In this document: positions 1-64,000 of the stretch, one piece after another
How positions within the stretch are numbered: the stretch's first letter is position 1
Layout of the letters: each line of letters starts with the position of its first letter
DNA from: Arthrobacter sp. StoSoilB22
GTDB taxonomy: Bacteria; Actinomycetota; Actinomycetes; Actinomycetales; Micrococcaceae
Assembly (NCBI RefSeq): GCF_019977315.1
Contig: NZ_AP024652.1
Span: 4,154,001 to 4,218,000, forward strand
Direction: 5' to 3'
Length of the DNA stretch: 64,000 bases
Program-made: the position numbers and the translations under genes
The notes under the pieces: model-generated
Told to the model about the DNA's origin: nothing
The model's input: only the letters and a program-made list of their open reading frames with translations
Database searches by the model: none

Positions 1-201
1 CTCTTGGGCGGCGGCGCCGTGTACATCGTTCTTTGGATCTATGGCCTGGTCATCAACCAGGAAACAGGCGCCAACTTTGTCCCCTTCAACACCGCTGACA
101 ACTGGCTGCACCTGATCCTCGGCGTTGCCATGATCGGTCTGGGAGCCTGGCTCGGTAGGGACGCCATGGACGAAACAACCACAGCGCGACGGAAGATGTA
201 G
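1..201 (+). CDS. DUF4383 family membrane protein, C-terminal part
   Basis: Only the last 66 codons are in the window; the frame is open at the left edge, so the start lies outside. The visible part has one hydrophobic segment, a short polar stretch with the phrase NTADNWLHLILG, and a second hydrophobic segment before a charged tail ending RRKM. An NxADNxLH motif between helices is typical of DUF4383 proteins, small four-helix membrane proteins of unknown function common in actinobacteria. The family assignment rests on this C-terminal half alone. A strong hairpin terminator follows within 30 bases. Confidence 0.7.
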   Translation, partial: LLGGGAVYIVLWIYGLVINQETGANFVPFNTADNWLHLILGVAMIGLGAWLGRDAMDETTTARRKM

Positions 202-228
202 CCCCTTCCGCACGTCTTGCAGAATAAC

Positions 229-269
229 GACGGCGGCAGTCCCCTTAAGCGGGACGGCCGCCGTTTTTT
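229..269 (+). terminator. Rho-independent terminator after the DUF4383 gene
   Basis: A GC-rich inverted repeat (ACGGCGGC...GGCCGCCGT, with inner GTCCCC pairing to GCGGGAC around a TTAA loop) is followed by six T residues. It lies 28 bases after the stop codon. Confidence 0.85.
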
Positions 270-374
270 GTGCCCTCCCGGCTTCCGCCGAGATGCCACT
301 TAATGACAATGTTGGCGCCCCGGATTGTCATCAAATGCCAACTCGGCGAGAGTTTTTGGGTCTCGACGACAGGT

Positions 375-404
375 CCCGGCTACCGCGGGGCGCGGCCACC
401 CAAC
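375..404. repeat. Direct repeat, left copy, flanking the two-component genes
   Basis: These 30 bases recur almost unchanged at 2511-2541: 27 positions are identical, with TAC replaced by CTAT near the left side, and the last 21 bases are identical. This copy sits immediately past the stop codon of the response regulator gene. Confidence 0.75.
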
Positions 405-1083
405 TATCCGAGCAGCCGGTGCTCGTACGCGAAGGACACGAGTTGAAGACGCGTCCCGACACCCAGCTTTGTTAGGACGCTGCGCAGATGCGTCTTGACG
501 GTAGCCTCGGACACGAACAAGCTCTCAGCCATTGCACTGTTGCTCAAACCCTTGGCGCCAGCAGAAAGACGTCCCGTTCCCGAGCAGACAACGGTTCCAG
601 AACCGAAAGATCCGGACCCTCGGCCGGGACCGCCCGGGCCGCGTGCTGAAACAGGTCGTGCACCGATCCGGGCGCGATGACCGAGTACCCCGAGTGAACA
701 GTCCTGACTGCCGCCAACAGGAACTCCGGCTCGGCACTTTTGAGCAGATACCCGCTTGCTCCCGCCTGCACGGCTTCCACCACAGCCTGGTCGCGATTGA
801 ATGTGGTCAAGGCGATGATCTTCGGCTTGACCAAACCGCCACGCGAGGCCGCGTCCCAAATGTGCTTGGTGGCAGTCACACCATCCATGACAGGCATCCG
901 AAGATCCATCAGCACGACGTCCGGCGGCTGCTCTGCCGCGAGCGCAACAGCTTGGATGCCATCCTCCGCCTCCCACGCAAGCAGCATGTCCGACTGACTT
1001 TCAACAAGCATCCGGATGCCCGCTCGGAACAACGGTTGATCGTCCACCAACGCTACGGAAATGGGCGCAGAAGCCTCAGTCAT
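404..1083 (-). pseudogene. NarL/LuxR-type response regulator, frameshifted
   Basis: The start (ATG at 1083) opens a receiver domain with the phosphoacceptor Asp in VVLMDLRMPVMDG and the conserved Lys in GYLLKS. The frame then enters the HTH domain at LSARERDVFLLA and stops at 544. The rest of a normal GerE/LuxR helix-turn-helix (AKGLSNSAMAESLFVSEATV, then KTHLRSVL) continues in another frame to the stop at 404-406. Restoring one base within GGCGCC at about 555-560 rejoins the frames into a normal regulator of about 225 residues. The start overlaps the end of the kinase gene by 8 bases, the usual arrangement for a NarL-type pair. As written the DNA-binding domain is lost. Either this is a real decay mutation or a sequencing error in a GC-rich spot; the intact codon pattern on both sides fits a very recent event or an error. 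Confidence 0.85.
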
Positions 1084-2401
1084 TAGCAGCGGCTCCGGCT
1101 GCTGACGCCCGCTCGCCTAGGTCCGTCAATGCCTCCGATGGTTGGGAGGTGACTTGCAGGCTCCCGGTTCCATATGGGAGAAAAGCAGTTACCCGAAACT
1201 GCTCGCCATCCGGGCCCGCTGTCAGCCAACCACCTGCCAGATGCGCACGCTCCCGCATTCCAGGAATGCCTCGTCCGTAGCGTTCCTTGGCATGTCCGGC
1301 GTCCGTTTCCCCCAACGGAACGGACGCCGGCAGCGCGGAGGAAGCATGCAGTGTCAGCCCTGGGCCGCTCCAATCGAAATGCACGCGCACAGCGGTTCCC
1401 CGCCCACCATGTTTCAGGGCATTCGTGAGGCATTCCTGGACGATCCTGAACACTGCCAGCTGCTGACCAGCTCCTAGTTCAACGGGTACACCACTCTCAC
1501 TGTGCTCAATCTCAAGGCTGCCCTGACGCATGCGCTCCATCAGCGGTCCGACGTCGCTGATCAGAGGTTGTGGGGCAACCATGCCATCGTCCCTCACGCC
1601 TTCGATGACGCGTTGCGCATCAACCAGTGCGTGCCTGGCGGATACGGCGATGTTCTCCAACGCGTCCAGGACAGGCTTCGGCTGGCCTTTGCTCAGATAC
1701 CGCGTGCCGTCAGCCTGGGCCGTAATGACTGCCAACGAATGAGCCAGTACATCATGCAGATCGCGGGCGATCCGAGTACGTTCCTGCTCAATGACCAGTT
1801 CGATTTCCGTTTCTTTCAGGCTTGCTTCGGTAACAATCTGCGCCTTGGACAGCAACTGGCGATCTTCATAAAGGGATACCAGGAGGCCAAGCGTTCCGCA
1901 CGCAGCCGCTACCACCAGGAGCAGGGGAAACAGCACCGGCACATAGTCCCTGAGTGCAACGCTATCCCCTACGTACAATGGCTTGAACCATCCAACTCCG
2001 TCACCGTAGCGCGCAGAAATCATCATGTAAGTCATAACGAGGATGAAAAGCAGATTGGAACTGGCAGCTACGATTCTCTGGGTTTTGGACCCCGTCCACA
2101 TAATGAGGCCCAGCGCGATGAACGATCCCAAATAGATGGCCCAGTGGTTGGCGGCCATCGCCGGCACGATGTGCACCAGCTGTCCCAGCAGCAGGACGCC
2201 GGTTAGTCCGAGCGAAAAGTAAGGTTTCCGCTTCGCGAGACCGATCACGGCCGTCATCATGAGCAGAGGAATGGCACCAGGCCAATACAGGCCCGGCCAC
2301 GGTCCCATGCGGCCCGCTTCTCCCACACACCACAGCACAAAGAAGATGGCAGCCGCCGCGGGGGCGCCCCAATGCCGGACAACTTTCAGTGTTCGTTCCA
2401 T
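1076..2401 (-). CDS. Membrane sensor histidine kinase (HisKA_3 type)
   Basis: A 441-residue kinase. The first 175 residues hold five to six hydrophobic segments with short loops and no large extracellular sensor domain. A short coiled linker (residues about 180-208) leads to the HisKA_3 dimerisation helix with the phosphoacceptor His at about residue 216 in RIARDLHDVLAHSL. The HATPase_c domain follows, with the N-box in QECLTNALKHG and a G-box at GRGIPGMRERA. This is the layout of NarL-partner kinases such as DesK and LiaS. It overlaps the response regulator gene by 8 bases and is surely co-transcribed with it. No adjacent target gene reveals the stimulus. Because the partner regulator is frameshifted, the kinase may now have no cognate output. 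Confidence 0.92.
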   Translation of the reverse strand: MERTLKVVRHWGAPAAAAIFFVLWCVGEAGRMGPWPGLYWPGAIPLLMMTAVIGLAKRKPYFSLGLTGVLLLGQLVHIVPAMAANHWAIYLGSFIALGLIMWTGSKTQRIVAASSNLLFILVMTYMMISARYGDGVGWFKPLYVGDSVALRDYVPVLFPLLLVVAAACGTLGLLVSLYEDRQLLSKAQIVTEASLKETEIELVIEQERTRIARDLHDVLAHSLAVITAQADGTRYLSKGQPKPVLDALENIAVSARHALVDAQRVIEGVRDDGMVAPQPLISDVGPLMERMRQGSLEIEHSESGVPVELGAGQQLAVFRIVQECLTNALKHGGRGTAVRVHFDWSGPGLTLHASSALPASVPLGETDAGHAKERYGRGIPGMRERAHLAGGWLTAGPDGEQFRVTAFLPYGTGSLQVTSQPSEALTDLGERASAAGAAAND

Positions 2402-2510
2402 GCCAGCCAGACTATCTACGCACCGGGACGCTACATCGCCAATCAGTGCTCCCTGCAGTCAATCTCCACCCGCTGGCCAGCAGATTCATCCTTTGGGCAA
2501 GCTATGTGCC

Positions 2511-2541
2511 CCCGGCCTATCGCGGGGCGCGGCCACCCAAC
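2511..2541. repeat. Direct repeat, right copy, flanking the two-component genes
   Basis: Right-hand copy of the repeat at 375-404. It encodes the last seven residues (LGGRAPR) and stop codon of the IclR gene on the minus strand. The segment between the two copies contains exactly the kinase and regulator genes. Confidence 0.75.
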
Positions 2542-3332
2542 CGCGTGGTCACCTTAGCCGCTGCTGCGGCGCAGGCTTCGCCGAGACTGTTGAGGGTGTC
2601 CTGCGAAACACGGAACTTCGGGGCCGGGATCAGGACGGAGGCCACCATGTTGCCGCGGTGGTCGTACACGGGTGAGGCCACGCCCACTTCTTCGATGGAT
2701 GTCTCACCGAAGTTCACTGCCCACCCACGCTCCATCGATTCCTTCAGGCGAAGCAAATAAGCCTCCACCGCGTCCTCGTCCACGCCGGTCAGCGTGATCG
2801 ATCCGCTGCGCAGCAACTGGCGCACCCGGTCCTCGTTCTCCGAAGCAAGGAAGACCTGCACGGATGAACTCAGGGCCTCGTTGTAGCGGGCACCCAACGG
2901 AGCGAGATGCTTGACCTGGTGACGGCTGGGGATCTGTTCCACACACATGGACTCGTTGCCGTTCCACACCATCAGCGCGCTGGTCTCCCCCGTCCGCTCA
3001 GTAAGTTCGCGCAGCACAGGGTAGGCAACGCGACGCTCTTCGAGTTCCGCCAGGAGGGGGCCCGCCATGGCGATCATGCCCAGCCCCAAGCGGAACCTGC
3101 GCGAATCGACGTCGCGCTCTACAAGATTCTCCTGTTCCAGCGTCGCGAGGATCCGGGAGACGGTGCTCTTATGCAGGCCAATGCGGCCGGCGATTTCGGT
3201 GACTCCCAGGAGCGGCTCGTCAGCAGTGAAGCTCCTCAAGACGGCGATGGCGTTGACGATCACCGAGGTGTTTTTGCTGTCACCAGTGCTGTTGCTGTTC
3301 TCAAGAGTGTCGCTGGATTCGGTGGGAGTCAT
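2517..3332 (-). CDS. IclR family transcriptional regulator of the creatine genes
   Basis: A 271-residue protein. An N-terminal winged helix (about residues 24-85, with LGVTEIAGRIGLHKSTVSRI as the recognition region) is followed by the IclR effector-binding domain (about 100-255, ending SVLIPAPKFRVS). The open frame reaches back to 3425, but the ATG at 3332 is preferred: it fits family length and avoids running through the inverted repeat and up to the creatinase stop codon. No strong Shine-Dalgarno sequence is visible there. It lies directly downstream of creatinase in the same orientation, so it is probably the local regulator, with creatine or sarcosine as likely effector (inference from position). 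Its C-terminus is encoded inside the direct repeat at 2511-2541. Confidence 0.88.
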   Translation of the reverse strand: MTPTESSDTLENSNSTGDSKNTSVIVNAIAVLRSFTADEPLLGVTEIAGRIGLHKSTVSRILATLEQENLVERDVDSRRFRLGLGMIAMAGPLLAELEERRVAYPVLRELTERTGETSALMVWNGNESMCVEQIPSRHQVKHLAPLGARYNEALSSSVQVFLASENEDRVRQLLRSGSITLTGVDEDAVEAYLLRLKESMERGWAVNFGETSIEEVGVASPVYDHRGNMVASVLIPAPKFRVSQDTLNSLGEACAAAAAKVTTRLGGRAPR

Positions 3333-3386
3333 GGGTTCACTATATTTCGCTGGAGATATTTCGACGGCGGACGCCCCACCGGATTC

Positions 3387-3418
3387 GGCCGGTGGACACC
3401 ACGCTGTGTCCACCGGCC
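3387..3418. promoter_or_regulatory. Perfect 12-bp inverted repeat between creatinase and the IclR gene
   Basis: GGCCGGTGGACA and its exact complement TGTCCACCGGCC are separated by 8 bases, just past the creatinase stop codon. There is no T-run on either strand. It could be a factor-assisted terminator for creatinase or an operator ahead of the IclR gene. Next to it the octamer ATATTTCG occurs twice directly (about 3342-3362). Confidence 0.6.
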
Positions 3419-3424
3419 GGGTCA

Positions 3425-4681
3425 CTAGGCTCCGATGATGTTGTACTCGGGGCCGAACGGGAACTTAGTGATGTTCTCCGCGCCGTCTTCGCCCACCACC
3501 AGGATGTCGTGCTCGCGGTAGCCGCCAGCACCCGGCTGGCCGTCCATCACCGTGATCATCGGCTCCATGGACACCACCATGCCCGGCTCCAGGACGGTGT
3601 CAATGTCCTCGCGGAGTTCAAGGCCTGCCTCGCGTCCGTAGTAGTGGCTCAACACACCGAAGGAGTGGCCGTAGCCAAAGGTCCGGTTGGCCAACAAGCC
3701 GTGGCTGACGTAGATCTCGTTGAGCTCTGCCGCGATGTCCTTGCACACAGCACCGGGCTTGATGAGCTCCAGACCACGCTTGTGGACCTCAACGTTGATG
3801 TTCCACAGTTCCAGAGAGCGGGCGTCCGGTTCGCCGTAGAACAGGGTGCGCTCCAGTGCCGTGTAGTAGCCGCTGGTCATGGGGAAACAGTTCAGGGACA
3901 GGATGTCGTGTTCCTGGATCTTGCGGGTGGTGGCCCAGTTATGTGCACCATCTGTGTTGATGCCGGACTGGAACCACACCCAGGTGTCTCGGATTTCAGA
4001 GTCCGGGAAGGTCCGGGCAATCTCGTGAACCATGGCCTCGGTACCGATCAGAGCCACCTCGTACTCGGTGATCCCGGCGGTGATGGCGTTGCGGATGGCC
4101 TCGCCACCCAAGTCACCAATGCGCGCACCGTGCTTGATGACCGCGATCTCCTCGGTGGACTTGATCATGCGCTGACGCATCGCTGCCTGCGCAACGTCAA
4201 CTAGCGTCGCTCCGGAGAACGCGGCCTGGATCTTGTTGCGGTTGTCCAGCGGCAGCGAGTCATCTTCGACGCCGATGCGGCGCGGGTTGATGCCGCGGGT
4301 CCGCAGGACTTCCTGGATGGCGTGGATGTAGTTGTCCCGGCGCCAGTCCGTGTACACAAGGTTCTCGCCGTAGCTGCGGCGCCAAGGCATCCCGGCGTCG
4401 ATATTTGCCGTGATGGTGACCGTGTCATCCTTGGTGACCACCATGCCGTAGGAGCGGCCAAAGTAGGTGAAGAGGAAGTCGGAGTAGTACTTGATGGAGT
4501 GGTAGCTGGTGAGGATGACGGCGTCGAGGTCTTTCTCGGCCATGATGCGGCGGAGGCCGGAGAGGCGACGCTCGAACTCGGCGTCGGAGAAGGTCAGCGA
4601 TACTTTTTCGCCGTTGTTGAGGACCTTGGTGCGCTCGAGCTTGGCCACATCGTTGACGGCCTCGTTCTGGGTGATGGTCAT
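3425..4681 (-). CDS. Creatinase (creatine amidinohydrolase)
   Basis: A 418-residue enzyme hydrolysing creatine to sarcosine and urea (EC 3.5.3.3), cytosolic. It has the two-domain creatinase/M24 pita-bread layout. Recognisable blocks match bacterial creatinases from memory rather than generic aminopeptidases: TSYHSIKYYSDFL, FGRSYGMVV, VYTDWRRDNY, FQSGINTDGAHN (catalytic His near residue 247), LNCFPMTSGYYTALERT, TFGYGHSFG, SHYYGREAGLELREDID, SMEPM and GGYREHDIL. The metal-binding set of true M24 metallopeptidases is not conserved, as expected for creatinase. The start is the ATG at 4681, with AAGGAA seven bases upstream; an earlier in-frame TTG at 4696 is less likely. It lies 28 bases downstream of the transporter gene, so the two are one operon. 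The product sarcosine feeds the sox operon about 4 kb to the right. Confidence 0.95.
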   Translation of the reverse strand: MTITQNEAVNDVAKLERTKVLNNGEKVSLTFSDAEFERRLSGLRRIMAEKDLDAVILTSYHSIKYYSDFLFTYFGRSYGMVVTKDDTVTITANIDAGMPWRRSYGENLVYTDWRRDNYIHAIQEVLRTRGINPRRIGVEDDSLPLDNRNKIQAAFSGATLVDVAQAAMRQRMIKSTEEIAVIKHGARIGDLGGEAIRNAITAGITEYEVALIGTEAMVHEIARTFPDSEIRDTWVWFQSGINTDGAHNWATTRKIQEHDILSLNCFPMTSGYYTALERTLFYGEPDARSLELWNINVEVHKRGLELIKPGAVCKDIAAELNEIYVSHGLLANRTFGYGHSFGVLSHYYGREAGLELREDIDTVLEPGMVVSMEPMITVMDGQPGAGGYREHDILVVGEDGAENITKFPFGPEYNIIGA

Positions 4682-4709
4682 GGTTGTTCCTTTCAATGGG
4701 TGGGTTGTA

Positions 4710-6062
4710 CTAGTCCTGCAGCAGAGGCTTTTTGAAAGTCTCGGTGGCGAACAGGACTGCGATGAGGGAAACCAGAGCGGCAGCCACGAGGTACCAACCG
4801 GGGGCCAGCTGGTTGTGGGTCATGCCGATAAGAAGGGTGGCCATGAACGGCGCGGTGCCGCCGAACAGGGCATTGGAGAGATTGAAGCTGACGGCGAATC
4901 CGGTGTACCGGACCTTCGTGGGAAAGAGCTCGGCCAGGAAGCTCGGCAAGGTTCCGTCGTTGAGGGTCAGCATTCCGCCCAGGAGTATCTGCACCAGCAC
5001 GATCACCAGGAAATTGCGGGTATCCAGGAGCATGAAAGCCGGCACCGTTAGCAGCATGAAAAGCACTGATGCCGTGATGAGCATCCGCTTGCGGCCGAAC
5101 CTGTCCGACGCCATGCCGGTTAGGAAGATGAAGCCGATGTAACTGGCCAGGGCGATGGTGGTGGCCAGGAACGATTCCGTTGCGCCAAAGCCCAGCTCTT
5201 CCGACAGGTAAGTGGGCATATAGCTGAGGATCACGTAGAAGCCCACAGCGTTCAGCAACACCGCGCCGGTGGCAATGATGAGTTGCTTCCGGTACGTCCT
5301 GAACATGGCGAAGGCAGGGGCTTTGACCGCATTGTCCTTGGCAGCGAGCTCCCGGAAAGCCGGCGTGTCCTCGAGCTTGGTCCGGATATACCGGCCGATC
5401 AATCCCATGGGCGCAGCCAACAGGAACGGCAATCGCCAACCCCATTCGTTGAGCTGCTCCGCGGTCAGGACTGAACTCAGCAGGGCTGCCAGCAAGGACC
5501 CCAGCAGCAGACCCGCTGCAGTACTGGCGGGCACGACGGCGGCATACAGTCCGCGCCGATTCGCCGGCGCATACTCCACCAGGAAGGCAGACGCCCCGGC
5601 GTACTCGCCGGCTGCGGAGAAGCCTTGGACGACTCTTACCAGGAGGAGCAGGATGGGCGCCATCACGCCGATCGTGGCGTAGCCGGGGATGAGTGCGATG
5701 CAGAACGTCGCCACGGACATCAGGACGATTGACAGGCTCAGCGCTTGCTTGCGGCCCAGCTTGTCCCCGATGTGGCCCCAGATGAAACCACCCAAGGGCC
5801 GGACGAAGAAGCTGATGGCAAACACGCCGAAGGTTGCGAGCAGGGCCGTCTGGCGGTCTGACTCGGGGAAGAAAACAGTAGAGATGACGCCGGCCAGGTA
5901 TCCGTACACGGCGTAGTCGAACCACTCAACAAAGTTCCCGATGAAGCTTGCGGTGACCACTCGCCGTCGAGTGTCCTTGCTGACTTCCGGTTGGGAACCT
6001 GGTGCGTGGGAGATGTGGGAGGGGCTGCCTGGAGCGGCTGCCACAGATGATTCATTGCTCAT
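4710..6062 (-). CDS. MHS-family MFS transporter, probable creatine (or related compound) importer
   Basis: A 450-residue major facilitator protein with about 12 membrane segments. The signature between helices 2 and 3 (GHIGDKLGRKQAL) is present and repeated in the second half (ASDRFGRKRML). The opening TASFIGNFVEWFDYAVYGYLAG and RVVQGFSAAGEYAGASAFL are hallmarks of the metabolite:H+ symporter (MHS, ProP-like) subfamily, which imports zwitterionic compounds such as betaine and proline as well as organic acids. It is the first gene of the operon with creatinase, so creatine, itself zwitterionic, is the obvious substrate (inference). The polar N-terminal 33 residues precede the first helix. Upstream, alternating GTTGC/GCAAC half-sites at 6085-6109 suggest IclR control. 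Confidence 0.9.
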   Translation of the reverse strand: MSNESSVAAAPGSPSHISHAPGSQPEVSKDTRRRVVTASFIGNFVEWFDYAVYGYLAGVISTVFFPESDRQTALLATFGVFAISFFVRPLGGFIWGHIGDKLGRKQALSLSIVLMSVATFCIALIPGYATIGVMAPILLLLVRVVQGFSAAGEYAGASAFLVEYAPANRRGLYAAVVPASTAAGLLLGSLLAALLSSVLTAEQLNEWGWRLPFLLAAPMGLIGRYIRTKLEDTPAFRELAAKDNAVKAPAFAMFRTYRKQLIIATGAVLLNAVGFYVILSYMPTYLSEELGFGATESFLATTIALASYIGFIFLTGMASDRFGRKRMLITASVLFMLLTVPAFMLLDTRNFLVIVLVQILLGGMLTLNDGTLPSFLAELFPTKVRYTGFAVSFNLSNALFGGTAPFMATLLIGMTHNQLAPGWYLVAAALVSLIAVLFATETFKKPLLQD

Positions 6063-6084
6063 GTGTCCACCAAAATTGATTTGG

Positions 6085-6109
6085 GTTGCATTCAGCGCAA
6101 CGCTGTTGC
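6085..6109. promoter_or_regulatory. Candidate operator for the creatine transport/creatinase operon
   Basis: Three half-sites alternate in orientation: GTTGC (6085-6089), GCAAC (6097-6101) and GTTGC (6105-6109). The second pair forms the perfect dyad GCAAC-GCT-GTTGC. They lie 23-47 bases upstream of the transporter start codon, where a repressor would block initiation. Assignment to the IclR protein is by position only. Confidence 0.45.
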
Positions 6110-6261
6110 ACCAGAATATGTGTGAGCGGCGCCACGGTCAAGGGTTAGTTGTGACGGATGCGCATCAGCTCAATCAGGTCTGCCGGACTAAACCGCTGAC
6201 TGGAGTGGGCTGATGGCGCAAAAGGCGTTTGTTGCATCTAACCCAACGCAGTTGCCCCTAA

Positions 6262-6436
6262 CGACGCTCTCTCACATCCCACCCCCAAAACCCGATCGTT
6301 CTCTCACATCCCACCCCCCCAAACTCGATCGCTCTCTCACATCCCACCCCCAAAACCCAATCGCTCTCTCACATCCCACCCCCCAAACCCGATCGCTCTC
6401 TCACATCCCACCCCCAAAACCCGATCGCTCTCTCAT
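6262..6436. repeat. Tandem array of 32-33 bp units, left block (six units)
   Basis: Six head-to-tail units of the form CGATCGCTCTCTCACATCCC followed by ACCCCCAAAACC. Successive CTCTCAC words start at 6269, 6301, 6334, 6366 and 6398, and a truncated CTCTCA at 6430. The units are the reverse complement of those at 6597-6690 and 8003-8120. They fall between the creatine transporter and the IS element, in DNA with no credible gene; the open frame running through them is a product of the repeats. Confidence 0.9.
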
Positions 6437-6597
6437 TAGGGCGAAGAGGAGGCGTCGTCCGCACTCAAGTCCACATCGACGTCGAGCCTTTTTGTTCCTG
6501 GCCGCTGTGCACGTTCCCGCGGGCCGGGCGGCGAGGCTTGCGACCTCGGGCAAGTCGGCCCCATAGGCCCACTGGAGATTGCATCCAGCAACTCCCA
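6437..6597. other. Spacer between the oppositely oriented repeat blocks
   Basis: About 160 bases without a credible coding frame. Its right end holds an inverted repeat (CCCACTGGAG ... CTCCCAGTGGG, about 6567-6603, one-base bulge) that abuts the first right-facing repeat unit. I see nothing else in it. Confidence 0.5.
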
Positions 6598-6690
6598 GTG
6601 GGACGTGAGAGAACGACGCCAAAAAACCCGCAAGACGTGAGAGAACGACCCCCTCAAAACCGCTGGACGTGAGAGAGCGACGCCAAATGC
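6597..6690. repeat. Tandem array of 32-bp units, middle block (three units, inverted)
   Basis: GTGAGAGA words at 6605, 6637 and 6669 define units of exactly 32 bases (GGACGTGAGAGAACGACGCC and variants). They are in the opposite orientation to the left block and the same orientation as the block at 8003-8120. The third unit decays just before the left end of the IS. Confidence 0.9.
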
Positions 6691-6736
6691 GGCCGTATGG
6701 TTTTCTGAGACAGGTTGATGGGAGATCGACTTCAGA

Positions 6737-7039
6737 ATGACTGGTCCTAGAAGAAAATATGATGCGGCTTTCCGTGAGGAAGCTGTGCAGCTGGTGTTGT
6801 CCTCGGATCGTTCAGTGAAGCAAGTCGCTGACGAGCTCGGGGTGAAGGAGAGCACGTTGGGGAACTGGCTTCATCGGCACCGGGGAAAACATCAGGACGG
6901 TCCTGCTCTAGAGCCTGTGGACCCGGGCCCGGTGTCCTGGGATGAACACCGGAAGGCCTTGGCTGAGAACGAGAGATTGAAGGCCGAGGTCGAGTTCTTG
7001 GGAAAAGTCAGCGCCTTCTTTGCCGCGAAGCAAAAGTAG
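6737..7039 (+). CDS. IS3-family transposase OrfA
   Basis: A 100-residue protein with an N-terminal HTH of the Tnp_1/IS911 OrfA class (RKYDAAFREEAVQLV, then KQVADELGVKESTLGNW) and a C-terminal leucine-rich helix (ENERLKAEVEFLGKV) that normally mediates multimerisation with OrfAB. It ends CAA AAG TAG. The run GCAAAAG just before the stop is a plausible slippery site for the -1 frameshift that fuses OrfA to OrfB. Confidence 0.9.
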   Translation: MTGPRRKYDAAFREEAVQLVLSSDRSVKQVADELGVKESTLGNWLHRHRGKHQDGPALEPVDPGPVSWDEHRKALAENERLKAEVEFLGKVSAFFAAKQK

Positions 7040-7083
7040 AGGACTTCTACGAGTTCATCGAAGCGGAGAAGGCCAACCATTCC

Positions 7084-7953
7084 GTGGCCTGGCTATGCCG
7101 GGCGTTGAAGGTTTCCAGGGCCTCGTTCTACCGATGGCGCAACCCGGCCGGGCCATCCCCGCGGGCAGTACGGCATCAGGATCTCGCCGCCGCGGTTACC
7201 GAGCTGTATAAGGAGGAGAAGGGCCGTGCCGGCCGGGACCAACTGACCCTGCTTTTGAACGAGAAGGGAGTGCGGGTCTCGGCCCCCACTGTCGGGGCGA
7301 TCATGCGTGAGCACGGGCTGCGGGCCGTCCGCACCCAGGCCTGGAAGGCAACTACCGTCCAGGATCCGCAGGCCAAAACAGCCCACATCGAGAACCACAT
7401 GCTCGATGCAGAGGGCAAGCGGGACTTCACCTCAACAGTGCCCGGAACCCGCCTGGTCGGTGACATCACCTACCTGCGCACGGGTGAGGGCTGGCTCTAC
7501 CTGGCTACGGTGATCGATCTTTTCTCCGGCATGGTCATCGGCTGGTCCATGGCCGGGCACATGCGCGCGAGCCTGTGCACCGCGGCGCTGCAAATGGCCC
7601 GCAACCACGGCCACCTGACCGGGGCCTCGGTGGTGTTCCATTCGGACCGGGGCACCCAATACACCTCGGATGAATTCCAGAAATGGTGCGGCGATAACTC
7701 GGTGACGCAGTCCATGGGGAAAGTCGGGGTCTGCTGGGACAACGCCGTCGCGGAGAACTTCTTCTCCCACCTCAAAACCGAGTTCTACCACCACCAACGC
7801 TACGGCTCCCGACTCGCCGCCCGAACCGGTGTCATGGAATACATCGAGGGCTGGTACAACCGCCGCCGGCCCAACCGCCGAGCCGGCGGCATACCACCAG
7901 CCAAAGCCCACACCAACTACCAAACCCGCGCCCAGCAACCCCTGGCCGCCTAA
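7084..7953 (+). CDS. IS3-family transposase OrfB (DDE integrase domain)
   Basis: A 289-residue reading from the first GTG. The same -1 frame is open upstream through REAKVEDFYEFIEAEKANHS from about 7024, so the natural product is probably the OrfAB fusion made by frameshifting near 7030. An HTH_21 segment (GRAGRDQLTLLL...) precedes the rve/DDE core. The catalytic acids are visible: Asp in VGDITYL, Asp in HSDRGTQY and Glu in DNAVAENFFSHLKTE, followed by the YIEGWYNRRRPN block. All are intact, so the element could be active. Confidence 0.93.
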   Translation: MAWLCRALKVSRASFYRWRNPAGPSPRAVRHQDLAAAVTELYKEEKGRAGRDQLTLLLNEKGVRVSAPTVGAIMREHGLRAVRTQAWKATTVQDPQAKTAHIENHMLDAEGKRDFTSTVPGTRLVGDITYLRTGEGWLYLATVIDLFSGMVIGWSMAGHMRASLCTAALQMARNHGHLTGASVVFHSDRGTQYTSDEFQKWCGDNSVTQSMGKVGVCWDNAVAENFFSHLKTEFYHHQRYGSRLAARTGVMEYIEGWYNRRRPNRRAGGIPPAKAHTNYQTRAQQPLAA

Positions 7954-8002
7954 CCAAAAACAACAACGAGACCTGTCTCAAAAACTTGACGACCGCAAAA
8001 AA

Positions 8003-8120
8003 AACCCGCGGGACGTGAGAGAGCGATCAGCTCAAAACCGCGGGATGTGAGAGAGCGATCAGCTCAAAACCGCGGGATGTGAGAGAGCGACGGCAAAAAA
8101 CCCGCGGGACGTGAGAGAGG
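8003..8120. repeat. Tandem array of 32-bp units, right block (four units)
   Basis: GTGAGAGA words at 8015, 8047, 8079 and 8111 give a strict 32-base period with the unit GCGGGATGTGAGAGAGCGAT plus CAGCTCAAAACC. It has the same orientation as the middle block. The IS therefore appears to have split one array into 6597-6690 and 8003-8120. The remaining stretch to 8229 has no gene; it ends in a hairpin (CCCGCC GCCGGA AGGCGGG) that may terminate the GntR gene. Confidence 0.9.
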
Positions 8121-8229
8121 ATCGGGAGGGGGTGGGGTTATCCGGCAGCGCGCGTCTAAGGGAGTGACGACCTAGCGCGCAGAGGATGAGCCCGCCGCCG
8201 GAAGGCGGGAGCACGGCAGGGCGGGAAAG

Positions 8230-8901
8230 CTAGAGGACCTTGCGGATGGTCTCTTCGAAGCTGACTACGTGGTGCAGGGCGAGCTCTGCGGCACGGTCTT
8301 CGTCGCCGTCGGCAATGGCCGTGAGGAGGTCGACGTGCTCGGAGATGTGGCCGGAAACGGAGGGCATCTTCTCGAGCATGTGGCACCAGATGCGGGTGGC
8401 GAGGTTGTCGTAGCGAATGAGGACGTCTTCCAGGTGGGCATTGGCCGAAGCTTTGTAGATCAGCCTGTGGACCTGGATGTCGTAGCGCATGAGGTCCTGG
8501 GAGGAATTGTCCTGACCTTCAAGATCCCGGATCGCGGCGGCGACGGCGCGGAGCTCGGAACGCATGGCGGGGCTGGCCATCCGGGCAGCTTTCCTGGAGG
8601 CGAGCGGTTCCAGCAGTTCGCGGATTTCGGAGACCTCGGCGAGCTGGGTGATGTCCACGCCGGTGGCGAACGTGCCGCGCCGGGGGTAGGACACCACGAG
8701 GTGGTCGCTTTCGAGGCGCTTGATGGCTTCACGGACAGGAGTGCGCCCGATTCCCAGTTCGGCGGCGATTTGTCCGTCGTTGATGGGGTCGCCGGGTTTG
8801 ACGTCCAGCATGATGAGCCTGTCGCGCAGCAGCAGGTAGGCGTTCTCTGCTAGGGACGTGCCCTGCGGAGCTGACTCCAGTGCTTCCAGTGCTGCGCTCA
8901 T
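8230..8901 (-). CDS. GntR family (FCD subfamily) transcriptional regulator
   Basis: A 223-residue regulator. The winged helix occupies about residues 15-80, with the typical phrases GQIAAELGIGRTPVREAIKRL and VVSYPRRGTFA. An all-helical FCD effector domain (about 88-215) carries the metal/carboxylate-binding pattern Asp in YDIQVHRLIY, His in SEHVDLL and His in LALHHVVSF. It is transcribed away from the glyA-sox operon across a 150-base intergenic region holding a clear promoter and a short dyad, so it is the likely regulator of that operon. Sarcosine, glycine or a related small acid is the expected ligand (inference). Confidence 0.9.
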   Translation of the reverse strand: MSAALEALESAPQGTSLAENAYLLLRDRLIMLDVKPGDPINDGQIAAELGIGRTPVREAIKRLESDHLVVSYPRRGTFATGVDITQLAEVSEIRELLEPLASRKAARMASPAMRSELRAVAAAIRDLEGQDNSSQDLMRYDIQVHRLIYKASANAHLEDVLIRYDNLATRIWCHMLEKMPSVSGHISEHVDLLTAIADGDEDRAAELALHHVVSFEETIRKVL

Positions 8902-8954
8902 TGCTCTCTCCCGTTGTCACAACCACGGTCCCACGGATGAGTTTCCCGGACCTG

Positions 8955-8993
8955 TTGACGACCATGTGATCTTCAACATACTATGGCAATAGT
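8955..8993 (+). promoter_or_regulatory. Promoter and candidate operator of the glyA-sox operon
   Basis: TTGACG (8955-8960), an 18-base spacer and TACTAT (8979-8984) form a good sigma-70-type promoter about 70 bases upstream of glyA. A dyad ACTAT-GGCA-ATAGT (8980-8993) overlaps the -10 element, a suitable place for the divergently encoded GntR protein to repress. Confidence 0.6.
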
Positions 8994-9051
8994 TCTAATA
9001 TATCAGTTGCCTAACAGTCGGCCACTAGACAAGCTTTTGAAGGAGAACACC

Positions 9052-10449
9052 ATGGTTGAACCGCTGATCCGCCCGCTTGCACAGGCGGACCCGGAGGTCG
9101 ATCAGGCGATCGCCCAGGAACTCATCCGCCAGCAGTCCACGCTGGAAATGATCGCCTCTGAGAACTTCGCTCCTACGGCCGTCATGGAAGCCCAGGGCTC
9201 GGTGCTGACCAACAAATACGCCGAGGGCTATCCCGGCAAGCGCTACTACGGCGGCTGCGAACACGTTGATGTGATTGAACAGCTCGCCATTGACCGCTTG
9301 AAAGCCCTGTTCGGCGCAGAGTTCGCCAACGTCCAGCCCCACTCCGGCGCCCAGGCCAACGCCTCGGCCATGCACGCACTGATCACCCCGGGCGACACCA
9401 TCATGGGCCTGAACCTCGCCCACGGCGGCCACCTGACCCACGGCATGCGCATCAACTTCTCCGGCAAGTTGTACAAGGTTGTTCCGTACGGAGTCCGCGA
9501 GGACACCCACACCGTAGATATGGCTGAAGTGGAGCGCCTGGCTCTGGAGAGCAAGCCGCAGCTGATCGTCGCCGGCTGGTCGGCGTATTCCCGCCAGCTG
9601 GACTTCGCTGAGTTCCGCCGCATCGCTGACCTGGTGGGCGCCTACCTCATGGTGGACATGGCCCACTTTGCCGGCCTCGTCGCAGCAGGCCTGCACCCCA
9701 GCCCCGTGCCGCACGCCCACATTGTCACCAGCACCACCCACAAGACCCTCGGCGGTCCGCGCGGTGGCGTGATCCTGACCAACGACGCCGACATCGCCAA
9801 GAAGGTTAACTCGGCAGTCTTCCCCGGCCAGCAGGGTGGTCCGCTGGAACACGTCATCGCAGCCAAGGCCGTTGCCTTCAAGATGGCCTCCGAGCCCGAG
9901 TTTCAGGAACGCCAGCTCCGCGTCCTTGAGGGTTCCAAGATCCTGGCCCAGCGCCTCCTGCAGGACGACGTTGCCGCAGCCGGCATCTCCGTTGTCAGCG
10001 GCGGAACCGATGTCCATCTTGTCCTCGCCGACCTCCGCCACTCGGTCCTCAACGGCCAGCAGGCCGAGGACACGCTGCACCGGATCGGCATCACCGTCAA
10101 CCGCAACGCCGTCCCGTTCGACCCCCGCCCACCCATGGTGTCGTCCGGCCTGCGCATCGGCACCCCAGCCCTAGCCGCCCGCGGCTTCGGCGCCGAGGAC
10201 TTCACCGAAGTTTCGGACATCATTGCGACGGCGTTGATCGCCGCAGCGAACAGCGGCACCCAAGCAGGCACCCAGGCAGGCGCCGAAGCAGCCACCGCCG
10301 AAGGTGACGTCACCCTGGACGAGACCACCGCCGTCGAACTCCGCAACCGCGTGACCGCCCTGGCGAACAAGTTCCCCCTCTACCCGCACCTAAACCACAA
10401 CGGCAATGGCGCCGTAACCGAAGCAGAACTGATTGGAGCAGCCAAGTGA
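9052..10449 (+). CDS. glyA: Serine hydroxymethyltransferase, sarcosine-operon copy
   Basis: A 465-residue PLP enzyme interconverting glycine plus 5,10-methylene-THF and serine (EC 2.1.2.1). Family blocks are complete: [43 protein letters not shown], the PLP lysine in [15 protein letters not shown], and the C-terminal [12 protein letters not shown]. The start is the ATG at 9052 with GAAGGAG eight bases ahead. It is about 30-40 residues longer than usual because of a low-complexity insertion ([17 protein letters not shown], about residues 404-420) before the last helix. As first gene of the sox operon it captures both products of sarcosine oxidase, glycine and the methylene group on THF. A separate housekeeping glyA is expected elsewhere. 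The stop overlaps the soxB start by 4 bases. Confidence 0.96.
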
Positions 10450-11666
10450 GTGCAGACCACCTCCCCGAACACCCGGACTTCCTCTGGCGCAACCCGGACC
10501 CGAAGAAAAGCTACGACGCCGTGATTGTGGGCGGCGGCGGGCATGGCCTGGCCACCGCATACTTCCTGGCGAAGAACCACGGGATGACGAATATCGCCAT
10601 CCTTGAAAAGGGCTGGCTGGCCGGTGGCAACATGGCCCGCAACACCACCATCATCCGTTCCAATTACCTTTGGGACGAGAGCGCAGCCATCTACGAGCAC
10701 GCCCTCAAGCTCTGGGAAATCCTCCCGGAAGAGCTGGAGTACGACTTCCTCTTCAGCCAGCGCGGTGTCATGAACCTGGCCCACACCTTGGGCGATGTTC
10801 GCGAAAGCGTTCGCCGGGTGGGTGCCAACCGCCTCAACGGTGTAGACGCCGAATGGCTGGACCCGCAGCAGGTCAAGGAACTCTGCCCCATCCTGAACAT
10901 CAGCGACAACATCCGCTACCCCGTCATGGGTGCCACGTACCAGCCGCGTGCAGGCATCGCCAAGCACGACCATGTGGCGTGGGCCTTTGCCCGCAAGTGC
11001 GATGAACTCGGTGTGGACATCATCCAGAACTGCGAAGTTACCGGCTTCATCAAGGACGGCAACAAGGTCACCGGTGTCCAGACCACGCGCGGCACCATCA
11101 ACACCGAAAAGGTGGGCCTCTGCGCCGCAGGCCACAGCTCGGTCCTGGCGGAAATGGCGGGCTTCCGCCTGCCGATCCAGAGCCACCCGCTCCAGGCGCT
11201 GGTGTCTGAACTCCACGAGCCGGTCCACCCCACCGTGGTCATGTCCAACCACGTCCACGTGTACGTGTCCCAAGCCCACAAGGGCGAACTGGTGATGGGC
11301 GCCGGTGTGGACTCCTACAACGGCTACGGCCAGCGCGGCTCGTTCCACGTGATCGAGGAGCAGATGGCAGCAGCCGTGGAGCTCTTCCCGATCTTCGCCA
11401 GGGCCCACGTGCTCCGGACCTGGGGCGGCATTGTGGACACCACCTTGGATGCTTCCCCGATTGTTGGCCTCTCCCCGGTGGAGAACATGTTCGTCAACTG
11501 TGGCTGGGGAACCGGCGGCTTCAAGGGCACTCCGGCGGCGGGCCTGACTTTCGCGCACACCATCGCCACCGGCGCTCCGCACCAGCTGAACAAGCCCTTC
11601 GCGCTGGAACGCTTCGAGACCGGCGCCTTGATCGACGAACACGGCGCCGCAGCCGTAGCCCACTAG
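10446..11666 (+). CDS. soxB: Sarcosine oxidase, beta subunit
   Basis: The 406-residue flavoprotein subunit of heterotetrameric sarcosine oxidase (EC 1.5.3.1). An N-terminal Rossmann motif (VIVGGGGHG, residues 27-34) binds FAD, and the DAO fold continues to a C-terminal FAD contact ([16 protein letters not shown]). The segment KHDHVAW (residues 173-179) contains the histidine that carries covalent FMN in characterised Corynebacterium and Arthrobacter enzymes. The beta subunit holds the site where sarcosine is oxidised. The start is the GTG at 10446, translationally coupled to glyA by a 4-base overlap. The gene is full length. Confidence 0.96.
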
Positions 11667-11683
11667 CCAGGACAGGAAAAGAC

Positions 11684-12100
11684 ATGCTCCTCATTTCATG
11701 CCCCAACTGCGGGCCACGCGACGAAACCGAATTCCACTACGGCGGCCAAGCACACGTCGCCTACCCGGAGAGCCCCAACGACCTCACGGACCGCGAATGG
11801 GCTGAATACCTGTTCTACCGCGAGAACACCAAGGGAACTTTCGCAGAACGCTGGGTCCACAGCACAGGCTGCCGCCAGTGGTTCAACATGCTCCGCGACA
11901 CCGTGAGCTACGAGATTCACTCCATCTACGGCATGGGCCAGCCCCGGCCGGACATCAAGGTGACGAGTCCAAAGAAAGCACCGGAACAGCCGGGCGAGTT
12001 CACCCAGGCCGGTGAGTTCGGCCAAGCCGGCGAACCGGGCCTCTCCCCCGGCGCCGCCTCCCCCACAGCTACCACCCCCATCTCTTCGGAAGGAGTCTAG
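11684..12100 (+). CDS. soxD: Sarcosine oxidase, delta subunit
   Basis: The small zinc-binding subunit, 138 residues. The zinc ligands expected from the known structure are present: Cys6 and Cys9 (CPNC), His59 and Cys63 (VHSTGC). The conserved core ends near residue 100 ([10 protein letters not shown]). The remaining 38 residues are a Gly/Glu/Pro/Ala-rich tail with the near-repeat [16 protein letters not shown], longer than the roughly 100-residue subunits I know. It sits 17 bases after soxB and 2 bases before soxA. Confidence 0.93.
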
Positions 12101-12102
12101 AA

Positions 12103-15048
12103 GTGACCAGCAAGAACGCACGCCTCGCCACCGGCGGACGCATCGATCGCAGCATCTCCTGGCGCTTCACCGTGGACGGCCAGGAATTCACCGGCCACCC
12201 GGGGGACACCATCGCTTCGGCACTGCTGGCCAATGGCCACATCAACGCCGGCAACTCCCTTTATGAGGACCGCCCCCGCGGCATCATGGCAGCCGGCGTA
12301 GAAGAGTCCAACGCCTTGGTCAAGATCGCTCCCCGCTTCCCGGGCCACGTTGCCGAGTCCATGCTTCCCGCCACCGCAGTTTCCTTGGTGGACGGCATGA
12401 ACGTTGAGCTCCTGTCCGGTCTGGGCAAGCTTGACCCGAACGAGGACAAGGCCGAGTACGACAAGAAGTACGTCCACACGGATGTACTGGTTGTCGGCGG
12501 CGGCATCGCCGGCCTGGCAGCGGCCCGCGAAGCTGTCCGCACCGGCGCCCGCGTCATCCTCATCGACGACCAGCCCGAGCTCGGCGGCTCACTGCTCTCC
12601 GGTTCCACAGCCCCGGATCTGGCGGAAGAAATCGAGGGCAAGCCGGCCCTGGAGTGGGTTGCGGACGTGGAGGCCGAGCTGGTTTCTGCCGCTGAATGCA
12701 CGGTGCTGAACCGCACCACCGCATTCGGCTCCTACGACTCCAACTACTTCATTGCAGCCCAGAACCGCACGGACCACCTGAGCGTCCCGGCAGCCTCGGG
12801 TGTCTCCCGCCAGCGTATTTGGCACATCCGTGCCAAGCAGGTTGTCCTGGCTCCGGGCGCCCACGAGCGTCCGCTGGTCTTCGAAAACAACGACCGCCCG
12901 GGCATCATGCTCGCCTCGGCAGCCCGCACTTACCTGAACCGTTACGCCGTGGCCGCCGGATCGCGCGTGGTCATCAGCACCACCAACGATTCCGCTTACG
13001 CTCTTGCCGCGGATCTGAAGGCGGCAGGCGTGGCGGTTGCCGCCGTCGTCGATGCCCGTCCGCAGATCAGCGCGAAGGCCGCCGCCGCCGTCGAGTCCGG
13101 TACCCGGGTCCTCATCGGCAGTGCAGTCGCTGACACGTCCGCGGACGAGAATGGCCGCCTGAACGGGGTCACCGTCCGCAGTATTAACGACGACGGCGAA
13201 CTCACCTCGGGCGTCGAAGAGCTGGCTGCCGATCTTCTTGCAGTTTCTGGCGGTTGGAGCCCGGTGGTTCACCTCCACAGCCAGCGTCAAGGCAAACTGC
13301 GTTGGGATGACGAGCTCGCAGCGTTCATCCCCACCGCTCCCGTAAGGGACCAGCAGGTGGTGGGCGCAGGCCGGGGCAGCTACGAACTCCAGGACTGCCT
13401 GGCAGAAGGTATCTCGGCCGGAGCAGCAGCATCCATCGCTGCCGGGTTCGAATCCGCAACAACCCCGATGGAACTGCAGGCTCCCGTGGCAAGTGCACCG
13501 AGCCGTCAGCTCTGGCTGGTTCCCGGCCAGACCGGCGAGCCCGGCGAGTGGCACCACCACTTTGTGGACTTCCAGCGCGACCAGTCCGTGGCCGATGTCC
13601 TCCGCTCCACCGGTGCGGGCATGCGGTCCGTGGAGCACGTGAAGCGGTACACCTCCATCAGCACGGCCAACGATCAGGGCAAGACGTCCGGCGTCAACGC
13701 GATCGGTGTCATCGCCGCAGCACTGAAGTTCGGTGGCGCAGAGAGCATCCCCGGCGTCGGCGAGATCGGAACCACGGCGTACCGTGCACCGTTCACCCCT
13801 GTCGCCTTCGCAGCCCTGGCAGGCCGCCAGCGCGGCGAGTTGTTCGACCCCGCACGAGTCACCTCCATCCACCCGTGGCACGTGGCCCAAGGCGCACTGT
13901 TCGAAGATGTTGGACAGTGGAAGCGCCCCTGGTACTACCCGCAGGGCAGTGAGGACATGGACACGGCAGTCCTGCGTGAATGCGCCGCCGTCCGCGATTC
14001 CGTGGGCTTCATGGACGCCACCACGCTGGGCAAGATCGAGATCCGCGGCAAGGACGCGGGTGAATTCCTGAACCGCGTCTACACCAACGCGTTCAAGAAG
14101 CTCGCACCGGGATCCGCACGCTACGGCGTGATGTGCACCCTGGACGGCATGATCTTCGACGACGGCGTGACCCTGCGCCTGGATGATGACCGCTACTTCA
14201 TGACCACCACCACCGGCGGCGCAGCCAAGGTACTGGACTGGCTGGAGGAGTGGCACCAAACGGAGTGGCCGGAGCTTGACGTGGTCTGCACGTCCGTTAC
14301 GGAACAGTGGAGCACCATCGCCGTAGTTGGCCCGAAGTCCCGTGCAGTAATCGCCAAGGTTGCTCCGCAGCTGGCCGAAAACGGTGGCTTGGAGGCAGAA
14401 AACTTCCCGTTCATGACCTTCCGCGAAACCACGTTGGCGTCCGGAGTCCAGGCACGCGTTTGCCGCATCTCCTTCTCCGGCGAACTCGCCTACGAAATCA
14501 ACATCCCGTCCTGGTACGGACTCAACACCTGGGAAGCTGTTGCTGCCGCGGGTGCCGAGTTCAACATCACCCCCTACGGTACGGAGACCATGCACGTGCT
14601 CCGCGCCGAGAAGGGCTACCCGATCGTGGGGCAGGACACCGACGGTACGGTCACCCCGCAGGACGCGGGCATGGACTGGATCGTTTCCAAGGCCAAGGAC
14701 TTCATCGGCAAGCGCTCCTACCTCCGGCAGGACGCAAGCCGCGAAGACCGCAAGCACCTGGTGAGCGTTCTTCCCGTAGACCACTCGCTGCGGTTGCCGG
14801 AAGGCACGCAGCTGGTGGAGAAGGGCATCCCCGTCAACCCGGCCAACGGACCCGTCCCCATGGAGGGCTTCGTGACCTCCAGCTACCGCAGCGCCGCGCT
14901 GGGCCGTTCCTTCGGCCTGGCACTTATCCAGAACGGCCGCAACCGCATCGGCGAGACCTTGGTGGCCTCGCTGGGAGACCAATTGGTGAACGTGGTTGTT
15001 GGCGAAACCGTACTTTTCGATGCTGAAGGGACCCGCAAAGATGGCTGA
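12103..15048 (+). CDS. soxA: Sarcosine oxidase, alpha subunit
   Basis: The 981-residue large subunit. The N-terminal 100 residues form a ferredoxin-like fold (Fer2_4) without cluster cysteines. A nucleotide-binding domain follows, with [15 protein letters not shown] near residue 131 and the second dinucleotide fold around [15 protein letters not shown]; it binds NAD+ in the known enzymes. The C-terminal 370 residues (from about 610) resemble the glycine-cleavage T-protein and bind THF, catching the methylene group as 5,10-methylene-THF; [15 protein letters not shown] and [11 protein letters not shown] are visible. The start is a GTG at 12103 with AAGGAG about ten bases upstream. It overlaps soxG by 8 bases. 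Confidence 0.96.
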
Positions 15049-15679
15049 AACAGCAACCCCCGCAGAAACCGTGAACAGTGTTCGTGGGGCACGGCGCAGC
15101 CCGGCCCAGCACCTGGCTGAGGCGTTCACGTCCGGCTCAGTTCCGGGCATAGTGACACTCACCGAGATCCCGTACCAGGCCATGGTGGGCATCCGGGTTG
15201 ACCGGACGTCCAACGCCGGCGCCCGCGTTGCGTCCGTGACCGGCGGCTTGCCTGCCGCTTGCGGTGAAGTGACGGGGACGGATTCCGTCAACACCCTGTG
15301 GCTCGGCCCCACCGAGTTCCTGGTGGTTGCACCGGAGGAAGCCCACGATTCACTGGGCGGATCCCTGGTCAGCGATCTGACCACCGCACTGGGCAACGAC
15401 GCCGGCCAGGTGGTGGACCTGTCCGCCAACCGAACCACGTTCGAGCTCTCCGGCAGCCACGCCCGGGCAGTGTTGGAAAAGACCTGCGCGCTGGACTTGC
15501 ACCCGCGTGTCTTCAAGCCGGGCACGGCCGTTTCCACGGAACTTGCACACATCCCGGTGATGCTGTGGAAGACTTCCGAGGACTCCTACCGGATCTTTCC
15601 CCGGGCCTCGTTTGCCGACTTCCTGGGCCGCTGGCTGCTGGACGCCATGAGGGAATACGCCTCCCCTGAGGTCCCCTGA
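15041..15679 (+). CDS. soxG: Sarcosine oxidase, gamma subunit
   Basis: A 212-residue subunit of the T-protein/YgfZ-like fold that lacks catalytic residues and helps assemble the alpha-beta interface. Recognisable blocks are [26 protein letters not shown] and [22 protein letters not shown]. The ATG at 15041 is chosen because it has GAAGGG about ten bases upstream and overlaps the soxA stop; the frame is open further upstream to 14996. The stop overlaps the sdaA start (TGATG). Confidence 0.93.
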
Positions 15680-17070
15680 TGGCACTGAGTGTGCTTGACC
15701 TGTTTTCTGTTGGCATCGGGCCGTCGTCTTCACACACGGTTGGCCCCATGCGCGCGGCAAAGCAGTTCACGGACGGTCTCGAATCGTCCGGCCAGCTTCC
15801 GGCCACGGTGCGCGTCCAGGCTGAGCTTTTCGGCTCCCTGGGCGCCACCGGCCGGGGCCACGGCTCAGACAAAGCCGTGGTGCTGGGGCTGCAAGGCCAC
15901 TCCCCCGAAACCGTGAACACCCATACGGCCGACGACCAGGTCGCGGCGGCGGCACTCGAGGCGGAACTGCGTCTGGGCGGCAACCACCGGGTGGACTTCA
16001 ACTGGGACGAGGACGTGGTCCTGCACCGCCGCAAGTCGCTGCCTGCACACCCCAACGGCATGACGTTCCGCGCGTTGGACCACACGGGCGGCGTGCTCCG
16101 GGAACGCAGCTACTACTCCATCGGTGGCGGCTTCGTGGTGGACGGGGACGCAACCGGCACCGACAAAGTGGTAGCCGATGACACCGTTCTCCCCTACCCC
16201 TTCACCACGGCGGACCAACTCCTGGCGATCTGCGAGCGCGAAGGCATGTCCATCTCGGACGTCATGTTGGCCAATGAACTCGTGTGGCGTTCCGAAGAGG
16301 AACTCCGCGAACGGCTGCTGGGCATTTGGGCTGTCATGCAGGAGTGCGTTGACAACGGCTGCTCTGCCGAGGGAATCCTGCCGGGAGGTTTGAGCGTCAG
16401 GCGACGGGCGCCGTCGTTGTTCAAAAAGCTTTCCGAAACCGACGCGGACCTGAACGGTAGTGCCTCAGCGGACCCGCTCCTCGCCATGGAATGGGTCAAC
16501 CTCTTCGCCTTGGCAGTGAATGAGGAAAACGCTGCGGGCGGCAGGATCGTCACCGCGCCCACCAATGGCGCTGCCGGCATTGTCCCGGCAGTGTTGCACT
16601 ATTACACCAAGTTTGTTCCAGGAGCCAACGACGACGGTGTCGTGCGGTTCCTGCTGGCGGCGGCCGCCGTCGGAATCCTGTTCAAAATCAACGCGTCCAT
16701 CTCCGGTGCCGAGGTGGGCTGTCAGGGTGAAGTGGGTTCCGCCTGCTCCATGGCGGCGGCCGGCCTCTGCGAAGTCCTTGGCGGGACGCCCGAGCAAGTG
16801 GAAAATGCCGCCGAAGTGGGCATCGAACACAACCTGGGCCTTACCTGCGATCCCGTGGGCGGGCTGGTGCAGATCCCCTGCATCGAACGCAATGCGATCG
16901 CCAGCGTCAAAGCCATCAACGCGGCCCGCCTTGCCTTGCACGGCGATGGCAGCCACAAAGTGTCCCTGGACAAGGCCATCAAAACCATGCGCGAGACAGG
17001 CGCGGACATGAAATCCAAGTACAAAGAGACCTCCCGTGGGGGCCTCGCCGTCAACGTAGTGGAGTGCTAG
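15679..17070 (+). CDS. sdaA: L-serine ammonia-lyase (iron-sulfur type, single chain)
   Basis: A 463-residue enzyme deaminating L-serine to pyruvate and ammonia (EC 4.3.1.17). The beta domain is first ([27 protein letters not shown]) and the catalytic alpha domain second ([19 protein letters not shown]). The [4Fe-4S] cysteines lie in [29 protein letters not shown] and the C-terminal VVEC. It completes the route sarcosine to glycine to serine to pyruvate in this operon. It is translationally coupled to soxG by a TGATG overlap. Confidence 0.96.
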
Positions 17071-17072
17071 CC

Positions 17073-17972
17073 ATGACTGCCATCCAAACCGAAACCACTG
17101 CCGCCTCCTCCGCGGAGACCACGGTGGAACACGTTCTCACCCTGGACTGCCCCGAAGGTCCCGGGATCGTGCATGCCGTGTCCGGATTCCTGCTGGACCA
17201 CGGCTGCGACATCATCGACAACAAGCAGTTCGGCGACCGCGCAGAGGGCCACTTCTTCATGCGCGTGCATTTCGCGTCCGACGGCGATGACTCCACTGTT
17301 GATCAGCTGCGGAACGCTTTTGCCCCTGTGGGCGATAAGTACAGCATGAACTGGCAGCTTGAGCGTCAGGGATACAAGCGACGCGTGCTGATCATGGTCT
17401 CCAAGTTCGGGCACTGCCTGAACGACCTCTTGTTCCGGGCACGGATCGGCGAGCTGCCCATCGACGTAGTGGGCGTAGTGTCCAACCACACCGACCATCA
17501 GGGCTTGGCGGAGTGGCACGGGATCCCGTTCTTCCACGTCCCCGTCACGGCTGCCACCAAGCCCGCGGCCGAGGGGCGGTTGCTGGAGATCATCGATGAA
17601 CTGGACGTGGAACTCATTGTCCTGGCCCGCTACATGCAGGTCCTCAGCGACGACCTCGCCCGGAAGCTCGATGGCCGCGCCATCAACATCCACCACTCGT
17701 TCCTGCCGAGCTTCAAGGGTGCCAAGCCCTACCACCAGGCGTACGCGCGTGGTGTGAAAACTGTGGGTGCCACCGCCCACTACGTCAACGGCGAGTTGGA
17801 TGAAGGACCCATCATCGCCCAGCAGGTAGTGGAAGTGGACCACACGTTCGGACCGGACGATCTCGTAGCCGCCGGTCGGGACACCGAATGCAAGGCCCTC
17901 AGCAACGCCGTTCGCTGGCACTGTGAGGGGCGGATCATCCTGAATGGGAACAGGACGATCGTGTTGAAGTAG
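17073..17972 (+). CDS. purU: Formyltetrahydrofolate deformylase
   Basis: A 299-residue enzyme hydrolysing 10-formyl-THF to formate and THF (EC 3.5.1.10). An N-terminal ACT domain (VLTLDCPEGPGIVHAVSGFL, about residues 20-95) senses methionine/glycine-type ligands in relatives, and the formyltransferase fold follows with RVLIMVSKFGHCLNDLL, the catalytic INIHHSFLPSFKGA, and the Asp in GELDEGPIIAQ. The start is the ATG two bases after sdaA. In this operon it regenerates THF from one-carbon units released by sarcosine oxidation, preventing folate trapping. A long inverted repeat follows. Confidence 0.95.
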   Translation: MTAIQTETTAASSAETTVEHVLTLDCPEGPGIVHAVSGFLLDHGCDIIDNKQFGDRAEGHFFMRVHFASDGDDSTVDQLRNAFAPVGDKYSMNWQLERQGYKRRVLIMVSKFGHCLNDLLFRARIGELPIDVVGVVSNHTDHQGLAEWHGIPFFHVPVTAATKPAAEGRLLEIIDELDVELIVLARYMQVLSDDLARKLDGRAINIHHSFLPSFKGAKPYHQAYARGVKTVGATAHYVNGELDEGPIIAQQVVEVDHTFGPDDLVAAGRDTECKALSNAVRWHCEGRIILNGNRTIVLK

Positions 17973-17985
17973 CGCTTGCCCCGCC

Positions 17986-18051
17986 GAGATCGCGGGTCGG
18001 CTGTGAATTCGCTGTTGCTGACGGGCGAATTCGCAGCGGACCCGCGATTTC
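17986..18051. terminator. Long inverted repeat between convergent purU and PucR genes
   Basis: Two 27-base arms (left begins GAGATCGCGGGTC, right ends GACCCGCGATTTC) pair with three mismatches around a 12-base loop. It fills almost the entire 93-base gap between the converging genes, so it probably terminates transcription from both sides. The shape also fits a dispersed REP-like element. Confidence 0.65.
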
Positions 18052-18065
18052 GCGTTAGACCGGGG

Positions 18066-19526
18066 TTACACCCGAGCCAGCCGGGTTGCCAGATGCAGCG
18101 CAGCCAGCCGGCCGTTCCCGCGTGGGTCACCGCCGCACAGCTCGAAGATCCGTTGCAGCCGGTGATGCAGGGACTGCCTTTCCAAGTGCAGCTCGCGGGC
18201 GGCCTGGGCCGTGTTGCAGCCCGTATCCAGCCACACGCTCAGCGTCCTCATGAGTTGGGACTTCTTCAGACGATCATGCTCGACGACGGCACCCAGCTGC
18301 CGCTGGACGAACCCTTCACGTGTGGCCGGGTCAAGTGTTTCCTGAGCCAGGAGCTCCACGGCCAAGGTGTCGGCATCCACAACGCCTTTGCCTGGCGAGG
18401 CCAGATCAAAGGCCCGGCGGGCCTCCGCCAAGGACCAGGGCGCCTCAGCAATCCCGTTGCCCAACGGCCCCACAGCCACCAAGGATCCGGTGGGTACTTC
18501 CAGCCCTCGCAAGGCTTCCACCAGCGCACGCCTGGTGGCGGCCCCCTCCCCCAAAGCAGCGAGTGCAATCAGCTCAGCGTTATCGGCGTAGCTCGCACTA
18601 TGCGGCACAGAGAGCCGGAGCAACGCGTCCACCGCCGGACGCAAATGCCCGGCGCCGGTTGATCGAATCACCACTGCGGCCACCGCGCCCTGAGCAGGGA
18701 ACCCCGATGCCGGACCCAGTTGCTGAAGTTGCCAGTGTTGGCCTCCCGAATTAATGGCACGCATGAGTTCGATGCCCGCCAATTCCTTCAGCCCCGGCGG
18801 CATACGCTGCAACAGTGCCAAGCCCAGAATGTCCACGGAACGTTCGCCGGCCACCCGCGCGAGGCCGCCGTCGCCGTCGTCGGGCATGTGCAGTTCAAGC
18901 CGCGCGGCAAGGACGCCGCGGACCGGTACGTCCACGATGGTGACGCTGCCGGCGACTTCGAACGAGCCTGCAGAACTGAGGGTGACGCCCGATGGTGAGA
19001 GCAGCCGCGCACTTGCCCCCGTTTTTTCGGACAGCACCGCCAGGAGTTGATCGAGCCCGCCGCCGTGGGCAAGCTCGGCTGCCATGGCGTGGCTGGCTTG
19101 GTCGCCGCGCTGAAGGTGCTCCACGGATTCGCTGACCAGGAGCGAATTGATCTCCTGCATGACTGCCACAAACGGAACCACGTGGCGCAGCTCGATCACG
19201 GGCAATCCTGCCGCCTCGGCGATCTCCAGCATGCGTGCAGGAACTTCGGGCAGGGCTGGACCAGTTTCGAGGGCCAAGGCAGCAATGCCCCGGGCTGCCA
19301 GCTCACGGACGTAGTCGGCTTGCCGTTCGGCTGTGACGCCGGCCAGGGCTTGGCCGCCACTGAGTAACAGCTCACCGCCGCTGAGGAGCGGAGCGATGTC
19401 CAGGACTTCACTGGAGTGGACCCAACGGACGGCACGGCTCAACGCCTCAGGGACGTTGTTGAGGAAGCGGGGTTCTGCGGATTTGAGGCTCTGAGACTTC
19501 AAAGCCGAGCCCAGGGCTATGGACAT
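18066..19526 (-). CDS. PucR family transcriptional regulator
   Basis: A 486-residue protein with an N-terminal PucR sensor domain (about residues 10-120; LLSGGELLLSGGQALAG), a central GGDEF-like/CdaR region and a C-terminal HTH_30 (AQAARELHLERQSLHHRLQRI). PucR-type proteins respond to purine-degradation intermediates or amino acids and usually activate the neighbouring operon. It is divergent from the NCS1 transporter/deacetylase pair with a 108-base shared promoter region, and convergent with the sox operon. Confidence 0.9.
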   Translation of the reverse strand: MSIALGSALKSQSLKSAEPRFLNNVPEALSRAVRWVHSSEVLDIAPLLSGGELLLSGGQALAGVTAERQADYVRELAARGIAALALETGPALPEVPARMLEIAEAAGLPVIELRHVVPFVAVMQEINSLLVSESVEHLQRGDQASHAMAAELAHGGGLDQLLAVLSEKTGASARLLSPSGVTLSSAGSFEVAGSVTIVDVPVRGVLAARLELHMPDDGDGGLARVAGERSVDILGLALLQRMPPGLKELAGIELMRAINSGGQHWQLQQLGPASGFPAQGAVAAVVIRSTGAGHLRPAVDALLRLSVPHSASYADNAELIALAALGEGAATRRALVEALRGLEVPTGSLVAVGPLGNGIAEAPWSLAEARRAFDLASPGKGVVDADTLAVELLAQETLDPATREGFVQRQLGAVVEHDRLKKSQLMRTLSVWLDTGCNTAQAARELHLERQSLHHRLQRIFELCGGDPRGNGRLAALHLATRLARV

Positions 19527-19634
19527 GACACTCCGTACGGTTGCGATCTATTTGCTTAGACACATCGTATCTTGTTGCTGTGATCCGGGGCACATACGCT
19601 GAAAGGGTCCCTTTCATACACGGAGGCTCTCCCC

Positions 19635-21194
19635 ATGCAAGACAACCTCTCTTCTTCGCGTTCGAGTTCAGCGCAAACAGGCTCTTCCCAGCCGGGCTCA
19701 ACGCTGTCAGGACCGGCAACGGCGCCGGGCCACGACAGCGAAGCCTGGCTTCAACCCATTCCGGAATCAGACCGCACCCGCAAAGTTTCCGGACAGTTCT
19801 GGATCTGGGCAGGCGCCAACCTCGCACCTATCAACTGGGTGCTCGGCGCCCTCGGCATCCACCTTGGCCTTGGCTTCGCTGACACCGTGATCGTCCTGGT
19901 CCTGGGAAACCTGATCGGCATGCTGCTGTTCGGCTGCTTTGTCCTCCTTGGCCAGAAGACCGGCGCCACCGGAATGGTGTTGGCCCGCGCAGCGTTCGGC
20001 CGCCGGGGCAACTACCTCCCCGCCGCCATCCAAGCCCTGCTGGTGATCGGCTGGTGCGCCGTCAACACCTGGATCATCCTGGATCTGGTCATGGCGCTCT
20101 TCGGCACCCTTGGCTGGGTTGACCCGGAGGCCAAGAACTACGCCTGGAAGATCGGCGTCGCCACGGCCATCATGGCGGCCCAGGTAGCCATCGCCTGGTT
20201 CGGCTACAAGGCTATTGCAGCCTTCGAAAAGTGGACGGTTCCGCCCACCATCATCATCCTGGCCGTCATGTCATGCGTGGCGTGGTTCGGCATGAAGATC
20301 GACTGGGGCTATGCAGGCCCGGCCGGCAACATCCTTGAAGGTTCCGAGCGCATCGCCGCCATGAGCGCAGTGATGACGGCGATTGGCATCGGCTGGGGCA
20401 TCACCTGGTTCACCTACGCTGCGGACTATTCCCGTTTCGTCAGCACGTCGGTTCCCAAGCGCAGGGTTTATCTCGCTTCGGTCCTCGGCCAGTTCATCCC
20501 TGTGGTGTGGCTCGGCGTCCTCGGAGCAAGCCTGGCCACCAACAGCGGCGAAATCGACCCCGGAAAACTCATTGTCCAGAACTTCGGCGTCCTGGCCCTC
20601 CCGGTCCTCCTCATGGTCCTGCATGGTCCCATCGCCACCAACATCCTGAACATCTACACCTTCTCCGTGGCCACGCAGGCCCTGGATATCAAGATCAGCC
20701 GCCGCAAGCTGAACCTGTTCGTCGGCGTCTTCTCACTCATCGCCGTGGTGTTCTTCATCTTCCAGGAGGACTTCGCAGCGGTTCTCGATGCCTGGCTGAT
20801 CGGCCTAGTCGCCTGGGTGGCCGCTTGGGGCGGGGTCATGCTGGTGCACTACTTCTGGCTTGAGAAGCGTTGGCCGGCCAAGGTTGACCGCCTCTTCGAT
20901 CCCGTAGGAACACACCGTTTGCCCGTCATCAACTGGGCCGGAATCGTCTCGCTGCTGGTGGGCATCTTCTCCACCTGGTTGTTCATGTACGGCCTGGTAC
21001 CCGCCATGCAGGGTCCCATCGCCGTAGCCCTGGGCGGCTGGGACCTCTCCTGGCTGGCGGGCGGACTGACCAGCGCGGTGAGCTACGCACTCCTCGGGCC
21101 ACGGGCCCACAAGAAGTACCTTCTGGCGGACTCAAACCACGTGTCAGTGACACAGCCAGTCACTCCCGCAGTTCCCGAAAGGACTACAGCATGA
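19635..21194 (+). CDS. NCS1 family transporter (cytosine/purine/hydantoin type)
   Basis: A 519-residue protein with about 12 membrane segments. An unusually long polar Ser/Pro-rich N-terminus (about 55 residues) precedes the first helix. Family features include FWIWAGANLAPINWVLGAL at helix 1, GIGWGITWFTYAADYSRF around helix 6 and HGPIATNILNIYTFSVATQAL in the second half. NCS1 carriers import nucleobases, allantoin, hydantoins and related compounds with H+ or Na+. The start ATG has GGAGG about ten bases upstream. The stop overlaps the start of the deacetylase (ATGA). The PucR neighbour and deacetylase partner suggest purine, allantoin or creatinine-type substrates (inference). Confidence 0.9.
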   Translation: MQDNLSSSRSSSAQTGSSQPGSTLSGPATAPGHDSEAWLQPIPESDRTRKVSGQFWIWAGANLAPINWVLGALGIHLGLGFADTVIVLVLGNLIGMLLFGCFVLLGQKTGATGMVLARAAFGRRGNYLPAAIQALLVIGWCAVNTWIILDLVMALFGTLGWVDPEAKNYAWKIGVATAIMAAQVAIAWFGYKAIAAFEKWTVPPTIIILAVMSCVAWFGMKIDWGYAGPAGNILEGSERIAAMSAVMTAIGIGWGITWFTYAADYSRFVSTSVPKRRVYLASVLGQFIPVVWLGVLGASLATNSGEIDPGKLIVQNFGVLALPVLLMVLHGPIATNILNIYTFSVATQALDIKISRRKLNLFVGVFSLIAVVFFIFQEDFAAVLDAWLIGLVAWVAAWGGVMLVHYFWLEKRWPAKVDRLFDPVGTHRLPVINWAGIVSLLVGIFSTWLFMYGLVPAMQGPIAVALGGWDLSWLAGGLTSAVSYALLGPRAHKKYLLADSNHVSVTQPVTPAVPERTTA

Positions 21195-22138
21195 TCCAGC
21201 CCGCTTTCGCTGATTCGCTCCACCCGATCACATGGCCCGAGGGCTACCGGGCCGCAGCGTCCTTCACTTTCGACGTCGACGCCGAGTCCTGCACCATCGC
21301 CCATGATCCTTCCAGCACCCGCCGGATGTCCCTCATGAGCCACCAGTCATACGGCCCCAAAATCGCCGTGCCGCGCTTACTTCAACTCTTGGACCGACAG
21401 GACATCAAGGCAACGTTCTTCATTCCCGGCTTCACGGCGGAGAGCTACCCGGACGTAGTACGCAGGATCGCCGATGGCGGGCATGAGATCGCGCACCACG
21501 GATACCTTCACGAGCCCATGCAGGGGATCGACGCCGCGACTGAAGCGAGCTATTTGGACCGCGGCCTCGAAGCACTGGCCAACGTGGCAGGAATCCGGCC
21601 GGTTGGTTACCGGGCACCGTGGTGGGAGCTGAACTGGCAGTCCCCAGCACTGCTGGCGGACCGGGGCTTCCTTTACGATTCAAGCCTGCTCGACGGCGAT
21701 GCCCCCTACCGCATGGCCGTCGCCGAGGGCGACTCCCGGGACATTGTGGAGATCCCAGTGGACTGGGCGCTTGATGACTGGGAGCAGTACGGGTTCTACC
21801 CCGGAGTCACGGGCAGCGGGGTGATCGAGAGCCCGGCCAAGGCTTTGGAAATGTGGACGCTCGAGGCCCAGGCACATCATTCACAGGGAAGCTGCTTCGT
21901 CCTGACCAACCACCCGTTCATCTCCGGCAGGCCGTCCCGTGCCGTCGCCTTGGAGCAATTGATGGAGCGGGTCAAGGACCTGGACGGCATGTGGGTCACC
22001 ACCCTGGCGGAGATCGCACAGCACACCAAGGACACCGTGCAGGAAATCCACACCCACGCACGGATCGACGTCCCGTTGTTCCCCGGTGCTGGAGCAAGCT
22101 TCCGCCCGGCGCAGGTCAAGATTCCCACCCTCCGGTAA
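21191..22138 (+). CDS. Polysaccharide deacetylase-fold amidohydrolase (PuuE-type)
   Basis: A 315-residue carbohydrate-esterase-4/NodB-fold hydrolase with no signal peptide, hence cytosolic. It has the catalytic Asp-containing opening SFTFDVDAES, KATFFIPGFTAE, the metal-binding His pair in GHEIAHHGYLHE, GYRAPWWELN, and a late DSSLLDGDAPY. This subgroup includes PuuE allantoinase and acts on cyclic or linear C-N bonds rather than chitin. It is coupled by a 4-base overlap to the NCS1 transporter, so substrate import and hydrolysis are linked. The exact substrate cannot be told from sequence: allantoin and N-methylhydantoin-like compounds are candidates. Confidence 0.88.
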   Translation: MIQPAFADSLHPITWPEGYRAAASFTFDVDAESCTIAHDPSSTRRMSLMSHQSYGPKIAVPRLLQLLDRQDIKATFFIPGFTAESYPDVVRRIADGGHEIAHHGYLHEPMQGIDAATEASYLDRGLEALANVAGIRPVGYRAPWWELNWQSPALLADRGFLYDSSLLDGDAPYRMAVAEGDSRDIVEIPVDWALDDWEQYGFYPGVTGSGVIESPAKALEMWTLEAQAHHSQGSCFVLTNHPFISGRPSRAVALEQLMERVKDLDGMWVTTLAEIAQHTKDTVQEIHTHARIDVPLFPGAGASFRPAQVKIPTLR

Positions 22139-22144
22139 TTCTTC

Positions 22145-22193
22145 CGCCGGGATGGCATGTGATGACAACTCTGTATCGCACGCCATCCCGGCG
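22145..22193. terminator. Inverted repeat between convergent genes
   Basis: CGCCGGGATGGC (22145-22156) pairs exactly with GCCATCCCGGCG (22182-22193), with partial pairing continuing inwards. It lies between the deacetylase and DUF456 stop codons. Confidence 0.65.
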
Positions 22194-22200
22194 ACGGTGT

Positions 22201-22710
22201 TTAAGGGCCCCCGTACACCGCTTCTGTCCATACACCGATGATCCAGGTGCTCGCGGCGGCGCAGGCCAAGGCAAACTCCACCAGCATCCCTATGCCGGTC
22301 GCCTTCAGCGCAGCCCCGCTGGACCGCAGCGCAGCCTGGAAGTTTCGCGTGCGCTGCACTTCGCTAAGGAGCAGCCCCAGCGCGAACCCCACAAATAGAC
22401 CCACCACGGGGATAACGAACATGCCCACCACGCCTAGGACCACACCAATCAGCACCGATCTGTTGGGGATCCCGTGCTGCTTCATTTTGCGCCCCGTCAA
22501 CACGGCGCTGGCCGCCATTCCAGAGACCACAAACACCATGCCCACAGCAAAGATCACCCAGCCCATGCCATCGGCACCGCCCCAGATAGCCCAGGCCAAG
22601 AGGCTCGCGCCGATGAGGATACTGCCGGGCAGTACAGGAATGATGGTCCCGGCCACGCCTACCGCAATGGCCAGGCCACACAGGATGGTCACGATGAGTT
22701 CGGCGTTCAT
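22201..22710 (-). CDS. DUF456 family membrane protein
   Basis: A 169-residue hydrophobic protein with four to five membrane segments and the glycine-zipper-rich phrases TIIPVLPGSILIGASLLAWA and VVGLFVGFALGLLLSE typical of DUF456. The function is unknown. The open frame extends to 22767, but the ATG at 22710 begins directly before the first membrane helix and is the better start. It lies downstream of malic enzyme but is separated from it by a terminator. Confidence 0.85.
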   Translation of the reverse strand: MNAELIVTILCGLAIAVGVAGTIIPVLPGSILIGASLLAWAIWGGADGMGWVIFAVGMVFVVSGMAASAVLTGRKMKQHGIPNRSVLIGVVLGVVGMFVIPVVGLFVGFALGLLLSEVQRTRNFQAALRSSGAALKATGIGMLVEFALACAAASTWIIGVWTEAVYGGP

Positions 22711-22769
22711 GGCCCCAAGTCTATGGGCCGCTGAGTTAGCCGGCGTCGCGGCCAGCCGCTTAAGCACAA

Positions 22770-22810
22770 ACGACGGCGACGCTCCCCAGCACGGGAGGCG
22801 TCGCCGTCGT
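22770..22810 (-). terminator. Terminator of the malic enzyme gene
   Basis: ACGACGGCGACGCTCCC pairs with GGGAGGCGTCGCCGTCGT (one-base bulge). Read on the minus strand the stem is followed by TTTG. It lies 20 bases past the malic enzyme stop codon. Confidence 0.75.
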
Positions 22811-22830
22811 CGGTCTTGCGTTGGTAACCG

Positions 22831-24021
22831 CTACTCGGTGACGGCTGCGGCAACTGCCGCGGTGACCGCCGGTGCCACGCGGGCGTCCAGCGGGCTCGGC
22901 ACGATGTAGTCCGCGGAGAGGTCCTCTGCGGCGAGCTCAGCAATGGCGTTGGCCGCAGCGATCTTCATGGCGGGTGTGATGCGGCGGGCTTTGGCATCGA
23001 GCGCTCCGCGGAAGATGCCCGGGAAGGCCAGAACGTTGTTGATCTGGTTCGGGAAATCGCTGCGGCCGGTGGCTACAACTGCTGCGTACTTCTGGGCAAC
23101 CTCGGGCAGAACTTCAGGGTCCGGGTTGGACAGGGCGAACACGATCGACTGATCGTTCATGAGCTTCAGGTGTTCTTCATCCAGCTTGGAAGAGGAGACA
23201 CCCACAAAGACGTCGGCTCCGGTCAGTCCTTCGCCCGGACCGCCGCTGATGCCGCGGGGGTTGGTGCGCTGGGCCATGCGGGCTTTGACGCTGCCGGGAT
23301 CGGCTACGAGATCTGCACGGTCCGCGTTGACCACGCCCTTGGAGTCGAGCAGGATGACGTCCTTGATGCCAACAGCCAGAAGGATCTCAGCAATGGCGAT
23401 ACCAGCGGCACCGGCACCGGAGACGACTACCTTGAGCCCGGCGAGCTCGCGCTGGGTCACCTTGGCGGCGTTGGTCAGGGCGGCAAGAACCACCACGGCG
23501 GTACCGTGCTGGTCGTCGTGCATGACCGGGCAGTCCAGGGCTTCGATGAGGCGCTCTTCGAGTTCGAAGCAGCGCGGAGCCGAGATGTCCTCAAGGTTTA
23601 CTGCGCCAAAGCTCGGGCGGAGGCGGACCAGGGTTTCGATGATCTCGTCCACATTGGTGGTGTTGAGGACCAGCGGGATGGAGTCGAGGTCGCCGAAGGA
23701 CTTGAAGAGGGCCGACTTGCCCTCCATGACCGGCAAGGAAGCGCTGGGGCCAATGTTGCCCAGACCCAGAACGGCGGTGCCATCGCTGACCACAACAACC
23801 AGGCGTTCGGCCCAGGTGTGGGTGCGGGCCAGCTCGGGGTTGGCGTGGATTGCGCGGCTGACCTGGGCAACGCCAGGGGTGTATGCGATGGAGAGGTCGC
23901 GCTTGTTGTTGAGCGGGACGGTGCTGGAAATGGTCAGCTTGCCGCCTTCGTGGGCGGTGAAGATCTCTTCTTCACTCAGTACCAGGGCGTCGTTATCAGT
24001 TGCAATTGTCTCAATGGACAC
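22831..24021 (-). CDS. Malic enzyme (NAD(P)-dependent malate dehydrogenase, decarboxylating)
   Basis: A 396-residue short-form malic enzyme converting malate to pyruvate and CO2. The malic N-domain carries LSIAYTPGVAQVSRAI and VVSDGTAVLGLGNIGP, and NLEDISAPRCFELE is followed by the metal-site HDDQHGTAVV. The NAD-binding domain contains VVSGAGAAGIAIAEIL; the acidic residue in ILLDSKG suggests NAD preference. The C-terminus (LDARVAPAVTAAVAAAVTE) is Ala-rich. It appears to be a single-gene transcript with its own terminator. It supplies pyruvate and reducing power when growing on TCA-linked substrates. Confidence 0.94.
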   Translation of the reverse strand: MSIETIATDNDALVLSEEEIFTAHEGGKLTISSTVPLNNKRDLSIAYTPGVAQVSRAIHANPELARTHTWAERLVVVVSDGTAVLGLGNIGPSASLPVMEGKSALFKSFGDLDSIPLVLNTTNVDEIIETLVRLRPSFGAVNLEDISAPRCFELEERLIEALDCPVMHDDQHGTAVVVLAALTNAAKVTQRELAGLKVVVSGAGAAGIAIAEILLAVGIKDVILLDSKGVVNADRADLVADPGSVKARMAQRTNPRGISGGPGEGLTGADVFVGVSSSKLDEEHLKLMNDQSIVFALSNPDPEVLPEVAQKYAAVVATGRSDFPNQINNVLAFPGIFRGALDAKARRITPAMKIAAANAIAELAAEDLSADYIVPSPLDARVAPAVTAAVAAAVTE

Positions 24022-24300
24022 GTCTTTGTCTCCTCAGGCTAGCCGTGGACCCACGGCATGATTCGGGCAGGAACAGAACTGCTGGTGCGGGCCAAGGGTG
24101 ACTGGTCCGGCATTGCTTCTGCAGATAGGGGGCTGCTAGCCGCTTCGGTGATTCCAGCCTAGGGACACGTTGAGGGTACAAGATTCAATACCAACAGAGA
24201 CGATTCGAGAGTAAAACGTTCAACCAAGCCAAATTGTGAGCTACCTCACGCCAAAAAGCGTGTTTTGGGGCCGCATCGGTCTAGACCAGCGGCCCGTTTC
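24022..24300. other. Intergenic region between malic enzyme and the TetR gene
   Basis: 279 bases with no credible gene. The right end holds a nested hairpin (GGGCCGC 24268-24274 with GCGGCCC 24289-24295, enclosing the perfect palindrome GGTCTAGACC at 24278-24287), a likely terminator for the TetR gene on the minus strand. A smaller hairpin CACGC...GCGTG lies beside it at about 24248-24262. The left side must carry the malic enzyme promoter, which I cannot define. Confidence 0.5.
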
Positions 24301-24909
24301 TCATTCACCAGAGAGCAGCGTGCACGCTTTCTTCAGGTCCTTTTCCGCCTCAAATAAGGACAACCTCCGGCAGCGGACCGCCTGCACCAAGCCACTGACC
24401 AAGTGCAGCAGGATGCGGGCCTTCACCGTGTCCTTACCCTGGTCCTTGCTCAACGAACCGACCACTTCTTCGGACAGGGCATCGATCTCGCGCAGCAGCT
24501 GCGCTGTGTCGTCATCCTTACCCGCAGGACGGATGAGGCAGTGCTCAATACCCGGTTGCATAACCCGCAAGTGAAAAATTTCCATCATCAAACCCGCGAG
24601 GGCATGGCCTTTACCTTCCCGCAGCCCGACGCCGTCGCGGAGTTCCCTCAGCTGTTGCCGATAGACGGCCAGCATCAGGTGAGCTGTGGAGGGGAAGTAA
24701 CGGTAGAGCGTACCGAGCGGAATGTCAGCCCGGGCCGCCACGTCAGAAAGGCTCAACGTATCGAACTGCCGTTGGGCGAAGCCTTCGGCAGTCTTGAGAA
24801 TGCGGGCATAGCGCAACTGCTGCCGCGGTGTGGTGGGCGCGGCAGCCATACGGGGCAGCCCCGTGGTCAGGTCAAGGGAGTAGGGTTCCAGTGAGTTTGT
24901 TGCGGGCAT
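24301..24909 (-). CDS. TetR family transcriptional regulator
   Basis: A 202-residue protein. The N-terminal HTH lies at about residues 28-75 (RILKTAEGFAQRQFDTLSL, DVAARADIPLGTLYRYFPST), followed by a helical ligand domain resembling the KstR2-type C-terminal region. The open frame extends to 25113, but the ATG at 24909 gives normal family length and removes a non-homologous Arg/Pro-rich stretch. It is divergent from the first FG-GAP gene with a 204-base gap. No adjacent enzyme indicates its target. Confidence 0.87.
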   Translation of the reverse strand: MPATNSLEPYSLDLTTGLPRMAAAPTTPRQQLRYARILKTAEGFAQRQFDTLSLSDVAARADIPLGTLYRYFPSTAHLMLAVYRQQLRELRDGVGLREGKGHALAGLMMEIFHLRVMQPGIEHCLIRPAGKDDDTAQLLREIDALSEEVVGSLSKDQGKDTVKARILLHLVSGLVQAVRCRRLSLFEAEKDLKKACTLLSGE

Positions 24910-25113
24910 TTCCGGCGATCTCTTGGCAGGCTGACAAGGAAACGGCCGGCTGGGTCCAGGACCACGGCTGGCCGATCGCATCAATGATACGGGAGCAAAA
25001 TGACCGTTTCCTGAGAGCTCGATCTGCTTCCATGAGCCATGCCTTTCCCGTCTATCCACCCGGCAGACATACACTTCATGCAGGTTTTGAAGCCACTCGG
25101 GAGGAACACACAC

Positions 25114-26241
25114 ATGGGGAAATTACGACGCCGGATGGCAGCAGCGCTGCTGACCGCTACTGTTGCGGCCATGGCACTTAGCCCCCTGCCGGCGTCGGCC
25201 GCGCCCAGCAACGGGCCGGACCCCATAGTCAACGGTCAAGCATTCGTCGGCAAGAAGCTGACCGCGGATATCGGCCCGTACACGTTCTACGGATGCGGGG
25301 GCGGCAAAGGCCCCGATTTCACGATCTACTGGACCCGGGACGGCTTTCTGGTGGCCGGGGAAACCGCACGCAGCTACACGCTGGAGCAGGACGACACCGG
25401 CGCCCGCATGGCCGCGCACTTAACAGCCAGCACCACGGCCTGCGGCGGAGAATCGCTGCACAGTAACGAAACCAAGCCCGTGGGAGCCGCGAACAGGGCT
25501 GCAGGTTTCACTGGTCGCAGCTTTGAACTCCTCACCCGCGCCAACGATGGCTCGCTGGTGCTCTACGGGCGAAATGGCAGCGCATGGGATCCAGCCCGAA
25601 CCGTGGGTTACGGCTTCAACATCTTTAACACGGCGTTCTCCCCAGGCGACTTCGACGGTGACGGCAAAAGCGACGTGATAGTGCGTGACTCCGTCGGGGG
25701 GCTCTACCTCTTCAGCGGGGACGGCGCAGGCGGATGGAAGCCAGCCAAGCCCATCGGTAACGGATGGAACGTGTTTGACTCCATCGTCGGTCCGGGAGAC
25801 TTCAACGGCGACGGCCATAACGATGTCCTCGCGCGAGAACCCGGCGGCGCCCTCTATCTCTACCCGGGCAATGGTGCCGGCGGCTGGTTGGCGCGAACCG
25901 CCGTCGGGACCGGCTGGAACGTCATGGACGCACTGGTGACGCCCGGCGACTTCAATGGCGACGGAAATGTGGACATCCTGGCACGTGACCGCAGCGGCTA
26001 TCTGTTCTTCTACGGCGGCAATGGCTCAGGAGGCTGGTCGCGGTCCTGGATGATCGGCGTCGGATGGAACGCCCTCAAATATGTTGGCGGTGCCGGTGAC
26101 TTCAACGGTGACGGCTTCCCCGACGTCTACGGAGTGGACCAGCAGGGCCGGCTGCTTGCGTACTACAGCGACGGCAAGACGGGGTGGAAAGGTTCCGAAG
26201 CGGTGGGCGCCGGATTCGGGTGGTTCACAGCAATCTTCTAG
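25114..26241 (+). CDS. Secreted FG-GAP/VCBS repeat protein 1
   Basis: A 375-residue exported protein. The signal peptide has an Arg-rich start (GKLRRRMAAALL) and a likely cut after SPLPASA (about residue 29). Residues about 35-125 form an Ig-like module with one pair of cysteines (FYGCGGG...STTACGG). Five calcium-loop repeats follow, spaced about 47 residues apart, each with GDFDGDG or GDFNGDG and a YLFSGDGAGGW-type strand, suggesting a seven-bladed or partial beta-propeller. The ATG at 25114 has GGGAGG ten bases upstream. It is the first of three adjacent paralogues. Surface adhesion or glycan binding is a guess from the fold. Confidence 0.9.
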   Translation: MGKLRRRMAAALLTATVAAMALSPLPASAAPSNGPDPIVNGQAFVGKKLTADIGPYTFYGCGGGKGPDFTIYWTRDGFLVAGETARSYTLEQDDTGARMAAHLTASTTACGGESLHSNETKPVGAANRAAGFTGRSFELLTRANDGSLVLYGRNGSAWDPARTVGYGFNIFNTAFSPGDFDGDGKSDVIVRDSVGGLYLFSGDGAGGWKPAKPIGNGWNVFDSIVGPGDFNGDGHNDVLAREPGGALYLYPGNGAGGWLARTAVGTGWNVMDALVTPGDFNGDGNVDILARDRSGYLFFYGGNGSGGWSRSWMIGVGWNALKYVGGAGDFNGDGFPDVYGVDQQGRLLAYYSDGKTGWKGSEAVGAGFGWFTAIF

Positions 26242-26292
26242 GAAGATCCCAGTCGCGGTACCATTAACCCCATAAAGTCTGGGGAGGACACA

Positions 26293-27438
26293 ATGTTTGC
26301 TTCATCACGCCCTACGTCCGGCGTGCGCCGGGCTATAGCCGGAATAGGGGCTGCGATCTTTGCAGCAGTTGTTCTGGCCCCCGCCCCCGCCATGGCCACC
26401 ATGGACCCCGAACCGCCGGTGATCACGGGCGCGCCATACGTTGGTTCCACCCTTACGGTCACCTGGGACCCCTACGCGTACAAGGGCTGCGGCGCTGCTG
26501 CCGGCCCGGACACACGCATCTATTGGACGCGCGATGGTGAAGTAGCAACGGACCACCCCACATGGCCCGACTATGTCCTCACTGAAGAAGACCGCGGCAA
26601 AACCATCGCCGCGCACCTGGTGGCCAACTATCCCTGTGAAGGCATGGAAGTCGCCAGCGAGGAAACCGCTCCGATTTCTGCGTCCAACCGGCCCAACGGG
26701 TTCACTGGCCGCGGGGCGTTCGAGCTCCTGGCCCGCCGATCCGATGGCGCGCTGCTGATGTACCCGCGGGTCCAGAACTCCTGGGAACCGGCGAAGACGG
26801 TCGGTGCAGGCTGGAATATTTTCCCCACAGTGCTCTCCCCCGGTGACTTCGACGGCGACGGCATCAACGACGTCCTGGGCAGGGACTCAGCAGGCGGCCT
26901 CTACCTGTACAGCGGTGACGGCTCAGGCGGCTGGAGCGGCCCCCGGAAGGTCGGGACCGGGTGGAACATCTTCACTTCGCTGGTCTCTCCCGGAGACTTC
27001 AACAGCGACGGCACCAACGATGTCCTGGCCCGCGACGCCAACGGGGTTCTCTACCTTTACCCCGGCGATGGTGCCGGCGGATGGCTGCCCCGGTCCGTGG
27101 CGGGGCAAGGCTGGAACTCCCTGAACGCGCTCATCACCCCCGGCGACTTCGACGGCGACACCAACGTTGACGTACTGGCTCGCGATTCTGCCGGTTACCT
27201 GAGGCTCTACAGCGGCAACGGTGCCGGCGGCTGGAACGGCATGACCGTAGTTGGCCAGGGCTGGAACGGCATGAGCAAGATCGGCAGCGCCGGCGACATC
27301 AACGCCGACGGCAGCCTCGACGTCTTTGCTGTGGATGGCTCCGGCCAACTGCGCGCCTACTACGGCAACGGCAGGGCCGGCTGGGCCGGCGCTGAAGTTG
27401 TCGGCTGGGGTTGGGGCGGTTTCACGGACCTGTTCTAG
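26293..27438 (+). CDS. Secreted FG-GAP/VCBS repeat protein 2
   Basis: A 381-residue paralogue of the upstream gene with the same order of parts: signal peptide (cut near PAMA-TMDP, residue 36), Ig-like module (YKGCGAAAGPDTRIYWTRDG closely matches the YWTRDG segment of protein 1) and calcium-loop repeats (GDFDGDGINDVLGRD, GDFNSDGTNDVLARD, GDFDGDTNVDVLARD, GDINADGSLDVFAVD). The start ATG has GGGGAGG in front. The 51-base gap to protein 1 allows co-transcription. The tandem layout indicates local duplication with divergence. Confidence 0.9.
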   Translation: MFASSRPTSGVRRAIAGIGAAIFAAVVLAPAPAMATMDPEPPVITGAPYVGSTLTVTWDPYAYKGCGAAAGPDTRIYWTRDGEVATDHPTWPDYVLTEEDRGKTIAAHLVANYPCEGMEVASEETAPISASNRPNGFTGRGAFELLARRSDGALLMYPRVQNSWEPAKTVGAGWNIFPTVLSPGDFDGDGINDVLGRDSAGGLYLYSGDGSGGWSGPRKVGTGWNIFTSLVSPGDFNSDGTNDVLARDANGVLYLYPGDGAGGWLPRSVAGQGWNSLNALITPGDFDGDTNVDVLARDSAGYLRLYSGNGAGGWNGMTVVGQGWNGMSKIGSAGDINADGSLDVFAVDGSGQLRAYYGNGRAGWAGAEVVGWGWGGFTDLF

Positions 27439-27646
27439 CCTCAAGCCACCATTTCGAGGGTTCCTTGGCGCTTACGCTGTTGCGAACGGCACCGTGAGCA
27501 GGGAACCATCGAATTGGTGTGTGTTCGCCATCCATCCACGGCGTCGCAATATTCGGACCGCTATATGCCAGCGGGCCAGCAGGCGGTAGTGTCATCCCAA
27601 TTGATCTCTTCGGCCAACTCTGTGCCGCCTTATTTTGGGGGAATCC

Positions 27647-28660
27647 TTGGGCTTTAACTCTGCCCTTCGCGCGCCTGCGCGCCGCCGCAGTCCACGCCGA
27701 CTGCTTGCACTCATTACGGCCCCGGCTTTAGCCACTTGCCTCTTGGTCTCGGCCGTCCCTGCTTCCGCAGCTGAAGAAGCGGTGGACACCACGGCCTCCT
27801 TCACAAAAGATGCGGTGCCTAGCAAAGAATCCATCCAGGGGCTTCCCGTAGAAGCAGCCCCTAGATCGAAGGGTTTCGACGGCGACGGCACCTTCGATCT
27901 GTTCGCCCGGGACAACGCGGGCCGCTTGCTCCTCTACCCCACCGATGGACGAGGCAATTGGCGAGCGCCGCAAGTGATCGGCAACGGCTGGCACATTTAC
28001 AACCTCTTGGTTTCACCGGGCGACTTTGACGGCGATGGAACCGTAGACGTCATGGGCCGCGACGGCTACGGACGGCTCTTCCTTTACCAAGGAAACGGTG
28101 CAGGGGCTTGGAAACAGGCGTTCCAGATTGGTCAGGGATGGCAGGGGTTCGTCAATCTGATCGCACCCGGTGACTTCAACGGTGATGGCACCAACGACAT
28201 CCTTGCCCAGGATGGTTCAGGCAATGTCTTCCTCTACCCCGGCAACGGGCGGGGTGGTTGGCTCGCGCCGAGCAAGGTCACTACGAGCTGGCAGGGACTA
28301 GATGCTGCAGGGGCCGGGCATTTCTATGGCACATCCGAAGCCGTGGTCCTCGCGCGCACCCGCTTTGGCGACTTGCAGGCCCGTTCATCGCAGCGCAACG
28401 GTTTCTTCTTCGATTACGGTAGCCCCGACGCCTTTGACGGAACCATTGGCAGGGGCTGGGAGGCGCTTAGTCGTTTCGGGATTGCCGGTGACTTCAACGG
28501 AGATGGCTACAACGACGTCTACGGCATCAGCCCCAACGGCCTGCTGACGATGTACCTCGCCGACCCTTCAGGCTTCAGCAGCTGGGGCATCTACGGCTTC
28601 AAATGGAAGGGGCAGCCGGTAGTCGGAAGTGGCTGGAACGTCATGAACTACGTCTTTTAG
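27647..28660 (+). CDS. Secreted FG-GAP/VCBS repeat protein 3
   Basis: A 337-residue paralogue that lacks the Ig-like module. After an Arg-rich signal peptide (RRRSPRRLLALITAPALATC, cut near VPASA) comes a short acidic linker and then the repeats directly (FDGDGTFDLFARD, GDFDGDGTVDVMGRD, GDFNGDGTNDILAQD, GDFNGDGYNDVYGIS). One repeat in the middle (AGHFYGTSEAVVLARTR) has lost its calcium-loop aspartates. No ATG fits: TTG at 27647, with GGGGGA five bases upstream, is the best start, and an in-frame TTG at 27635 is the alternative. The 208-base gap to protein 2 suggests its own promoter. Confidence 0.85.
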   Translation: MGFNSALRAPARRRSPRRLLALITAPALATCLLVSAVPASAAEEAVDTTASFTKDAVPSKESIQGLPVEAAPRSKGFDGDGTFDLFARDNAGRLLLYPTDGRGNWRAPQVIGNGWHIYNLLVSPGDFDGDGTVDVMGRDGYGRLFLYQGNGAGAWKQAFQIGQGWQGFVNLIAPGDFNGDGTNDILAQDGSGNVFLYPGNGRGGWLAPSKVTTSWQGLDAAGAGHFYGTSEAVVLARTRFGDLQARSSQRNGFFFDYGSPDAFDGTIGRGWEALSRFGIAGDFNGDGYNDVYGISPNGLLTMYLADPSGFSSWGIYGFKWKGQPVVGSGWNVMNYVF

Positions 28661-28662
28661 GA

Positions 28663-29967
28663 CTAGTCCACGCTCTTGATCTTCACCACGAACACGGCGC
28701 CCAAGAGCCCAATGACTGCGGCGGCTACGTACAGCGAGACGTAGCCGCCCCAATAAAGGACAAACGGAGAGGCGATCAAGGGGGCGATCACCTGCGGCAG
28801 TGAGTTGGCAATGTTGATAACGCCCAAATCCCGGCCGCGGTCCATCCCCGTCGGAAGGACCTGCGTGATGAGCGCGAAGTCAACGGCGAGATAGGCTCCG
28901 AAGCCGATCCCCAGAACCACTGCACCGGCAAGCCCGCCAATCCACGTCGGCGCAAAGGCAAGGATCAACGACGCCAGTGCAATGATGACCGACGAAGCGA
29001 TGACCAGAGGCTTCCGTTTGCCCATCCTGTCACTCAGCCTGCCCCCGACCACGCTGGTGACGATAACCGACACCGCGTACAGCCCGGTAAGAATAAGCAC
29101 ACCAAACGACGGATCGATTCCCTCGGTTTCCTTCAAACGCACAGCATCACTCAGGAAGAACAACAAGTACAACGTGACCATGTGGTTGCCGGTGCTTACC
29201 AGCAGGCGAGTCAGCCAAGCCCACGCGAAATCCGGGTAGCGCCTGGGCGAAACCCAGAAGCCTTTGAGGAAGTCCGCCAAGTTGAACGGCGGACGTTCGC
29301 TTGGTGGAAGCTGCTGATCGTCATTCTTGAAGAGGTAAAGCACGACGCCGGCCAGCAGCGCTGCAGCGCACAGCCAGTAACCAACGGCAAAGTTTCCAAC
29401 AACGACCGCAGCGATCACGGCTCCGATGAGAATTCCTACCGTCTGTCCCATGGCGGCCAATCCGCCAACAGTTCCGCGCTGTGGAACAGGAACACGATCA
29501 GGAATGGCGGCCGTGATGGCGGCGTACATGGCGTTGGCTCCGGCCTGCACCAGGCACCACAGCAAAGTCATGGCTGCAACGTTGGGAGCGCCAGCCAAAG
29601 CAATCAACGCAACAGCTCCAAGGATGGCGCCCATCAACACCCAGGGAACGCGGCGACCAAACCTGGACGTCGTGCGGTCGCTGAAGGCCCCGAAGAGCGG
29701 GTTCGCCACCATGGAAACGGCTGCACCACAGCCGGTGACCAAAGCAAGGATCGCTTCCTTTTGGCCTTCGTCGAAGTGAGCTGCCTGCAGGCCCAGGAGC
29801 ACTTGGAGGGGTCCAAAGAACGCTGCATTGATGCCCAGGTTAACCAGCACCACGCCCGTAACCCACAGGGGTCGCACACGGCTGACCGGCTCGGCCAGCG
29901 CCGTAGCGGTACCTCCACGGACTACGGCTGGGTCCGGCACCGGTCCCGGCAGATCGGACAAGCTCAT
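28663..29967 (-). CDS. MFS transporter (GPH/sugar-cation type)
   Basis: A 434-residue protein with 12 predicted membrane segments. Motif A-like loops are visible (GAFSDRTTSRFGRRVPW and GGRLSDRMGKRKPL). NHMVTLYLLFFLSDAVRL and the general pattern resemble actinobacterial glycoside or sugar MFS importers. The ATG at 29967 has AGGGGGAA about ten bases upstream. It converges on FG-GAP gene 3, with stops 2 bases apart and no room for a terminator. The substrate is unknown. Confidence 0.85.
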   Translation of the reverse strand: MSLSDLPGPVPDPAVVRGGTATALAEPVSRVRPLWVTGVVLVNLGINAAFFGPLQVLLGLQAAHFDEGQKEAILALVTGCGAAVSMVANPLFGAFSDRTTSRFGRRVPWVLMGAILGAVALIALAGAPNVAAMTLLWCLVQAGANAMYAAITAAIPDRVPVPQRGTVGGLAAMGQTVGILIGAVIAAVVVGNFAVGYWLCAAALLAGVVLYLFKNDDQQLPPSERPPFNLADFLKGFWVSPRRYPDFAWAWLTRLLVSTGNHMVTLYLLFFLSDAVRLKETEGIDPSFGVLILTGLYAVSVIVTSVVGGRLSDRMGKRKPLVIASSVIIALASLILAFAPTWIGGLAGAVVLGIGFGAYLAVDFALITQVLPTGMDRGRDLGVINIANSLPQVIAPLIASPFVLYWGGYVSLYVAAAVIGLLGAVFVVKIKSVD

Positions 29968-30124
29968 AGCAGGTTCCCCCTCTTTGAATGTTTGGATTCA
30001 GCCTAGCGCGACGCGGCCACACTGAACCGCCGTCGGGTCTTTTATCCACATAGGCCGAAACAACTCCTGCCGCAGCACTGAACCAGGGGTTAGTGTGGCC
30101 TCAAACCGATAGAGGAGCAGCACC

Positions 30125-30598
30125 GTGAGTGAGCAAGTAAATACCGCCGATCTCTACGACGATCGCGGCGAGGAACTCGAGTCCATCGCCATCCAGTTTC
30201 ACAACCTGGGCGGGCGCACGCATTTCAGCGGCCCTGTCCGCACTATCCGCTGCTTCGAGGACAACGCCCTGGTCAAGACCATCCTCAATACACCCGGCGA
30301 CGGCGCCGTTCTGGTCATCGATGGACAAGGGTCACTGAGGACAGCACTCATGGGAGACATGATTGCGGAAAGCGCTGTGGCCAATGGCTGGGCTGGCGTA
30401 GTGATCAACGGTGCCATTCGAGACCGCGAGGCGATCGCCCGCTTACCCCTGGGCGTCAAGGCACTCGGCAGTAACCCGAAGAAGAGCGCCAAGACAGGTG
30501 TGGGTGAAGTGGATGTCCAGCTGGTCATCGATCGCGTCCGTATCCAGCCAGGCGTGATGATCTTCTGCGATCCGGACGGCATTCTGATCGAGCGCTGA
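30125..30598 (+). CDS. RraA-like protein
   Basis: A 157-residue member of the RraA/HMG-aldolase fold. Characteristic blocks are GDMIAESAVANGWAGVVINGAIRD, the Asp/Arg pair used for metal and pyruvate binding, and VQPGVMIFCDPDGIL-like KRIQPGVMIFCDPDGI. Family members either inhibit RNase E (RraA proper) or act as 4-hydroxy-4-methyl-2-oxoglutarate aldolase; the retained metal-site residues fit an aldolase, but sequence alone does not decide. The start is a GTG with GAGGAG eight bases ahead. It stands alone between MFS genes. Confidence 0.88.
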   Translation: MSEQVNTADLYDDRGEELESIAIQFHNLGGRTHFSGPVRTIRCFEDNALVKTILNTPGDGAVLVIDGQGSLRTALMGDMIAESAVANGWAGVVINGAIRDREAIARLPLGVKALGSNPKKSAKTGVGEVDVQLVIDRVRIQPGVMIFCDPDGILIER

Positions 30599-30670
30599 CC
30601 CTCACCGGGCTGCCGACTTAGAGGGAAAGTGGAAGAAATATTATCCCGTCGGGAATCAACCGGCCTGTAA

Positions 30671-30693
30671 GATAGTTACTGAAAGCAACTATC
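30671..30693. promoter_or_regulatory. Inverted repeat upstream of the DHA2 transporter
   Basis: GATAGTT and AACTATC (7-base perfect arms, 9-base spacer) lie 38-60 bases before the transporter ATG. The size and position suit a MarR- or TetR-type repressor site. No regulator gene is adjacent, so the repressor would act in trans. Confidence 0.5.
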
Positions 30694-30730
30694 CTGCTTA
30701 ATCCACTTTTCTGCCACCTCTGGAGAAGAT

Positions 30731-32383
30731 ATGTCCAAAACTGCGCCTGTACGGGCCGCCGGAGAGGTCCTGACGCATCGTCAGACCCTCACGGTCATGG
30801 TGGGGCTCATGCTCGGCATGTTCCTGTCCTCGCTGGATCAGACCATCGTGTCCACCTCCATTTACACCATCGCCAACGACCTCGATGGCCTGTCCCTCCA
30901 GGCGTGGGCCACCACGGCGTACCTCATCACCTCCACCGTGAGCACCCCGCTGTACGGCAAGCTCAGCGACATCTTTGGCCGCCGCCCCCTCTACCTCGTG
31001 GCCATCGTGATCTTCCTGATCGGTTCCCTCTACGCAGGATCCGTCCACTCCATGACCGAGCTTGCCATTGCGCGCGGCATCCAAGGCCTGGGCGCCGGCG
31101 GTTTGCTGGCCTTGGCGCTGACCATCATCGGCGACATCGTGGCGCTGAAGGACAGGGCAAAGTACCAGGGCTACTTCATGTCTGTGTTCGGTATTTCTTC
31201 CGTGCTCGGTCCGGTCATTGGCGGCGCGTTCGCCGGCTCGGCCAACATCCTGGGCTTTGAAGGCTGGCGCTGGGTCTTCTTCATCAACCTCCCCATTGGG
31301 CTCGCCGCCCTTGTTGTGGTCTTCATGTACCTGCACCTCCCGGCCCGGCACGTGAAGCAAAAGATCGACTACTGGGGTGCAGCCGCGATCACCCTTGCGA
31401 TTGTTCCGCTGCTGCTGGTTGCAGAACAGGGCCGCACCTGGGGTTGGGCCTCGGGCGCATCCTGGCTCTGCTATGGGCTTGGCGTCATCGGCATCGTCGC
31501 CTTCCTTCTGGCTGAGAAGCGCGCCGGAGACTACGCCTTGATCCCGCTGCGTCTTTTCAAGAACACCACTTTCGGGTTGTCCTCGCTGCTGAACTTCATC
31601 ATCGGCATTGGTATGTTCGGCGCCATCGCCATGCTGCCCATGTACCTGCAGCTCGTGAAGGGGCTTACTCCTACCGAGGCCGGCCTGATGATGATCACGT
31701 TCACTGTGGGCATCCTCTTCGGCTCCATCTCCGCCGGCCGAACCATCTCCTCATCAGGCGTCTACCGGGTCTTCCCCATCATGGGTACGGCTATCCTTGC
31801 GGCTGCCGCCACCGTAATGGGCCTGGTCCTCGGCGTCGATACCGGCCTCTGGGTTCCCGGCCTGATCGCCGTGTTCTTCGGCGTCGGACTGGGTTTCTGC
31901 ATGCAGCCGCTCACGCTTGCCATGCAGGTTTCGGTCCCGCCCAAGGATATGGGCGTGGGCACCTCAACAGCCGCATTCTTCCGTTCCATGGGTGGTGCAG
32001 TGGGCACGGCAGTCTTCATCTCCATGCTCTTTAGCACTGCGGCTGACAAGATCGCCGACGGCATGAAAACTGCCGCCGCTACCCCGGACTATCAGGCGGT
32101 CATGCAGGACCCTGCCGTGGCGTCGGATCCCGCCAACGCCAAGCTCTTCGACTTCTTCAAGAACGGCGCCAACAACGAGTCCCTGAACGACACCAGCTGG
32201 CTCCACACGGCAAACAGCACGCTCACCAGGCCGATCACCGAGGGCTTCGCCCAGGCGATCGACATCGTGATGCTTACTGCTGCCGGGCTCATGCTCGTTG
32301 CCTTCCTGATCAGCTTCGCGTTGCCGAACAAGAAGCTCACGGACCCCAAGGCGGCAGCCAAAGAGTCCGTTCCCGCGCACTAG
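30731..32383 (+). CDS. DHA2 family multidrug efflux MFS transporter
   Basis: A 550-residue, 14-helix drug:H+ antiporter. Motif D1 (LDQTIVSTSI) in helix 1, motif A (GKLSDIFGRRPLYL) and antiporter motif C (GISSVLGPVIGGAF) in helix 5 place it in the EmrB/QacA subfamily. A polar loop of about 50 residues separates the last two helices. The ATG at 30731 has GGAGAAG in front. A strong terminator follows. The exported compound is not predictable. Confidence 0.92.
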   Translation: MSKTAPVRAAGEVLTHRQTLTVMVGLMLGMFLSSLDQTIVSTSIYTIANDLDGLSLQAWATTAYLITSTVSTPLYGKLSDIFGRRPLYLVAIVIFLIGSLYAGSVHSMTELAIARGIQGLGAGGLLALALTIIGDIVALKDRAKYQGYFMSVFGISSVLGPVIGGAFAGSANILGFEGWRWVFFINLPIGLAALVVVFMYLHLPARHVKQKIDYWGAAAITLAIVPLLLVAEQGRTWGWASGASWLCYGLGVIGIVAFLLAEKRAGDYALIPLRLFKNTTFGLSSLLNFIIGIGMFGAIAMLPMYLQLVKGLTPTEAGLMMITFTVGILFGSISAGRTISSSGVYRVFPIMGTAILAAAATVMGLVLGVDTGLWVPGLIAVFFGVGLGFCMQPLTLAMQVSVPPKDMGVGTSTAAFFRSMGGAVGTAVFISMLFSTAADKIADGMKTAAATPDYQAVMQDPAVASDPANAKLFDFFKNGANNESLNDTSWLHTANSTLTRPITEGFAQAIDIVMLTAAGLMLVAFLISFALPNKKLTDPKAAAKESVPAH

Positions 32384-32415
32384 ATTTGCGCGTCAGGTAC
32401 TACGTCACGCACCAC

Positions 32416-32457
32416 AAGCACGGCAGGCAGTCTTCGGACGGCCTGCCGTGCTTTGTG
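32416..32457 (+). terminator. Terminator after the DHA2 transporter
   Basis: AAGCACGGCAGGC pairs exactly with GCCTGCCGTGCTT (13 bp, 12-base loop), followed by TTGTGTT. Confidence 0.85.
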
Positions 32458-32708
32458 TTCAACTAGTTGAGCCATGAACCCGCTTTTGCCGCCACAGCAA
32501 CCAGGGAGCGTCCACCCAGTCAACTCCCAGCTGTGCGGAAGCAACATGATGCGTTAACTACGTGAATACATGTCGCCTCCGTCACTTGACTGGAACTGGA
32601 GCGATATGACGTGCCACACTGTGTAGCGCGAGTGCACCGGCGTCCCCGTCGGACAGCCGACGACGTCCCGCACATCGCTTCCAAACCCCCATTCCCTAAG
32701 GGAGACCC
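32458..32708. other. Intergenic region upstream of the sugar porter
   Basis: About 250 bases with no credible gene on either strand. It should carry the sugar porter promoter; TTGACT at about 32587 is a possible -35 element but no well-spaced -10 is obvious. GGGAG precedes the ATG at 32709. Confidence 0.4.
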
Positions 32709-34178
32709 ATGTCCAGTTCCAGCACCGAAGGCGCGCCCCCAGTTTCACGGAAGGTGATCGGCCTGGCCGTCGCCGGCGCGGTGGGCGGTTTCCTCTTCGG
32801 CTTCGATTCCTCCGTGGTCAATGGCGCCGTGGATGCGATGGCGGACGAGTTCGTCATGACGGAAGCGGTCACAGGCTTCGCCGTTGCCGTTGCCCTGCTG
32901 GGCTGTGCCGCCGGGGCCTACTTTGCCGGCAAGATCGCCGACCGCTACGGCCGTATACCTGCCATGAAGATCGGTGCGCTGCTCTTCCTGGTGAGCGCGG
33001 TGGGAACGGGCCTTGCCTTTGGTGTGTGGGACCTCATCCTCTGGCGATTGGTAGGCGGTTTGGGCATTGGACTTGCCTCCGTTATTGCCCCTGCGTATAT
33101 CTCCGAAATTTCCCCCCGGCACGTACGTGGCCGTTTGGCTTCCCTCCAGCAGCTCGCCATTACCACCGGCATTTTCGCGGCCCTTCTCTCCGATGCCGTG
33201 CTGGCCAACTCGGCCGGCGGCGCAGATGGCACGCTGTGGTTTGGCATTGAAGCCTGGCGGTGGATGTTCATCGCTTGCGCCGTGCCTGCCGCAGTGTACG
33301 GCTGGATCGCATTCCGCCTGCCCGAGTCCCCGCATTTCCTGGTACTGAACGGCAAGGAAGACCAGGCCCGCAGTATCTTCAACAACATCATCCCGGGCGA
33401 CGACATCGAGCGCCACATCCGCGAGATCCGCGAGTCCATTCAGGAGGAGAAGCTCTCCACCAGGAAGGGGTCCCTCCGCGGCAACAGATTCGGCCTTCTG
33501 CCAGTGGTGTGGATCGGCATCATCCTCTCCGTCCTGCAGCAGTTCGTTGGCATCAACGTGATCTTCTACTACTCCACCACGTTGTGGAAGGCCGTCGGGT
33601 TCCAGGAGAAGGACTCATTGACAATCTCCGTGGCCACCTCCGTCACCAACATCCTGGTGACTTTGGTTGCCATCGCATTGGTGGATCGCATCGGCCGCCG
33701 CCCCATCCTGCTCACCGGTTCCGTTGGCATGGCTGTATCCCTCGGCGTCATGGCAATGGCGTTCTCGTCCGCCGTGGGTACGGGCTCCGAGATCAGCCTC
33801 CCGGGCGCGTGGGGACCGGTAGCCCTGGTAGCGGCGAACATTTTTGTGATCAGCTTCGGTGCCTCGTGGGGGCCGCTCGTCTGGGTGCTGCTGGGCGAGA
33901 TCTTCCCGTCCCGCATCCGCGCCCGGGCCCTCGGTCTGGCCGCAGCGGCGCAGTGGATCGCCAATTTTGCCATCACGCTCAGCTTCCCCATCATGGCGGC
34001 AGGTTCGCTGCCACTGACTTACGCCATGTACGCGGCATTCGCGGCGGCGTCGTTCTTCTTTGTGATGTTCAAGGTTCCGGAGACCAACGGCATGTCCTTG
34101 GAACAGGCTGAAACGCTGTTCGTTCCCAAAGGCGCACCGGTGGCTCCCCTGCCGGTCACCTCGGACGACACGAAATAG
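32709..34178 (+). CDS. Sugar porter family MFS transporter
   Basis: A 489-residue, 12-helix carrier of the sugar porter (MFS 2.A.1.1) family. Signatures include GGFLFGFDSSVVNGAVDAM in helix 1, DRYGRIPAMK in loop 2-3, YISEISPRHVRGRLAS after helix 4, PESPHFLV before the central loop, QQFVGINVIFYYSTTLW in helix 7, DRIGRRPIL in loop 8-9 and VPETNG near the end. The helix 7 motif predicts monosaccharide:H+ symport (glucose, xylose or arabinose type). It is a single gene bounded by a terminator shared with the convergent MFS gene. Confidence 0.93.
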   Translation: MSSSSTEGAPPVSRKVIGLAVAGAVGGFLFGFDSSVVNGAVDAMADEFVMTEAVTGFAVAVALLGCAAGAYFAGKIADRYGRIPAMKIGALLFLVSAVGTGLAFGVWDLILWRLVGGLGIGLASVIAPAYISEISPRHVRGRLASLQQLAITTGIFAALLSDAVLANSAGGADGTLWFGIEAWRWMFIACAVPAAVYGWIAFRLPESPHFLVLNGKEDQARSIFNNIIPGDDIERHIREIRESIQEEKLSTRKGSLRGNRFGLLPVVWIGIILSVLQQFVGINVIFYYSTTLWKAVGFQEKDSLTISVATSVTNILVTLVAIALVDRIGRRPILLTGSVGMAVSLGVMAMAFSSAVGTGSEISLPGAWGPVALVAANIFVISFGASWGPLVWVLLGEIFPSRIRARALGLAAAAQWIANFAITLSFPIMAAGSLPLTYAMYAAFAAASFFFVMFKVPETNGMSLEQAETLFVPKGAPVAPLPVTSDDTK

Positions 34179-34191
34179 AGCACACGACACA

Positions 34192-34222
34192 AGAAAGCCC
34201 GGCGGAAACCGCCGGGCTTTCT
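34192..34222. terminator. Bidirectional terminator between two convergent MFS genes
   Basis: AGAAAGCCCGGCGG and CCGCCGGGCTTTCT pair perfectly (14 bp) around AAA. An A-rich left side and T-rich right side let it work for both strands. Confidence 0.9.
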
Positions 34223-34237
34223 GTGGTTTCGGGACCG

Positions 34238-35476
34238 CTACACCAAGTGGGGCTCGTGAGATTTCAGGTAGCCGCGTCCTCCGAAAGCAACGAGGATGGC
34301 GATAGCCATGGCCACCGCTCCGGCGAAGAACGGTACTTGCGGGCCGAAGTGCTCGCCCAGCTGGGCGGCCGCGAACGGGGCCAGCGCGCCGCCCATCCAG
34401 CGCACAAAGTTGTAACCGGCGGACGCAACGGGACGCGGGGAATCAGAAACGCCCATGGCCAGTTCCGTATAGACCGTGTTGTTGATGCCCAGCAGGGCAC
34501 CGGCCACGATGACAAGCACGACGACGGCAGTCACCGAGTGCCCGGCTGCCAGTCCCAGGCCGATCAGGTCGAGCATGAGGACGGCCAGCGTACCGGTGAG
34601 GACCTTGACGGCGCCGAAGCGCTTCTGGAGTACAGGGGCGACAAACACCGAGAACACCGCAACAGCAACGCCCCAGCCGAAGAACACTCCCCCGATTCCG
34701 TAGGCGTCCATACCCAGGATGAAGGGCGTGAAGGCAAGGATGGTGAAGAAGCCGTAGTTGTAGAACAGTGCGCTGGCCGCTGTGGTGCGGAGACCCTTGT
34801 GGCCGAGCGCAAGGAGCGGATCCCTCAGGCGGGACTTTTTGGCGGGAGCGGGTGTTTTGGGAAGCAACGCCAGCAACGCAATGAAGGCCGCGGCCATGAG
34901 GACTGCGGTGCCGAAGAACGGAGCCCGCCACTGCCAGCCACCCAGGAGGGCGCCCAGCAGCGGGCCAAGGGAGATACCCAGACCGAGTGCTGCTTCGTAA
35001 AGGATGATGGCAGTGCCGGTTCCTCCGCTGGCCACACCTACGATCACCGCTAGTGCCGTGGCCACAAACAACGCATTACCGAGGCCCCAGCCCGCCCGGA
35101 ATCCCACCAACTGCTCAACGCTGCCGGCGAGGCCGGACAACGACGCGAACACCACGATGATCGCCAAGCCGATGAGCAGCGTCTTCTTTCCACCGATCCT
35201 GGAGGACACGAATCCGCTGATCAACATGGCGATTGCGGTCACCAGGAAATAGCTGGTGAACAGCAACGAGACTTCACTGGTGGACGCCTCGAGATTCTTT
35301 GCAATCGCGGGGAGAATAGGGTCCACGAGCCCGATGCCCATGAACGCGAAAACGGCCGCGAGCGCCGTGGCCCACACCGCTTTGGGCTGTTTGAGAAATG
35401 AAGCTTTCTCGGCTTCAAGGGTGGTTTCGATGGTTGTTTCGGCGCTTGCTGAAGCGTCAGCCAACTGGCGTGACAT
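34238..35476 (-). CDS. DHA1-type MFS efflux transporter controlled by adjacent MarR
   Basis: A 412-residue, 12-helix carrier. GIGLVDPILPAIAKNL in helix 1, SGFVSSRIGGKKTLLIGL as motif A and GLGISLGPLLGALLGGWQWRAPF in helix 5 (motif C) mark a drug exporter of the DHA1 group. The first 30 residues are polar. It starts 29 bases after the MarR gene on the same strand, so the two form an operon in which MarR probably senses the exported compound. Confidence 0.9.
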   Translation of the reverse strand: MSRQLADASASAETTIETTLEAEKASFLKQPKAVWATALAAVFAFMGIGLVDPILPAIAKNLEASTSEVSLLFTSYFLVTAIAMLISGFVSSRIGGKKTLLIGLAIIVVFASLSGLAGSVEQLVGFRAGWGLGNALFVATALAVIVGVASGGTGTAIILYEAALGLGISLGPLLGALLGGWQWRAPFFGTAVLMAAAFIALLALLPKTPAPAKKSRLRDPLLALGHKGLRTTAASALFYNYGFFTILAFTPFILGMDAYGIGGVFFGWGVAVAVFSVFVAPVLQKRFGAVKVLTGTLAVLMLDLIGLGLAAGHSVTAVVVLVIVAGALLGINNTVYTELAMGVSDSPRPVASAGYNFVRWMGGALAPFAAAQLGEHFGPQVPFFAGAVAMAIAILVAFGGRGYLKSHEPHLV

Positions 35477-35505
35477 TCAATGGCTCCTTGTCGGTGCTTA
35501 TCTGG

Positions 35506-35946
35506 TTAGTTCTGGAACGAGCTGTTGAGCTTGGCGATCACGGGCAACGCTGAGGCGAGCTGCTCAATCTCCTGGTTACTGAGACCCTGCAGCAGTTCGG
35601 CCACCATGGCATTGCGCCGCTGATTGGCGGACTCGACGGCGGCGGTCCCGGCTTGGGTGATGACCACCTGGACGGCCCGGGAATCGTCCGGGTCAGGCTG
35701 GCGTGTAACCAGTGAGGCGCGCTCGAGCTTGATGATCTGCTCCGTGGCGCTCGGGACTTTGATCCCCAGGTTCTTGGCGATGTCGCCCACTCGGAGGCCG
35801 CCCTCGGAAATCATGGACAGCAGGCTGAGCTGCGCGGCGGTTAGCTCGCCTTCGGGATCGAGGCGGCGGAACATGTACACGCCGAGCCGAAGTGACTCAC
35901 GGAAGTCCTGGGCGAGATCCAATAGCCGGGGATCAAAGGTGTTCAT
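35506..35946 (-). CDS. MarR family transcriptional regulator
   Basis: A 146-residue winged-helix regulator. LTAAQLSLLSMISEGGLRVGDIAKNL and PSATEQIIKLERASLV form the HTH, and RQPDPDDSRAVQVVIT is the wing with the family's DxRA motif. First gene of the MarR-MFS operon. The start ATG is almost at the predicted transcription start, so the mRNA is probably leaderless. A near-perfect palindrome directly in front is the obvious auto-regulatory operator. Confidence 0.92.
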   Translation of the reverse strand: MNTFDPRLLDLAQDFRESLRLGVYMFRRLDPEGELTAAQLSLLSMISEGGLRVGDIAKNLGIKVPSATEQIIKLERASLVTRQPDPDDSRAVQVVITQAGTAAVESANQRRNAMVAELLQGLSNQEIEQLASALPVIAKLNSSFQN

Positions 35947-35948
35947 AT

Positions 35949-35984
35949 TTAGGTACCCTAATAGTTAGGGTACCTAAGTGTCAA
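35949..35984 (-). promoter_or_regulatory. MarR operator and promoter, leaderless start
   Basis: TTAGGTACCCTAA and TTAGGGTACCTAA form a perfect 13-bp inverted repeat around TAG (35949-35977). On the minus strand TTGACA (35984-35979), an 18-base spacer and TAGGGT (35960-35955) make a promoter lying within it. Initiation would fall within a few bases of the ATG at 35946, leaving no room for a Shine-Dalgarno sequence. Confidence 0.75.
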
Positions 35985-36005
35985 AGAATAGGGCGGGTGA
36001 GGCTC

Positions 36006-36512
36006 TTAGAGTGTGAGCTTCATACCCTCATGGCTCGCAACAAACCCCAAGCGCTCATAGAAGCGGTGGGCCCCCACGCGGGACTTATCCGTGGTGAGCT
36101 GCACCAGAGAGCAGCCGCGCTCCCGGGCCTGATCAATAGCCCACTGAATCATCAACGCGCCAACCCCCTGACCCCGCAGCGCGCTGGAGACCCGGACCGC
36201 CTCGATTTGCGCGCGCCAGGATCCCCGGCGCGACAAGCCGGGGATATAGCTGAGCTGGAACGTCGCAACAACATCACCGTCGAGTTCGCCCACCACCAAA
36301 AGGTGCGCCGGGTCGGCGTCGATCGCGTCAAAAGCCTGCTCGTAGGGCGCTAAATCGTCCGCATTTTCGCGCGTGGCACCCAACTGGTCATCCGCGAGCA
36401 GCGCGAGGATGCGCGGGAGGTCACCCCTGCGGGCGCGCCGAAGGGTGAAGGTCCCATACTCGACGGCGGCAGTCAGCAGGGCGGGCACGGAACCGGATTG
36501 AGTAGTCACCAA
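36006..36512 (-). CDS. GNAT family N-acetyltransferase
   Basis: A 168-residue acetyltransferase. The acetyl-CoA motif A is IEAVRVSSALRGQGVGALMI and motif B is HRFYERLGF. YGTFTLRRARRGDLPRILAL begins the fold at about residue 19. The closing phrase ERLGFVASHEGMKL is common in small-molecule or peptide acetyltransferases. The substrate is unknown. It is divergent from the PadR operon and follows the MarR promoter on the other side, but it is not obviously part of either unit. Confidence 0.88.
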   Translation of the reverse strand: MVTTQSGSVPALLTAAVEYGTFTLRRARRGDLPRILALLADDQLGATRENADDLAPYEQAFDAIDADPAHLLVVGELDGDVVATFQLSYIPGLSRRGSWRAQIEAVRVSSALRGQGVGALMIQWAIDQARERGCSLVQLTTDKSRVGAHRFYERLGFVASHEGMKLTL

Positions 36513-36556
36513 CCCAGCATGCCACTCCGGTCGATATTCTTCGGAACTCAGTGTTG

Positions 36557-36574
36557 CTAAGTACCGGTACTTAG
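36557..36574. promoter_or_regulatory. PadR operator (perfect 18-bp palindrome)
   Basis: CTAAGTACC/GGTACTTAG is an exact palindrome 52 bases before the PadR start codon. A second, shorter dyad CTAC-TAT-GTAG follows at 36577-36587. PadR repressors typically bind such sites in their own promoters. Confidence 0.65.
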
Positions 36575-36625
36575 TTCTACTATGTAGTGGTAGCTAGTAA
36601 TACTGAGTAGTGAAGGAGGTGTCCG

Positions 36626-36955
36626 ATGGGCAAGCAAATGACAGAGATGCTCAAAGGCACATTGGAGGGAATCGTCCTGGCCCTCCTGACCGGGAAGGCG
36701 GCGTATGGATACGAAATCACCACGCTGCTCCGAGAGCAAGGCTTCACCGAGATCGCTGAGGGCACCGTGTACGCACTGCTGGTCAGGATCGAACAAAAGG
36801 GCCTGGTGGACGTGGAGAAGAGGCCGTCCGAAAAAGGGCCGCCCCGCAAGGTGTACACGCTCAACACCCAGGGCGAAAAAGAACTGAGCGAATTCTGGAA
36901 CACATGGAGCTTCTTGTCCGAACGGCTGGAACAGCTCCGCAAGGAAGGAAAATAG
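36626..36955 (+). CDS. PadR family transcriptional regulator
   Basis: A 109-residue PadR-s1 type protein: MLKGTLEGIVLALLTGKAAYGYEI and the winged helix through EGTVYALLVRIEQKGLV and PPRKVYTLNTQGEKEL, followed by a short dimerisation helix (FWNTWSFLSERLEQL). AAGGAGG precedes the ATG. First gene of a four-gene operon with a DUF1048 protein and a drug-type ABC exporter; it should repress the operon until an inducer, often the exported compound, binds. Confidence 0.92.
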   Translation: MGKQMTEMLKGTLEGIVLALLTGKAAYGYEITTLLREQGFTEIAEGTVYALLVRIEQKGLVDVEKRPSEKGPPRKVYTLNTQGEKELSEFWNTWSFLSERLEQLRKEGK

Positions 36956-36956
36956 C

Positions 36957-37322
36957 ATGGCAGCAAAATGGATCGAGCTGGTCACCGGATCGCTCGAGCA
37001 GAAAAAGCAGTACAAGCAAGCCAAGGCACGGCTGGACGCCTTGCCCGAGCCCTACCTCGCTGTGGCCACCGCCTTCAACCGCTATTTGATGTACTACGGC
37101 GGTGTCACGCAAGGCGACACCATGGTGCAGATGTTCACGGACCTGGCCGACCTATGGGAACGAGCCGCAGTGGACGGCACCCCCGTCAGCGACATCGTGG
37201 GTGATGACCCCATCGAGTTCGCAGAGAGCTTCGCCCAGGCATACGGCGGAAAACGCTGGATCGACAAAGAACGCGAGCGCCTGAACAAGGCGATTGATAA
37301 AGCCAGGGAGGCGGAATCATGA
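36957..37322 (+). CDS. DUF1048 family protein
   Basis: A 121-residue mostly helical soluble protein of the DUF1048 family (KWIELVTGSLEQKKQYKQAKARLDALPEPY; DPIEFAESFAQAYGG). Members are repeatedly found between a PadR regulator and an ABC exporter in Gram-positive bacteria, but no biochemical role is known to me. It starts 1 base after the PadR stop and overlaps the ATPase start by 4 bases, so tight co-expression is evident. Confidence 0.88.
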   Translation: MAAKWIELVTGSLEQKKQYKQAKARLDALPEPYLAVATAFNRYLMYYGGVTQGDTMVQMFTDLADLWERAAVDGTPVSDIVGDDPIEFAESFAQAYGGKRWIDKERERLNKAIDKAREAES

Positions 37323-38113
37323 CCACTGCAGCAATCCGCGTAGAGGGCATCGAGAAGTCATACAAGGACCTCCACGTACTCAAGGGTGTGGAATTTGAGG
37401 TGGCCCCCGGCAGCATCTTTGCACTGCTGGGATCCAACGGAGCGGGCAAGACCACCATGGTAAAGATCCTGTCCACCCTGCTCAAAGCGGGTGCCGGCTC
37501 TGCCGCCGTCGAAGGCTTTGATGTCGCCACCGAGTCACAACAGGTACGGCAGTCCATCAGCCTGACCGGGCAGTTTGCGGCGGTGGACGAGGTCCTGTCC
37601 GGTAAGGAGAACCTGGTCCTGGTGGCTAAGCTGCGCCACCTGAAGAACCCGGGACAGATCGCGGATGAGTTGCTGGCGCAGTTCAGCCTCACGGAAGCCG
37701 GGTCCCGCAAAGTAGCTACCTACTCCGGCGGCATGCGTCGTCGATTGGACATAGCGATGAGCCTGATCGGCAACCCCACGGTGATTTTCCTGGACGAGCC
37801 CACCACCGGCCTGGACCCTGAAGCCCGCCTTGAGGTGTGGGACATCGTCAAGAACCTCGCCAACCAAGGCACCACAGTCCTGCTCACCACGCAGTACCTC
37901 GATGAGGCTGAACAACTGGCAGACCGGATTGCCATCCTGCATGAGGGACGCATCATCGCCAACGGCACCCTCGCCGAGCTTAAGCAATTGCTGCCGCCGG
38001 CCAAGATCGAATACGTAGAAAAGCAACCGAGCCTGGAGGACATCTTCCTGGCTCTGGTGGGTAGCGGCAACGCTGGGGCCAGTGGCAACGAGTCAGTAAA
38101 GGACAGGTCATGA
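37319..38113 (+). CDS. ABC transporter ATP-binding protein (DrrA type)
   Basis: A 264-residue ATPase. Walker A is GSNGAGKTTMV, the signature is YSGGMRRRLDIAMSLIG and Walker B is VIFLDEPTTGLD, with the switch region TTQYLDEAEQLADRI. The GGMRRRLD signature and the downstream DrrB-like permease mark a daunorubicin-resistance-type exporter. It is translationally coupled to genes on both sides by ATGA overlaps. Confidence 0.93.
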   Translation: MTTAAIRVEGIEKSYKDLHVLKGVEFEVAPGSIFALLGSNGAGKTTMVKILSTLLKAGAGSAAVEGFDVATESQQVRQSISLTGQFAAVDEVLSGKENLVLVAKLRHLKNPGQIADELLAQFSLTEAGSRKVATYSGGMRRRLDIAMSLIGNPTVIFLDEPTTGLDPEARLEVWDIVKNLANQGTTVLLTTQYLDEAEQLADRIAILHEGRIIANGTLAELKQLLPPAKIEYVEKQPSLEDIFLALVGSGNAGASGNESVKDRS

Positions 38114-38871
38114 ACACCCACTTCTTCGCAGACACTTCTGTTCTGCTGGGCCGTTCCATGCGGCACATTTTCCGCAGCGTGGATACCATCATCACCACAG
38201 CAATCACACCGATCGCCCTCATGCTGCTTTTCGTCTACGTTTTCGGCGGAGCCATCAGGACCGACACTGAGAACTACGTGAACTACCTGCTCCCAGGCAT
38301 CATGTTGATCGCGATCGCCTCCGGCATCGCCTACACGGCAGTCCGCCTGTTCACGGACATGCAGAGCGGGATCTTTGAGCGGTTCCAGTCCATGCCGATC
38401 GCACGCTCATCGGTTCTCTGGGCGCACGTCCTGACATCCTTGGTGGCCAACGGACTGTCGCTGGTGATCATCGTGCTGGTGGCACTTCTCATGGGATTCC
38501 GCAGCTCCGCCAACATCCTGGATTGGTTGGCCGTGGCGGGTATCCTGTCGCTCTTCACGTTGGCGCTGACCTGGATCGCAATCATCGCGGGCCTCTCGGC
38601 GAAGTCCGTTGACGGCGCGGGCGGGTTCTCCTACCCGCTGATCTTCCTACCGTTCATCAGCTCCGCCTTCGTCCCTACGGAGACCATGCCGGGCCCGGTC
38701 CGCTGGTTCGCCGAAAACCAGCCAGTGACGTCCATTGTGAATACCATCCAGGATCTGTTCGCGCAGCGTCCGGTAGGTGGGGACATATGGGTAGCGCTGG
38801 CCTGGTGTCTGGGGATCCTCGTGGTCTCCTACGCCTTTGCCACAGCCGCCTACAAGCGCCAGATCGCCTAG
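38110..38871 (+). CDS. ABC transporter permease (DrrB/ABC-2 type)
   Basis: A 253-residue protein with six membrane segments. The ABC-2 pattern is clear: an N-terminal amphipathic stretch with RSMRHIFRSVDT, a MLLFVYVFGGAI helix, NYLLPGIMLIAIASG, MQSGIFERFQSMPIARS and the late FISSAFVPTETMPGPVRWFAENQPVTSIV. It forms the membrane part of the exporter with the preceding ATPase. A hairpin terminator follows. Confidence 0.92.
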   Translation: MNTHFFADTSVLLGRSMRHIFRSVDTIITTAITPIALMLLFVYVFGGAIRTDTENYVNYLLPGIMLIAIASGIAYTAVRLFTDMQSGIFERFQSMPIARSSVLWAHVLTSLVANGLSLVIIVLVALLMGFRSSANILDWLAVAGILSLFTLALTWIAIIAGLSAKSVDGAGGFSYPLIFLPFISSAFVPTETMPGPVRWFAENQPVTSIVNTIQDLFAQRPVGGDIWVALAWCLGILVVSYAFATAAYKRQIA

Positions 38872-38899
38872 GTTCCCACCACGTTCCTATAACGGCCAG

Positions 38900-38928
38900 A
38901 GCTCCTCCATGTCATGGGAGGAGCTTTC
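38900..38928 (+). terminator. Terminator of the PadR-ABC operon
   Basis: AGCTCCTCC and GGAGGAGCT form the stem (38900-38908 with 38917-38925), followed by TTTC. Confidence 0.75.
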
Positions 38929-39036
38929 GCTATGCAGACCGATTCGCCATTGGTCAGACATTAGCTATAGCTTTATCGAACAGATTTGTAACGGCCGTCA
39001 CCATTGTGGCGGGTCCTTCGAAGGGTTCTTGAACTA

Positions 39037-40497
39037 ATGTCCGACCAGACAACACAAGGGAAGCTTCACGCCTCCAGCAGGGACAGCGAGCCACACCTGT
39101 CGCGCTCCCTGAGCAACCGCCACATCCAGCTCCTGGCCATCGGCGGCGCCATTGGGACCGGCCTCTTCATGGGCTCCGGTAAGACCATCTCCGTCGCCGG
39201 CCCCTCCGTGATCTTCGTGTACATGATCATCGGCTTCATGCTCTTCTTCGTCATGCGCGCCATGGGCCAGCTGCTGCTGTCCAACCTGAACTACAAATCC
39301 TTCAGCGACTTCGCGGGCGACCTTCTTGGACCGTGGGCCGGCTTCTTCACAGGCTGGACCTACTGGTTCTGCTGGGTAGTCACCGGTGTGGCAGACGTCA
39401 TCGCTATTGCGGGATACGCCGACGAGCTTTGGCCGGGAATCCAACTCTGGATCCCGGGCCTGGCCACCATCATCATTCTGCTTCTCCTGAACCTGCCCAC
39501 CGTGAAGGCCTTCGGCGAGACCGAGTTCTGGTTCGCGCTCATCAAGATCATCGCCATCGTGGCACTGATCGTTGTGGGCCTGGTGATGATCTTCACCGGT
39601 TTCCAATCCAACGCAGGAACCGCGAGCTTCACCAATCTCTGGAGCCACGGCGGGTTCTTCCCCAAGGAATTCATGGGCTTCGTGGCTGGCTTCCAAATCG
39701 CCGTGTTCGCGTTCGTGGGCATCGAGCTGGTGGGTACGGCCGCCGCCGAAACCAAGAACCCTGAGCACAACCTCCCCCGCGCCATCAACGCGATCCCCCT
39801 GCGCGTCATGCTCTTCTACGTAGGTGCCCTGATCATCCTCATGTCCGTCACCCCGTGGACCGAGTTCAAAGCCGGCCAGAGCCCGTTCATTGCCATGTTC
39901 TCCCTGGCAGGCCTGGGAATGGCAGCTACCGTGGTCAACCTCGTGGTCCTCACCTCGGCCATGTCCTCCGCCAACTCGGGAATCTACTCAACATCCCGTA
40001 TGGTCTACGGCCTGGCCAACGATGGCGACGCACCCAAGCTCTTCGGCCGCCTTTCCAGCCGCAAAGTACCCCAGAACGCACTGTTCCTGTCCTGCGTCCT
40101 GCTGCTGGCCGGCGTCGCACTCCTGTACGCGGGCAAGGACGTTGGCGTGGCATTCGACATGGTGACCACCGTGTCCGCAGTCTGCTTCATGTTCGTTTGG
40201 TCGATCATCCTGGCCAGTTACCTCGTGTACCGTAAACGCCGCCCCGAACAGCACGCGGCCTCATCGTTCAAGATGCCCGGCGGAATCCCCATGGTGTGGG
40301 TGGTGTTCGCCTTCTTCGCGTTCCTCGTCTGGGCGCTGACCACTCAGCCGGACACGCTCACCGCCCTGCTGGTGACGCCCATCTGGTTCGCCATTCTTGG
40401 TGTGGCCTACGCGGTTGTTCGGAAATCACCTCTGCACCAGGCCCGCGTGGCTGAGTGGAAGGCGATGGTGGAAACCGAAACCGCGGCAACGCGCTAA
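39037..40497 (+). CDS. cycA: D-serine/D-alanine/glycine:H+ symporter (CycA type)
   Basis: A 486-residue, 12-helix amino acid permease of the APC/AAT family. Long stretches match the CycA pattern known from E. coli: SNRHIQLLAIGGAIGTGLFM, GSGKTISVAGPSVIFVYMII, MRAMGQLLLSNLNYKSFSDF, FTGWTYWFCWVVTGVADV, FQIAVFAFVGIELVGTAAAE and TSAMSSANSGIYSTSRM. The ATG at 39037 is preferred over an upstream GTG in the same frame. Likely substrates are glycine, D-alanine, D-serine and L-alanine. This links in theme, not in operon, to the glycine/serine/alanine metabolism encoded elsewhere in the window. Confidence 0.9.
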   Translation: MSDQTTQGKLHASSRDSEPHLSRSLSNRHIQLLAIGGAIGTGLFMGSGKTISVAGPSVIFVYMIIGFMLFFVMRAMGQLLLSNLNYKSFSDFAGDLLGPWAGFFTGWTYWFCWVVTGVADVIAIAGYADELWPGIQLWIPGLATIIILLLLNLPTVKAFGETEFWFALIKIIAIVALIVVGLVMIFTGFQSNAGTASFTNLWSHGGFFPKEFMGFVAGFQIAVFAFVGIELVGTAAAETKNPEHNLPRAINAIPLRVMLFYVGALIILMSVTPWTEFKAGQSPFIAMFSLAGLGMAATVVNLVVLTSAMSSANSGIYSTSRMVYGLANDGDAPKLFGRLSSRKVPQNALFLSCVLLLAGVALLYAGKDVGVAFDMVTTVSAVCFMFVWSIILASYLVYRKRRPEQHAASSFKMPGGIPMVWVVFAFFAFLVWALTTQPDTLTALLVTPIWFAILGVAYAVVRKSPLHQARVAEWKAMVETETAATR

Positions 40498-40510
40498 CTC
40501 TTAGGACAGA

Positions 40511-40560
40511 AACAGCGACGTCGGCACCCTGACTTGAGTGCCGACGTCGCTGTTTTATTT
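40511..40560. terminator. Terminator between cycA and the convergent surface-protein gene
   Basis: A perfect 17-bp stem (AACAGCGACGTCGGCAC with GTGCCGACGTCGCTGTT, 10-base loop) is followed by TTATTT on the plus strand. Confidence 0.9.
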
Positions 40561-40576
40561 CACCTTATGCCCCGCG

Positions 40577-43500
40577 TTAGGCGCTCCCTCGCCGGCGGCT
40601 GGCAACCAGTGCCAGGCCTCCAGCAACCAGAAGCCCTGCAGCGCCCCAGAGTCCGATCATGACACCGGTTGCGCCGGTGTCAGGAAGGTCGCCCGTCGTC
40701 GCGGCGGGCGGCGGGGTGGACGCTGCGGCGGGAGGCACAGTGGCTGACGCGGCGGGAGGAACATCCACCACCGGCTTCACTATGACCTCGCTTGAGTCAC
40801 TCCCCGTGACCTCTCCTCCGCCGGGCACCGTTGCAGAAGCAACCACGACGTTGACGTAGGACTCTGTGACATTGCTCTGGGCAATGACCCGGCTGACCGT
40901 TTGCCCGGGTGCGAGAGTGGCAACTGGCTCGATGGCCCCGAGCGCGGGGTCGTCGAATCGGACATCCGTGAGTACCGTGTTGCCGGTGTTGGTCACGCTG
41001 AGCTGCCAGAAGACCGTCTCAGCCGGGTTGATGGTGACAGCCTCGCTCCAAGGCCCTTCTTGGGTAGTTGAGACGAGCTTGTCCACCGTCAAGCCGGGGA
41101 GAGCACCGAAGTAGTACGAGTCATCAGCAGCACTCAGGTCAGAACCGCCAAGGGGGTTCTCCGCCGATGCCGTCACAGTGTTCTTGTACTGGCCCTCAAT
41201 AGCCTCGCCCTGAGCCGACAACACCACAGAAGCACCCGGCGCCAACAGGGGAACTGTCCCGGAGAACACCTCCCTGCCAGCGCTGTCCTTATCAACAACC
41301 AGGACATCCTTCAGGACAAAGTCCCCGGTGTTCTTCACGGTGTACGTCCACTTCACCTCGCTGCCGGGAACCACCTGCGGCCCCGGAGCAGCTTTAACAT
41401 CCTCGCCATTGGTGGTCTTCACAACAGACAAACCGGTGTTGCCGCTGAGGTACCAGGATTCAGCGGCAACTGGAGCGGGCTGCTGCGCCAAAGGGGTCCC
41501 TGCTGCGTCCGTAGCCGCGGCAGTGGCAGTGGCTGTGTTGTGGTACTGACCTGCCACGGCGGCATCCTGAGCGGTGAAGACACGGGTGTCTCCGGGGGCC
41601 AGTGCGCCTGTATCGCTCGAGGTGGGTATCAACGTACCCGTGCTGCCATCCCCTGCGGAGAAGGCATCCGAGACGGCTATGTTTGAAAGCGGCGTATTGC
41701 CCGTGTTGGTGACCTCGTAGGTCCATGTCACATCGGAACCGTTAGCCACTATTGCACCGGGAGCTGAAGAGTAGACGGTCCCGTTGGTTTTCTTCACGAT
41801 TCCGAGCCCAGGAGTTCCGGCCACATTCACAGCTGCCTCGTTAGTAGCGAACTGGACCGCTTCCCCGTTATACGTTCCTGTTGCGAGGAGTACGTTGCTT
41901 GCTTTCGCCCCGAAGCCGGGATCTCCTGCCACCTTGGTGGGAACCACCAAGGTGAAGTCATCCCCGGATGCCAGGACGTCAACGAACATCCGGAAGGCAG
42001 TGGCGTTGAGGGGATCAGTGGACCAGTTGCCCGAGGTGGCATCCGTTGCATCTGTGGAATATTCGATCCTTGCCCCCGCCGGTGCGCCCGTTACGGCGCC
42101 CGAAAGGACCACATCGAAATCGTCGCCCGTTGCCACCGCCGGCAAACGGTCGAAGAAGGTGGCGCCAGTCACCGGGTTTGGCAAGACGTTGCTGACGTAG
42201 ACCTGCCAGAACGCGTCCTCGCCTACGGTGGTGGCCAAGGACCACGGACCCGTTGCCGAGGTTCCGGACAACTTATCCAGCAGCAAACCACCGGCAATAT
42301 TGATCGATACACGACCAATATCTTTGGCGACACTTGCCCGTGCGGCATCGAAATTGTAGATGTCTTCGCTGAAGAAGGGGGCGTAGCCAATCATCGGTAC
42401 CGTCTGTTCGGCTGTGCCGCCGTCAGCAACTCCGATGAACCGTGGGTCTGCTGTGGAGGCATACGATTCGACCTGAACCGAGGAGGTGGTGGGCTGGTAG
42501 GCCTTGGCGAGGACCGTGACGGGAATGTCGTACTGCCACCCCGTGTTCTCAACCTTGCGGTCAGAAGCTTCCTTCGGATCCCGCATGGGAGTGATGTGAT
42601 CGAAGGCGAAGGTAATGACCTGCAGTTCGCATCCTTCTGCATCAACCACCCGCGAGGTGGAATCCACCTTCACACCGTTGCCGATAGCAGGGATGGGCTC
42701 CACTCCCACCGAGAGGTCGGTGATGGGTGTGATGGCCTTGGTGGGATCGTACTGGACGCCGCAGGGAAGCACCACGGACATCGAGGCGTCCTTGTAGGTT
42801 TCCGACGGGTTTTGGTTGACGATACCGGCCCTGATAGTGCCGGTGTCGCCCACGCTCAGGACCGAGGGAGCTGAGACGTTGGTGGTCAGGTAGACAGAAT
42901 CCACCGGAGTAAAGACGTCAGAAGCCTCGCCCGTCAGGTCCCCGGCCTTGAGGGTGGCCGTGTTGTTCACGGGTCCTGGCGGAATGCCGGCAGGACTGTT
43001 CACGGCGACCACACCATCGGTGATGTCCCGGAAGATTGGCACGCTTGCAACTGTGATTCGCATTTCCGAGCCAACGGACACCGTCTCGGCGCCAGGTGCA
43101 ACGGAGATGCGCCACCCTGTCAGGACGGAGCCCGGCGGCAGATCGAGCGTATTGTTCCCATTGAACGTCTCCCAGCTGCTGGAACCAGTGTTCTGCACGG
43201 TCAGCGCCAGATTGGTACTGGTGGAAGGCTGGGCAGGTGTAAAGGTCTGCCAAGCGTCAGAATAATCAGTCTGGTACTCAACGCGGTAAGGAAGATCATC
43301 GGTAGCCAAAACGGGGCTGAAGGCCACGTTGATAGCGGTGACATCGTTGTGGTGAAACCACTCCTCCGACGGGCCGCCGGCGGTACCGCTATCGGTGACT
43401 ACGAGGTCCTCGGCCTTGGGGCTGTCCCGGGGCCCGAGGTAGGAGGCATTAACGTAGGTGCTTCTGGCGATCATGCCGGCGGAGGTCTGGCCTCCTGAGG

Positions 43501-44548
43501 ATTTCTCGATGGCCGTTGTTACGCCACCTGCCGGACTGAATGCAGGGCCCTGTGCAGTAGCGGGTACGCCTGCCCTGAGCACACCGTTGGCGTCTGTTGT
43601 CTCCAACGTGGCGGTGTTGACCGGAGGCCGCTGGCCGTCTTCCCAACCAGCTACATCCTCCGGGTACCGGACGGTCAGCCAAATGCCCGTGTTGCTTCGG
43701 TCCAGGCAGTATCCGGTGTGGTCGTATTGTTCGGTGCTGGTCCACGTAGCTGTGGGCCATGCACTCGTGTCCCATGTGCCCAGGCCGGTAGAGGCCGAGG
43801 CGAACACGGCACCGGCAGGCAAGACGTCAGTGAGTTTCTGCGCGTAGGCGGAGAAACTCAAGTAGCTTTCCTCCGAGCACACATTAAACCGGTAGGTCAC
43901 CTCGCGATGGGTGGAGCCGGTGATGGTGGTGGCCGTCTTCTGCGCACGGTAATCATGGGGACCAGTGACCAGTGACGTCACCGGACCGGATGATACTTCC
44001 CCGCCTGGTCCTCCGGTACCGGTCATTTCCGTGCTCAGCGGAAAGCCCTCGTACTTGCGCCCGTTGTCCACCTGAGACACCGTGTACACAATGCTGACAA
44101 GATCCTCAGTGGTTTCGTCAAGGATCATGCTCAGTACTCGGGTAGCGGGGTCGTAGCTGTGGCTCAAAACTGGTGAAGAGCTACCGGTAGGGAGCCCCGC
44201 GAAGGTAGTGCCCTCCGGGAGTGTTGTGGTCATGGTTACACCGGTTGCCGGATGGGAGGCGTCGACGCCCTCGAAATCAACGGTTGCAGTGTAGTTGTAA
44301 TTCTGGCTCAGCGGGACCGTTTCCGGGGCGGTCAGTGAGATGGTGAAATCCCCTGCCGCTGCCATGGCCGGGGAAACGCCCAGCATCAGCGAACCCGCAC
44401 TGACCACTGCGGCCAGTGCTGCCGCCGGAATCCGCATCACAGAGCGTCTCCGTGACGGGGGTATCCGAGGCTTGACTGTGGAGTCCTCCCTCGAACCCGG
44501 CGATTTTTGCCGCCGGCCGAAACGACCCCGTGACTGTACTGCGGACAT
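40577..44548 (-). CDS. Large LPXTG-anchored surface protein with DUF11-type repeats
   Basis: A 1323-residue cell-wall protein. A long, very basic N-terminal region (about 38 residues, with repeated Arg) precedes the signal-peptide core MRIPAAALAAVVSAG and a cut near PAMA-AAG (residue about 64). The C-terminus is a Pro/Ala linker, LPDTG (residue about 1288), a hydrophobic helix and RRRGSA, a standard sortase signal. The body is a chain of immunoglobulin-like domains: early ones resemble isopeptide-forming pilin-type modules, and from about residue 930 there are three DUF11-like units of about 110 residues marked by NTGNTPLSNIAVSD, NTGDFVLKDVLVVD and NTGNTVLTDVRFDD. AAGGGAG six bases upstream supports the start at 44548. 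It is probably an adhesin or fibre-like surface structure. No sortase gene is nearby. Confidence 0.9.
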   Translation of the reverse strand: MSAVQSRGRFGRRQKSPGSREDSTVKPRIPPSRRRSVMRIPAAALAAVVSAGSLMLGVSPAMAAAGDFTISLTAPETVPLSQNYNYTATVDFEGVDASHPATGVTMTTTLPEGTTFAGLPTGSSSPVLSHSYDPATRVLSMILDETTEDLVSIVYTVSQVDNGRKYEGFPLSTEMTGTGGPGGEVSSGPVTSLVTGPHDYRAQKTATTITGSTHREVTYRFNVCSEESYLSFSAYAQKLTDVLPAGAVFASASTGLGTWDTSAWPTATWTSTEQYDHTGYCLDRSNTGIWLTVRYPEDVAGWEDGQRPPVNTATLETTDANGVLRAGVPATAQGPAFSPAGGVTTAIEKSSGGQTSAGMIARSTYVNASYLGPRDSPKAEDLVVTDSGTAGGPSEEWFHHNDVTAINVAFSPVLATDDLPYRVEYQTDYSDAWQTFTPAQPSTSTNLALTVQNTGSSSWETFNGNNTLDLPPGSVLTGWRISVAPGAETVSVGSEMRITVASVPIFRDITDGVVAVNSPAGIPPGPVNNTATLKAGDLTGEASDVFTPVDSVYLTTNVSAPSVLSVGDTGTIRAGIVNQNPSETYKDASMSVVLPCGVQYDPTKAITPITDLSVGVEPIPAIGNGVKVDSTSRVVDAEGCELQVITFAFDHITPMRDPKEASDRKVENTGWQYDIPVTVLAKAYQPTTSSVQVESYASTADPRFIGVADGGTAEQTVPMIGYAPFFSEDIYNFDAARASVAKDIGRVSINIAGGLLLDKLSGTSATGPWSLATTVGEDAFWQVYVSNVLPNPVTGATFFDRLPAVATGDDFDVVLSGAVTGAPAGARIEYSTDATDATSGNWSTDPLNATAFRMFVDVLASGDDFTLVVPTKVAGDPGFGAKASNVLLATGTYNGEAVQFATNEAAVNVAGTPGLGIVKKTNGTVYSSAPGAIVANGSDVTWTYEVTNTGNTPLSNIAVSDAFSAGDGSTGTLIPTSSDTGALAPGDTRVFTAQDAAVAGQYHNTATATAAATDAAGTPLAQQPAPVAAESWYLSGNTGLSVVKTTNGEDVKAAPGPQVVPGSEVKWTYTVKNTGDFVLKDVLVVDKDSAGREVFSGTVPLLAPGASVVLSAQGEAIEGQYKNTVTASAENPLGGSDLSAADDSYYFGALPGLTVDKLVSTTQEGPWSEAVTINPAETVFWQLSVTNTGNTVLTDVRFDDPALGAIEPVATLAPGQTVSRVIAQSNVTESYVNVVVASATVPGGGEVTGSDSSEVIVKPVVDVPPAASATVPPAAASTPPPAATTGDLPDTGATGVMIGLWGAAGLLVAGGLALVASRRRGSA

Positions 44549-44741
44549 CTATAGCTCCCTTGCTAGTCCCGGCCTCCCAACCCTGGTGCACACACAGCGG
44601 TGCGCAGGGCAAGGAAGCTCGGGGTTTGGAAAGTGAGCGTTCGCTCTCTTCTCCTATCTAGTGGGGGAGGTATCGCAAACGTGACGAAGAGATTGCTGAC
44701 CGGGGACATATGTTGATAACTCCGGCATGGGAAAGGGAGTG

Positions 44742-45500
44742 TCAGGCGAAGTACACGCCGATTCGGTTGCCGTCGATTTCCTCTATGCGGATATCGATGT
44801 CGTAGACGTCGTACAGCATTCCGGCGCGCATGATGTCTGCGGGCGTGCCCTGATGGATGAGACGGCCGTTCTTCATTGCCAGGATGGTGTCCGAATAGCA
44901 GGATGCGAAGTTGATGTCGTGGACCACCAGCACGATGGTCTTTCCGAGCTCGTCAGCCAAACGACGCAAAAGCCGCATCATTTCCACCGAGTGCTTCATG
45001 TCCAGGTTGTTGAGCGGCTCGTCGAGCAACAGGTATTCCGTGTCCTGCGCCAGGACCATGGCAATGTAGGCGCGCTGGCGCTGACCACCGGAGAGCTCAT
45101 CAACGAACTTGTCCGCCATGGAGGCCAGGTCCAGCTGCCGGATGGCCTCTTCAACGTGCTCAAGGTCCTCAACTGTTGGCCGCCCACCACTGTGCGGAAA
45201 GCGCCCGAACGCCACCAGATCACGCACGGTCAATCGCATGGTCAGGTGGTTTTCCTGCCGGAGGATGGCCATGGTCTTGGCCAGTTCCTTGCTGGGAGTG
45301 GCCGTCACATCCAGCCCGGCAACGGATACTCCCCCTGCGTCCATGGGCTGCAGGCGGCTGATCAAAGAGAGCAGCGTGGACTTGCCGGCGCCGTTGGGGC
45401 CGATGATGGACGTGATGCCGCCGCGGGGGATTTGGCAGCTGACATCGTCCAGCACAGTGGTGCCGCCGTAGCGCTTGGTCACATTGCGGACGGTAATCAT
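44742..45500 (-). CDS. Ferric-siderophore ABC transporter, ATP-binding protein
   Basis: A 252-residue ATPase of the FecE/FepC group. Walker A is GPNGAGKSTLL, the signature ELSGGQRQRAYIAMVLAQ and Walker B EYLLLDEPLNNLD, with the switch His in VVHDINFA. Last gene of the four-gene iron operon (binding protein, two permeases, ATPase), 13 bases after the second permease. Confidence 0.93.
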   Translation of the reverse strand: MITVRNVTKRYGGTTVLDDVSCQIPRGGITSIIGPNGAGKSTLLSLISRLQPMDAGGVSVAGLDVTATPSKELAKTMAILRQENHLTMRLTVRDLVAFGRFPHSGGRPTVEDLEHVEEAIRQLDLASMADKFVDELSGGQRQRAYIAMVLAQDTEYLLLDEPLNNLDMKHSVEMMRLLRRLADELGKTIVLVVHDINFASCYSDTILAMKNGRLIHQGTPADIMRAGMLYDVYDIDIRIEEIDGNRIGVYFA

Positions 45501-45513
45501 GGACGGATACCGA

Positions 45514-46578
45514 TCATTTCAGTGAGCCTTTCAGCAACAAATAGAGGAAAAGAATGCCTCCGGTGAATTCGATAATCACGCTGAGGGCAGTGGCGAACCC
45601 GAACACGCGTTCCAGCAGCAACTGGCCACCCACCAAGGCGATTGCACCGATGAGGACCACGATCGGGAGGAGCCAAGCGTGCCGGAAACCGCGGCATAGT
45701 TGGTAGCCAAGGCTGACCACCAGGAGCCCGAAGAATGTCACCGGACCCACCAACGCCGTGGAAATCGCCACCAGCAGGGAGCATGCCAGCAGCGCGCGCA
45801 TCACCACTGGCTTGTGGTCGACGCCCACGTTGATGGCTACTTCGCGGCCCAGCGCCAGGACGTCCAGTGTGTGCCGCATGCGCCAGACGCCAACGCAGAC
45901 CAGAGCGACCAGTACAGCAGAAACACCCAGCAAACCCGGGTCAACGTTGTTGAAGCTGGCGAAGAACAAGTCCTGCAGGATGATGAATTCGCTGGGTTCC
46001 ATGAGCCGCTGAAGCAGCGAGGAGAACCCCCGGAACAAGGTCCCCAGCACAATCCCCACCAGCAACAGCAGGTGCAGCGATCGCGTGGCACCTGTGAACA
46101 TCCACCGGTACAGGATGGCGCTGAACCCCATCATCAGCAGGATCTCCACCCCGAACTTGAGCGTGGACGGCGCCGTGGCCAGCGTTGCAGCTCCGGCCAC
46201 GAAAGCCAAGCCGGTCTGCACCAGAATGTACAGCGAATCGAAGCCCATAATGGACGGCGTCAGGATCCGGTTCGCCGTCACTGTCTGGAACAGCAGCGTG
46301 GACACGCCCACCGCGACGGCCACCAGCAGCATCGCGGAGACCTTGATGACCCGACGCGGCAGGACGTACGCGATGTTCCCTTTGAGGTCGATTGTCAGGA
46401 AAACAGCAACCAGCACGACGGCGGCAATCGCCACTACGGCGATCACCAGTCCCGGCGGGGTGCTTCGGACGGCATCACGCCAGCGCGACGGCGACCATGG
46501 CCGCGGACCCGGCCTGCCGCCGTCGGGCATTGGACGGATATGGGAGGCCGTCGCCGGGGTCACAGGAGTTTCAGGCAT
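45514..46578 (-). CDS. Ferric-siderophore ABC transporter permease 2 (FecCD family)
   Basis: A 354-residue permease with about nine to ten membrane segments. FecCD features include LLFQTVTANRILTPSIMGFDSLYIL, GREVAINVGVDHKPV and VGPVTFFGLLVVSLGYQL, the cytosolic loop that contacts the ATPase. The first 40 residues are a polar, Pro/Arg-rich extension. It overlaps the preceding permease gene by 8 bases. Paired with permease 1 it forms the heterodimeric membrane channel. Confidence 0.92.
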   Translation of the reverse strand: MPETPVTPATASHIRPMPDGGRPGPRPWSPSRWRDAVRSTPPGLVIAVVAIAAVVLVAVFLTIDLKGNIAYVLPRRVIKVSAMLLVAVAVGVSTLLFQTVTANRILTPSIMGFDSLYILVQTGLAFVAGAATLATAPSTLKFGVEILLMMGFSAILYRWMFTGATRSLHLLLLVGIVLGTLFRGFSSLLQRLMEPSEFIILQDLFFASFNNVDPGLLGVSAVLVALVCVGVWRMRHTLDVLALGREVAINVGVDHKPVVMRALLACSLLVAISTALVGPVTFFGLLVVSLGYQLCRGFRHAWLLPIVVLIGAIALVGGQLLLERVFGFATALSVIIEFTGGILFLYLLLKGSLK

Positions 46579-47578
46579 TGCGTTTCCTCAGGAGCAGGAA
46601 GAGGAACAGGATGGCGCCGAGCACGGACATGACCATGCCAACCGGCACCTCGTAGGGGAACCTGATGGTCCGGCCGATGATGTCGCAAACCAGCACGAAG
46701 GCAGCACCGAACAACGCGGTCCACGGAACGGCCCGGCGGAGGTTGTCTCCGAACAGCAGGGACACGATGTTGGGGACCACGAGTCCCAGGAAGGGCACAG
46801 CTCCAACCGTGGTGACCACCACGGCGGAGATCAGGGAGACGATCATCAGGCCAAGCCGCATGGTGCGGGCGTAGTTCAGGCCAAGGTTGGTGGTGAAGTC
46901 CTGGCCCATGCCTGCCACCGTGAAGCGATCGGCGGCGAAGAGGCCCACCAGGACAAGAACAGCAACAATCCACAGCAGCTCGTACCGGCCACGGAGAACA
47001 CCGGAGAAATCGCCGATCATCCAGTTGCTGAGTGTCTGCAGGAGATCAAAGCGGTAGGCAAAGAACGTGGTAACTGCCGCAATAATGCCGCCCAGCATGA
47101 TGCCCACCAAGGGAATGAGGAGGGTGTTGCGGGTCGGGAGCCGCCGCAGGATGGCCAGGAACAACGCTGTGCCGAGGATCGCGAACACAGAAGCCACCAC
47201 CATCTTGGTGAGAATTGGAGAGTCCGGAGCCAGCACGGTGACTACCAGGATTCCGAGCGTTGCGGATTCAACCGTTCCCACGGTGGAGGGCTCCACAAAA
47301 CGGTTCCGGGCCATGAGCTGCATGATCAACCCGGCAACGGCAACAGCCATCCCGGCCAGGACCACAGCCACGGTGCGCGGCACCCGCGAAACCCAAAAGA
47401 TTTCCCAAGCGCCGGCGTCGTTCGCCAGCAACGCGGGCAGTGAGACGTCACTGACCCCAACGAAGATGCTGCCAACAGCGATCACCAGCACCACGGCAGC
47501 AGCCGCAACCAGGCGGGCGGTCTCGCCAGCCCGGTTGCGGCTTGCTGGTGCCGTGGGGCGCACGGCTGTGATTGTCAC
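46571..47578 (-). CDS. Ferric-siderophore ABC transporter permease 1 (FecCD family)
   Basis: A 335-residue permease. VSRVPRTVAVVLAGMAVAVAGL, MARNRFVEPSTVGTVESATLG and VGAVPFLGLVVPNIVSLLFG are classic FecCD blocks. The start is a GTG at 47578, 12 bases after the binding-protein gene. The two permeases together with the YclQ-like binding protein resemble petrobactin/catecholate-type importers (inference). Confidence 0.93.
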   Translation of the reverse strand: MTITAVRPTAPASRNRAGETARLVAAAAVVLVIAVGSIFVGVSDVSLPALLANDAGAWEIFWVSRVPRTVAVVLAGMAVAVAGLIMQLMARNRFVEPSTVGTVESATLGILVVTVLAPDSPILTKMVVASVFAILGTALFLAILRRLPTRNTLLIPLVGIMLGGIIAAVTTFFAYRFDLLQTLSNWMIGDFSGVLRGRYELLWIVAVLVLVGLFAADRFTVAGMGQDFTTNLGLNYARTMRLGLMIVSLISAVVVTTVGAVPFLGLVVPNIVSLLFGDNLRRAVPWTALFGAAFVLVCDIIGRTIRFPYEVPVGMVMSVLGAILFLFLLLRKRNA

Positions 47579-47590
47579 TTCAGTTAGGGG

Positions 47591-48541
47591 CTAGGCGACG
47601 GAGTCGGCCACTGCTGTGACCATGGCTTGGACGTTGTTCAGTCCGTAGCCCACGATGTACCAGCCGGCAGGATCGAGGTTGACGATCTTGTTGTTCTTGG
47701 CGGCGTTGGTGGACCTGACGAGCTCGTTGTCCAGGATCGGGTTTGCCGTGGAACCGGCGGTGCCGATGGCGGTGTCGCGGTTGATGACGTAGAGGATGTC
47801 CGGGTTGGTTTCCTTGATGTACTCAAAGGAAACGGCCTCGCCGTGGGAGCCTTCAGCCTTGACCTCGGCGGCCGTCGGAACGCCCAGGACGTCGTGGATG
47901 ATGCCAAAGCGGGAGCCCGCGCCGTACGCGGTGACTTCGCCGCCGGAGGTCAGGACGATCAGGCCCTTGCCGGCGGTGGCAGCCTTGGTCTTGGTGTCCG
48001 AGACAACCTTGTCTACCTCAGCAAGCTTGGAAGTAACTTCGTCTTCCTTCTTGAAGATCTTGCCGAGCTTCTCTGTCTGGGCCTTGAAGCTTTCCATGGG
48101 CTTTGCGGCGTCCACGGAGAGATCAATGGTGGGGGCGATCTTGCTCAATTCTTCATAAGCACCGGCGGTGCGGCCCGAGACGATGATGAGGTCCGGAGCT
48201 GCGGAGCTGACGGCTTCGAAATCGGGCTCCTTGAGGGAGCCGACCTTGGCGTACTTGGCGTCGGAGAACTTCTTCAACGCTTCCGGGTAGCTGGCCTCGG
48301 GAACACCGGTGGGTTCGACGCCGAGCGCGTTCATGGTGTCCAGAACGCCCAGATCGAACGTGACAACCTTCTCCGGGTTCACGGGAACGTTGGACGTGGA
48401 GCCCTGGGCGTGCTCGATGGTAATGGTGCTGGCTTCCTCGGGTTGCGAAGACGCCGTTGCCCCGCCCCCACAAGCCGTAACAGTCAGCAAGGCAGCCCCT
48501 GCAGCCAGTGCCCCAATGTAGCTCGACAGCCTCTTCTTCAC
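47591..48541 (-). CDS. Siderophore-binding lipoprotein
   Basis: A 316-residue substrate-binding protein. The lipobox LLTVTACGG gives a lipid-anchored Cys at about residue 24. The fold is the helical-backbone PBP type (Fhu/YclQ): VVTFDLGVLDTMNALG, PDLIIVSGRTAGAYEELSKI, VLTSGGEVTAYGAGSRFGII and NPDILYVINRDTAIG. Conserved Arg and aromatic residues fit a catecholate-type ferric siderophore. First gene of the operon, with an iron box 64-82 bases upstream. Confidence 0.92.
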   Translation of the reverse strand: MKKRLSSYIGALAAGAALLTVTACGGGATASSQPEEASTITIEHAQGSTSNVPVNPEKVVTFDLGVLDTMNALGVEPTGVPEASYPEALKKFSDAKYAKVGSLKEPDFEAVSSAAPDLIIVSGRTAGAYEELSKIAPTIDLSVDAAKPMESFKAQTEKLGKIFKKEDEVTSKLAEVDKVVSDTKTKAATAGKGLIVLTSGGEVTAYGAGSRFGIIHDVLGVPTAAEVKAEGSHGEAVSFEYIKETNPDILYVINRDTAIGTAGSTANPILDNELVRSTNAAKNNKIVNLDPAGWYIVGYGLNNVQAMVTAVADSVA

Positions 48542-48604
48542 GCCAGTACTCCACTCACTAATAAGTCATAGATGTGTTGCCTAATTGCGCTTTGACTCTA
48601 TTAG

Positions 48605-48623
48605 TTAGGTGAGGCTAACTTCA
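48605..48623 (-). promoter_or_regulatory. IdeR/DtxR-type iron box
   Basis: TTAGGTGAGGCTAACTTCA matches 15 of 19 positions of the DtxR/IdeR consensus and precedes the siderophore transport operon. Under iron sufficiency IdeR/DtxR-Fe2+ would repress the operon. Confidence 0.75.
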
Positions 48624-48629
48624 AAGCCG

Positions 48630-48692
48630 AAAGGCCCTCCAGCGGGTAAAAGTGAGCTATCTCACTGGTTTTTCTCCCGCTGGAGAGCCTTT
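48630..48692 (-). terminator. Nested hairpin downstream of mtlD
   Basis: The outer arms (48630-48646 and 48676-48692) match at 16 of 17 positions. Inside lies a second perfect dyad AGTGAG-CTAT-CTCACT (48651-48666). It is the likely end of the mtl transcript and insulates it from the iron promoter only a few bases away. Confidence 0.7.
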
Positions 48693-48712
48693 ATGACGAT
48701 CGGTGGTTAAAC

Positions 48713-49861
48713 TTACGCTTCGGCCTGCCGGTCCTCCACAAGCTTCTGGACGGCGGCGAAGAGCGGGTGCGGCGGCGTCAGTTCCGTGATGCGCTCGACG
48801 GCGGTCGCTGCGTCCAGCTCGGACAGAAGCTTTGCCAGTTCCACCGCTTCGTCGTCGTTGCCGTCGTCGAAACGGAGGGCTGCGGACATCGCCTCAAGCA
48901 ATGCCACCGGCGTGACACCGCGTTCGGCCAACTCCGCCGCCGGGCCAACGAATCGCTCGTGGCGGCTGAGCTTCCGCAGAGGCGCCCGGCCCACGCGGTT
49001 CACGGTATCCGGCAGGTGTGGGTTGGTGAAGCGGGACAGGATCTTCTGCACATAGGCTTCCTGCTCAGCCTCCACAAACCCATGCTTGGCCACCAGCAGT
49101 TCCTTGGTTTCCTCCAGCACCGCCCGGACCTTCGCTGCCACAGCCGGATCCGCCATGGCATCGGAGATCTTCTCAAGCCCTGCTGCGTAGCCGAAGTACG
49201 CAGCAGAAGCGTGGCCGGTGTTCACCGTGAACAGCTTGCGTTCGATGTACGGCCCCAGCTCGTCCACGAAGGTAGCTCCGGGAATCTTCGGGGCGTTGTC
49301 TCCAAACGGCGTACGGTCAATGACCCACTCGTAGAAGGTCTCCACCGTGACGTCCAGGCCTTGTCCCGCCGCCTGATTGGGGACGATGCGGTCCACGGCC
49401 GTGTTGGCAAAGACCGCGACTGCCCCCAAGTCACCCGCGGATTCGTCCCAGGCAGCCTGGATCTCCGTGTGCAGGAGGTCCGTGGCGTTGATGGCATTCT
49501 CGCAAGCCATCACTTGGAGGGCCGGCAAGTCCGCGGGACGGGCCGCCAGCCCTCGGGCGATTACTGGTGCCACGAACTTCAGGATGTGTGGCCCCACCGC
49601 AGTGGTGACCACATCCGCCGTCGAAATTTCCTCAACAACGGCGGCTTCCTGTGACGCTGAGTTGAAGGCGCGGAAACCGGTCACGGTCTTGACCGCCGGG
49701 TTCTCGCCTACCTCGTGAACGTCGTAGCTGCTTGCCGAGGCGAGCTGGCTGATCAGGGCGTCCGCTACGTCCGCGAACACCACCTCATAGCCGGCCTCGT
49801 GGAGCAGCAGCCCCACGAAACCACGCCCGATGTTGCCTGCCCCAAAATGAACTGCCTTCAC
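48713..49861 (-). CDS. mtlD: Mannitol-1-phosphate 5-dehydrogenase
   Basis: A 382-residue NAD-dependent polyol dehydrogenase oxidising mannitol 1-phosphate to fructose 6-phosphate (EC 1.1.1.17). MKAVHFGAGNIGRGFVG is the signature Rossmann start. VMACENAINATDLL, TVETFYEWVIDRTPFGDN and NTGHASAAYFGYAAG are typical, and the last carries the active-site region. The start is a GTG at 49861 sharing one base with the mtlA stop codon. Translationally coupled second step of mannitol use. Confidence 0.95.
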   Translation of the reverse strand: MKAVHFGAGNIGRGFVGLLLHEAGYEVVFADVADALISQLASASSYDVHEVGENPAVKTVTGFRAFNSASQEAAVVEEISTADVVTTAVGPHILKFVAPVIARGLAARPADLPALQVMACENAINATDLLHTEIQAAWDESAGDLGAVAVFANTAVDRIVPNQAAGQGLDVTVETFYEWVIDRTPFGDNAPKIPGATFVDELGPYIERKLFTVNTGHASAAYFGYAAGLEKISDAMADPAVAAKVRAVLEETKELLVAKHGFVEAEQEAYVQKILSRFTNPHLPDTVNRVGRAPLRKLSRHERFVGPAAELAERGVTPVALLEAMSAALRFDDGNDDEAVELAKLLSELDAATAVERITELTPPHPLFAAVQKLVEDRQAEA

Positions 49862-51957
49862 TATGCGTTGACCTTTCCGAACAGCTCCAACACTTCATCA
49901 ACCGTGGTGGCTTCCTCCAACTGGGCAACCTGCGCCTTGTTGGTGAAGATCTTGGCGATCGAGGACAGGATCTGGAGGTGCTCGTTATTGATACCGGCCA
50001 CGCCCACCACAAACTTCACTTGCTTGCCGCCCCAGTCGATGCCCTCCGGGTAGCGGATGATGGACACTGCCGAGTGGTTGATGTGTTCCTTGGCATCGTT
50101 GGTGCCGTGCGGGATCGCCAGGAAGCTGCCCATGTACGTGGACACGGATTCCTCGCGCTCGTGCATGGCGTGGACGTAGCTGACATCCACGGCACCGCGA
50201 TCCAGCAGGAGCTTTCCGGCTTCATCGATCGCGGCGTCCCGGTCAGTCGCAGTTCCGTTCAGGACCACGCTTTCGCGGAGCAGGACACCTTTACCTTCAA
50301 CGGGTTGACCGTCTGTTGCTTTACCGCCTGCGGCGGGGGCCGGCTCAGCGGCATGCGCACCATGGGCGGGGGCTGCTGTTGTGGCAGCTGCGGCGGGCTG
50401 TACGCCGGCGCCGGGCTCCGTCGTCGTGCCTGAGTCGGGCGTTACGCCTGTTTCAGATGCCGCACCTTCGCTGTTGCTGCTCCGGACCAGGTCCACGATT
50501 TCGTCGTACTTGGGGCTGTTCATGAAGTTGTCCACCGAGTAGTGAACGGCGCTGGCCGTCCTCGGCTGGGCACGTTCGGTGAGGTCCTGGTGCGTGACCA
50601 CAACGTCGTAGTTGTCGTTGAGGTTGGCGATGGCCGAGTTGGTGACCTTGACGTCCGGGAAGCCGGCCGCCTTGATCTTGTTGCGCAGGACCGAGGCACC
50701 CATGGCGCTGGAACCCATGCCGGCGTCGCAAGCGAACACGATGTTCTGGACCGGGCGGGTCAGGACAGTGCCCGGCTGGGCGTCTGCGCGGTCACCAACA
50801 AGTGCAGAGGAGACGGAGCTCTTCTTGCCCTTCATGGCTTCCATACGGGACGTGGCTGCGGAAAGGTCGTCCTCGCCCTTGTTCTTGGACGTGCGCAGGA
50901 TGACCGCAGCGATGAGGAAGGACACGGCCGTCGCCAAAACAACCGCCAGGATGACGCCCACATAGCTGTCACGGGATGTCTGTGCCAACACGGCAATGAT
51001 CGAACCCGGGGCAGCCGGAGCCACGAGGCCGGAATTGGTGACGGCCATAGTGGCAATGCCCGTCATGCCGCCACCGATCGCAGCGAGGATCAGGATGGGC
51101 TTCATGAGCACGTATGGGAAGTAGATCTCGTGAATACCACCGAGGAAGTGAATGATTGCTGCGCCGGGAGCCGAAGCCCTGGCTGCACCGCGGCCGAAGA
51201 ACATGTAGGCCAGCAGGATGCCGAGGCCCGGGCCGGGGTTGGCTTCGAGCAGGAACAGGATGGACTTGCCCTGTTCCAGCGACTGCTGAATACCCAGCGG
51301 AGTAAGCACGCCGTGGTTGATGGCGTTGTTGAGGAACAGGACCTTGGCGGGCTCGATGAAAATGCTGGTCAGCGGCAACAGGCCGTTATTGACCAGGAAC
51401 TCCACAACCTCGCCAGCACGGTCCGTGAACCACTTAACAACATAGGAAAGGCCGTAGAAACCGCCCAGCGCCAACACTGCGCCCCAAATACCGGCGGAGA
51501 AGTTGTTGACCAGCATCTCAAAGCCCGGACGGATCTTGCCGTCCCAGAGCCGGTCGATCTGCTTCATGGTCCAGGCACCCAGCGGGCCCATGATCATGGC
51601 ACCGATGAACATGGGAGAGTCTGTACCCGCGATCACGCCCATGGTGGCAATGGCGCCCACCACGCCGCCTCGGACGTCATAGACCATCCGGCCGCCGGTG
51701 TAGGCGATCAGGATTGGAAGCAGGTACGTGACCATCGGGCCGACGATGCCGCCGTTGGGTTCGCCTTCGGCATTGGTTCCGAAGCCGCCCAACTCGGCTA
51801 CGGGAATCCAACCCTTCTCAATGAACAGGGCAGTGATGAGGCCCCAGGCGATGAAGGCGCCAATGTTGGGCATGATCATGCCGGACAGGAATGTTCCGAA
51901 CTTTTGGACACCAACGCGGGCGCTGGTGCGGGGCTTCGCAACGGTCTCTGTTGCCAT
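49861..51957 (-). CDS. mtlA: PTS mannitol transporter, fused IICBA
   Basis: A 698-residue enzyme II importing and phosphorylating mannitol. IIC (about residues 10-345) includes KFGTFLSGMIMPNIGAFIAWG and the substrate-site GGIHEIYFPYVLM. IIB (about 395-490) has the phosphorylated Cys in VFACDAGMGSSAMGASVL. A Gly/Ala/Pro/Thr-rich linker (about 500-555, partly repetitive) leads to IIA (about 560-698) with the phosphorylated His in SFLAIPHGTNDAKEHI. AGGAAT seven bases upstream supports the ATG. It receives phosphate from ptsH/ptsI encoded on the other side of the TetR gene. Confidence 0.95.
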   Translation of the reverse strand: MATETVAKPRTSARVGVQKFGTFLSGMIMPNIGAFIAWGLITALFIEKGWIPVAELGGFGTNAEGEPNGGIVGPMVTYLLPILIAYTGGRMVYDVRGGVVGAIATMGVIAGTDSPMFIGAMIMGPLGAWTMKQIDRLWDGKIRPGFEMLVNNFSAGIWGAVLALGGFYGLSYVVKWFTDRAGEVVEFLVNNGLLPLTSIFIEPAKVLFLNNAINHGVLTPLGIQQSLEQGKSILFLLEANPGPGLGILLAYMFFGRGAARASAPGAAIIHFLGGIHEIYFPYVLMKPILILAAIGGGMTGIATMAVTNSGLVAPAAPGSIIAVLAQTSRDSYVGVILAVVLATAVSFLIAAVILRTSKNKGEDDLSAATSRMEAMKGKKSSVSSALVGDRADAQPGTVLTRPVQNIVFACDAGMGSSAMGASVLRNKIKAAGFPDVKVTNSAIANLNDNYDVVVTHQDLTERAQPRTASAVHYSVDNFMNSPKYDEIVDLVRSSNSEGAASETGVTPDSGTTTEPGAGVQPAAAATTAAPAHGAHAAEPAPAAGGKATDGQPVEGKGVLLRESVVLNGTATDRDAAIDEAGKLLLDRGAVDVSYVHAMHEREESVSTYMGSFLAIPHGTNDAKEHINHSAVSIIRYPEGIDWGGKQVKFVVGVAGINNEHLQILSSIAKIFTNKAQVAQLEEATTVDEVLELFGKVNA

Positions 51958-52023
51958 GTGAATTCCTAACGTGTGTCCCGCTGCGGCGCGGGGTCAGTCG
52001 ATATAGATCGAGAGAGAACAGCC

Positions 52024-52746
52024 TTAGGAGCTGCTGGAAATGCGGTGAAGCCACTCGAGGAACAGCTTCAATTCAGAGCTGGAAAGTTGGTCCGAATGTG
52101 AGGCCTGCAGTGCCGCATTCAGGGCGATTGCCGCAACAACCACGGACGACTTACCGGAGTCGTCCGCTGCGGCGCCACGGGCGGTGTCCGTGGAGACGGC
52201 GAAAATCATGGAGTCCCGGGTCATCGTTGAGAGCTCGAGGTTCCGTTCTTCCACCGGTTCTGCGATCAGCATGAGCGTGACGCCCACGTTGGCGGCCAGA
52301 ATGCTGCGTGCCGCCTCGCGGGGCGGCACGTTGATCTGACCGGCGATAGCGGCTTTGTTCAGCATTTCTTCCAGAAGCGCTTCAGCATCGGCCACGATTG
52401 CCGGCCGGCTTTCCGGTCTGATATTGCCGAACATCACCAAATACAGATGGGGTTGGCTCAGCCCGAACTGGACGTGGTTGTCCCACATCCTCCGGACGTC
52501 TTCCAAGGGCTCCCCGGACGGTGCAAAATCCCGCTCCCCCGCCACATACTCTTCAAATCCGGCCGATACGACGGCGTCGAACAGGCCTTCCTTGTCGCCA
52601 AAGTGGTGGTAGAGCGTTGGCGCCGTGACCCCGGCAAGCTTGGTGATCTGGCGCGTTGAGACCGCTGACCCCTCCGAATTCGCCAGCAATTCGGCAGCTG
52701 CGCGAAGCAACCGAATTTTGGGCGGAAGCTGGTCATCGAAACTCAT
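52024..52746 (-). CDS. TetR family regulator of the PTS/mannitol genes
   Basis: A 240-residue protein. The N-terminal HTH is at residues about 10-57 (ITKLAGVTAPTLYHHFGDKEGL), followed by a helical ligand domain with a TetR_C-like pattern and an Ala-rich tail. It lies 66 bases upstream of mtlA on the same strand and divergent from ptsI, with a palindrome at 52765-52779 between, so it is well placed to control both transcripts. Mannitol operons are more often run by MtlR or by DeoR/SorC-type proteins, so a TetR protein here is unusual. Confidence 0.87.
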   Translation of the reverse strand: MSFDDQLPPKIRLLRAAAELLANSEGSAVSTRQITKLAGVTAPTLYHHFGDKEGLFDAVVSAGFEEYVAGERDFAPSGEPLEDVRRMWDNHVQFGLSQPHLYLVMFGNIRPESRPAIVADAEALLEEMLNKAAIAGQINVPPREAARSILAANVGVTLMLIAEPVEERNLELSTMTRDSMIFAVSTDTARGAAADDSGKSSVVVAAIALNAALQASHSDQLSSSELKLFLEWLHRISSSS

Positions 52747-52764
52747 AACCGCTACCCTAGCACC

Positions 52765-52779
52765 TATAGCGTTGCTATA
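52765..52779. promoter_or_regulatory. Candidate TetR operator between mtl and pts genes
   Basis: TATAGC-GTT-GCTATA is a perfect dyad centred in the 129-base region between the divergent TetR and ptsI start codons, 19 bases from the TetR ATG. The AT-rich core stands out in this GC-rich DNA and may overlap a -10 element. Confidence 0.6.
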
Positions 52780-52875
52780 TGAAGTGGCTCACAAAGGAAT
52801 TTTGTAGGCTAGTTTTCGAGGCTCCCGGTGCCGTCGCCGGCGGGCCTGAACCAACAAGCAGGAACAGAGGATTCA

Positions 52876-54576
52876 GTGCAGAATTTCCAAGGAGTAGGGG
52901 TCAGCCCTGGCCGCATCATTGGTTCCGTCCGCCAGATGCCCAAGCCGGTGAGCGAACCGCCGTCGGGAGAGCGTTTGGCAGCGGACGTTAGTCCGGAAGA
53001 CGCCGTCGCGGGTTTGAAAGCGGCTGCGCAGGCGGTGCATGACGAACTCAAGGGACGCGCGGACAGTGCTTCCGGCGACGGCAAAGCCGTCCTCGAAGCC
53101 ACTGCGCTCATGGCCAAGGACACCATGCTCCTGAAGTCGGCCGCGAAGCTGATCAATGCCGGCTCCTCGGCCGAAAGGGCTATCTGGGAAGCCGGCGCTT
53201 CCGTCTCCGAAATGCTGCACAACCTGGGCGGCTACATGGCCGAGCGCGCCACCGACGTCCTGGACGTGCGCGCCCGCATCGTTGCCGAACTCCGCGGCGT
53301 CCCCGCACCGGGTATTCCCGCCTCGGACACGCCCTTCATCCTGGTGGCCGAGGACCTCGCACCGGCGGACACCGCAACACTGAATCCCGCCGTGGTCCTT
53401 GCTCTGGTGACCTCGGGCGGCGGCCCGCAGTCCCACACGGCCATCATTGCGCGCTCACTCGGCCTGCCCGCCGTGGTGGCTGCGCACGGCGTTGACGATA
53501 TTGCCGACGGTTCCGAGGTTTACGTAGACGGCGCAGCTGGCTTCGTGGCCGTATCGCCCTCTGATGAACAACGCGCTGCGGCGACTGCCTGGGCTGAGAC
53601 CTCCGCGACGCTTGCGGAGTTTGACGGAAACGGCACGACGGCGGACGGCCACCTAGTGCCGCTCCTCGCCAACGTCGGCGGAGCCAAGGACGCCGTGGCA
53701 GCTGCCGCTTTGGGCGCCCAGGGTGTTGGCTTGTTCCGCACCGAATTCTGCTTCCTTGAACGAGACACCGAGCCCTCCGTGGAGGAGCAGGCCGCGGCTT
53801 ACAAGGCCGTTTTTGACGCGTTCCCGGGCAAGAAAGTTGTCCTTCGCACGCTCGACGCCGGCGCCGACAAGCCACTCCCCTTCCTCACGGATGCCACCGA
53901 ACCCAACCCTGCACTGGGTGTTCGCGGCTACCGCACCGACTTCACCACACCAGGCGTCCTGGAGCGCCAGCTCGAGGCCATTGCCCGGGCAGCTTCGGAA
54001 TCCGACGCCGACGTGTGGGTCATGGCCCCCATGATCTCCACCGCCGCGGAAGCCGGCCGCTTCGCCTCCCTCTGCGCTGCTGCCGGAATCAAGACGCCGG
54101 GCGTGATGGTGGAGGTCCCCTCTGCTGCGCTGACCGCCGCCACCGTGCTGCGCGAAGTCGGGTTCGCGTCCCTCGGCACCAACGACCTCACCCAGTACGC
54201 CATGGCCGCCGACCGCCAGCTCGGACCCCTCGCGGAACTCAACACCCCGTGGCAGCCTGCCGTGCTCCGGCTCGTGCAGCTCACCGTTGAAGGTGCGGCG
54301 CAGGAAAGCTCCGGCCGCGAAGGCGACCCCAAGCCCGTGGGCGTCTGCGGTGAGGCTGCCGCCGACCCTGCCCTCGCCGTCGTACTGACCGGGCTGGGTG
54401 TCACCACACTGTCCATGACCGCGCGCTCCCTGCCCGCCGTCGGGACCGTGCTGAAAACGGTGACACTGGAGCAGGCGCAGGAACTGGCCCGGCTCGCTTT
54501 GTCTGCTCCGAGCGCTCTTGAGGCCCGCGACTGGGTCCGCGCCAAACTCCCCGTACTCGAAGAACTCGGCCTCTAA
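52876..54576 (+). CDS. ptsI: Phosphoenolpyruvate-protein phosphotransferase (PTS enzyme I)
   Basis: A 566-residue general PTS enzyme that moves phosphate from PEP to HPr (EC 2.7.3.9). Domains in order: HPr-binding N-domain, the swivelling phosphohistidine domain with the active His in GGGPQSHTAIIARSLGLP, and the PEP-binding barrel with VGLFRTEFCFLERD, LRTLDAGADKPLPF, SLGTNDLTQYAMAADR and the Cys in KPVGVCGEAAAD. The open frame begins at 52828, but the GTG at 52876 (AGAGGA six bases upstream) matches family length and N-terminus (VQNFQGVGVSPG). It is followed by ptsH after 30 bases. Confidence 0.95.
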   Translation: MQNFQGVGVSPGRIIGSVRQMPKPVSEPPSGERLAADVSPEDAVAGLKAAAQAVHDELKGRADSASGDGKAVLEATALMAKDTMLLKSAAKLINAGSSAERAIWEAGASVSEMLHNLGGYMAERATDVLDVRARIVAELRGVPAPGIPASDTPFILVAEDLAPADTATLNPAVVLALVTSGGGPQSHTAIIARSLGLPAVVAAHGVDDIADGSEVYVDGAAGFVAVSPSDEQRAAATAWAETSATLAEFDGNGTTADGHLVPLLANVGGAKDAVAAAALGAQGVGLFRTEFCFLERDTEPSVEEQAAAYKAVFDAFPGKKVVLRTLDAGADKPLPFLTDATEPNPALGVRGYRTDFTTPGVLERQLEAIARAASESDADVWVMAPMISTAAEAGRFASLCAAAGIKTPGVMVEVPSAALTAATVLREVGFASLGTNDLTQYAMAADRQLGPLAELNTPWQPAVLRLVQLTVEGAAQESSGREGDPKPVGVCGEAAADPALAVVLTGLGVTTLSMTARSLPAVGTVLKTVTLEQAQELARLALSAPSALEARDWVRAKLPVLEELGL

Positions 54577-54606
54577 CTTTTCGCTTCCGACTTTTAGGAG
54601 AAATCC

Positions 54607-54885
54607 ATGCCCGAACGCACAGCCACCATCGCCAGCCGCTCCGGACTGCACGCCCGCCCCGCCGCCTTGTTCGCCGAGGCTGCAGGCGAGCAGCCCGTGG
54701 AGGTCACCATTGCCATGCAAGGCGAACCCGCCGATGACGCGCTCGACGCCGCGAGCATCCTTTCGCTCATGACGCTCGGCGCTGCCAAGGGTGACGTAGT
54801 GGTGCTGCGGGCCGAGGGGGACGGAGCCGACGCCGCGCTGGACGCACTGGTCAAGCTGCTGGAGACGGACTTGGACGCAGAGTAG
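54607..54885 (+). CDS. ptsH: Phosphocarrier protein HPr
   Basis: A 92-residue phosphocarrier with the phosphorylated His15 in RSGLHARPAALFAEAA and the second conserved segment AASILSLMTLGAAKG, which includes the serine equivalent to the HPr kinase site of Firmicutes (no such kinase is usual in actinobacteria). TAGGAG precedes the ATG. Co-transcribed with ptsI. A long perfect hairpin follows. Confidence 0.95.
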   Translation: MPERTATIASRSGLHARPAALFAEAAGEQPVEVTIAMQGEPADDALDAASILSLMTLGAAKGDVVVLRAEGDGADAALDALVKLLETDLDAE

Positions 54886-54915
54886 CTGCTCGCCGGGTTG
54901 GGCCGGTACGACGAT

Positions 54916-54957
54916 TCGCTGCACCTTGGACGGTTGGAGTCGTCCAAGGTGCAGCGA
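54916..54957 (+). terminator. Perfect 17-bp hairpin after ptsH
   Basis: TCGCTGCACCTTGGACG and CGTCCAAGGTGCAGCGA pair exactly around an 8-base loop, 31 bases past the ptsH stop. No strong T-run follows (TCCGTCT), so it may act as a terminator or an mRNA 3' stabiliser. Confidence 0.65.
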
Positions 54958-55024
54958 TCCGTCTCAATGGATGCTGGACGCGGTGTGCGACGGTCCAACG
55001 TGAGCCACGCGCTAGGCTTCTGCC

Positions 55025-55441
55025 ATGGCATTGATAGCTCCCCGCGTCACTCCTGGCTTGCCCGCCGATGACGCCCGGAATCTGGCACGCTCCCTCCAAG
55101 ACAGCGATGACATCACCGTGTTCGTAGATGGCACGGTCCACCGCCTGCCCACCGAGGCGAGGGACGCCGTCGTCGACCTCCTCGCCAGGCTGAGCCGTGG
55201 CGAAACGGTGACGGTGAGCAGCGTGGAGGAAATGCTCACCACCTCACAAGCCGCTGAGCTTGCCGGCATCTCCCACACCTATCTGCGCAACATGACCGAT
55301 CGCGGCGAAATCCCGGTGGAGTACCGGGGAACGCATCGTCGCATCCGGCAGGCCGCCATCATTGAATGGCTGGCAACGCAGAAGAAAAAGCAGCAAGCCC
55401 AAGCGGCTACGGCAGACGACGTCACCGATTCCCAGAGCTAG
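55025..55441 (+). CDS. Excisionase-type HTH protein (antitoxin-like, apparently orphan)
   Basis: A 138-residue protein. The N-terminal half (about 1-70) is acidic and resembles antitoxins partnered with PIN-domain toxins. The C-terminal half has a MerR/excisionase HTH_17: LTTSQAAELAGISHTYLRNM with the wing VEYRGTHRRIRQAAIIEWL. In many actinobacteria this architecture is immediately followed by a PIN-domain ribonuclease gene. Here the next gene is a decayed maleylpyruvate isomerase-like gene, and no PIN frame is visible. It may be a solitary DNA-binding protein or the remnant of a toxin-antitoxin pair. Confidence 0.75.
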   Translation: MALIAPRVTPGLPADDARNLARSLQDSDDITVFVDGTVHRLPTEARDAVVDLLARLSRGETVTVSSVEEMLTTSQAAELAGISHTYLRNMTDRGEIPVEYRGTHRRIRQAAIIEWLATQKKKQQAQAATADDVTDSQS

Positions 55442-55477
55442 CCAACCCACATCACCAGCATGCTGTTCAATAGCGGT

Positions 55478-55738
55478 ATGGCAAAAAGCTCCCCTTCGAC
55501 CGTTTGGCCCGTGGTGCACCAGGAGCGTCGTGCGCTGATCCAAGACCTCGAACCGCTTGAGCCAGCGCAATGGCAGACGCCGTCCCTGTGCTCCGGCATC
55601 CGCCGCGACTACCCCGCCCAGCACGGGGCCACCGTACTCAGCGCATTACTGCTTGCGGTGTCAGGGCGGCCGATCGGGAGCGATGAAGTGAGCGGACCCG
55701 GAGCTCCGGTGTTCCTGCAACGGTTGGGAAACGAGTGA
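55478..55738 (+). pseudogene. Maleylpyruvate isomerase-family gene with internal deletions
   Basis: The 86-residue frame joins the N-terminus of a TIGR03083/DinB-like protein (VWPVVHQERRALIQDLEPL to PSLCSG) directly to a later piece (IRRDYPAQHGATVL) and then to the C-terminus (ALLLAVSGRPIGSDEVSGPG). Full members are about 200-230 residues, so two internal blocks, including the metal-site helix regions, are missing although the frame is kept. The start is the ATG at 55478. It overlaps the hydrolase start by 4 bases. Function is unlikely. Confidence 0.75.
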
Positions 55739-56544
55739 AGATGCCAGGGGACACAAAAGGATTGCTTTCTGCCGACGTCCAGGCCTTAGGCCTGACCGGC
55801 AGGATCCATTGGACGAAAGGCTCGCCTGCGCCGGAGCCGGGCGCAGAGCCGGGGAGCGAACCCGCGTACATCTTGATTCACGGGATCGGGGTGTCGCATA
55901 GATACCTGGCGCGGTTGCATGCTGTTCTCGCGGCGAGCGCACCGACGTACTCGCTGGACCTGCCCGGTTTTGGCGGGACGCCCAAGCCCGGTCGCCAGCT
56001 CTCAGTGGAGGACTACGGCGCGTTCATTGCCGATACACTCGCGTCGTGTGGCATCGACTCCTACGTGTTGGTGGGGCATTCGATGGGTACGCAATTTGCC
56101 ATCGAGGCGGCCCTGCGCGCCCCCGAGCAGGTCAAGCAGTTAGTACTGATGGGTCCCGTGGTGGATTCACGGCATAAAAATGTGTGGCGGCAGTCGCTGG
56201 CCCTGACCCTCGACGGAATACTCCGCGAGAGTCCCACGTCCAACGCGATCGTCATGTCCGACTACTTCCGCTGCGGCCCGCGCTGGTACCTCACCGAGCT
56301 GCCGGTGATGATGAAATACCCCACGGAGAAAAGGCTGGCCGGCATCCAGGTACCGTTGCTGGTCCTGCGCGGTAGCCGCGACCAGGTGGCGGGCCCGGAT
56401 TGGTCACTGCGGTTGTCCAGGACAGTGGTACAGGGTCGCTTGGTAGAGATTCCGGGCGTCGGGCACGTGGCGCAGCACATGCGTCCCAAGGCTGTGGCGG
56501 ATGCCATCCGGAGCTTCGTCACCGCTACCACTCCGCACCGCTAA
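55735..56544 (+). CDS. Alpha/beta hydrolase
   Basis: A 269-residue hydrolase. It has the oxyanion-hole strand YILIHGIGVSHRYLARL, the nucleophile Ser in VLVGHSMGTQFA, the acid Asp in LLVLRGSRDQVAG and the catalytic His in IPGVGHVAQHM. The triad is complete, and no signal peptide is present. The start is the GTG at 55735 or the ATG at 55741. The substrate is not predictable; the fold covers esterases, C-C hydrolases and haloperoxidases. Confidence 0.88.
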   Translation: MKMPGDTKGLLSADVQALGLTGRIHWTKGSPAPEPGAEPGSEPAYILIHGIGVSHRYLARLHAVLAASAPTYSLDLPGFGGTPKPGRQLSVEDYGAFIADTLASCGIDSYVLVGHSMGTQFAIEAALRAPEQVKQLVLMGPVVDSRHKNVWRQSLALTLDGILRESPTSNAIVMSDYFRCGPRWYLTELPVMMKYPTEKRLAGIQVPLLVLRGSRDQVAGPDWSLRLSRTVVQGRLVEIPGVGHVAQHMRPKAVADAIRSFVTATTPHR

Positions 56545-56657
56545 ACACTGACGCACGACGCCGGCACCTGGACTGGGTGCCGCTTGTCGGGTAGCCGCGT
56601 CCCGGCTAGGCTGACGGAGCAAGCGCATTAGTAAGTTTGCTTACGAAAGGGCTGATC

Positions 56658-56936
56658 GTGACTGACAAAGACTCAACTGAAGAGACACAGGGCTTCGGCA
56701 CCACCGGCGCCACAGGACCCTTCGCCACAGGATCCTATGACACGACCTCCGATGCCGACAGCATCCACGAAGATCCCGATATGCGCCAGGACGAGGACGA
56801 GGATCCCGCAGCCTCCGCCAACCCGGACCCCCTGGACGGCAACGTCACAGGGTTGGAGCCCGGCGGTGGAGTTCCTCCGGGAGAAACCCCGCCGGCCGAA
56901 GGCAGCATGAGCAGCGACCAAGGCCACCACGAGTAA
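56658..56936 (+). CDS. Small acidic DUF6480-like protein
   Basis: A 92-residue highly acidic, probably disordered protein. The C-terminal block [20 protein letters not shown] resembles the conserved part of actinobacterial DUF6480 proteins. The start is the GTG at 56658 with AAAGGG eight bases ahead. A short dyad GTAAG-TTTG-CTTAC lies just upstream (about 56631-56644). Relatives are often stress-induced; here that is only a guess. Confidence 0.7.
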
Positions 56937-56960
56937 CTACGCTGCAAGCCTCGCTGTTAC

Positions 56961-57014
56961 GTTGCTAACCCGCTGTTTCGTTGCTGGCCAGCGACGTAAC
57001 AGCGGGTTGGCAAC
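56961..57014. repeat. REP-like palindrome, copy A
   Basis: Two 27-base arms (24 pairs) centred on CTGG/CCAG, with core CCCGCTGTTTCGTTGCTGG. It lies between the DUF6480-like gene and the DNA ligase stop codon and could terminate both. The same core recurs at 62543-62582 and 63398-63438. Confidence 0.8.
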
Positions 57015-57017
57015 GCC

Positions 57018-58088
57018 CTAGGTGTTCGGTAGCTTCAGGATCTCCCCGAGATCGTACTCAGCGGGCTCTTCCAGCTGCGCGTACGTGCAGCTCCCGGGGG
57101 TCCTGTCCGGCCGCCACCTGCGGAACTGCGTGGTGTGCCGGAACCTGTCCCCCTCCATGTAGTCGTACTTCACTTCGATCACGAGCTCGGGGCGCAGGGG
57201 CACGAAGGAGAAGTCCTTGCCCCCGCTCCAGCGGCTTTGGGCGCCCGGCATGCGTGAACCCCCGGCAGCCTCGTCCTGCTTGGCCCATTCGCCCCACGGG
57301 TGCTGGTCGAGTTCAATCTGATACGGCTCAAGCTCAGCCACCAGGGCCTCGCGCTTGGCCATGGGAAACGATGCCACCACTCCCACGTGATGTAGCCGGC
57401 CGGTGTCGTCGTGCAGGCCAAGCAGCATGGAGCCCACTACTTTCGCGGTCTTGTGCCAGCGGAACCCAGCCACCACACAATCGGCCGTGCGCTCGTGTTT
57501 GGTCTTGAACATCACCCGCTTGTTCGGGAGGTACGCCCCATCCAGTGGTTTGGACAGCACACCATCCAGGCCCGCGCCCTCCAGTTGTACGAACCACTCC
57601 CGCGCCCGTTCCAGATCAGTCACCGCAGGAGTCACATACACAGGCGGCTCGGCCTCGGCGAGCGCACGTTCCAAAATGGCCCGGCGCTCGGAGAACGGCT
57701 TGTCCATGAGGTTCTGATCGCCCAGCGCGAGGATGTCGAACGCAATCATGGACGCCGGGGTCTTCTCTGCGAGCATACGGACGCGGCTGTCGGCGGGGTG
57801 GATCCGCTGCTGGAGCACCTCGAATTCGAGCCGGCCACCCTCGATCAGGACGATTTCGCCGTCAATCACGCATTTGTCCGGCAGGTTCTTCCTGAGGGCA
57901 TCCACCAGCTCCGGGAAGTAGCGGGTCATGGGCTTCTCGTTGCGGCTGCCCAGGACGATCTCGTCGCCGTCCTTGAAGACGATGGTCCGGAAGCCGTCCC
58001 ATTTGGGCTCGTAGTGCCCAACATCGGGGATGGTCGGAACGGATTTGGCGAGCATGGGCGAGACGGGTGGCATCACAGGCAGGTCCAT
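57018..58088 (-). CDS. ATP-dependent DNA ligase (LigC type)
   Basis: A 356-residue ligase. The nucleotidyl-transfer Lys is in motif I EPKWDGFRT (Lys29). Other motifs are SRNEKPMTRY, DGEIVLIEG (III), SMIAFDILAL (IIIa), GLDGVLSKPLDGAY (IV) and VMFKTKHERTADCVV (V). An OB-fold C-terminal domain completes it (SMLLGLHDDTGRLHHVG). The ATG at 58088 is the start. There is no LigD polymerase or nuclease domain, so it matches the actinobacterial LigC group, involved in back-up or base-excision type repair rather than replication. No Ku gene is adjacent. Confidence 0.92.
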   Translation of the reverse strand: MDLPVMPPVSPMLAKSVPTIPDVGHYEPKWDGFRTIVFKDGDEIVLGSRNEKPMTRYFPELVDALRKNLPDKCVIDGEIVLIEGGRLEFEVLQQRIHPADSRVRMLAEKTPASMIAFDILALGDQNLMDKPFSERRAILERALAEAEPPVYVTPAVTDLERAREWFVQLEGAGLDGVLSKPLDGAYLPNKRVMFKTKHERTADCVVAGFRWHKTAKVVGSMLLGLHDDTGRLHHVGVVASFPMAKREALVAELEPYQIELDQHPWGEWAKQDEAAGGSRMPGAQSRWSGGKDFSFVPLRPELVIEVKYDYMEGDRFRHTTQFRRWRPDRTPGSCTYAQLEEPAEYDLGEILKLPNT

Positions 58089-58305
58089 AGACAATGTCTA
58101 CCCGCCGGTGCGCGCCGAAGCTAGTGTTGGCCAGGGATATCTTGGTCGAGCGGCCCAGCGAGTGCCGCCCAGCACCGGCCCCGAAGCCTAAGCGCCAGAA
58201 GCCTACCGCTTAGGCTGAACTACCGCCCGTTACATTAATGTGACTTTACTTTCCGGCTCATGTACCGTCGTAGGGCGACCCATATCTCCGCTGGGCCGCT
58301 TCCGG
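58089..58305. other. Leader region upstream of the c-di-AMP riboswitch
   Basis: No gene is visible. A perfect dyad AGCCTAAGCG ... CGCTTAGGCT (58185-58216, 12-base spacer) may end a transcript or bind a regulator, and ACATTAATGT (about 58234-58243) is a 10-base palindrome in an AT-rich patch likely to contain the promoter. I cannot place -35 and -10 elements with confidence. Confidence 0.45.
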
Positions 58306-58466
58306 ATTGACGCCGAGCTCTGCCGCAATCCGGGATCCGCCAGACCCGCGGCAGAGACGGGGGACCCAGGTTCCCGGGCTTGTTACCCACAAGCCCTTGG
58401 GGTGAAGCCGCCTTGCGCGGCCGGACGGCCTCGTCCGAACCCGACAGCTAACCTCGAAGGCGTTGA
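58306..58466 (+). promoter_or_regulatory. c-di-AMP riboswitch (ydaO/yuaA type)
   Basis: The conserved blocks of this aptamer occur in order: GCCGCAATCCG (about 58322-58332), ACGGGGGACCCA (58357-58368), TTGGGGTGAAGCC (58397-58409) and CGAACCCGACAGCTAACCTC from 58436. GACGCC near 58309 can pair with GGCGTT at 58459-58464 to close the outer stem. The Shine-Dalgarno GAGAGG follows at once, then the ATG at 58479, so the switch can act on translation or transcription. In actinobacteria this class usually controls cell-wall hydrolases and osmotic-stress genes; the ligand c-di-AMP commonly turns expression off. Confidence 0.9.
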
Positions 58467-58478
58467 GAGGCAACCACC

Positions 58479-59801
58479 ATGTCCCCAACCATGGATCAGC
58501 CGCGCCGCGCCCAGACTGAAGGCGAGCGCACCAAGCCAACCGGACGCCGTCGGGCCCAACCCAGCGGATTCCTTGACAACGCGCCGGCAGATTCCGCCGC
58601 CGTCAGCGGAACGTCAAGCACGACGCCGGAACCCGCCACGGCGGCCATGCCCGCCGCGGTGAAACCCACCACGCGTGCGGAAATCCGCGCAGCCGAGCGC
58701 GAGCGTGCTGCCCGGGCCGTACTCGCGCCCGAGGAATCGGCGGCAGCTCCGAAGTCCACCACACCGGGACCTCCTACCGCAGCCATCCCCATCGTTCCGC
58801 CGGCCAGCCAGGAACCCGCCACCACGGCTATTCCAGTAGTGCAGCCTGCAACGCCGGAACCCGCAACTGCGGCCATTCCCGTAGTCACTGCCCGCGATGA
58901 GTCCGCGCGCACGCCGGAACCCACGGAGTCCCCGCGCAAGGACGCTGAGTCCCCGCGCGGCAAGTCTCCGGCTCAGGTGGCCGCAGCCGCTACAGCCTCA
59001 GCATCCTTGGCAAGCCGCCGGGACGTTCGAAAGCCGGCCGCTGCGCCCACCACCAAGTCCGGTTTTGGCGCCACATCCTCGTTCGGCCGTGAGCCGTTCG
59101 GCCGCGAACCACAGGCCGCCCTGCGCAAGGCGGCTTCGGTCAAACACATGAGCCAGCGCATGGCCGTGGTGGCGGGGGCCCTTGGCCTCGTGCTGACAGC
59201 CGGCGCTTTGGGGCCGGCCCTTGAACTTCCGTTCTTCGGCCAGGAAACCCCGTCGCAGGAAGCCGGCGGGGGCGAAGGCCGCACCTCGGGTTCGGCATCG
59301 CCCGGGCCCAAGGCTTCCTACACCACGGCGTCATCACCTTCGGCCTCCACGCCATCCACAGCATCAGGGGCAACGGCTTCCTCCGAGGCCGGCCAGCCCG
59401 CGACGATCGCGGAGGCACCCGGGGCGGTGTCGCCGTCGTCGACTCCCACCCCACAGGTTTCGCTCGCGGACCCGGTATGGGTTCCGTCAGCGGGCTCGTC
59501 CGCAGTCCCGGCAGTTCCTGGCGCCACCAGCCCGGCACCCACCCAGCCGGCCCCCGCGCCGAGCGATGTGCCGCCCTCGGACACCATCACTACACCGCCT
59601 GCGCCGACGCCAACGGGCACTCCCACACCGACCCCGACTCCCACAGGAACTGCGACTCCCACACCGACTCCAACGCCGACGGATACTGCAACGCCGACGT
59701 CCAAGCCGAAACCGGGCAAGCCGACCGCTGCCTCAGCACCGCAGCCCAGTGAATCGGCACTTCAGGACATCCTCGATGCCGCACAGAAGGTATTCGGTTG
59801 A
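58479..59801 (+). CDS. Uncharacterised Pro/Thr/Ala-rich single-pass membrane protein under c-di-AMP riboswitch
   Basis: A 440-residue protein I do not recognise as any characterised family. The first about 225 residues are Pro/Ala/Thr-rich with a degenerate repeat (PEPATAAIPVV, PGPPTAAIPIV, QEPATTAIPVV) and a basic stretch ending MSQRM. One hydrophobic helix follows (residues about 228-248). The outside half is Ser/Pro/Thr-rich, with a run of PTPTPT-type dipeptides near 375-405 that resembles a glycosylated wall-spanning linker. It ends in a short amphipathic helix (SALQDILDAAQKVFG). No peptidase, LysM or NlpC domain is present, although genes behind this riboswitch usually encode wall hydrolases. 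Mostly disordered; the role is unknown, perhaps envelope sensing or anchoring. Confidence 0.8.
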   Translation: MSPTMDQPRRAQTEGERTKPTGRRRAQPSGFLDNAPADSAAVSGTSSTTPEPATAAMPAAVKPTTRAEIRAAERERAARAVLAPEESAAAPKSTTPGPPTAAIPIVPPASQEPATTAIPVVQPATPEPATAAIPVVTARDESARTPEPTESPRKDAESPRGKSPAQVAAAATASASLASRRDVRKPAAAPTTKSGFGATSSFGREPFGREPQAALRKAASVKHMSQRMAVVAGALGLVLTAGALGPALELPFFGQETPSQEAGGGEGRTSGSASPGPKASYTTASSPSASTPSTASGATASSEAGQPATIAEAPGAVSPSSTPTPQVSLADPVWVPSAGSSAVPAVPGATSPAPTQPAPAPSDVPPSDTITTPPAPTPTGTPTPTPTPTGTATPTPTPTPTDTATPTSKPKPGKPTAASAPQPSESALQDILDAAQKVFG

Positions 59802-59966
59802 GCACCCGCCTGCCGCGTACGTCCACCCATGCGGGGTGGCATAGCCGGTACTGCAGCAGCAGCCGGACTGCCACGTTCCGTCGGCGGATGGGGCGCTGGA
59901 GCTGCCAGCGTTTGCGGCGCTCGTAAGGCAACACCGCATACTTCGTACTTACAAGGGGAAGCAGGC

Positions 59967-61181
59967 TCAGATCCGTGGCCGTACTGCCCAACGCCTGGCC
60001 TTCAGGGCCGCATGTAACTCGAGCCGGATCGCGCCACTCAACGGATCAGCACCGATGAGCTGGCGGATCCGGCCGAGCCTGTTGTAGATGCTGCTCCTGT
60101 GGAGATGAAGTTTGGCGGCGACGTCCTGAACCGAGCCGTCATTGTCATAGAGCAATTCAAGGACGGGCAGGAGTTCGCCGTTTTTGTCGTGGTCCTCGAG
60201 TGCCCTGAAATGCACAGATCCCGTGTCATCCCAACCGCCCGGTGCTACCAAACGATCGAACAGCTGGTACACGCCAACAGTTCGGCTGTCCACGAGCTCA
60301 CCCAAAGGGAGGTCTACTGCGGCCGCTTGGGCAGCAACCTTCGCTTGCCGGTACGCACCGGACAGCTGCCGGATAACTTGGAATGGTTCGCTGATCCCCA
60401 AGATTACCCTGTCCACTTTGCGGCCTGCGCGTTTGGCGAGCTCCAGTTGATAGTGCACCAAAACCTGGGCATGGTCCGCCCGGCCGCCCGACTCGCGGAA
60501 CAACACAACGGAATGCGTCTCCGTTCCGGCGCTGAACAACGCGGCGTTCACGCCAATGGTGGACTGCAGCGCGGCAGATCGATGCGTCAGGGTAGCTGCA
60601 ATGGGATCGACGTCGGACCTCGCACCATAGGGGTCGAGGATAGTCACCAGCTGCCACGGACCGCGGCCCTGGATTTCCTTCCAACCCGCGACGGCGGCCA
60701 CAGCGTTGGATTCGCCGCCGCAGGCTGACAGAAACTCCTGTTCACGCCGTCGCCGGAACTCCGATTCAGCCGTGTTGGAATCAAGGAGCAAGCCCGCCAG
60801 CAGGTCCAGCTCGTCCCGCACGCCTGGCAGTTCGGCGAGTATCGCCGTCGCGCTCTGTTCTTCAAGGTCAAGCTGCACCCACAAGTACCCCACGCGGAAA
60901 CCGCGCACCAGCAAGGGGACACAGACGCGGCCCAACATGCCCAGTTCGTCGTTGGCTGGAACCACCACGGGTCGCACCGCCGTAGCAATGCCGTGAGCGA
61001 GCTGCCATGCGCTGACGTCGCTGGGTACCCGCTTGCTCAGGAGGAAGTTCACGCGGACGCGGTCGGCGTGGGACTGGTTGGAGCTGTAGGCGAGGAGAAC
61101 GCCGTCGAGGTCTTCCAGGGAGAGCCCGCGGCCCAGCTTCAAAGCCACCCGTTCAACGATCTGTTCCACGTCCTGCTGCAT
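59967..61181 (-). CDS. PucR/CdaR-type regulator, probable activator of ald (AdeR-like)
   Basis: A 404-residue regulator with an N-terminal sensor-like region, a GGDEF-like middle and a C-terminal PucR HTH_30 (VQDVAAKLHLHRSSIYNRLGRI). It is divergent from alanine dehydrogenase. The B. subtilis ald activator AdeR has the same family and role, so alanine-responsive activation of ald is the natural inference. The open frame begins at 61301 (with GAGG upstream), but the ATG at 61181 matches the expected family start (QQDVEQIVERVALKLGRG). The longer form would cover the palindrome in the promoter region. Confidence 0.87.
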   Translation of the reverse strand: MQQDVEQIVERVALKLGRGLSLEDLDGVLLAYSSNQSHADRVRVNFLLSKRVPSDVSAWQLAHGIATAVRPVVVPANDELGMLGRVCVPLLVRGFRVGYLWVQLDLEEQSATAILAELPGVRDELDLLAGLLLDSNTAESEFRRRREQEFLSACGGESNAVAAVAGWKEIQGRGPWQLVTILDPYGARSDVDPIAATLTHRSAALQSTIGVNAALFSAGTETHSVVLFRESGGRADHAQVLVHYQLELAKRAGRKVDRVILGISEPFQVIRQLSGAYRQAKVAAQAAAVDLPLGELVDSRTVGVYQLFDRLVAPGGWDDTGSVHFRALEDHDKNGELLPVLELLYDNDGSVQDVAAKLHLHRSSIYNRLGRIRQLIGADPLSGAIRLELHAALKARRWAVRPRI

Positions 61182-61225
61182 CGGAAAAGCGTACCAACAG
61201 CAGGCGACACTTGACGCTTCAGTGC

Positions 61226-61239
61226 TCGACAAATGTCGA
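61226..61239. promoter_or_regulatory. Candidate operator between ald and its regulator
   Basis: TCGACA-AA-TGTCGA is a perfect dyad in the 209-base divergent region, 150 bases before the ald start. It is a plausible binding site for the PucR-type protein. A TTGACG box lies just left of it at 61211-61216. Confidence 0.45.
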
Positions 61240-61390
61240 ACTTGCCCGGCTAGGATCCTTGTATCCACAGGGTTTTCCTGTGCGGGCAGTTCTTGCTCCA
61301 TGTCGCCTGCCTCACAGCCGGATTTATTCTGGAATCACAGCCCGCAACACATTTTTCGGCCGAAGAGGCCGCTAACGATGGAGCCCACAG

Positions 61391-62509
61391 ATGATCATCG
61401 GTGTCCCCAAAGAAATCAAGAACAACGAGTTCCGCGTAGCCATCACGGCTGCCGGCGTCCACGAGTTCCGCACCCACGGACACTCCGTTCTGGTTGAACG
61501 CGGCGCAGGCCTCGGCTCGGGCATCACCGACGAGGAATACTCGATCGCCGGCGCAGAAATCGTCAACGAAGCCGACGACGTCTGGGCCCGCGCGGACATG
61601 GTCATGAAGGTCAAAGAACCCATCGCGGCCGAGTACCACCGCTTCCGCAAGGGCCTCATCCTCTTCACCTACCTCCACCTCGCCGCAGAGCCCGAGCTCA
61701 CCGCCGAGCTCATCAACTCCGGCGTCACGGCCATCGCCTATGAAACCGTTCAGGAGGGCCGCACGCTTCCGCTGCTCGCCCCGATGTCCGAGGTCGCAGG
61801 GCGCCTGTCCGTAGTGGTCGGCGCTTCCTCCCTCATGGCTCCGGCCGGTGGCAAGGGTGTCCTCCTGGGCGGCGTACCGGGTGTGCGCCCGGCCAAGGTT
61901 GTTGTCCTCGGCGCCGGCGTTGCGGGAACCAACGCCGCCGCCATGGCGCTGGGCCTCGGTGCTGATGTCACCATCATGGACATCAACATCAACCGGCTGC
62001 GCGAACTCGACGCCCTCTACCAGGGCCGCCTGAAGACCGTTGCCTCCAACGCCTACGAGATCGAGAAGTCAGTCATCGACGCAGATCTCGTGATCGGCTC
62101 CGTCCTGATCCCCGGCGCCAAGGCACCCAAGCTGGTCACCAACGACCTCGTTGCCCGCATGAAGCCGGGCTCGGTTCTTGTGGACATCGCCGTTGACCAG
62201 GGCGGCTGCTTCGAGGACACGCACCCCACCACCCACCAGGAACCGACGTACAAGGTCCACAACTCGATCTTCTACTGCGTTGCCAACATGCCTGGCGCCG
62301 TTCCGAACACCTCCACGTACGCACTGACCAACGTCACCCTGCGCTACGCCGTGGCATTGGCCAACCTGGGCGTCAAGGCCGCCTTCGACCGCGATCCCGC
62401 GCTCGCCGCCGGCCTCAACATCGCTGCAGGCCACGTGGCACACCACTCCGTTTCCGAGGCACACAACCTGCCGCTGGTGACGGACTGGCACAGCCTGGTC
62501 ACCGCATAG
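61391..62509 (+). CDS. ald: Alanine dehydrogenase
   Basis: A 372-residue NAD-dependent enzyme interconverting L-alanine and pyruvate plus ammonia (EC 1.4.1.1). MIIGVPKEIKNNEFRVAIT is the family start, followed by MVMKVKEPIAAEY (substrate Lys), LFTYLHLAAEPELT (catalytic His), the NAD-binding VVVLGAGVAGTNAAAMALGLGA-type segment, and SVLVDIAVDQGGCFEDT. GGAG lies about ten bases before the ATG. It releases ammonia and pyruvate during growth on alanine and links with the CycA-type permease and the pyruvate-yielding sdaA route. Confidence 0.96.
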   Translation: MIIGVPKEIKNNEFRVAITAAGVHEFRTHGHSVLVERGAGLGSGITDEEYSIAGAEIVNEADDVWARADMVMKVKEPIAAEYHRFRKGLILFTYLHLAAEPELTAELINSGVTAIAYETVQEGRTLPLLAPMSEVAGRLSVVVGASSLMAPAGGKGVLLGGVPGVRPAKVVVLGAGVAGTNAAAMALGLGADVTIMDININRLRELDALYQGRLKTVASNAYEIEKSVIDADLVIGSVLIPGAKAPKLVTNDLVARMKPGSVLVDIAVDQGGCFEDTHPTTHQEPTYKVHNSIFYCVANMPGAVPNTSTYALTNVTLRYAVALANLGVKAAFDRDPALAAGLNIAAGHVAHHSVSEAHNLPLVTDWHSLVTA

Positions 62510-63326
62510 CGAAGCCTTCGCGGCGACAGAAACTCGTCCCTGGCCCGCTGTTCCGTTGCTGCCCAGCAACGGAACAGCGGGCTTCCGACGTTTCAGCGCG
62601 AAAAGTTCCGATGGGTGTCTCCACCTCAAGCTGCAGCACAGGCTCCTGGATGCCCAGCTTGTGGAGAAGCAGGCGAGTGCGTGTCTCCCCCACTGACTCG
62701 GATCGCTTATCCATTGCGGCGAGAACCTGACGCAGCCGCCGCGCACCCCGCGTGATCCTGCCGCTGTCCAGAAAATGTTGCAGGATTCCCGGATCAGCAC
62801 CCCGCCTGAGGGCCTGGTCCGCGATAACCACGGCTGCTTCGAACGCCAACGTTCTCGCACAGTCGATCACTGTCCGTTCAAGGCTCGTGACTCTGACCCG
62901 GCCTCCCCACGGCGCGGGCACTTCCGTGATTTCTTCCGGGTTCAACGGCCCACCGTGGGCAACCACATCCGCACCCGAACTTGCCTGGGCAGGAGAGAAT
63001 GGCGTGGTGACATGCACTTGAGGGCCACCTTCCCAGTCAGGGCACCCATGGAGCCGGGCAGCACTCAGGTGGCTATACGTTGCTTGGCCCGACGTGCTGC
63101 ACGCCTGGGCCTGAATACGGAGTATCTCCCGTTCCCAGGGCTTGCGACGACGCCAGTCAACTGTCCGGACATAGGCACCGCGCCTCAGCCTCAGGAGCTT
63201 CCCCGAACGCACTCCTGCGGTCAGCGCGCGGTCCCCCAGGCCCGTGGCCGCAAGCTCGGGGGTTGAGGCAACAAGGGTGGACGGCCAATGCTCAGCGAGA
63301 AGGGCATCAAGCTTTGGTGATTGCAT
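62499..63326 (-). pseudogene. AbiEi-type antitoxin-domain/endonuclease-like gene, 3' truncated
   Basis: A 275-residue frame. The N-terminal half matches actinobacterial proteins annotated as type IV toxin-antitoxin AbiEi-like (GDRALTAGVRSGKLLRLRRGAYV, then SHLSAARLHGCP, and SLERTVIDCARTLAFEAAVV). Relatives continue after VETPIGTFRA with a DUF559-like nuclease core of about 60-80 residues (acidic active-site strands and EFDG-type motifs). Here, from about 62600, the frame runs into the REP-like palindrome (ARCSVAGQQRN and onward), which is not protein-like, and it ends antisense to the last 11 bases of ald. The nuclease domain is missing. The start ATG at 63326 is normal. Confidence 0.75.
62543..62582. 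repeat. REP-like palindrome, copy B
   Basis: Perfect 19-bp arms: GCCCGCTGTTCCGTTGCTG and its complement, with a CC spacer. It lies 34 bases past the ald stop codon, where it can serve as ald terminator, and forms the right edge of the truncated AbiEi-type gene. Confidence 0.9.
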
Positions 63327-63397
63327 CTACCCATTTTTGGTGCAGGGGTGGCCGACAGCCATCGAGGATGCATCCTATGTGGACAACTACGTGCCGA

Positions 63398-63438
63398 GGC
63401 CGCTGTTCCGTTGAGGCCCAACAACGGAACAGCGGGCC
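63398..63438. repeat. REP-like palindrome, copy C
   Basis: The arms share the core CGCTGTTCCGTTG with copy B and pair with CAACGGAACAGCG around an 8-base loop. It sits in the 128-base gap between the Pro/Gln-rich gene (whose 3' end it follows on the minus strand) and the start of the AbiEi-type gene. Confidence 0.85.
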
Positions 63439-63454
63439 GAGAACGGATTTGCGG

Positions 63455-64000
63455 TTAGGGCCTCGACGGGAGGGACGGAATCAGCTGCGATGGAACCGGC
63501 ACAGGAACACCCGAGGGGCCAAGCTTTGAGGGATCGATCGTGGAGGGGTCGATCTCCGGCGGGGTCACGGGCAACACCGGCGGCGTGGGGATGACGCCGT
63601 TTCCGGGCTCCTGGTGCGACGGCGCGTTGGGGGTACGTTGCGATGGTTCGCCCCCGGGCTGCGGCTGGGGTTCGGGAACAACAGGACTGACGGGTGCCGA
63701 CGGAGCAGGCTGGGGTTGGACAGTGGCAGAACCTTGCTGCGGCACGTCCGGAGCAGGCACCTGCTGCTCGGGGGTGGTGCCAGCGGGCGCATCGGGTTGG
63801 GGAGCGCTGCCCGAACCCGGGTTCAGTTGTGACACCACCGAACCGATTGCTGCTCCAAGATGCTGGAAAGCGCCCGGCAGGCCGCCCTCCGATGCGACGG
63901 CAGCGGTAGCCCCGCCTGCCAAGGACACGGCAACGGCAAGGCCCGCGATGGCGGCGCGGCGCTTCTTACGACGACGTGCAGCGAGTTCGTCCACAGGAGC
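63455..64000 (-). CDS. Pro/Gln-rich single-pass membrane protein, 5' end may be outside the window
   Basis: At least 179 residues from a GTG at 63994. The frame stays open to the window edge (two more codons), so this may be the C-terminal part of a longer protein. It begins with a very basic patch (AARRRKKRRAA), one hydrophobic helix (AIAGLAVAVSLAGGATAAVA) and a short amphipathic stretch (LPGAFQHLGAAIGSVVSQL). The rest is Pro/Gln/Ala/Ser-rich low complexity. This is the layout of an inside-basic signal anchor with an extracellular disordered tail. It resembles the riboswitch-controlled protein in style only. The function is unknown; anti-sigma-like proteins can look like this at their C-terminus. 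Confidence 0.65.
   Translation of the reverse strand, partial: APVDELAARRRKKRRAAIAGLAVAVSLAGGATAAVASEGGLPGAFQHLGAAIGSVVSQLNPGSGSAPQPDAPAGTTPEQQVPAPDVPQQGSATVQPQPAPSAPVSPVVPEPQPQPGGEPSQRTPNAPSHQEPGNGVIPTPPVLPVTPPEIDPSTIDPSKLGPSGVPVPVPSQLIPSLPSRP

Follow-up and report, generated by a model that had tools for sequence, protein, structure and literature searches.

Cyclic di-AMP riboswitches of the ydaO/yuaA family (RF00379) lie directly before the start codons of S. coelicolor rpfA and C. glutamicum nlpC. In one published account, almost all actinobacterial genes with such riboswitches are described as cell-wall related (PMC9960051). The same account classes the nlpC riboswitch as an OFF switch, with translation as its most likely level of action, and calls the mechanism open (PMC9960051); for rpfA, action via transcription termination is reported (PMC10117811). 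The window analysed here, a stretch of 64,000 nucleotides from Arthrobacter sp. StoSoilB22, holds a member of the same RNA family, also directly before a start codon. It differs from the rpfA and nlpC switches in that the controlled protein has no hydrolase domain and in that P2 carries an insertion, the 5′ part of which pairs upstream of P1. Proteins matching NF052397 (aggregation-promoting factor (APF) C-terminal-like domain; e.g. L148, in the same genome) have the riboswitch position, the N-terminus MSxxxDQ.R...RHR and the juxtamembrane/membrane segment of the window protein. Unlike these, the window protein has no APF-like domain, its inside part is about 225 instead of about 45 residues long, and a PT-rich linker and LPFFG follow the membrane segment. 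A sister clade with the N-terminus MSRSLDQ (L113 in G016, L117 in G133) resembles the window clade in riboswitch, N-terminus and LPFFG-type core, but five of its eight members keep an APF-like domain with a 33-residue deletion. Overall, we consider it probable that a riboswitch of the wall-hydrolase class controls here the translation of a protein descended from an APF-domain (lysozyme-like) wall enzyme, with the domain lost.

The riboswitch was assessed by cmscan of the whole window, in which RF00379 was the sole Rfam match above threshold (70.7 bits against a gathering threshold of 38 bits), and the c-di-AMP riboswitch named in the first-pass annotation thus stands. It is the best-scoring of five such riboswitches in the genome (4.55 Mb, one contig); with a single diadenylate-cyclase (DAC) domain encoded in the genome, the bacterium probably makes c-di-AMP. 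The Rfam match stops 2 nt 5′ of the ATG of a 440-aa open reading frame (Table 1). The possibility that the aptamer serves a different downstream gene, raised in the same annotation, is ruled out by the next gene (59967–61301), which lies on the opposite strand. That the closing stem abuts the Shine-Dalgarno sequence was also seen correctly (Table 1), and GAGAGG is found 5–10 nt 5′ of the start in 64 of the 66 riboswitch leaders examined. The Rfam alignment puts the start of P1 at 58338, within the P2 insertion, about 30 nt downstream of the conserved P1. The aptamer start originally given as 58306 fits better than the 5′ edge of the Rfam match, since P1 begins at 58307 by the pairing that 33 distinct orthologous leaders have in common. 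From these leaders, the Rfam 5′ edge of the window riboswitch seems out of register, and the RF00379 family alignments of actinomycete members may be so as well.

Table 1. Positions of leader and protein features in the window (position 1 is the first letter of the stretch).
Feature	Position	Strand	Basis or remark
c-di-AMP riboswitch, RF00379 as Rfam-aligned	58328–58476	+	70.7 bits, E 2.2e-14
P1 extension, 5′ strand (predicted)	58298–58302	+	GCUUC would pair with GAGGC 58467–58471 (Shine-Dalgarno); five pairs
Proposed anti-P1 hairpin, 5′ arm (UUCCGGAUUG)	58300–58309	+	pairs with 58326–58335; covariation, arm-swap test
P1, 5′ strand (UUGACGCC)	58307–58314	+	overlaps 5′ arm of the anti-P1 hairpin at 58307–58309
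P2, 5′ strand (CUCUGCCGC)	58318–58326	+	sits in the loop of the anti-P1 hairpin
Proposed anti-P1 hairpin, 3′ arm (CAAUCCGGGA)	58326–58335	+	covariation, arm-swap test
P2, 3′ strand (GCGGCAGAG)	58348–58356	+	pairing conserved in leaders
P1, 3′ strand (GGCGUUGA)	58459–58466	+	pairing conserved in leaders
Shine-Dalgarno sequence GAGAGG	58465–58470	+	overlaps P1 end; 8 nt 5′ of ATG at 58479
Riboswitch-controlled gene, 440 aa	58479–59801	+	ORF list; median pairwise dN/dS 0.26 among 32 orthologues
Conserved N-terminal segment MSPTMDQPRR...GRRRA	58479–58568	+	alignment; colinear with N-terminus of APF-domain paralogues
Inside repeat region, four TAAIP-type cores	58626–58883	+	orthologue comparison
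Short predicted cytosolic helix, aa 66–82 (RAEIRAAERERAARA region)	58674–58724	+	AlphaFold2; conserved
Conserved juxtamembrane and hydrophobic core, aa 207–259, ending LPFFG	59097–59255	+	profile; dN/dS 0.15 for aa 205–262
PT-rich linker, presumably extracytoplasmic	59265–59738	+	side inferred from positive charges preceding the hydrophobic segment
C-terminal predicted helix, aa 425–439 (ALQDILDAAQKVF)	59751–59795	+	AlphaFold2; where paralogues have the APF-like domain

The 440-aa protein had no match in Pfam at E≤0.1 or in NCBIfam at E≤1. As it stands, it thus carries no recognised hydrolase, transporter or Rpf domain, as the first-pass annotation had maintained, and none of the hydrolytic domains of a wall-hydrolase regulon (NlpC/P60, M23, Rpf, LysM-linked, APF-like) was found in it. 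The AlphaFold2 model, computed with eight homologues, had a mean pLDDT of 48.1, with helices only at residues 66–82, 213–241 (hydrophobic) and 425–439. This bears out the description as a disordered membrane protein with one membrane-type helix, to which two further short helices have to be added. The degenerate inside repeat is present as four cores of the form T-A/T-A-I/M-P at residues 54, 100, 115 and 130, the number of TAAIP motifs ranging from 2 to 4 across the seven orthologues compared, and the PT-rich outer segment is seen in the translated frame. A phospho-threonine reading of the TAAIP motif would rest on kinase motifs. The one hydrophobic helix has positive charges before it and, by eye, a possible cleavage site after ..G[QP]A; a single-pass membrane protein is plausible, with signal-peptidase cleavage after the hydrophobic segment as the alternative.

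Homologues were searched with the whole protein and with a profile (A3) of 53 columns spanning the juxtamembrane and membrane segment. The whole protein matched 11 of 59 relatives at E≤0.001, some on low-complexity sequence only. The profile matched 49 of 150 same-genus genomes at the same threshold, 42 of them strongly (E≤3.2e-21) and seven weakly; family-wide (197 genomes) there were four matches: the own genome, two same-genus genomes strongly, and one genome of another genus at E 6.8e-4. The named records among 33 loci are Arthrobacter and Paenarthrobacter. By their N-termini the 42 strong homologues form two clades, 34 window-like (MSPT/IM) and eight sister (MSRSL) genes, present in 34 and 8 genomes, respectively, and never together in one genome. 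A PucR-type gene comes next in 29 of the 34 window-clade loci (the window itself included) and in none of the seven testable sister-clade loci. The search for homologues sharing riboswitch and protein, which had been put forward with the earlier reading, returned both in 42 of 42 clade members; the 3′ end of the RF00379 match ranges from 4 nt ahead of the start codon to 1 nt within it (L144–L147 and L149–L152 were left out of the Rfam scan of the loci).

Among 32 window-clade orthologues, the median pairwise dN/dS was 0.26 over the full length (382 pairs) and 0.15 over residues 205–262 (349 pairs), L069, L070 and pairs with dS outside 0.15–1.5 being left out; constraint is weaker over the C-terminal helix region (0.35). 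These ratios point to a working gene, the work of which is not catalysis by a known domain, and by this measure what remains of the protein is under purifying selection. In principle, the riboswitch and the frame could persist passively as a decaying pseudogene, as might be read from the lost domain, the low-complexity sequence and the altered C-terminal frames in two of the 34 window-clade genes (L069, L070). This is highly improbable given the constraint on the protein and above all on its membrane core; moreover, the aptamer core, Shine-Dalgarno sequence and start codon are intact across the clade.

The profile also matches an APF-domain paralogue (E 2.6e-4 in the own genome and 1.3e-11 in G133), and the weaker matches, in the own and in other genomes, fall just behind other c-di-AMP riboswitches. 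The match in the own genome (815132–815242) lies behind the riboswitch at 815323–815479 and belongs to a 287-aa protein, the C-terminus of which matches NF052397 with 118.4 bits; the window protein has no match to this model at E≤1 (curated cut-off 40 bits). Pfam gave no match to the APF-like domain, for which NCBIfam has a model, and a PDB sequence search with the paralogue gave only a low-complexity match (E 0.89). Of 21 such APF genes, 20 encode a protein with NWY at its C-terminus, and the frame of the remaining one (L129) is broken; the own-genome gene alone was scored with NF052397. In L129 (G154:C1:1920200–1922000) the frame ends after 27 codons in this assembly, so that it is either a second breaking riboswitch-controlled gene or a sequencing error. 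The N-termini of the window protein and the APF paralogues are colinear (MS..DQ.R...RHR...VLK.AA....RM.VVAG).

A tree of the core (59 rows, 90 columns) was built without L070, L115 and L119 (no motif match) and L129 (27-aa frame); a first run had omitted 13 rows. The window clade (32 rows) was recovered at 100/99, and together with the sister clade (seven rows) and the intact tandem gene of G133 (L117) it is separated from the 19 remaining intact genes with a support of 99/95. In five of the eight sister-clade proteins the APF-like domain is retained, less its GAYG-containing middle, which an identical 33-residue gap removes. Four of the five are also without the glutamate of the W..ESNW motif, which is presumably catalytic, as in lysozyme-like families; the protein of G133 keeps one. 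On NF052397 the L113 domain with this gap reaches 30.1 bits, below the 40-bit cut-off, and it is predicted to fold (mean pLDDT 82.2); Foldseek with this model gave no PDB match at E≤0.001. Among the other three members, L119 has an out-of-frame remnant (E 0.001), in L124 none was detected and L123 is cut by the contig end. In G133 (L117:709–3362) an intact APF-domain gene and one with the 33-residue deletion lie in tandem behind separate c-di-AMP riboswitches, an arrangement that reads as a duplication with one copy decaying. A tblastn search with the intact and gapped APF-like domains against the loci of the 34 window-clade genes and the window gave no convincing remnant (best in the window, E 0.61), and a frame-shifted hydrolase domain beyond the stop codon was rejected on this ground.

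On this comparison, the window gene most likely descends from a wall-hydrolase gene by loss of the domain, and stepwise loss after duplication would be the most economical reading. The opposite direction, in which the domain-less protein is old and always non-enzymatic and the sister clade gained an APF fragment by fusion, draws on the join of the window and sister clades alone, which at 92/83 and about 90 columns is below starred support. It also draws on the riboswitch tree, in which the sister clade groups with intact APF genes, the window clade does not fall inside these, and its closest gene class is left open. Such a gain is improbable, because five members share an identical deletion within the domain and L119 has its remnant, which argues for decay; furthermore, the intact tandem gene of G133 stands at the base of both clades. 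If domain loss is correct, the regulatory input was kept while the output protein turned from enzyme to non-enzyme, in a natural series.

How the riboswitch acts was considered from the leader and its relatives. No terminator-like site was found on the + strand of 58080–59980, and an intrinsic terminator as expression platform was rejected for this stretch. As P1 overlaps the Shine-Dalgarno sequence and the + strand holds no terminator, closure of P1 by c-di-AMP should hide the Shine-Dalgarno sequence, which suggests that the window leader is a translational OFF switch. Binding of c-di-AMP would close P1, which runs into the Shine-Dalgarno sequence, and translation would stop; without c-di-AMP, a 5′ hairpin would capture the 5′ strand of either helix, P1 and P2, so that ribosomes could load. 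This would agree with the published view of the nlpC switch (PMC9960051) and differ from the termination reported for rpfA (PMC10117811).

The hairpin (58300–58309/58326–58335) has strands in common with P1 and P2 and would exclude both. Within the window clade it is 95.5% paired, with a covariation score of 0.196 against 0.126 (sd 0.011) for shuffled alignments and none of 500 shuffles as high; pair counts are weaker there, the three pairs changed on both sides being reached by 29 of 500 shuffles and the number of pair types by 281. P1, P2 and the P1 extension pair in 98.1% of cells in the 33 distinct leaders of this clade, and the extension in 33 of 33, in both cases without covariation, which is uninformative on these helices since they hardly vary there. 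A second alignment (A5) holds 38 hand-chosen leaders of the genus, taken from the window clade (8 of 34), the sister clade (7 of 8), the intact APF genes (16 of 21) and elsewhere (7). In it, nine of the ten hairpin pairs are changed on both sides, one pair is unpaired in 23 of the 38, and the score is 0.371 against 0.129 shuffled (sd 0.017), with at most 0.149 when the arms are slid and 0 of 500 shuffles as high, numbers that, like those of the clade, are not probabilities because related rows inflate such tests. The extension is paired in 74.7% of cells in these 38, and P1, P2 and extension score 0.108 against 0.076 shuffled, weaker than the hairpin.

Arm-swap tests were performed on leaders picked by eye (24, of which L022 was dropped for having no match and 23 were used). 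The own arms gave −16.4 versus −10.8 kcal/mol for swapped arms in 12 riboswitches of the genus, and −19.7 versus −13.1 kcal/mol in 11 from other actinomycetes, with none of 5000 permutations as low in either set. Five of a further 26 loci entered this test; in many of the remaining ones the P2 loop is too short to accommodate the hairpin, which is therefore not a feature of the whole phylum. By these alignments, the 5′ hairpin co-varies in the genus and in selected other actinomycetes.

Free folding favours the P1 state over the hairpin state by 6.5 kcal/mol, and the predicted hairpin state still has the Shine-Dalgarno sequence locally paired; thermodynamic folding alone, for these two reasons, does not display the ON state. 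Ligand or co-transcriptional kinetics would need to supply what the folding energies do not. Free folding also lets P2 displace the hairpin once the transcript reaches 58360. This, together with the published data on rpfA (PMC10117811), could mean that the hairpin is only a peripheral helix or co-transcriptional folding aid and that control is exerted by transcription attenuation, the mode reported for that gene. This reading is the less likely one but carries appreciable weight; it sits badly with the + strand that is free of terminator-like sites, the gap of only 8 nt between the Shine-Dalgarno sequence and ATG, the overlap of P1 with the former, and the C. glutamicum data, which favour translation (PMC9960051). 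Taken together, the series from intact domain through 33-residue deletion to no domain and the leader comparison lead us to propose that the riboswitch outlived the enzyme, a duplicated wall hydrolase having become a non-enzymatic envelope protein that answers to the original second messenger, and that in many actinomycete c-di-AMP riboswitches a 5′ anti-P1 hairpin competes with a Shine-Dalgarno-covering P1; this combined proposal is tentative and, in our estimate, slightly short of an even chance. If true, the co-varying hairpin would settle how actinomycete c-di-AMP riboswitches act on translation. Since changing a few bases would suffice to disrupt the hairpin and to restore it, the mechanistic question becomes testable in a reporter. 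A literature search found no published account of an anti-P1 hairpin or of a domain-loss series with a kept riboswitch; key older work lies outside this search, so novelty of the hairpin is not claimed.

The function of the protein is the least certain step. The other four riboswitches of the genome precede M23, NlpC/P60 (two) and APF-domain proteins. The product would span the wall and, itself non-catalytic, assist the hydrolases that share its signal by anchoring, positioning or restraining them, and it would be made at low c-di-AMP; a wall-spanning PT linker with a membrane segment would fit anchoring or positioning. An accessory of wall remodelling, co-made with hydrolases of the same signal, is what we infer as most likely. 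The first-pass annotation had proposed a new type of c-di-AMP target, perhaps an envelope-stress or turgor sensor, the disordered inside tail of which would relay to cytoplasmic partners. The long conserved inside part (220 aa) with its varying TAAIP motifs (2 to 4) and conserved helix 66–82, the single hydrophobic segment and the wall-spanning PT linker would suit such a sensor. A new type of target is not supported, as in its N-terminus and membrane segment the protein falls with riboswitch-controlled APF/lysozyme-like proteins and the sister clade has the domain half-deleted. The sensor is an improbable reading: Pfam and NCBIfam gave no domain with a sensory or signalling role, the locus has neither a kinase gene nor a sigma/anti-sigma gene as a neighbour, and descent accounts for the riboswitch without a sensor. 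The adjoining genes encode an ATP-dependent DNA ligase upstream (other strand) and, downstream, a PucR-family regulator (other strand) and then alanine dehydrogenase, and offer no signalling partner.

Further along the window, an AbiEi-type antitoxin-like regulator (62499–63326, − strand; PF13338, 27.3 bits) overlaps the end of the alanine dehydrogenase gene by a few bases. The product of 63455–63994 (− strand) is another small disordered membrane protein near the riboswitch gene, with 179 aa, one hydrophobic segment, a proline-rich outer part and only sub-threshold matches (Rv2743c, CwsA).

Among other riboswitch genes, M23 domains are found in L002 and L006 and NlpC/P60 in L003, L005 and L028 (in L026 below cut-off), while L031 has no hydrolytic domain. 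GH16 domains occur in L010 and L020, where the riboswitch stands directly before the GH16 protein (L010:1634–2764 in G011 and L020:1638–2756 in G026, same genus; PF00722, E 3.2e-10 and 7.3e-11), and L014 and L029 resemble these loci by eye. GH16 is an unusual target for this riboswitch class. That the GH16 riboswitch gene of other genomes occupies the locus of the window was rejected, as it lies about 90–110 kb from the PucR gene. At G000:C1:1067954–1069313 (L002, L003), an M23 peptidase gene and an NlpC/P60 gene each follow a c-di-AMP riboswitch; the two riboswitches are separated by about 1 kb, and the spacing of this pair recurs in many relatives.
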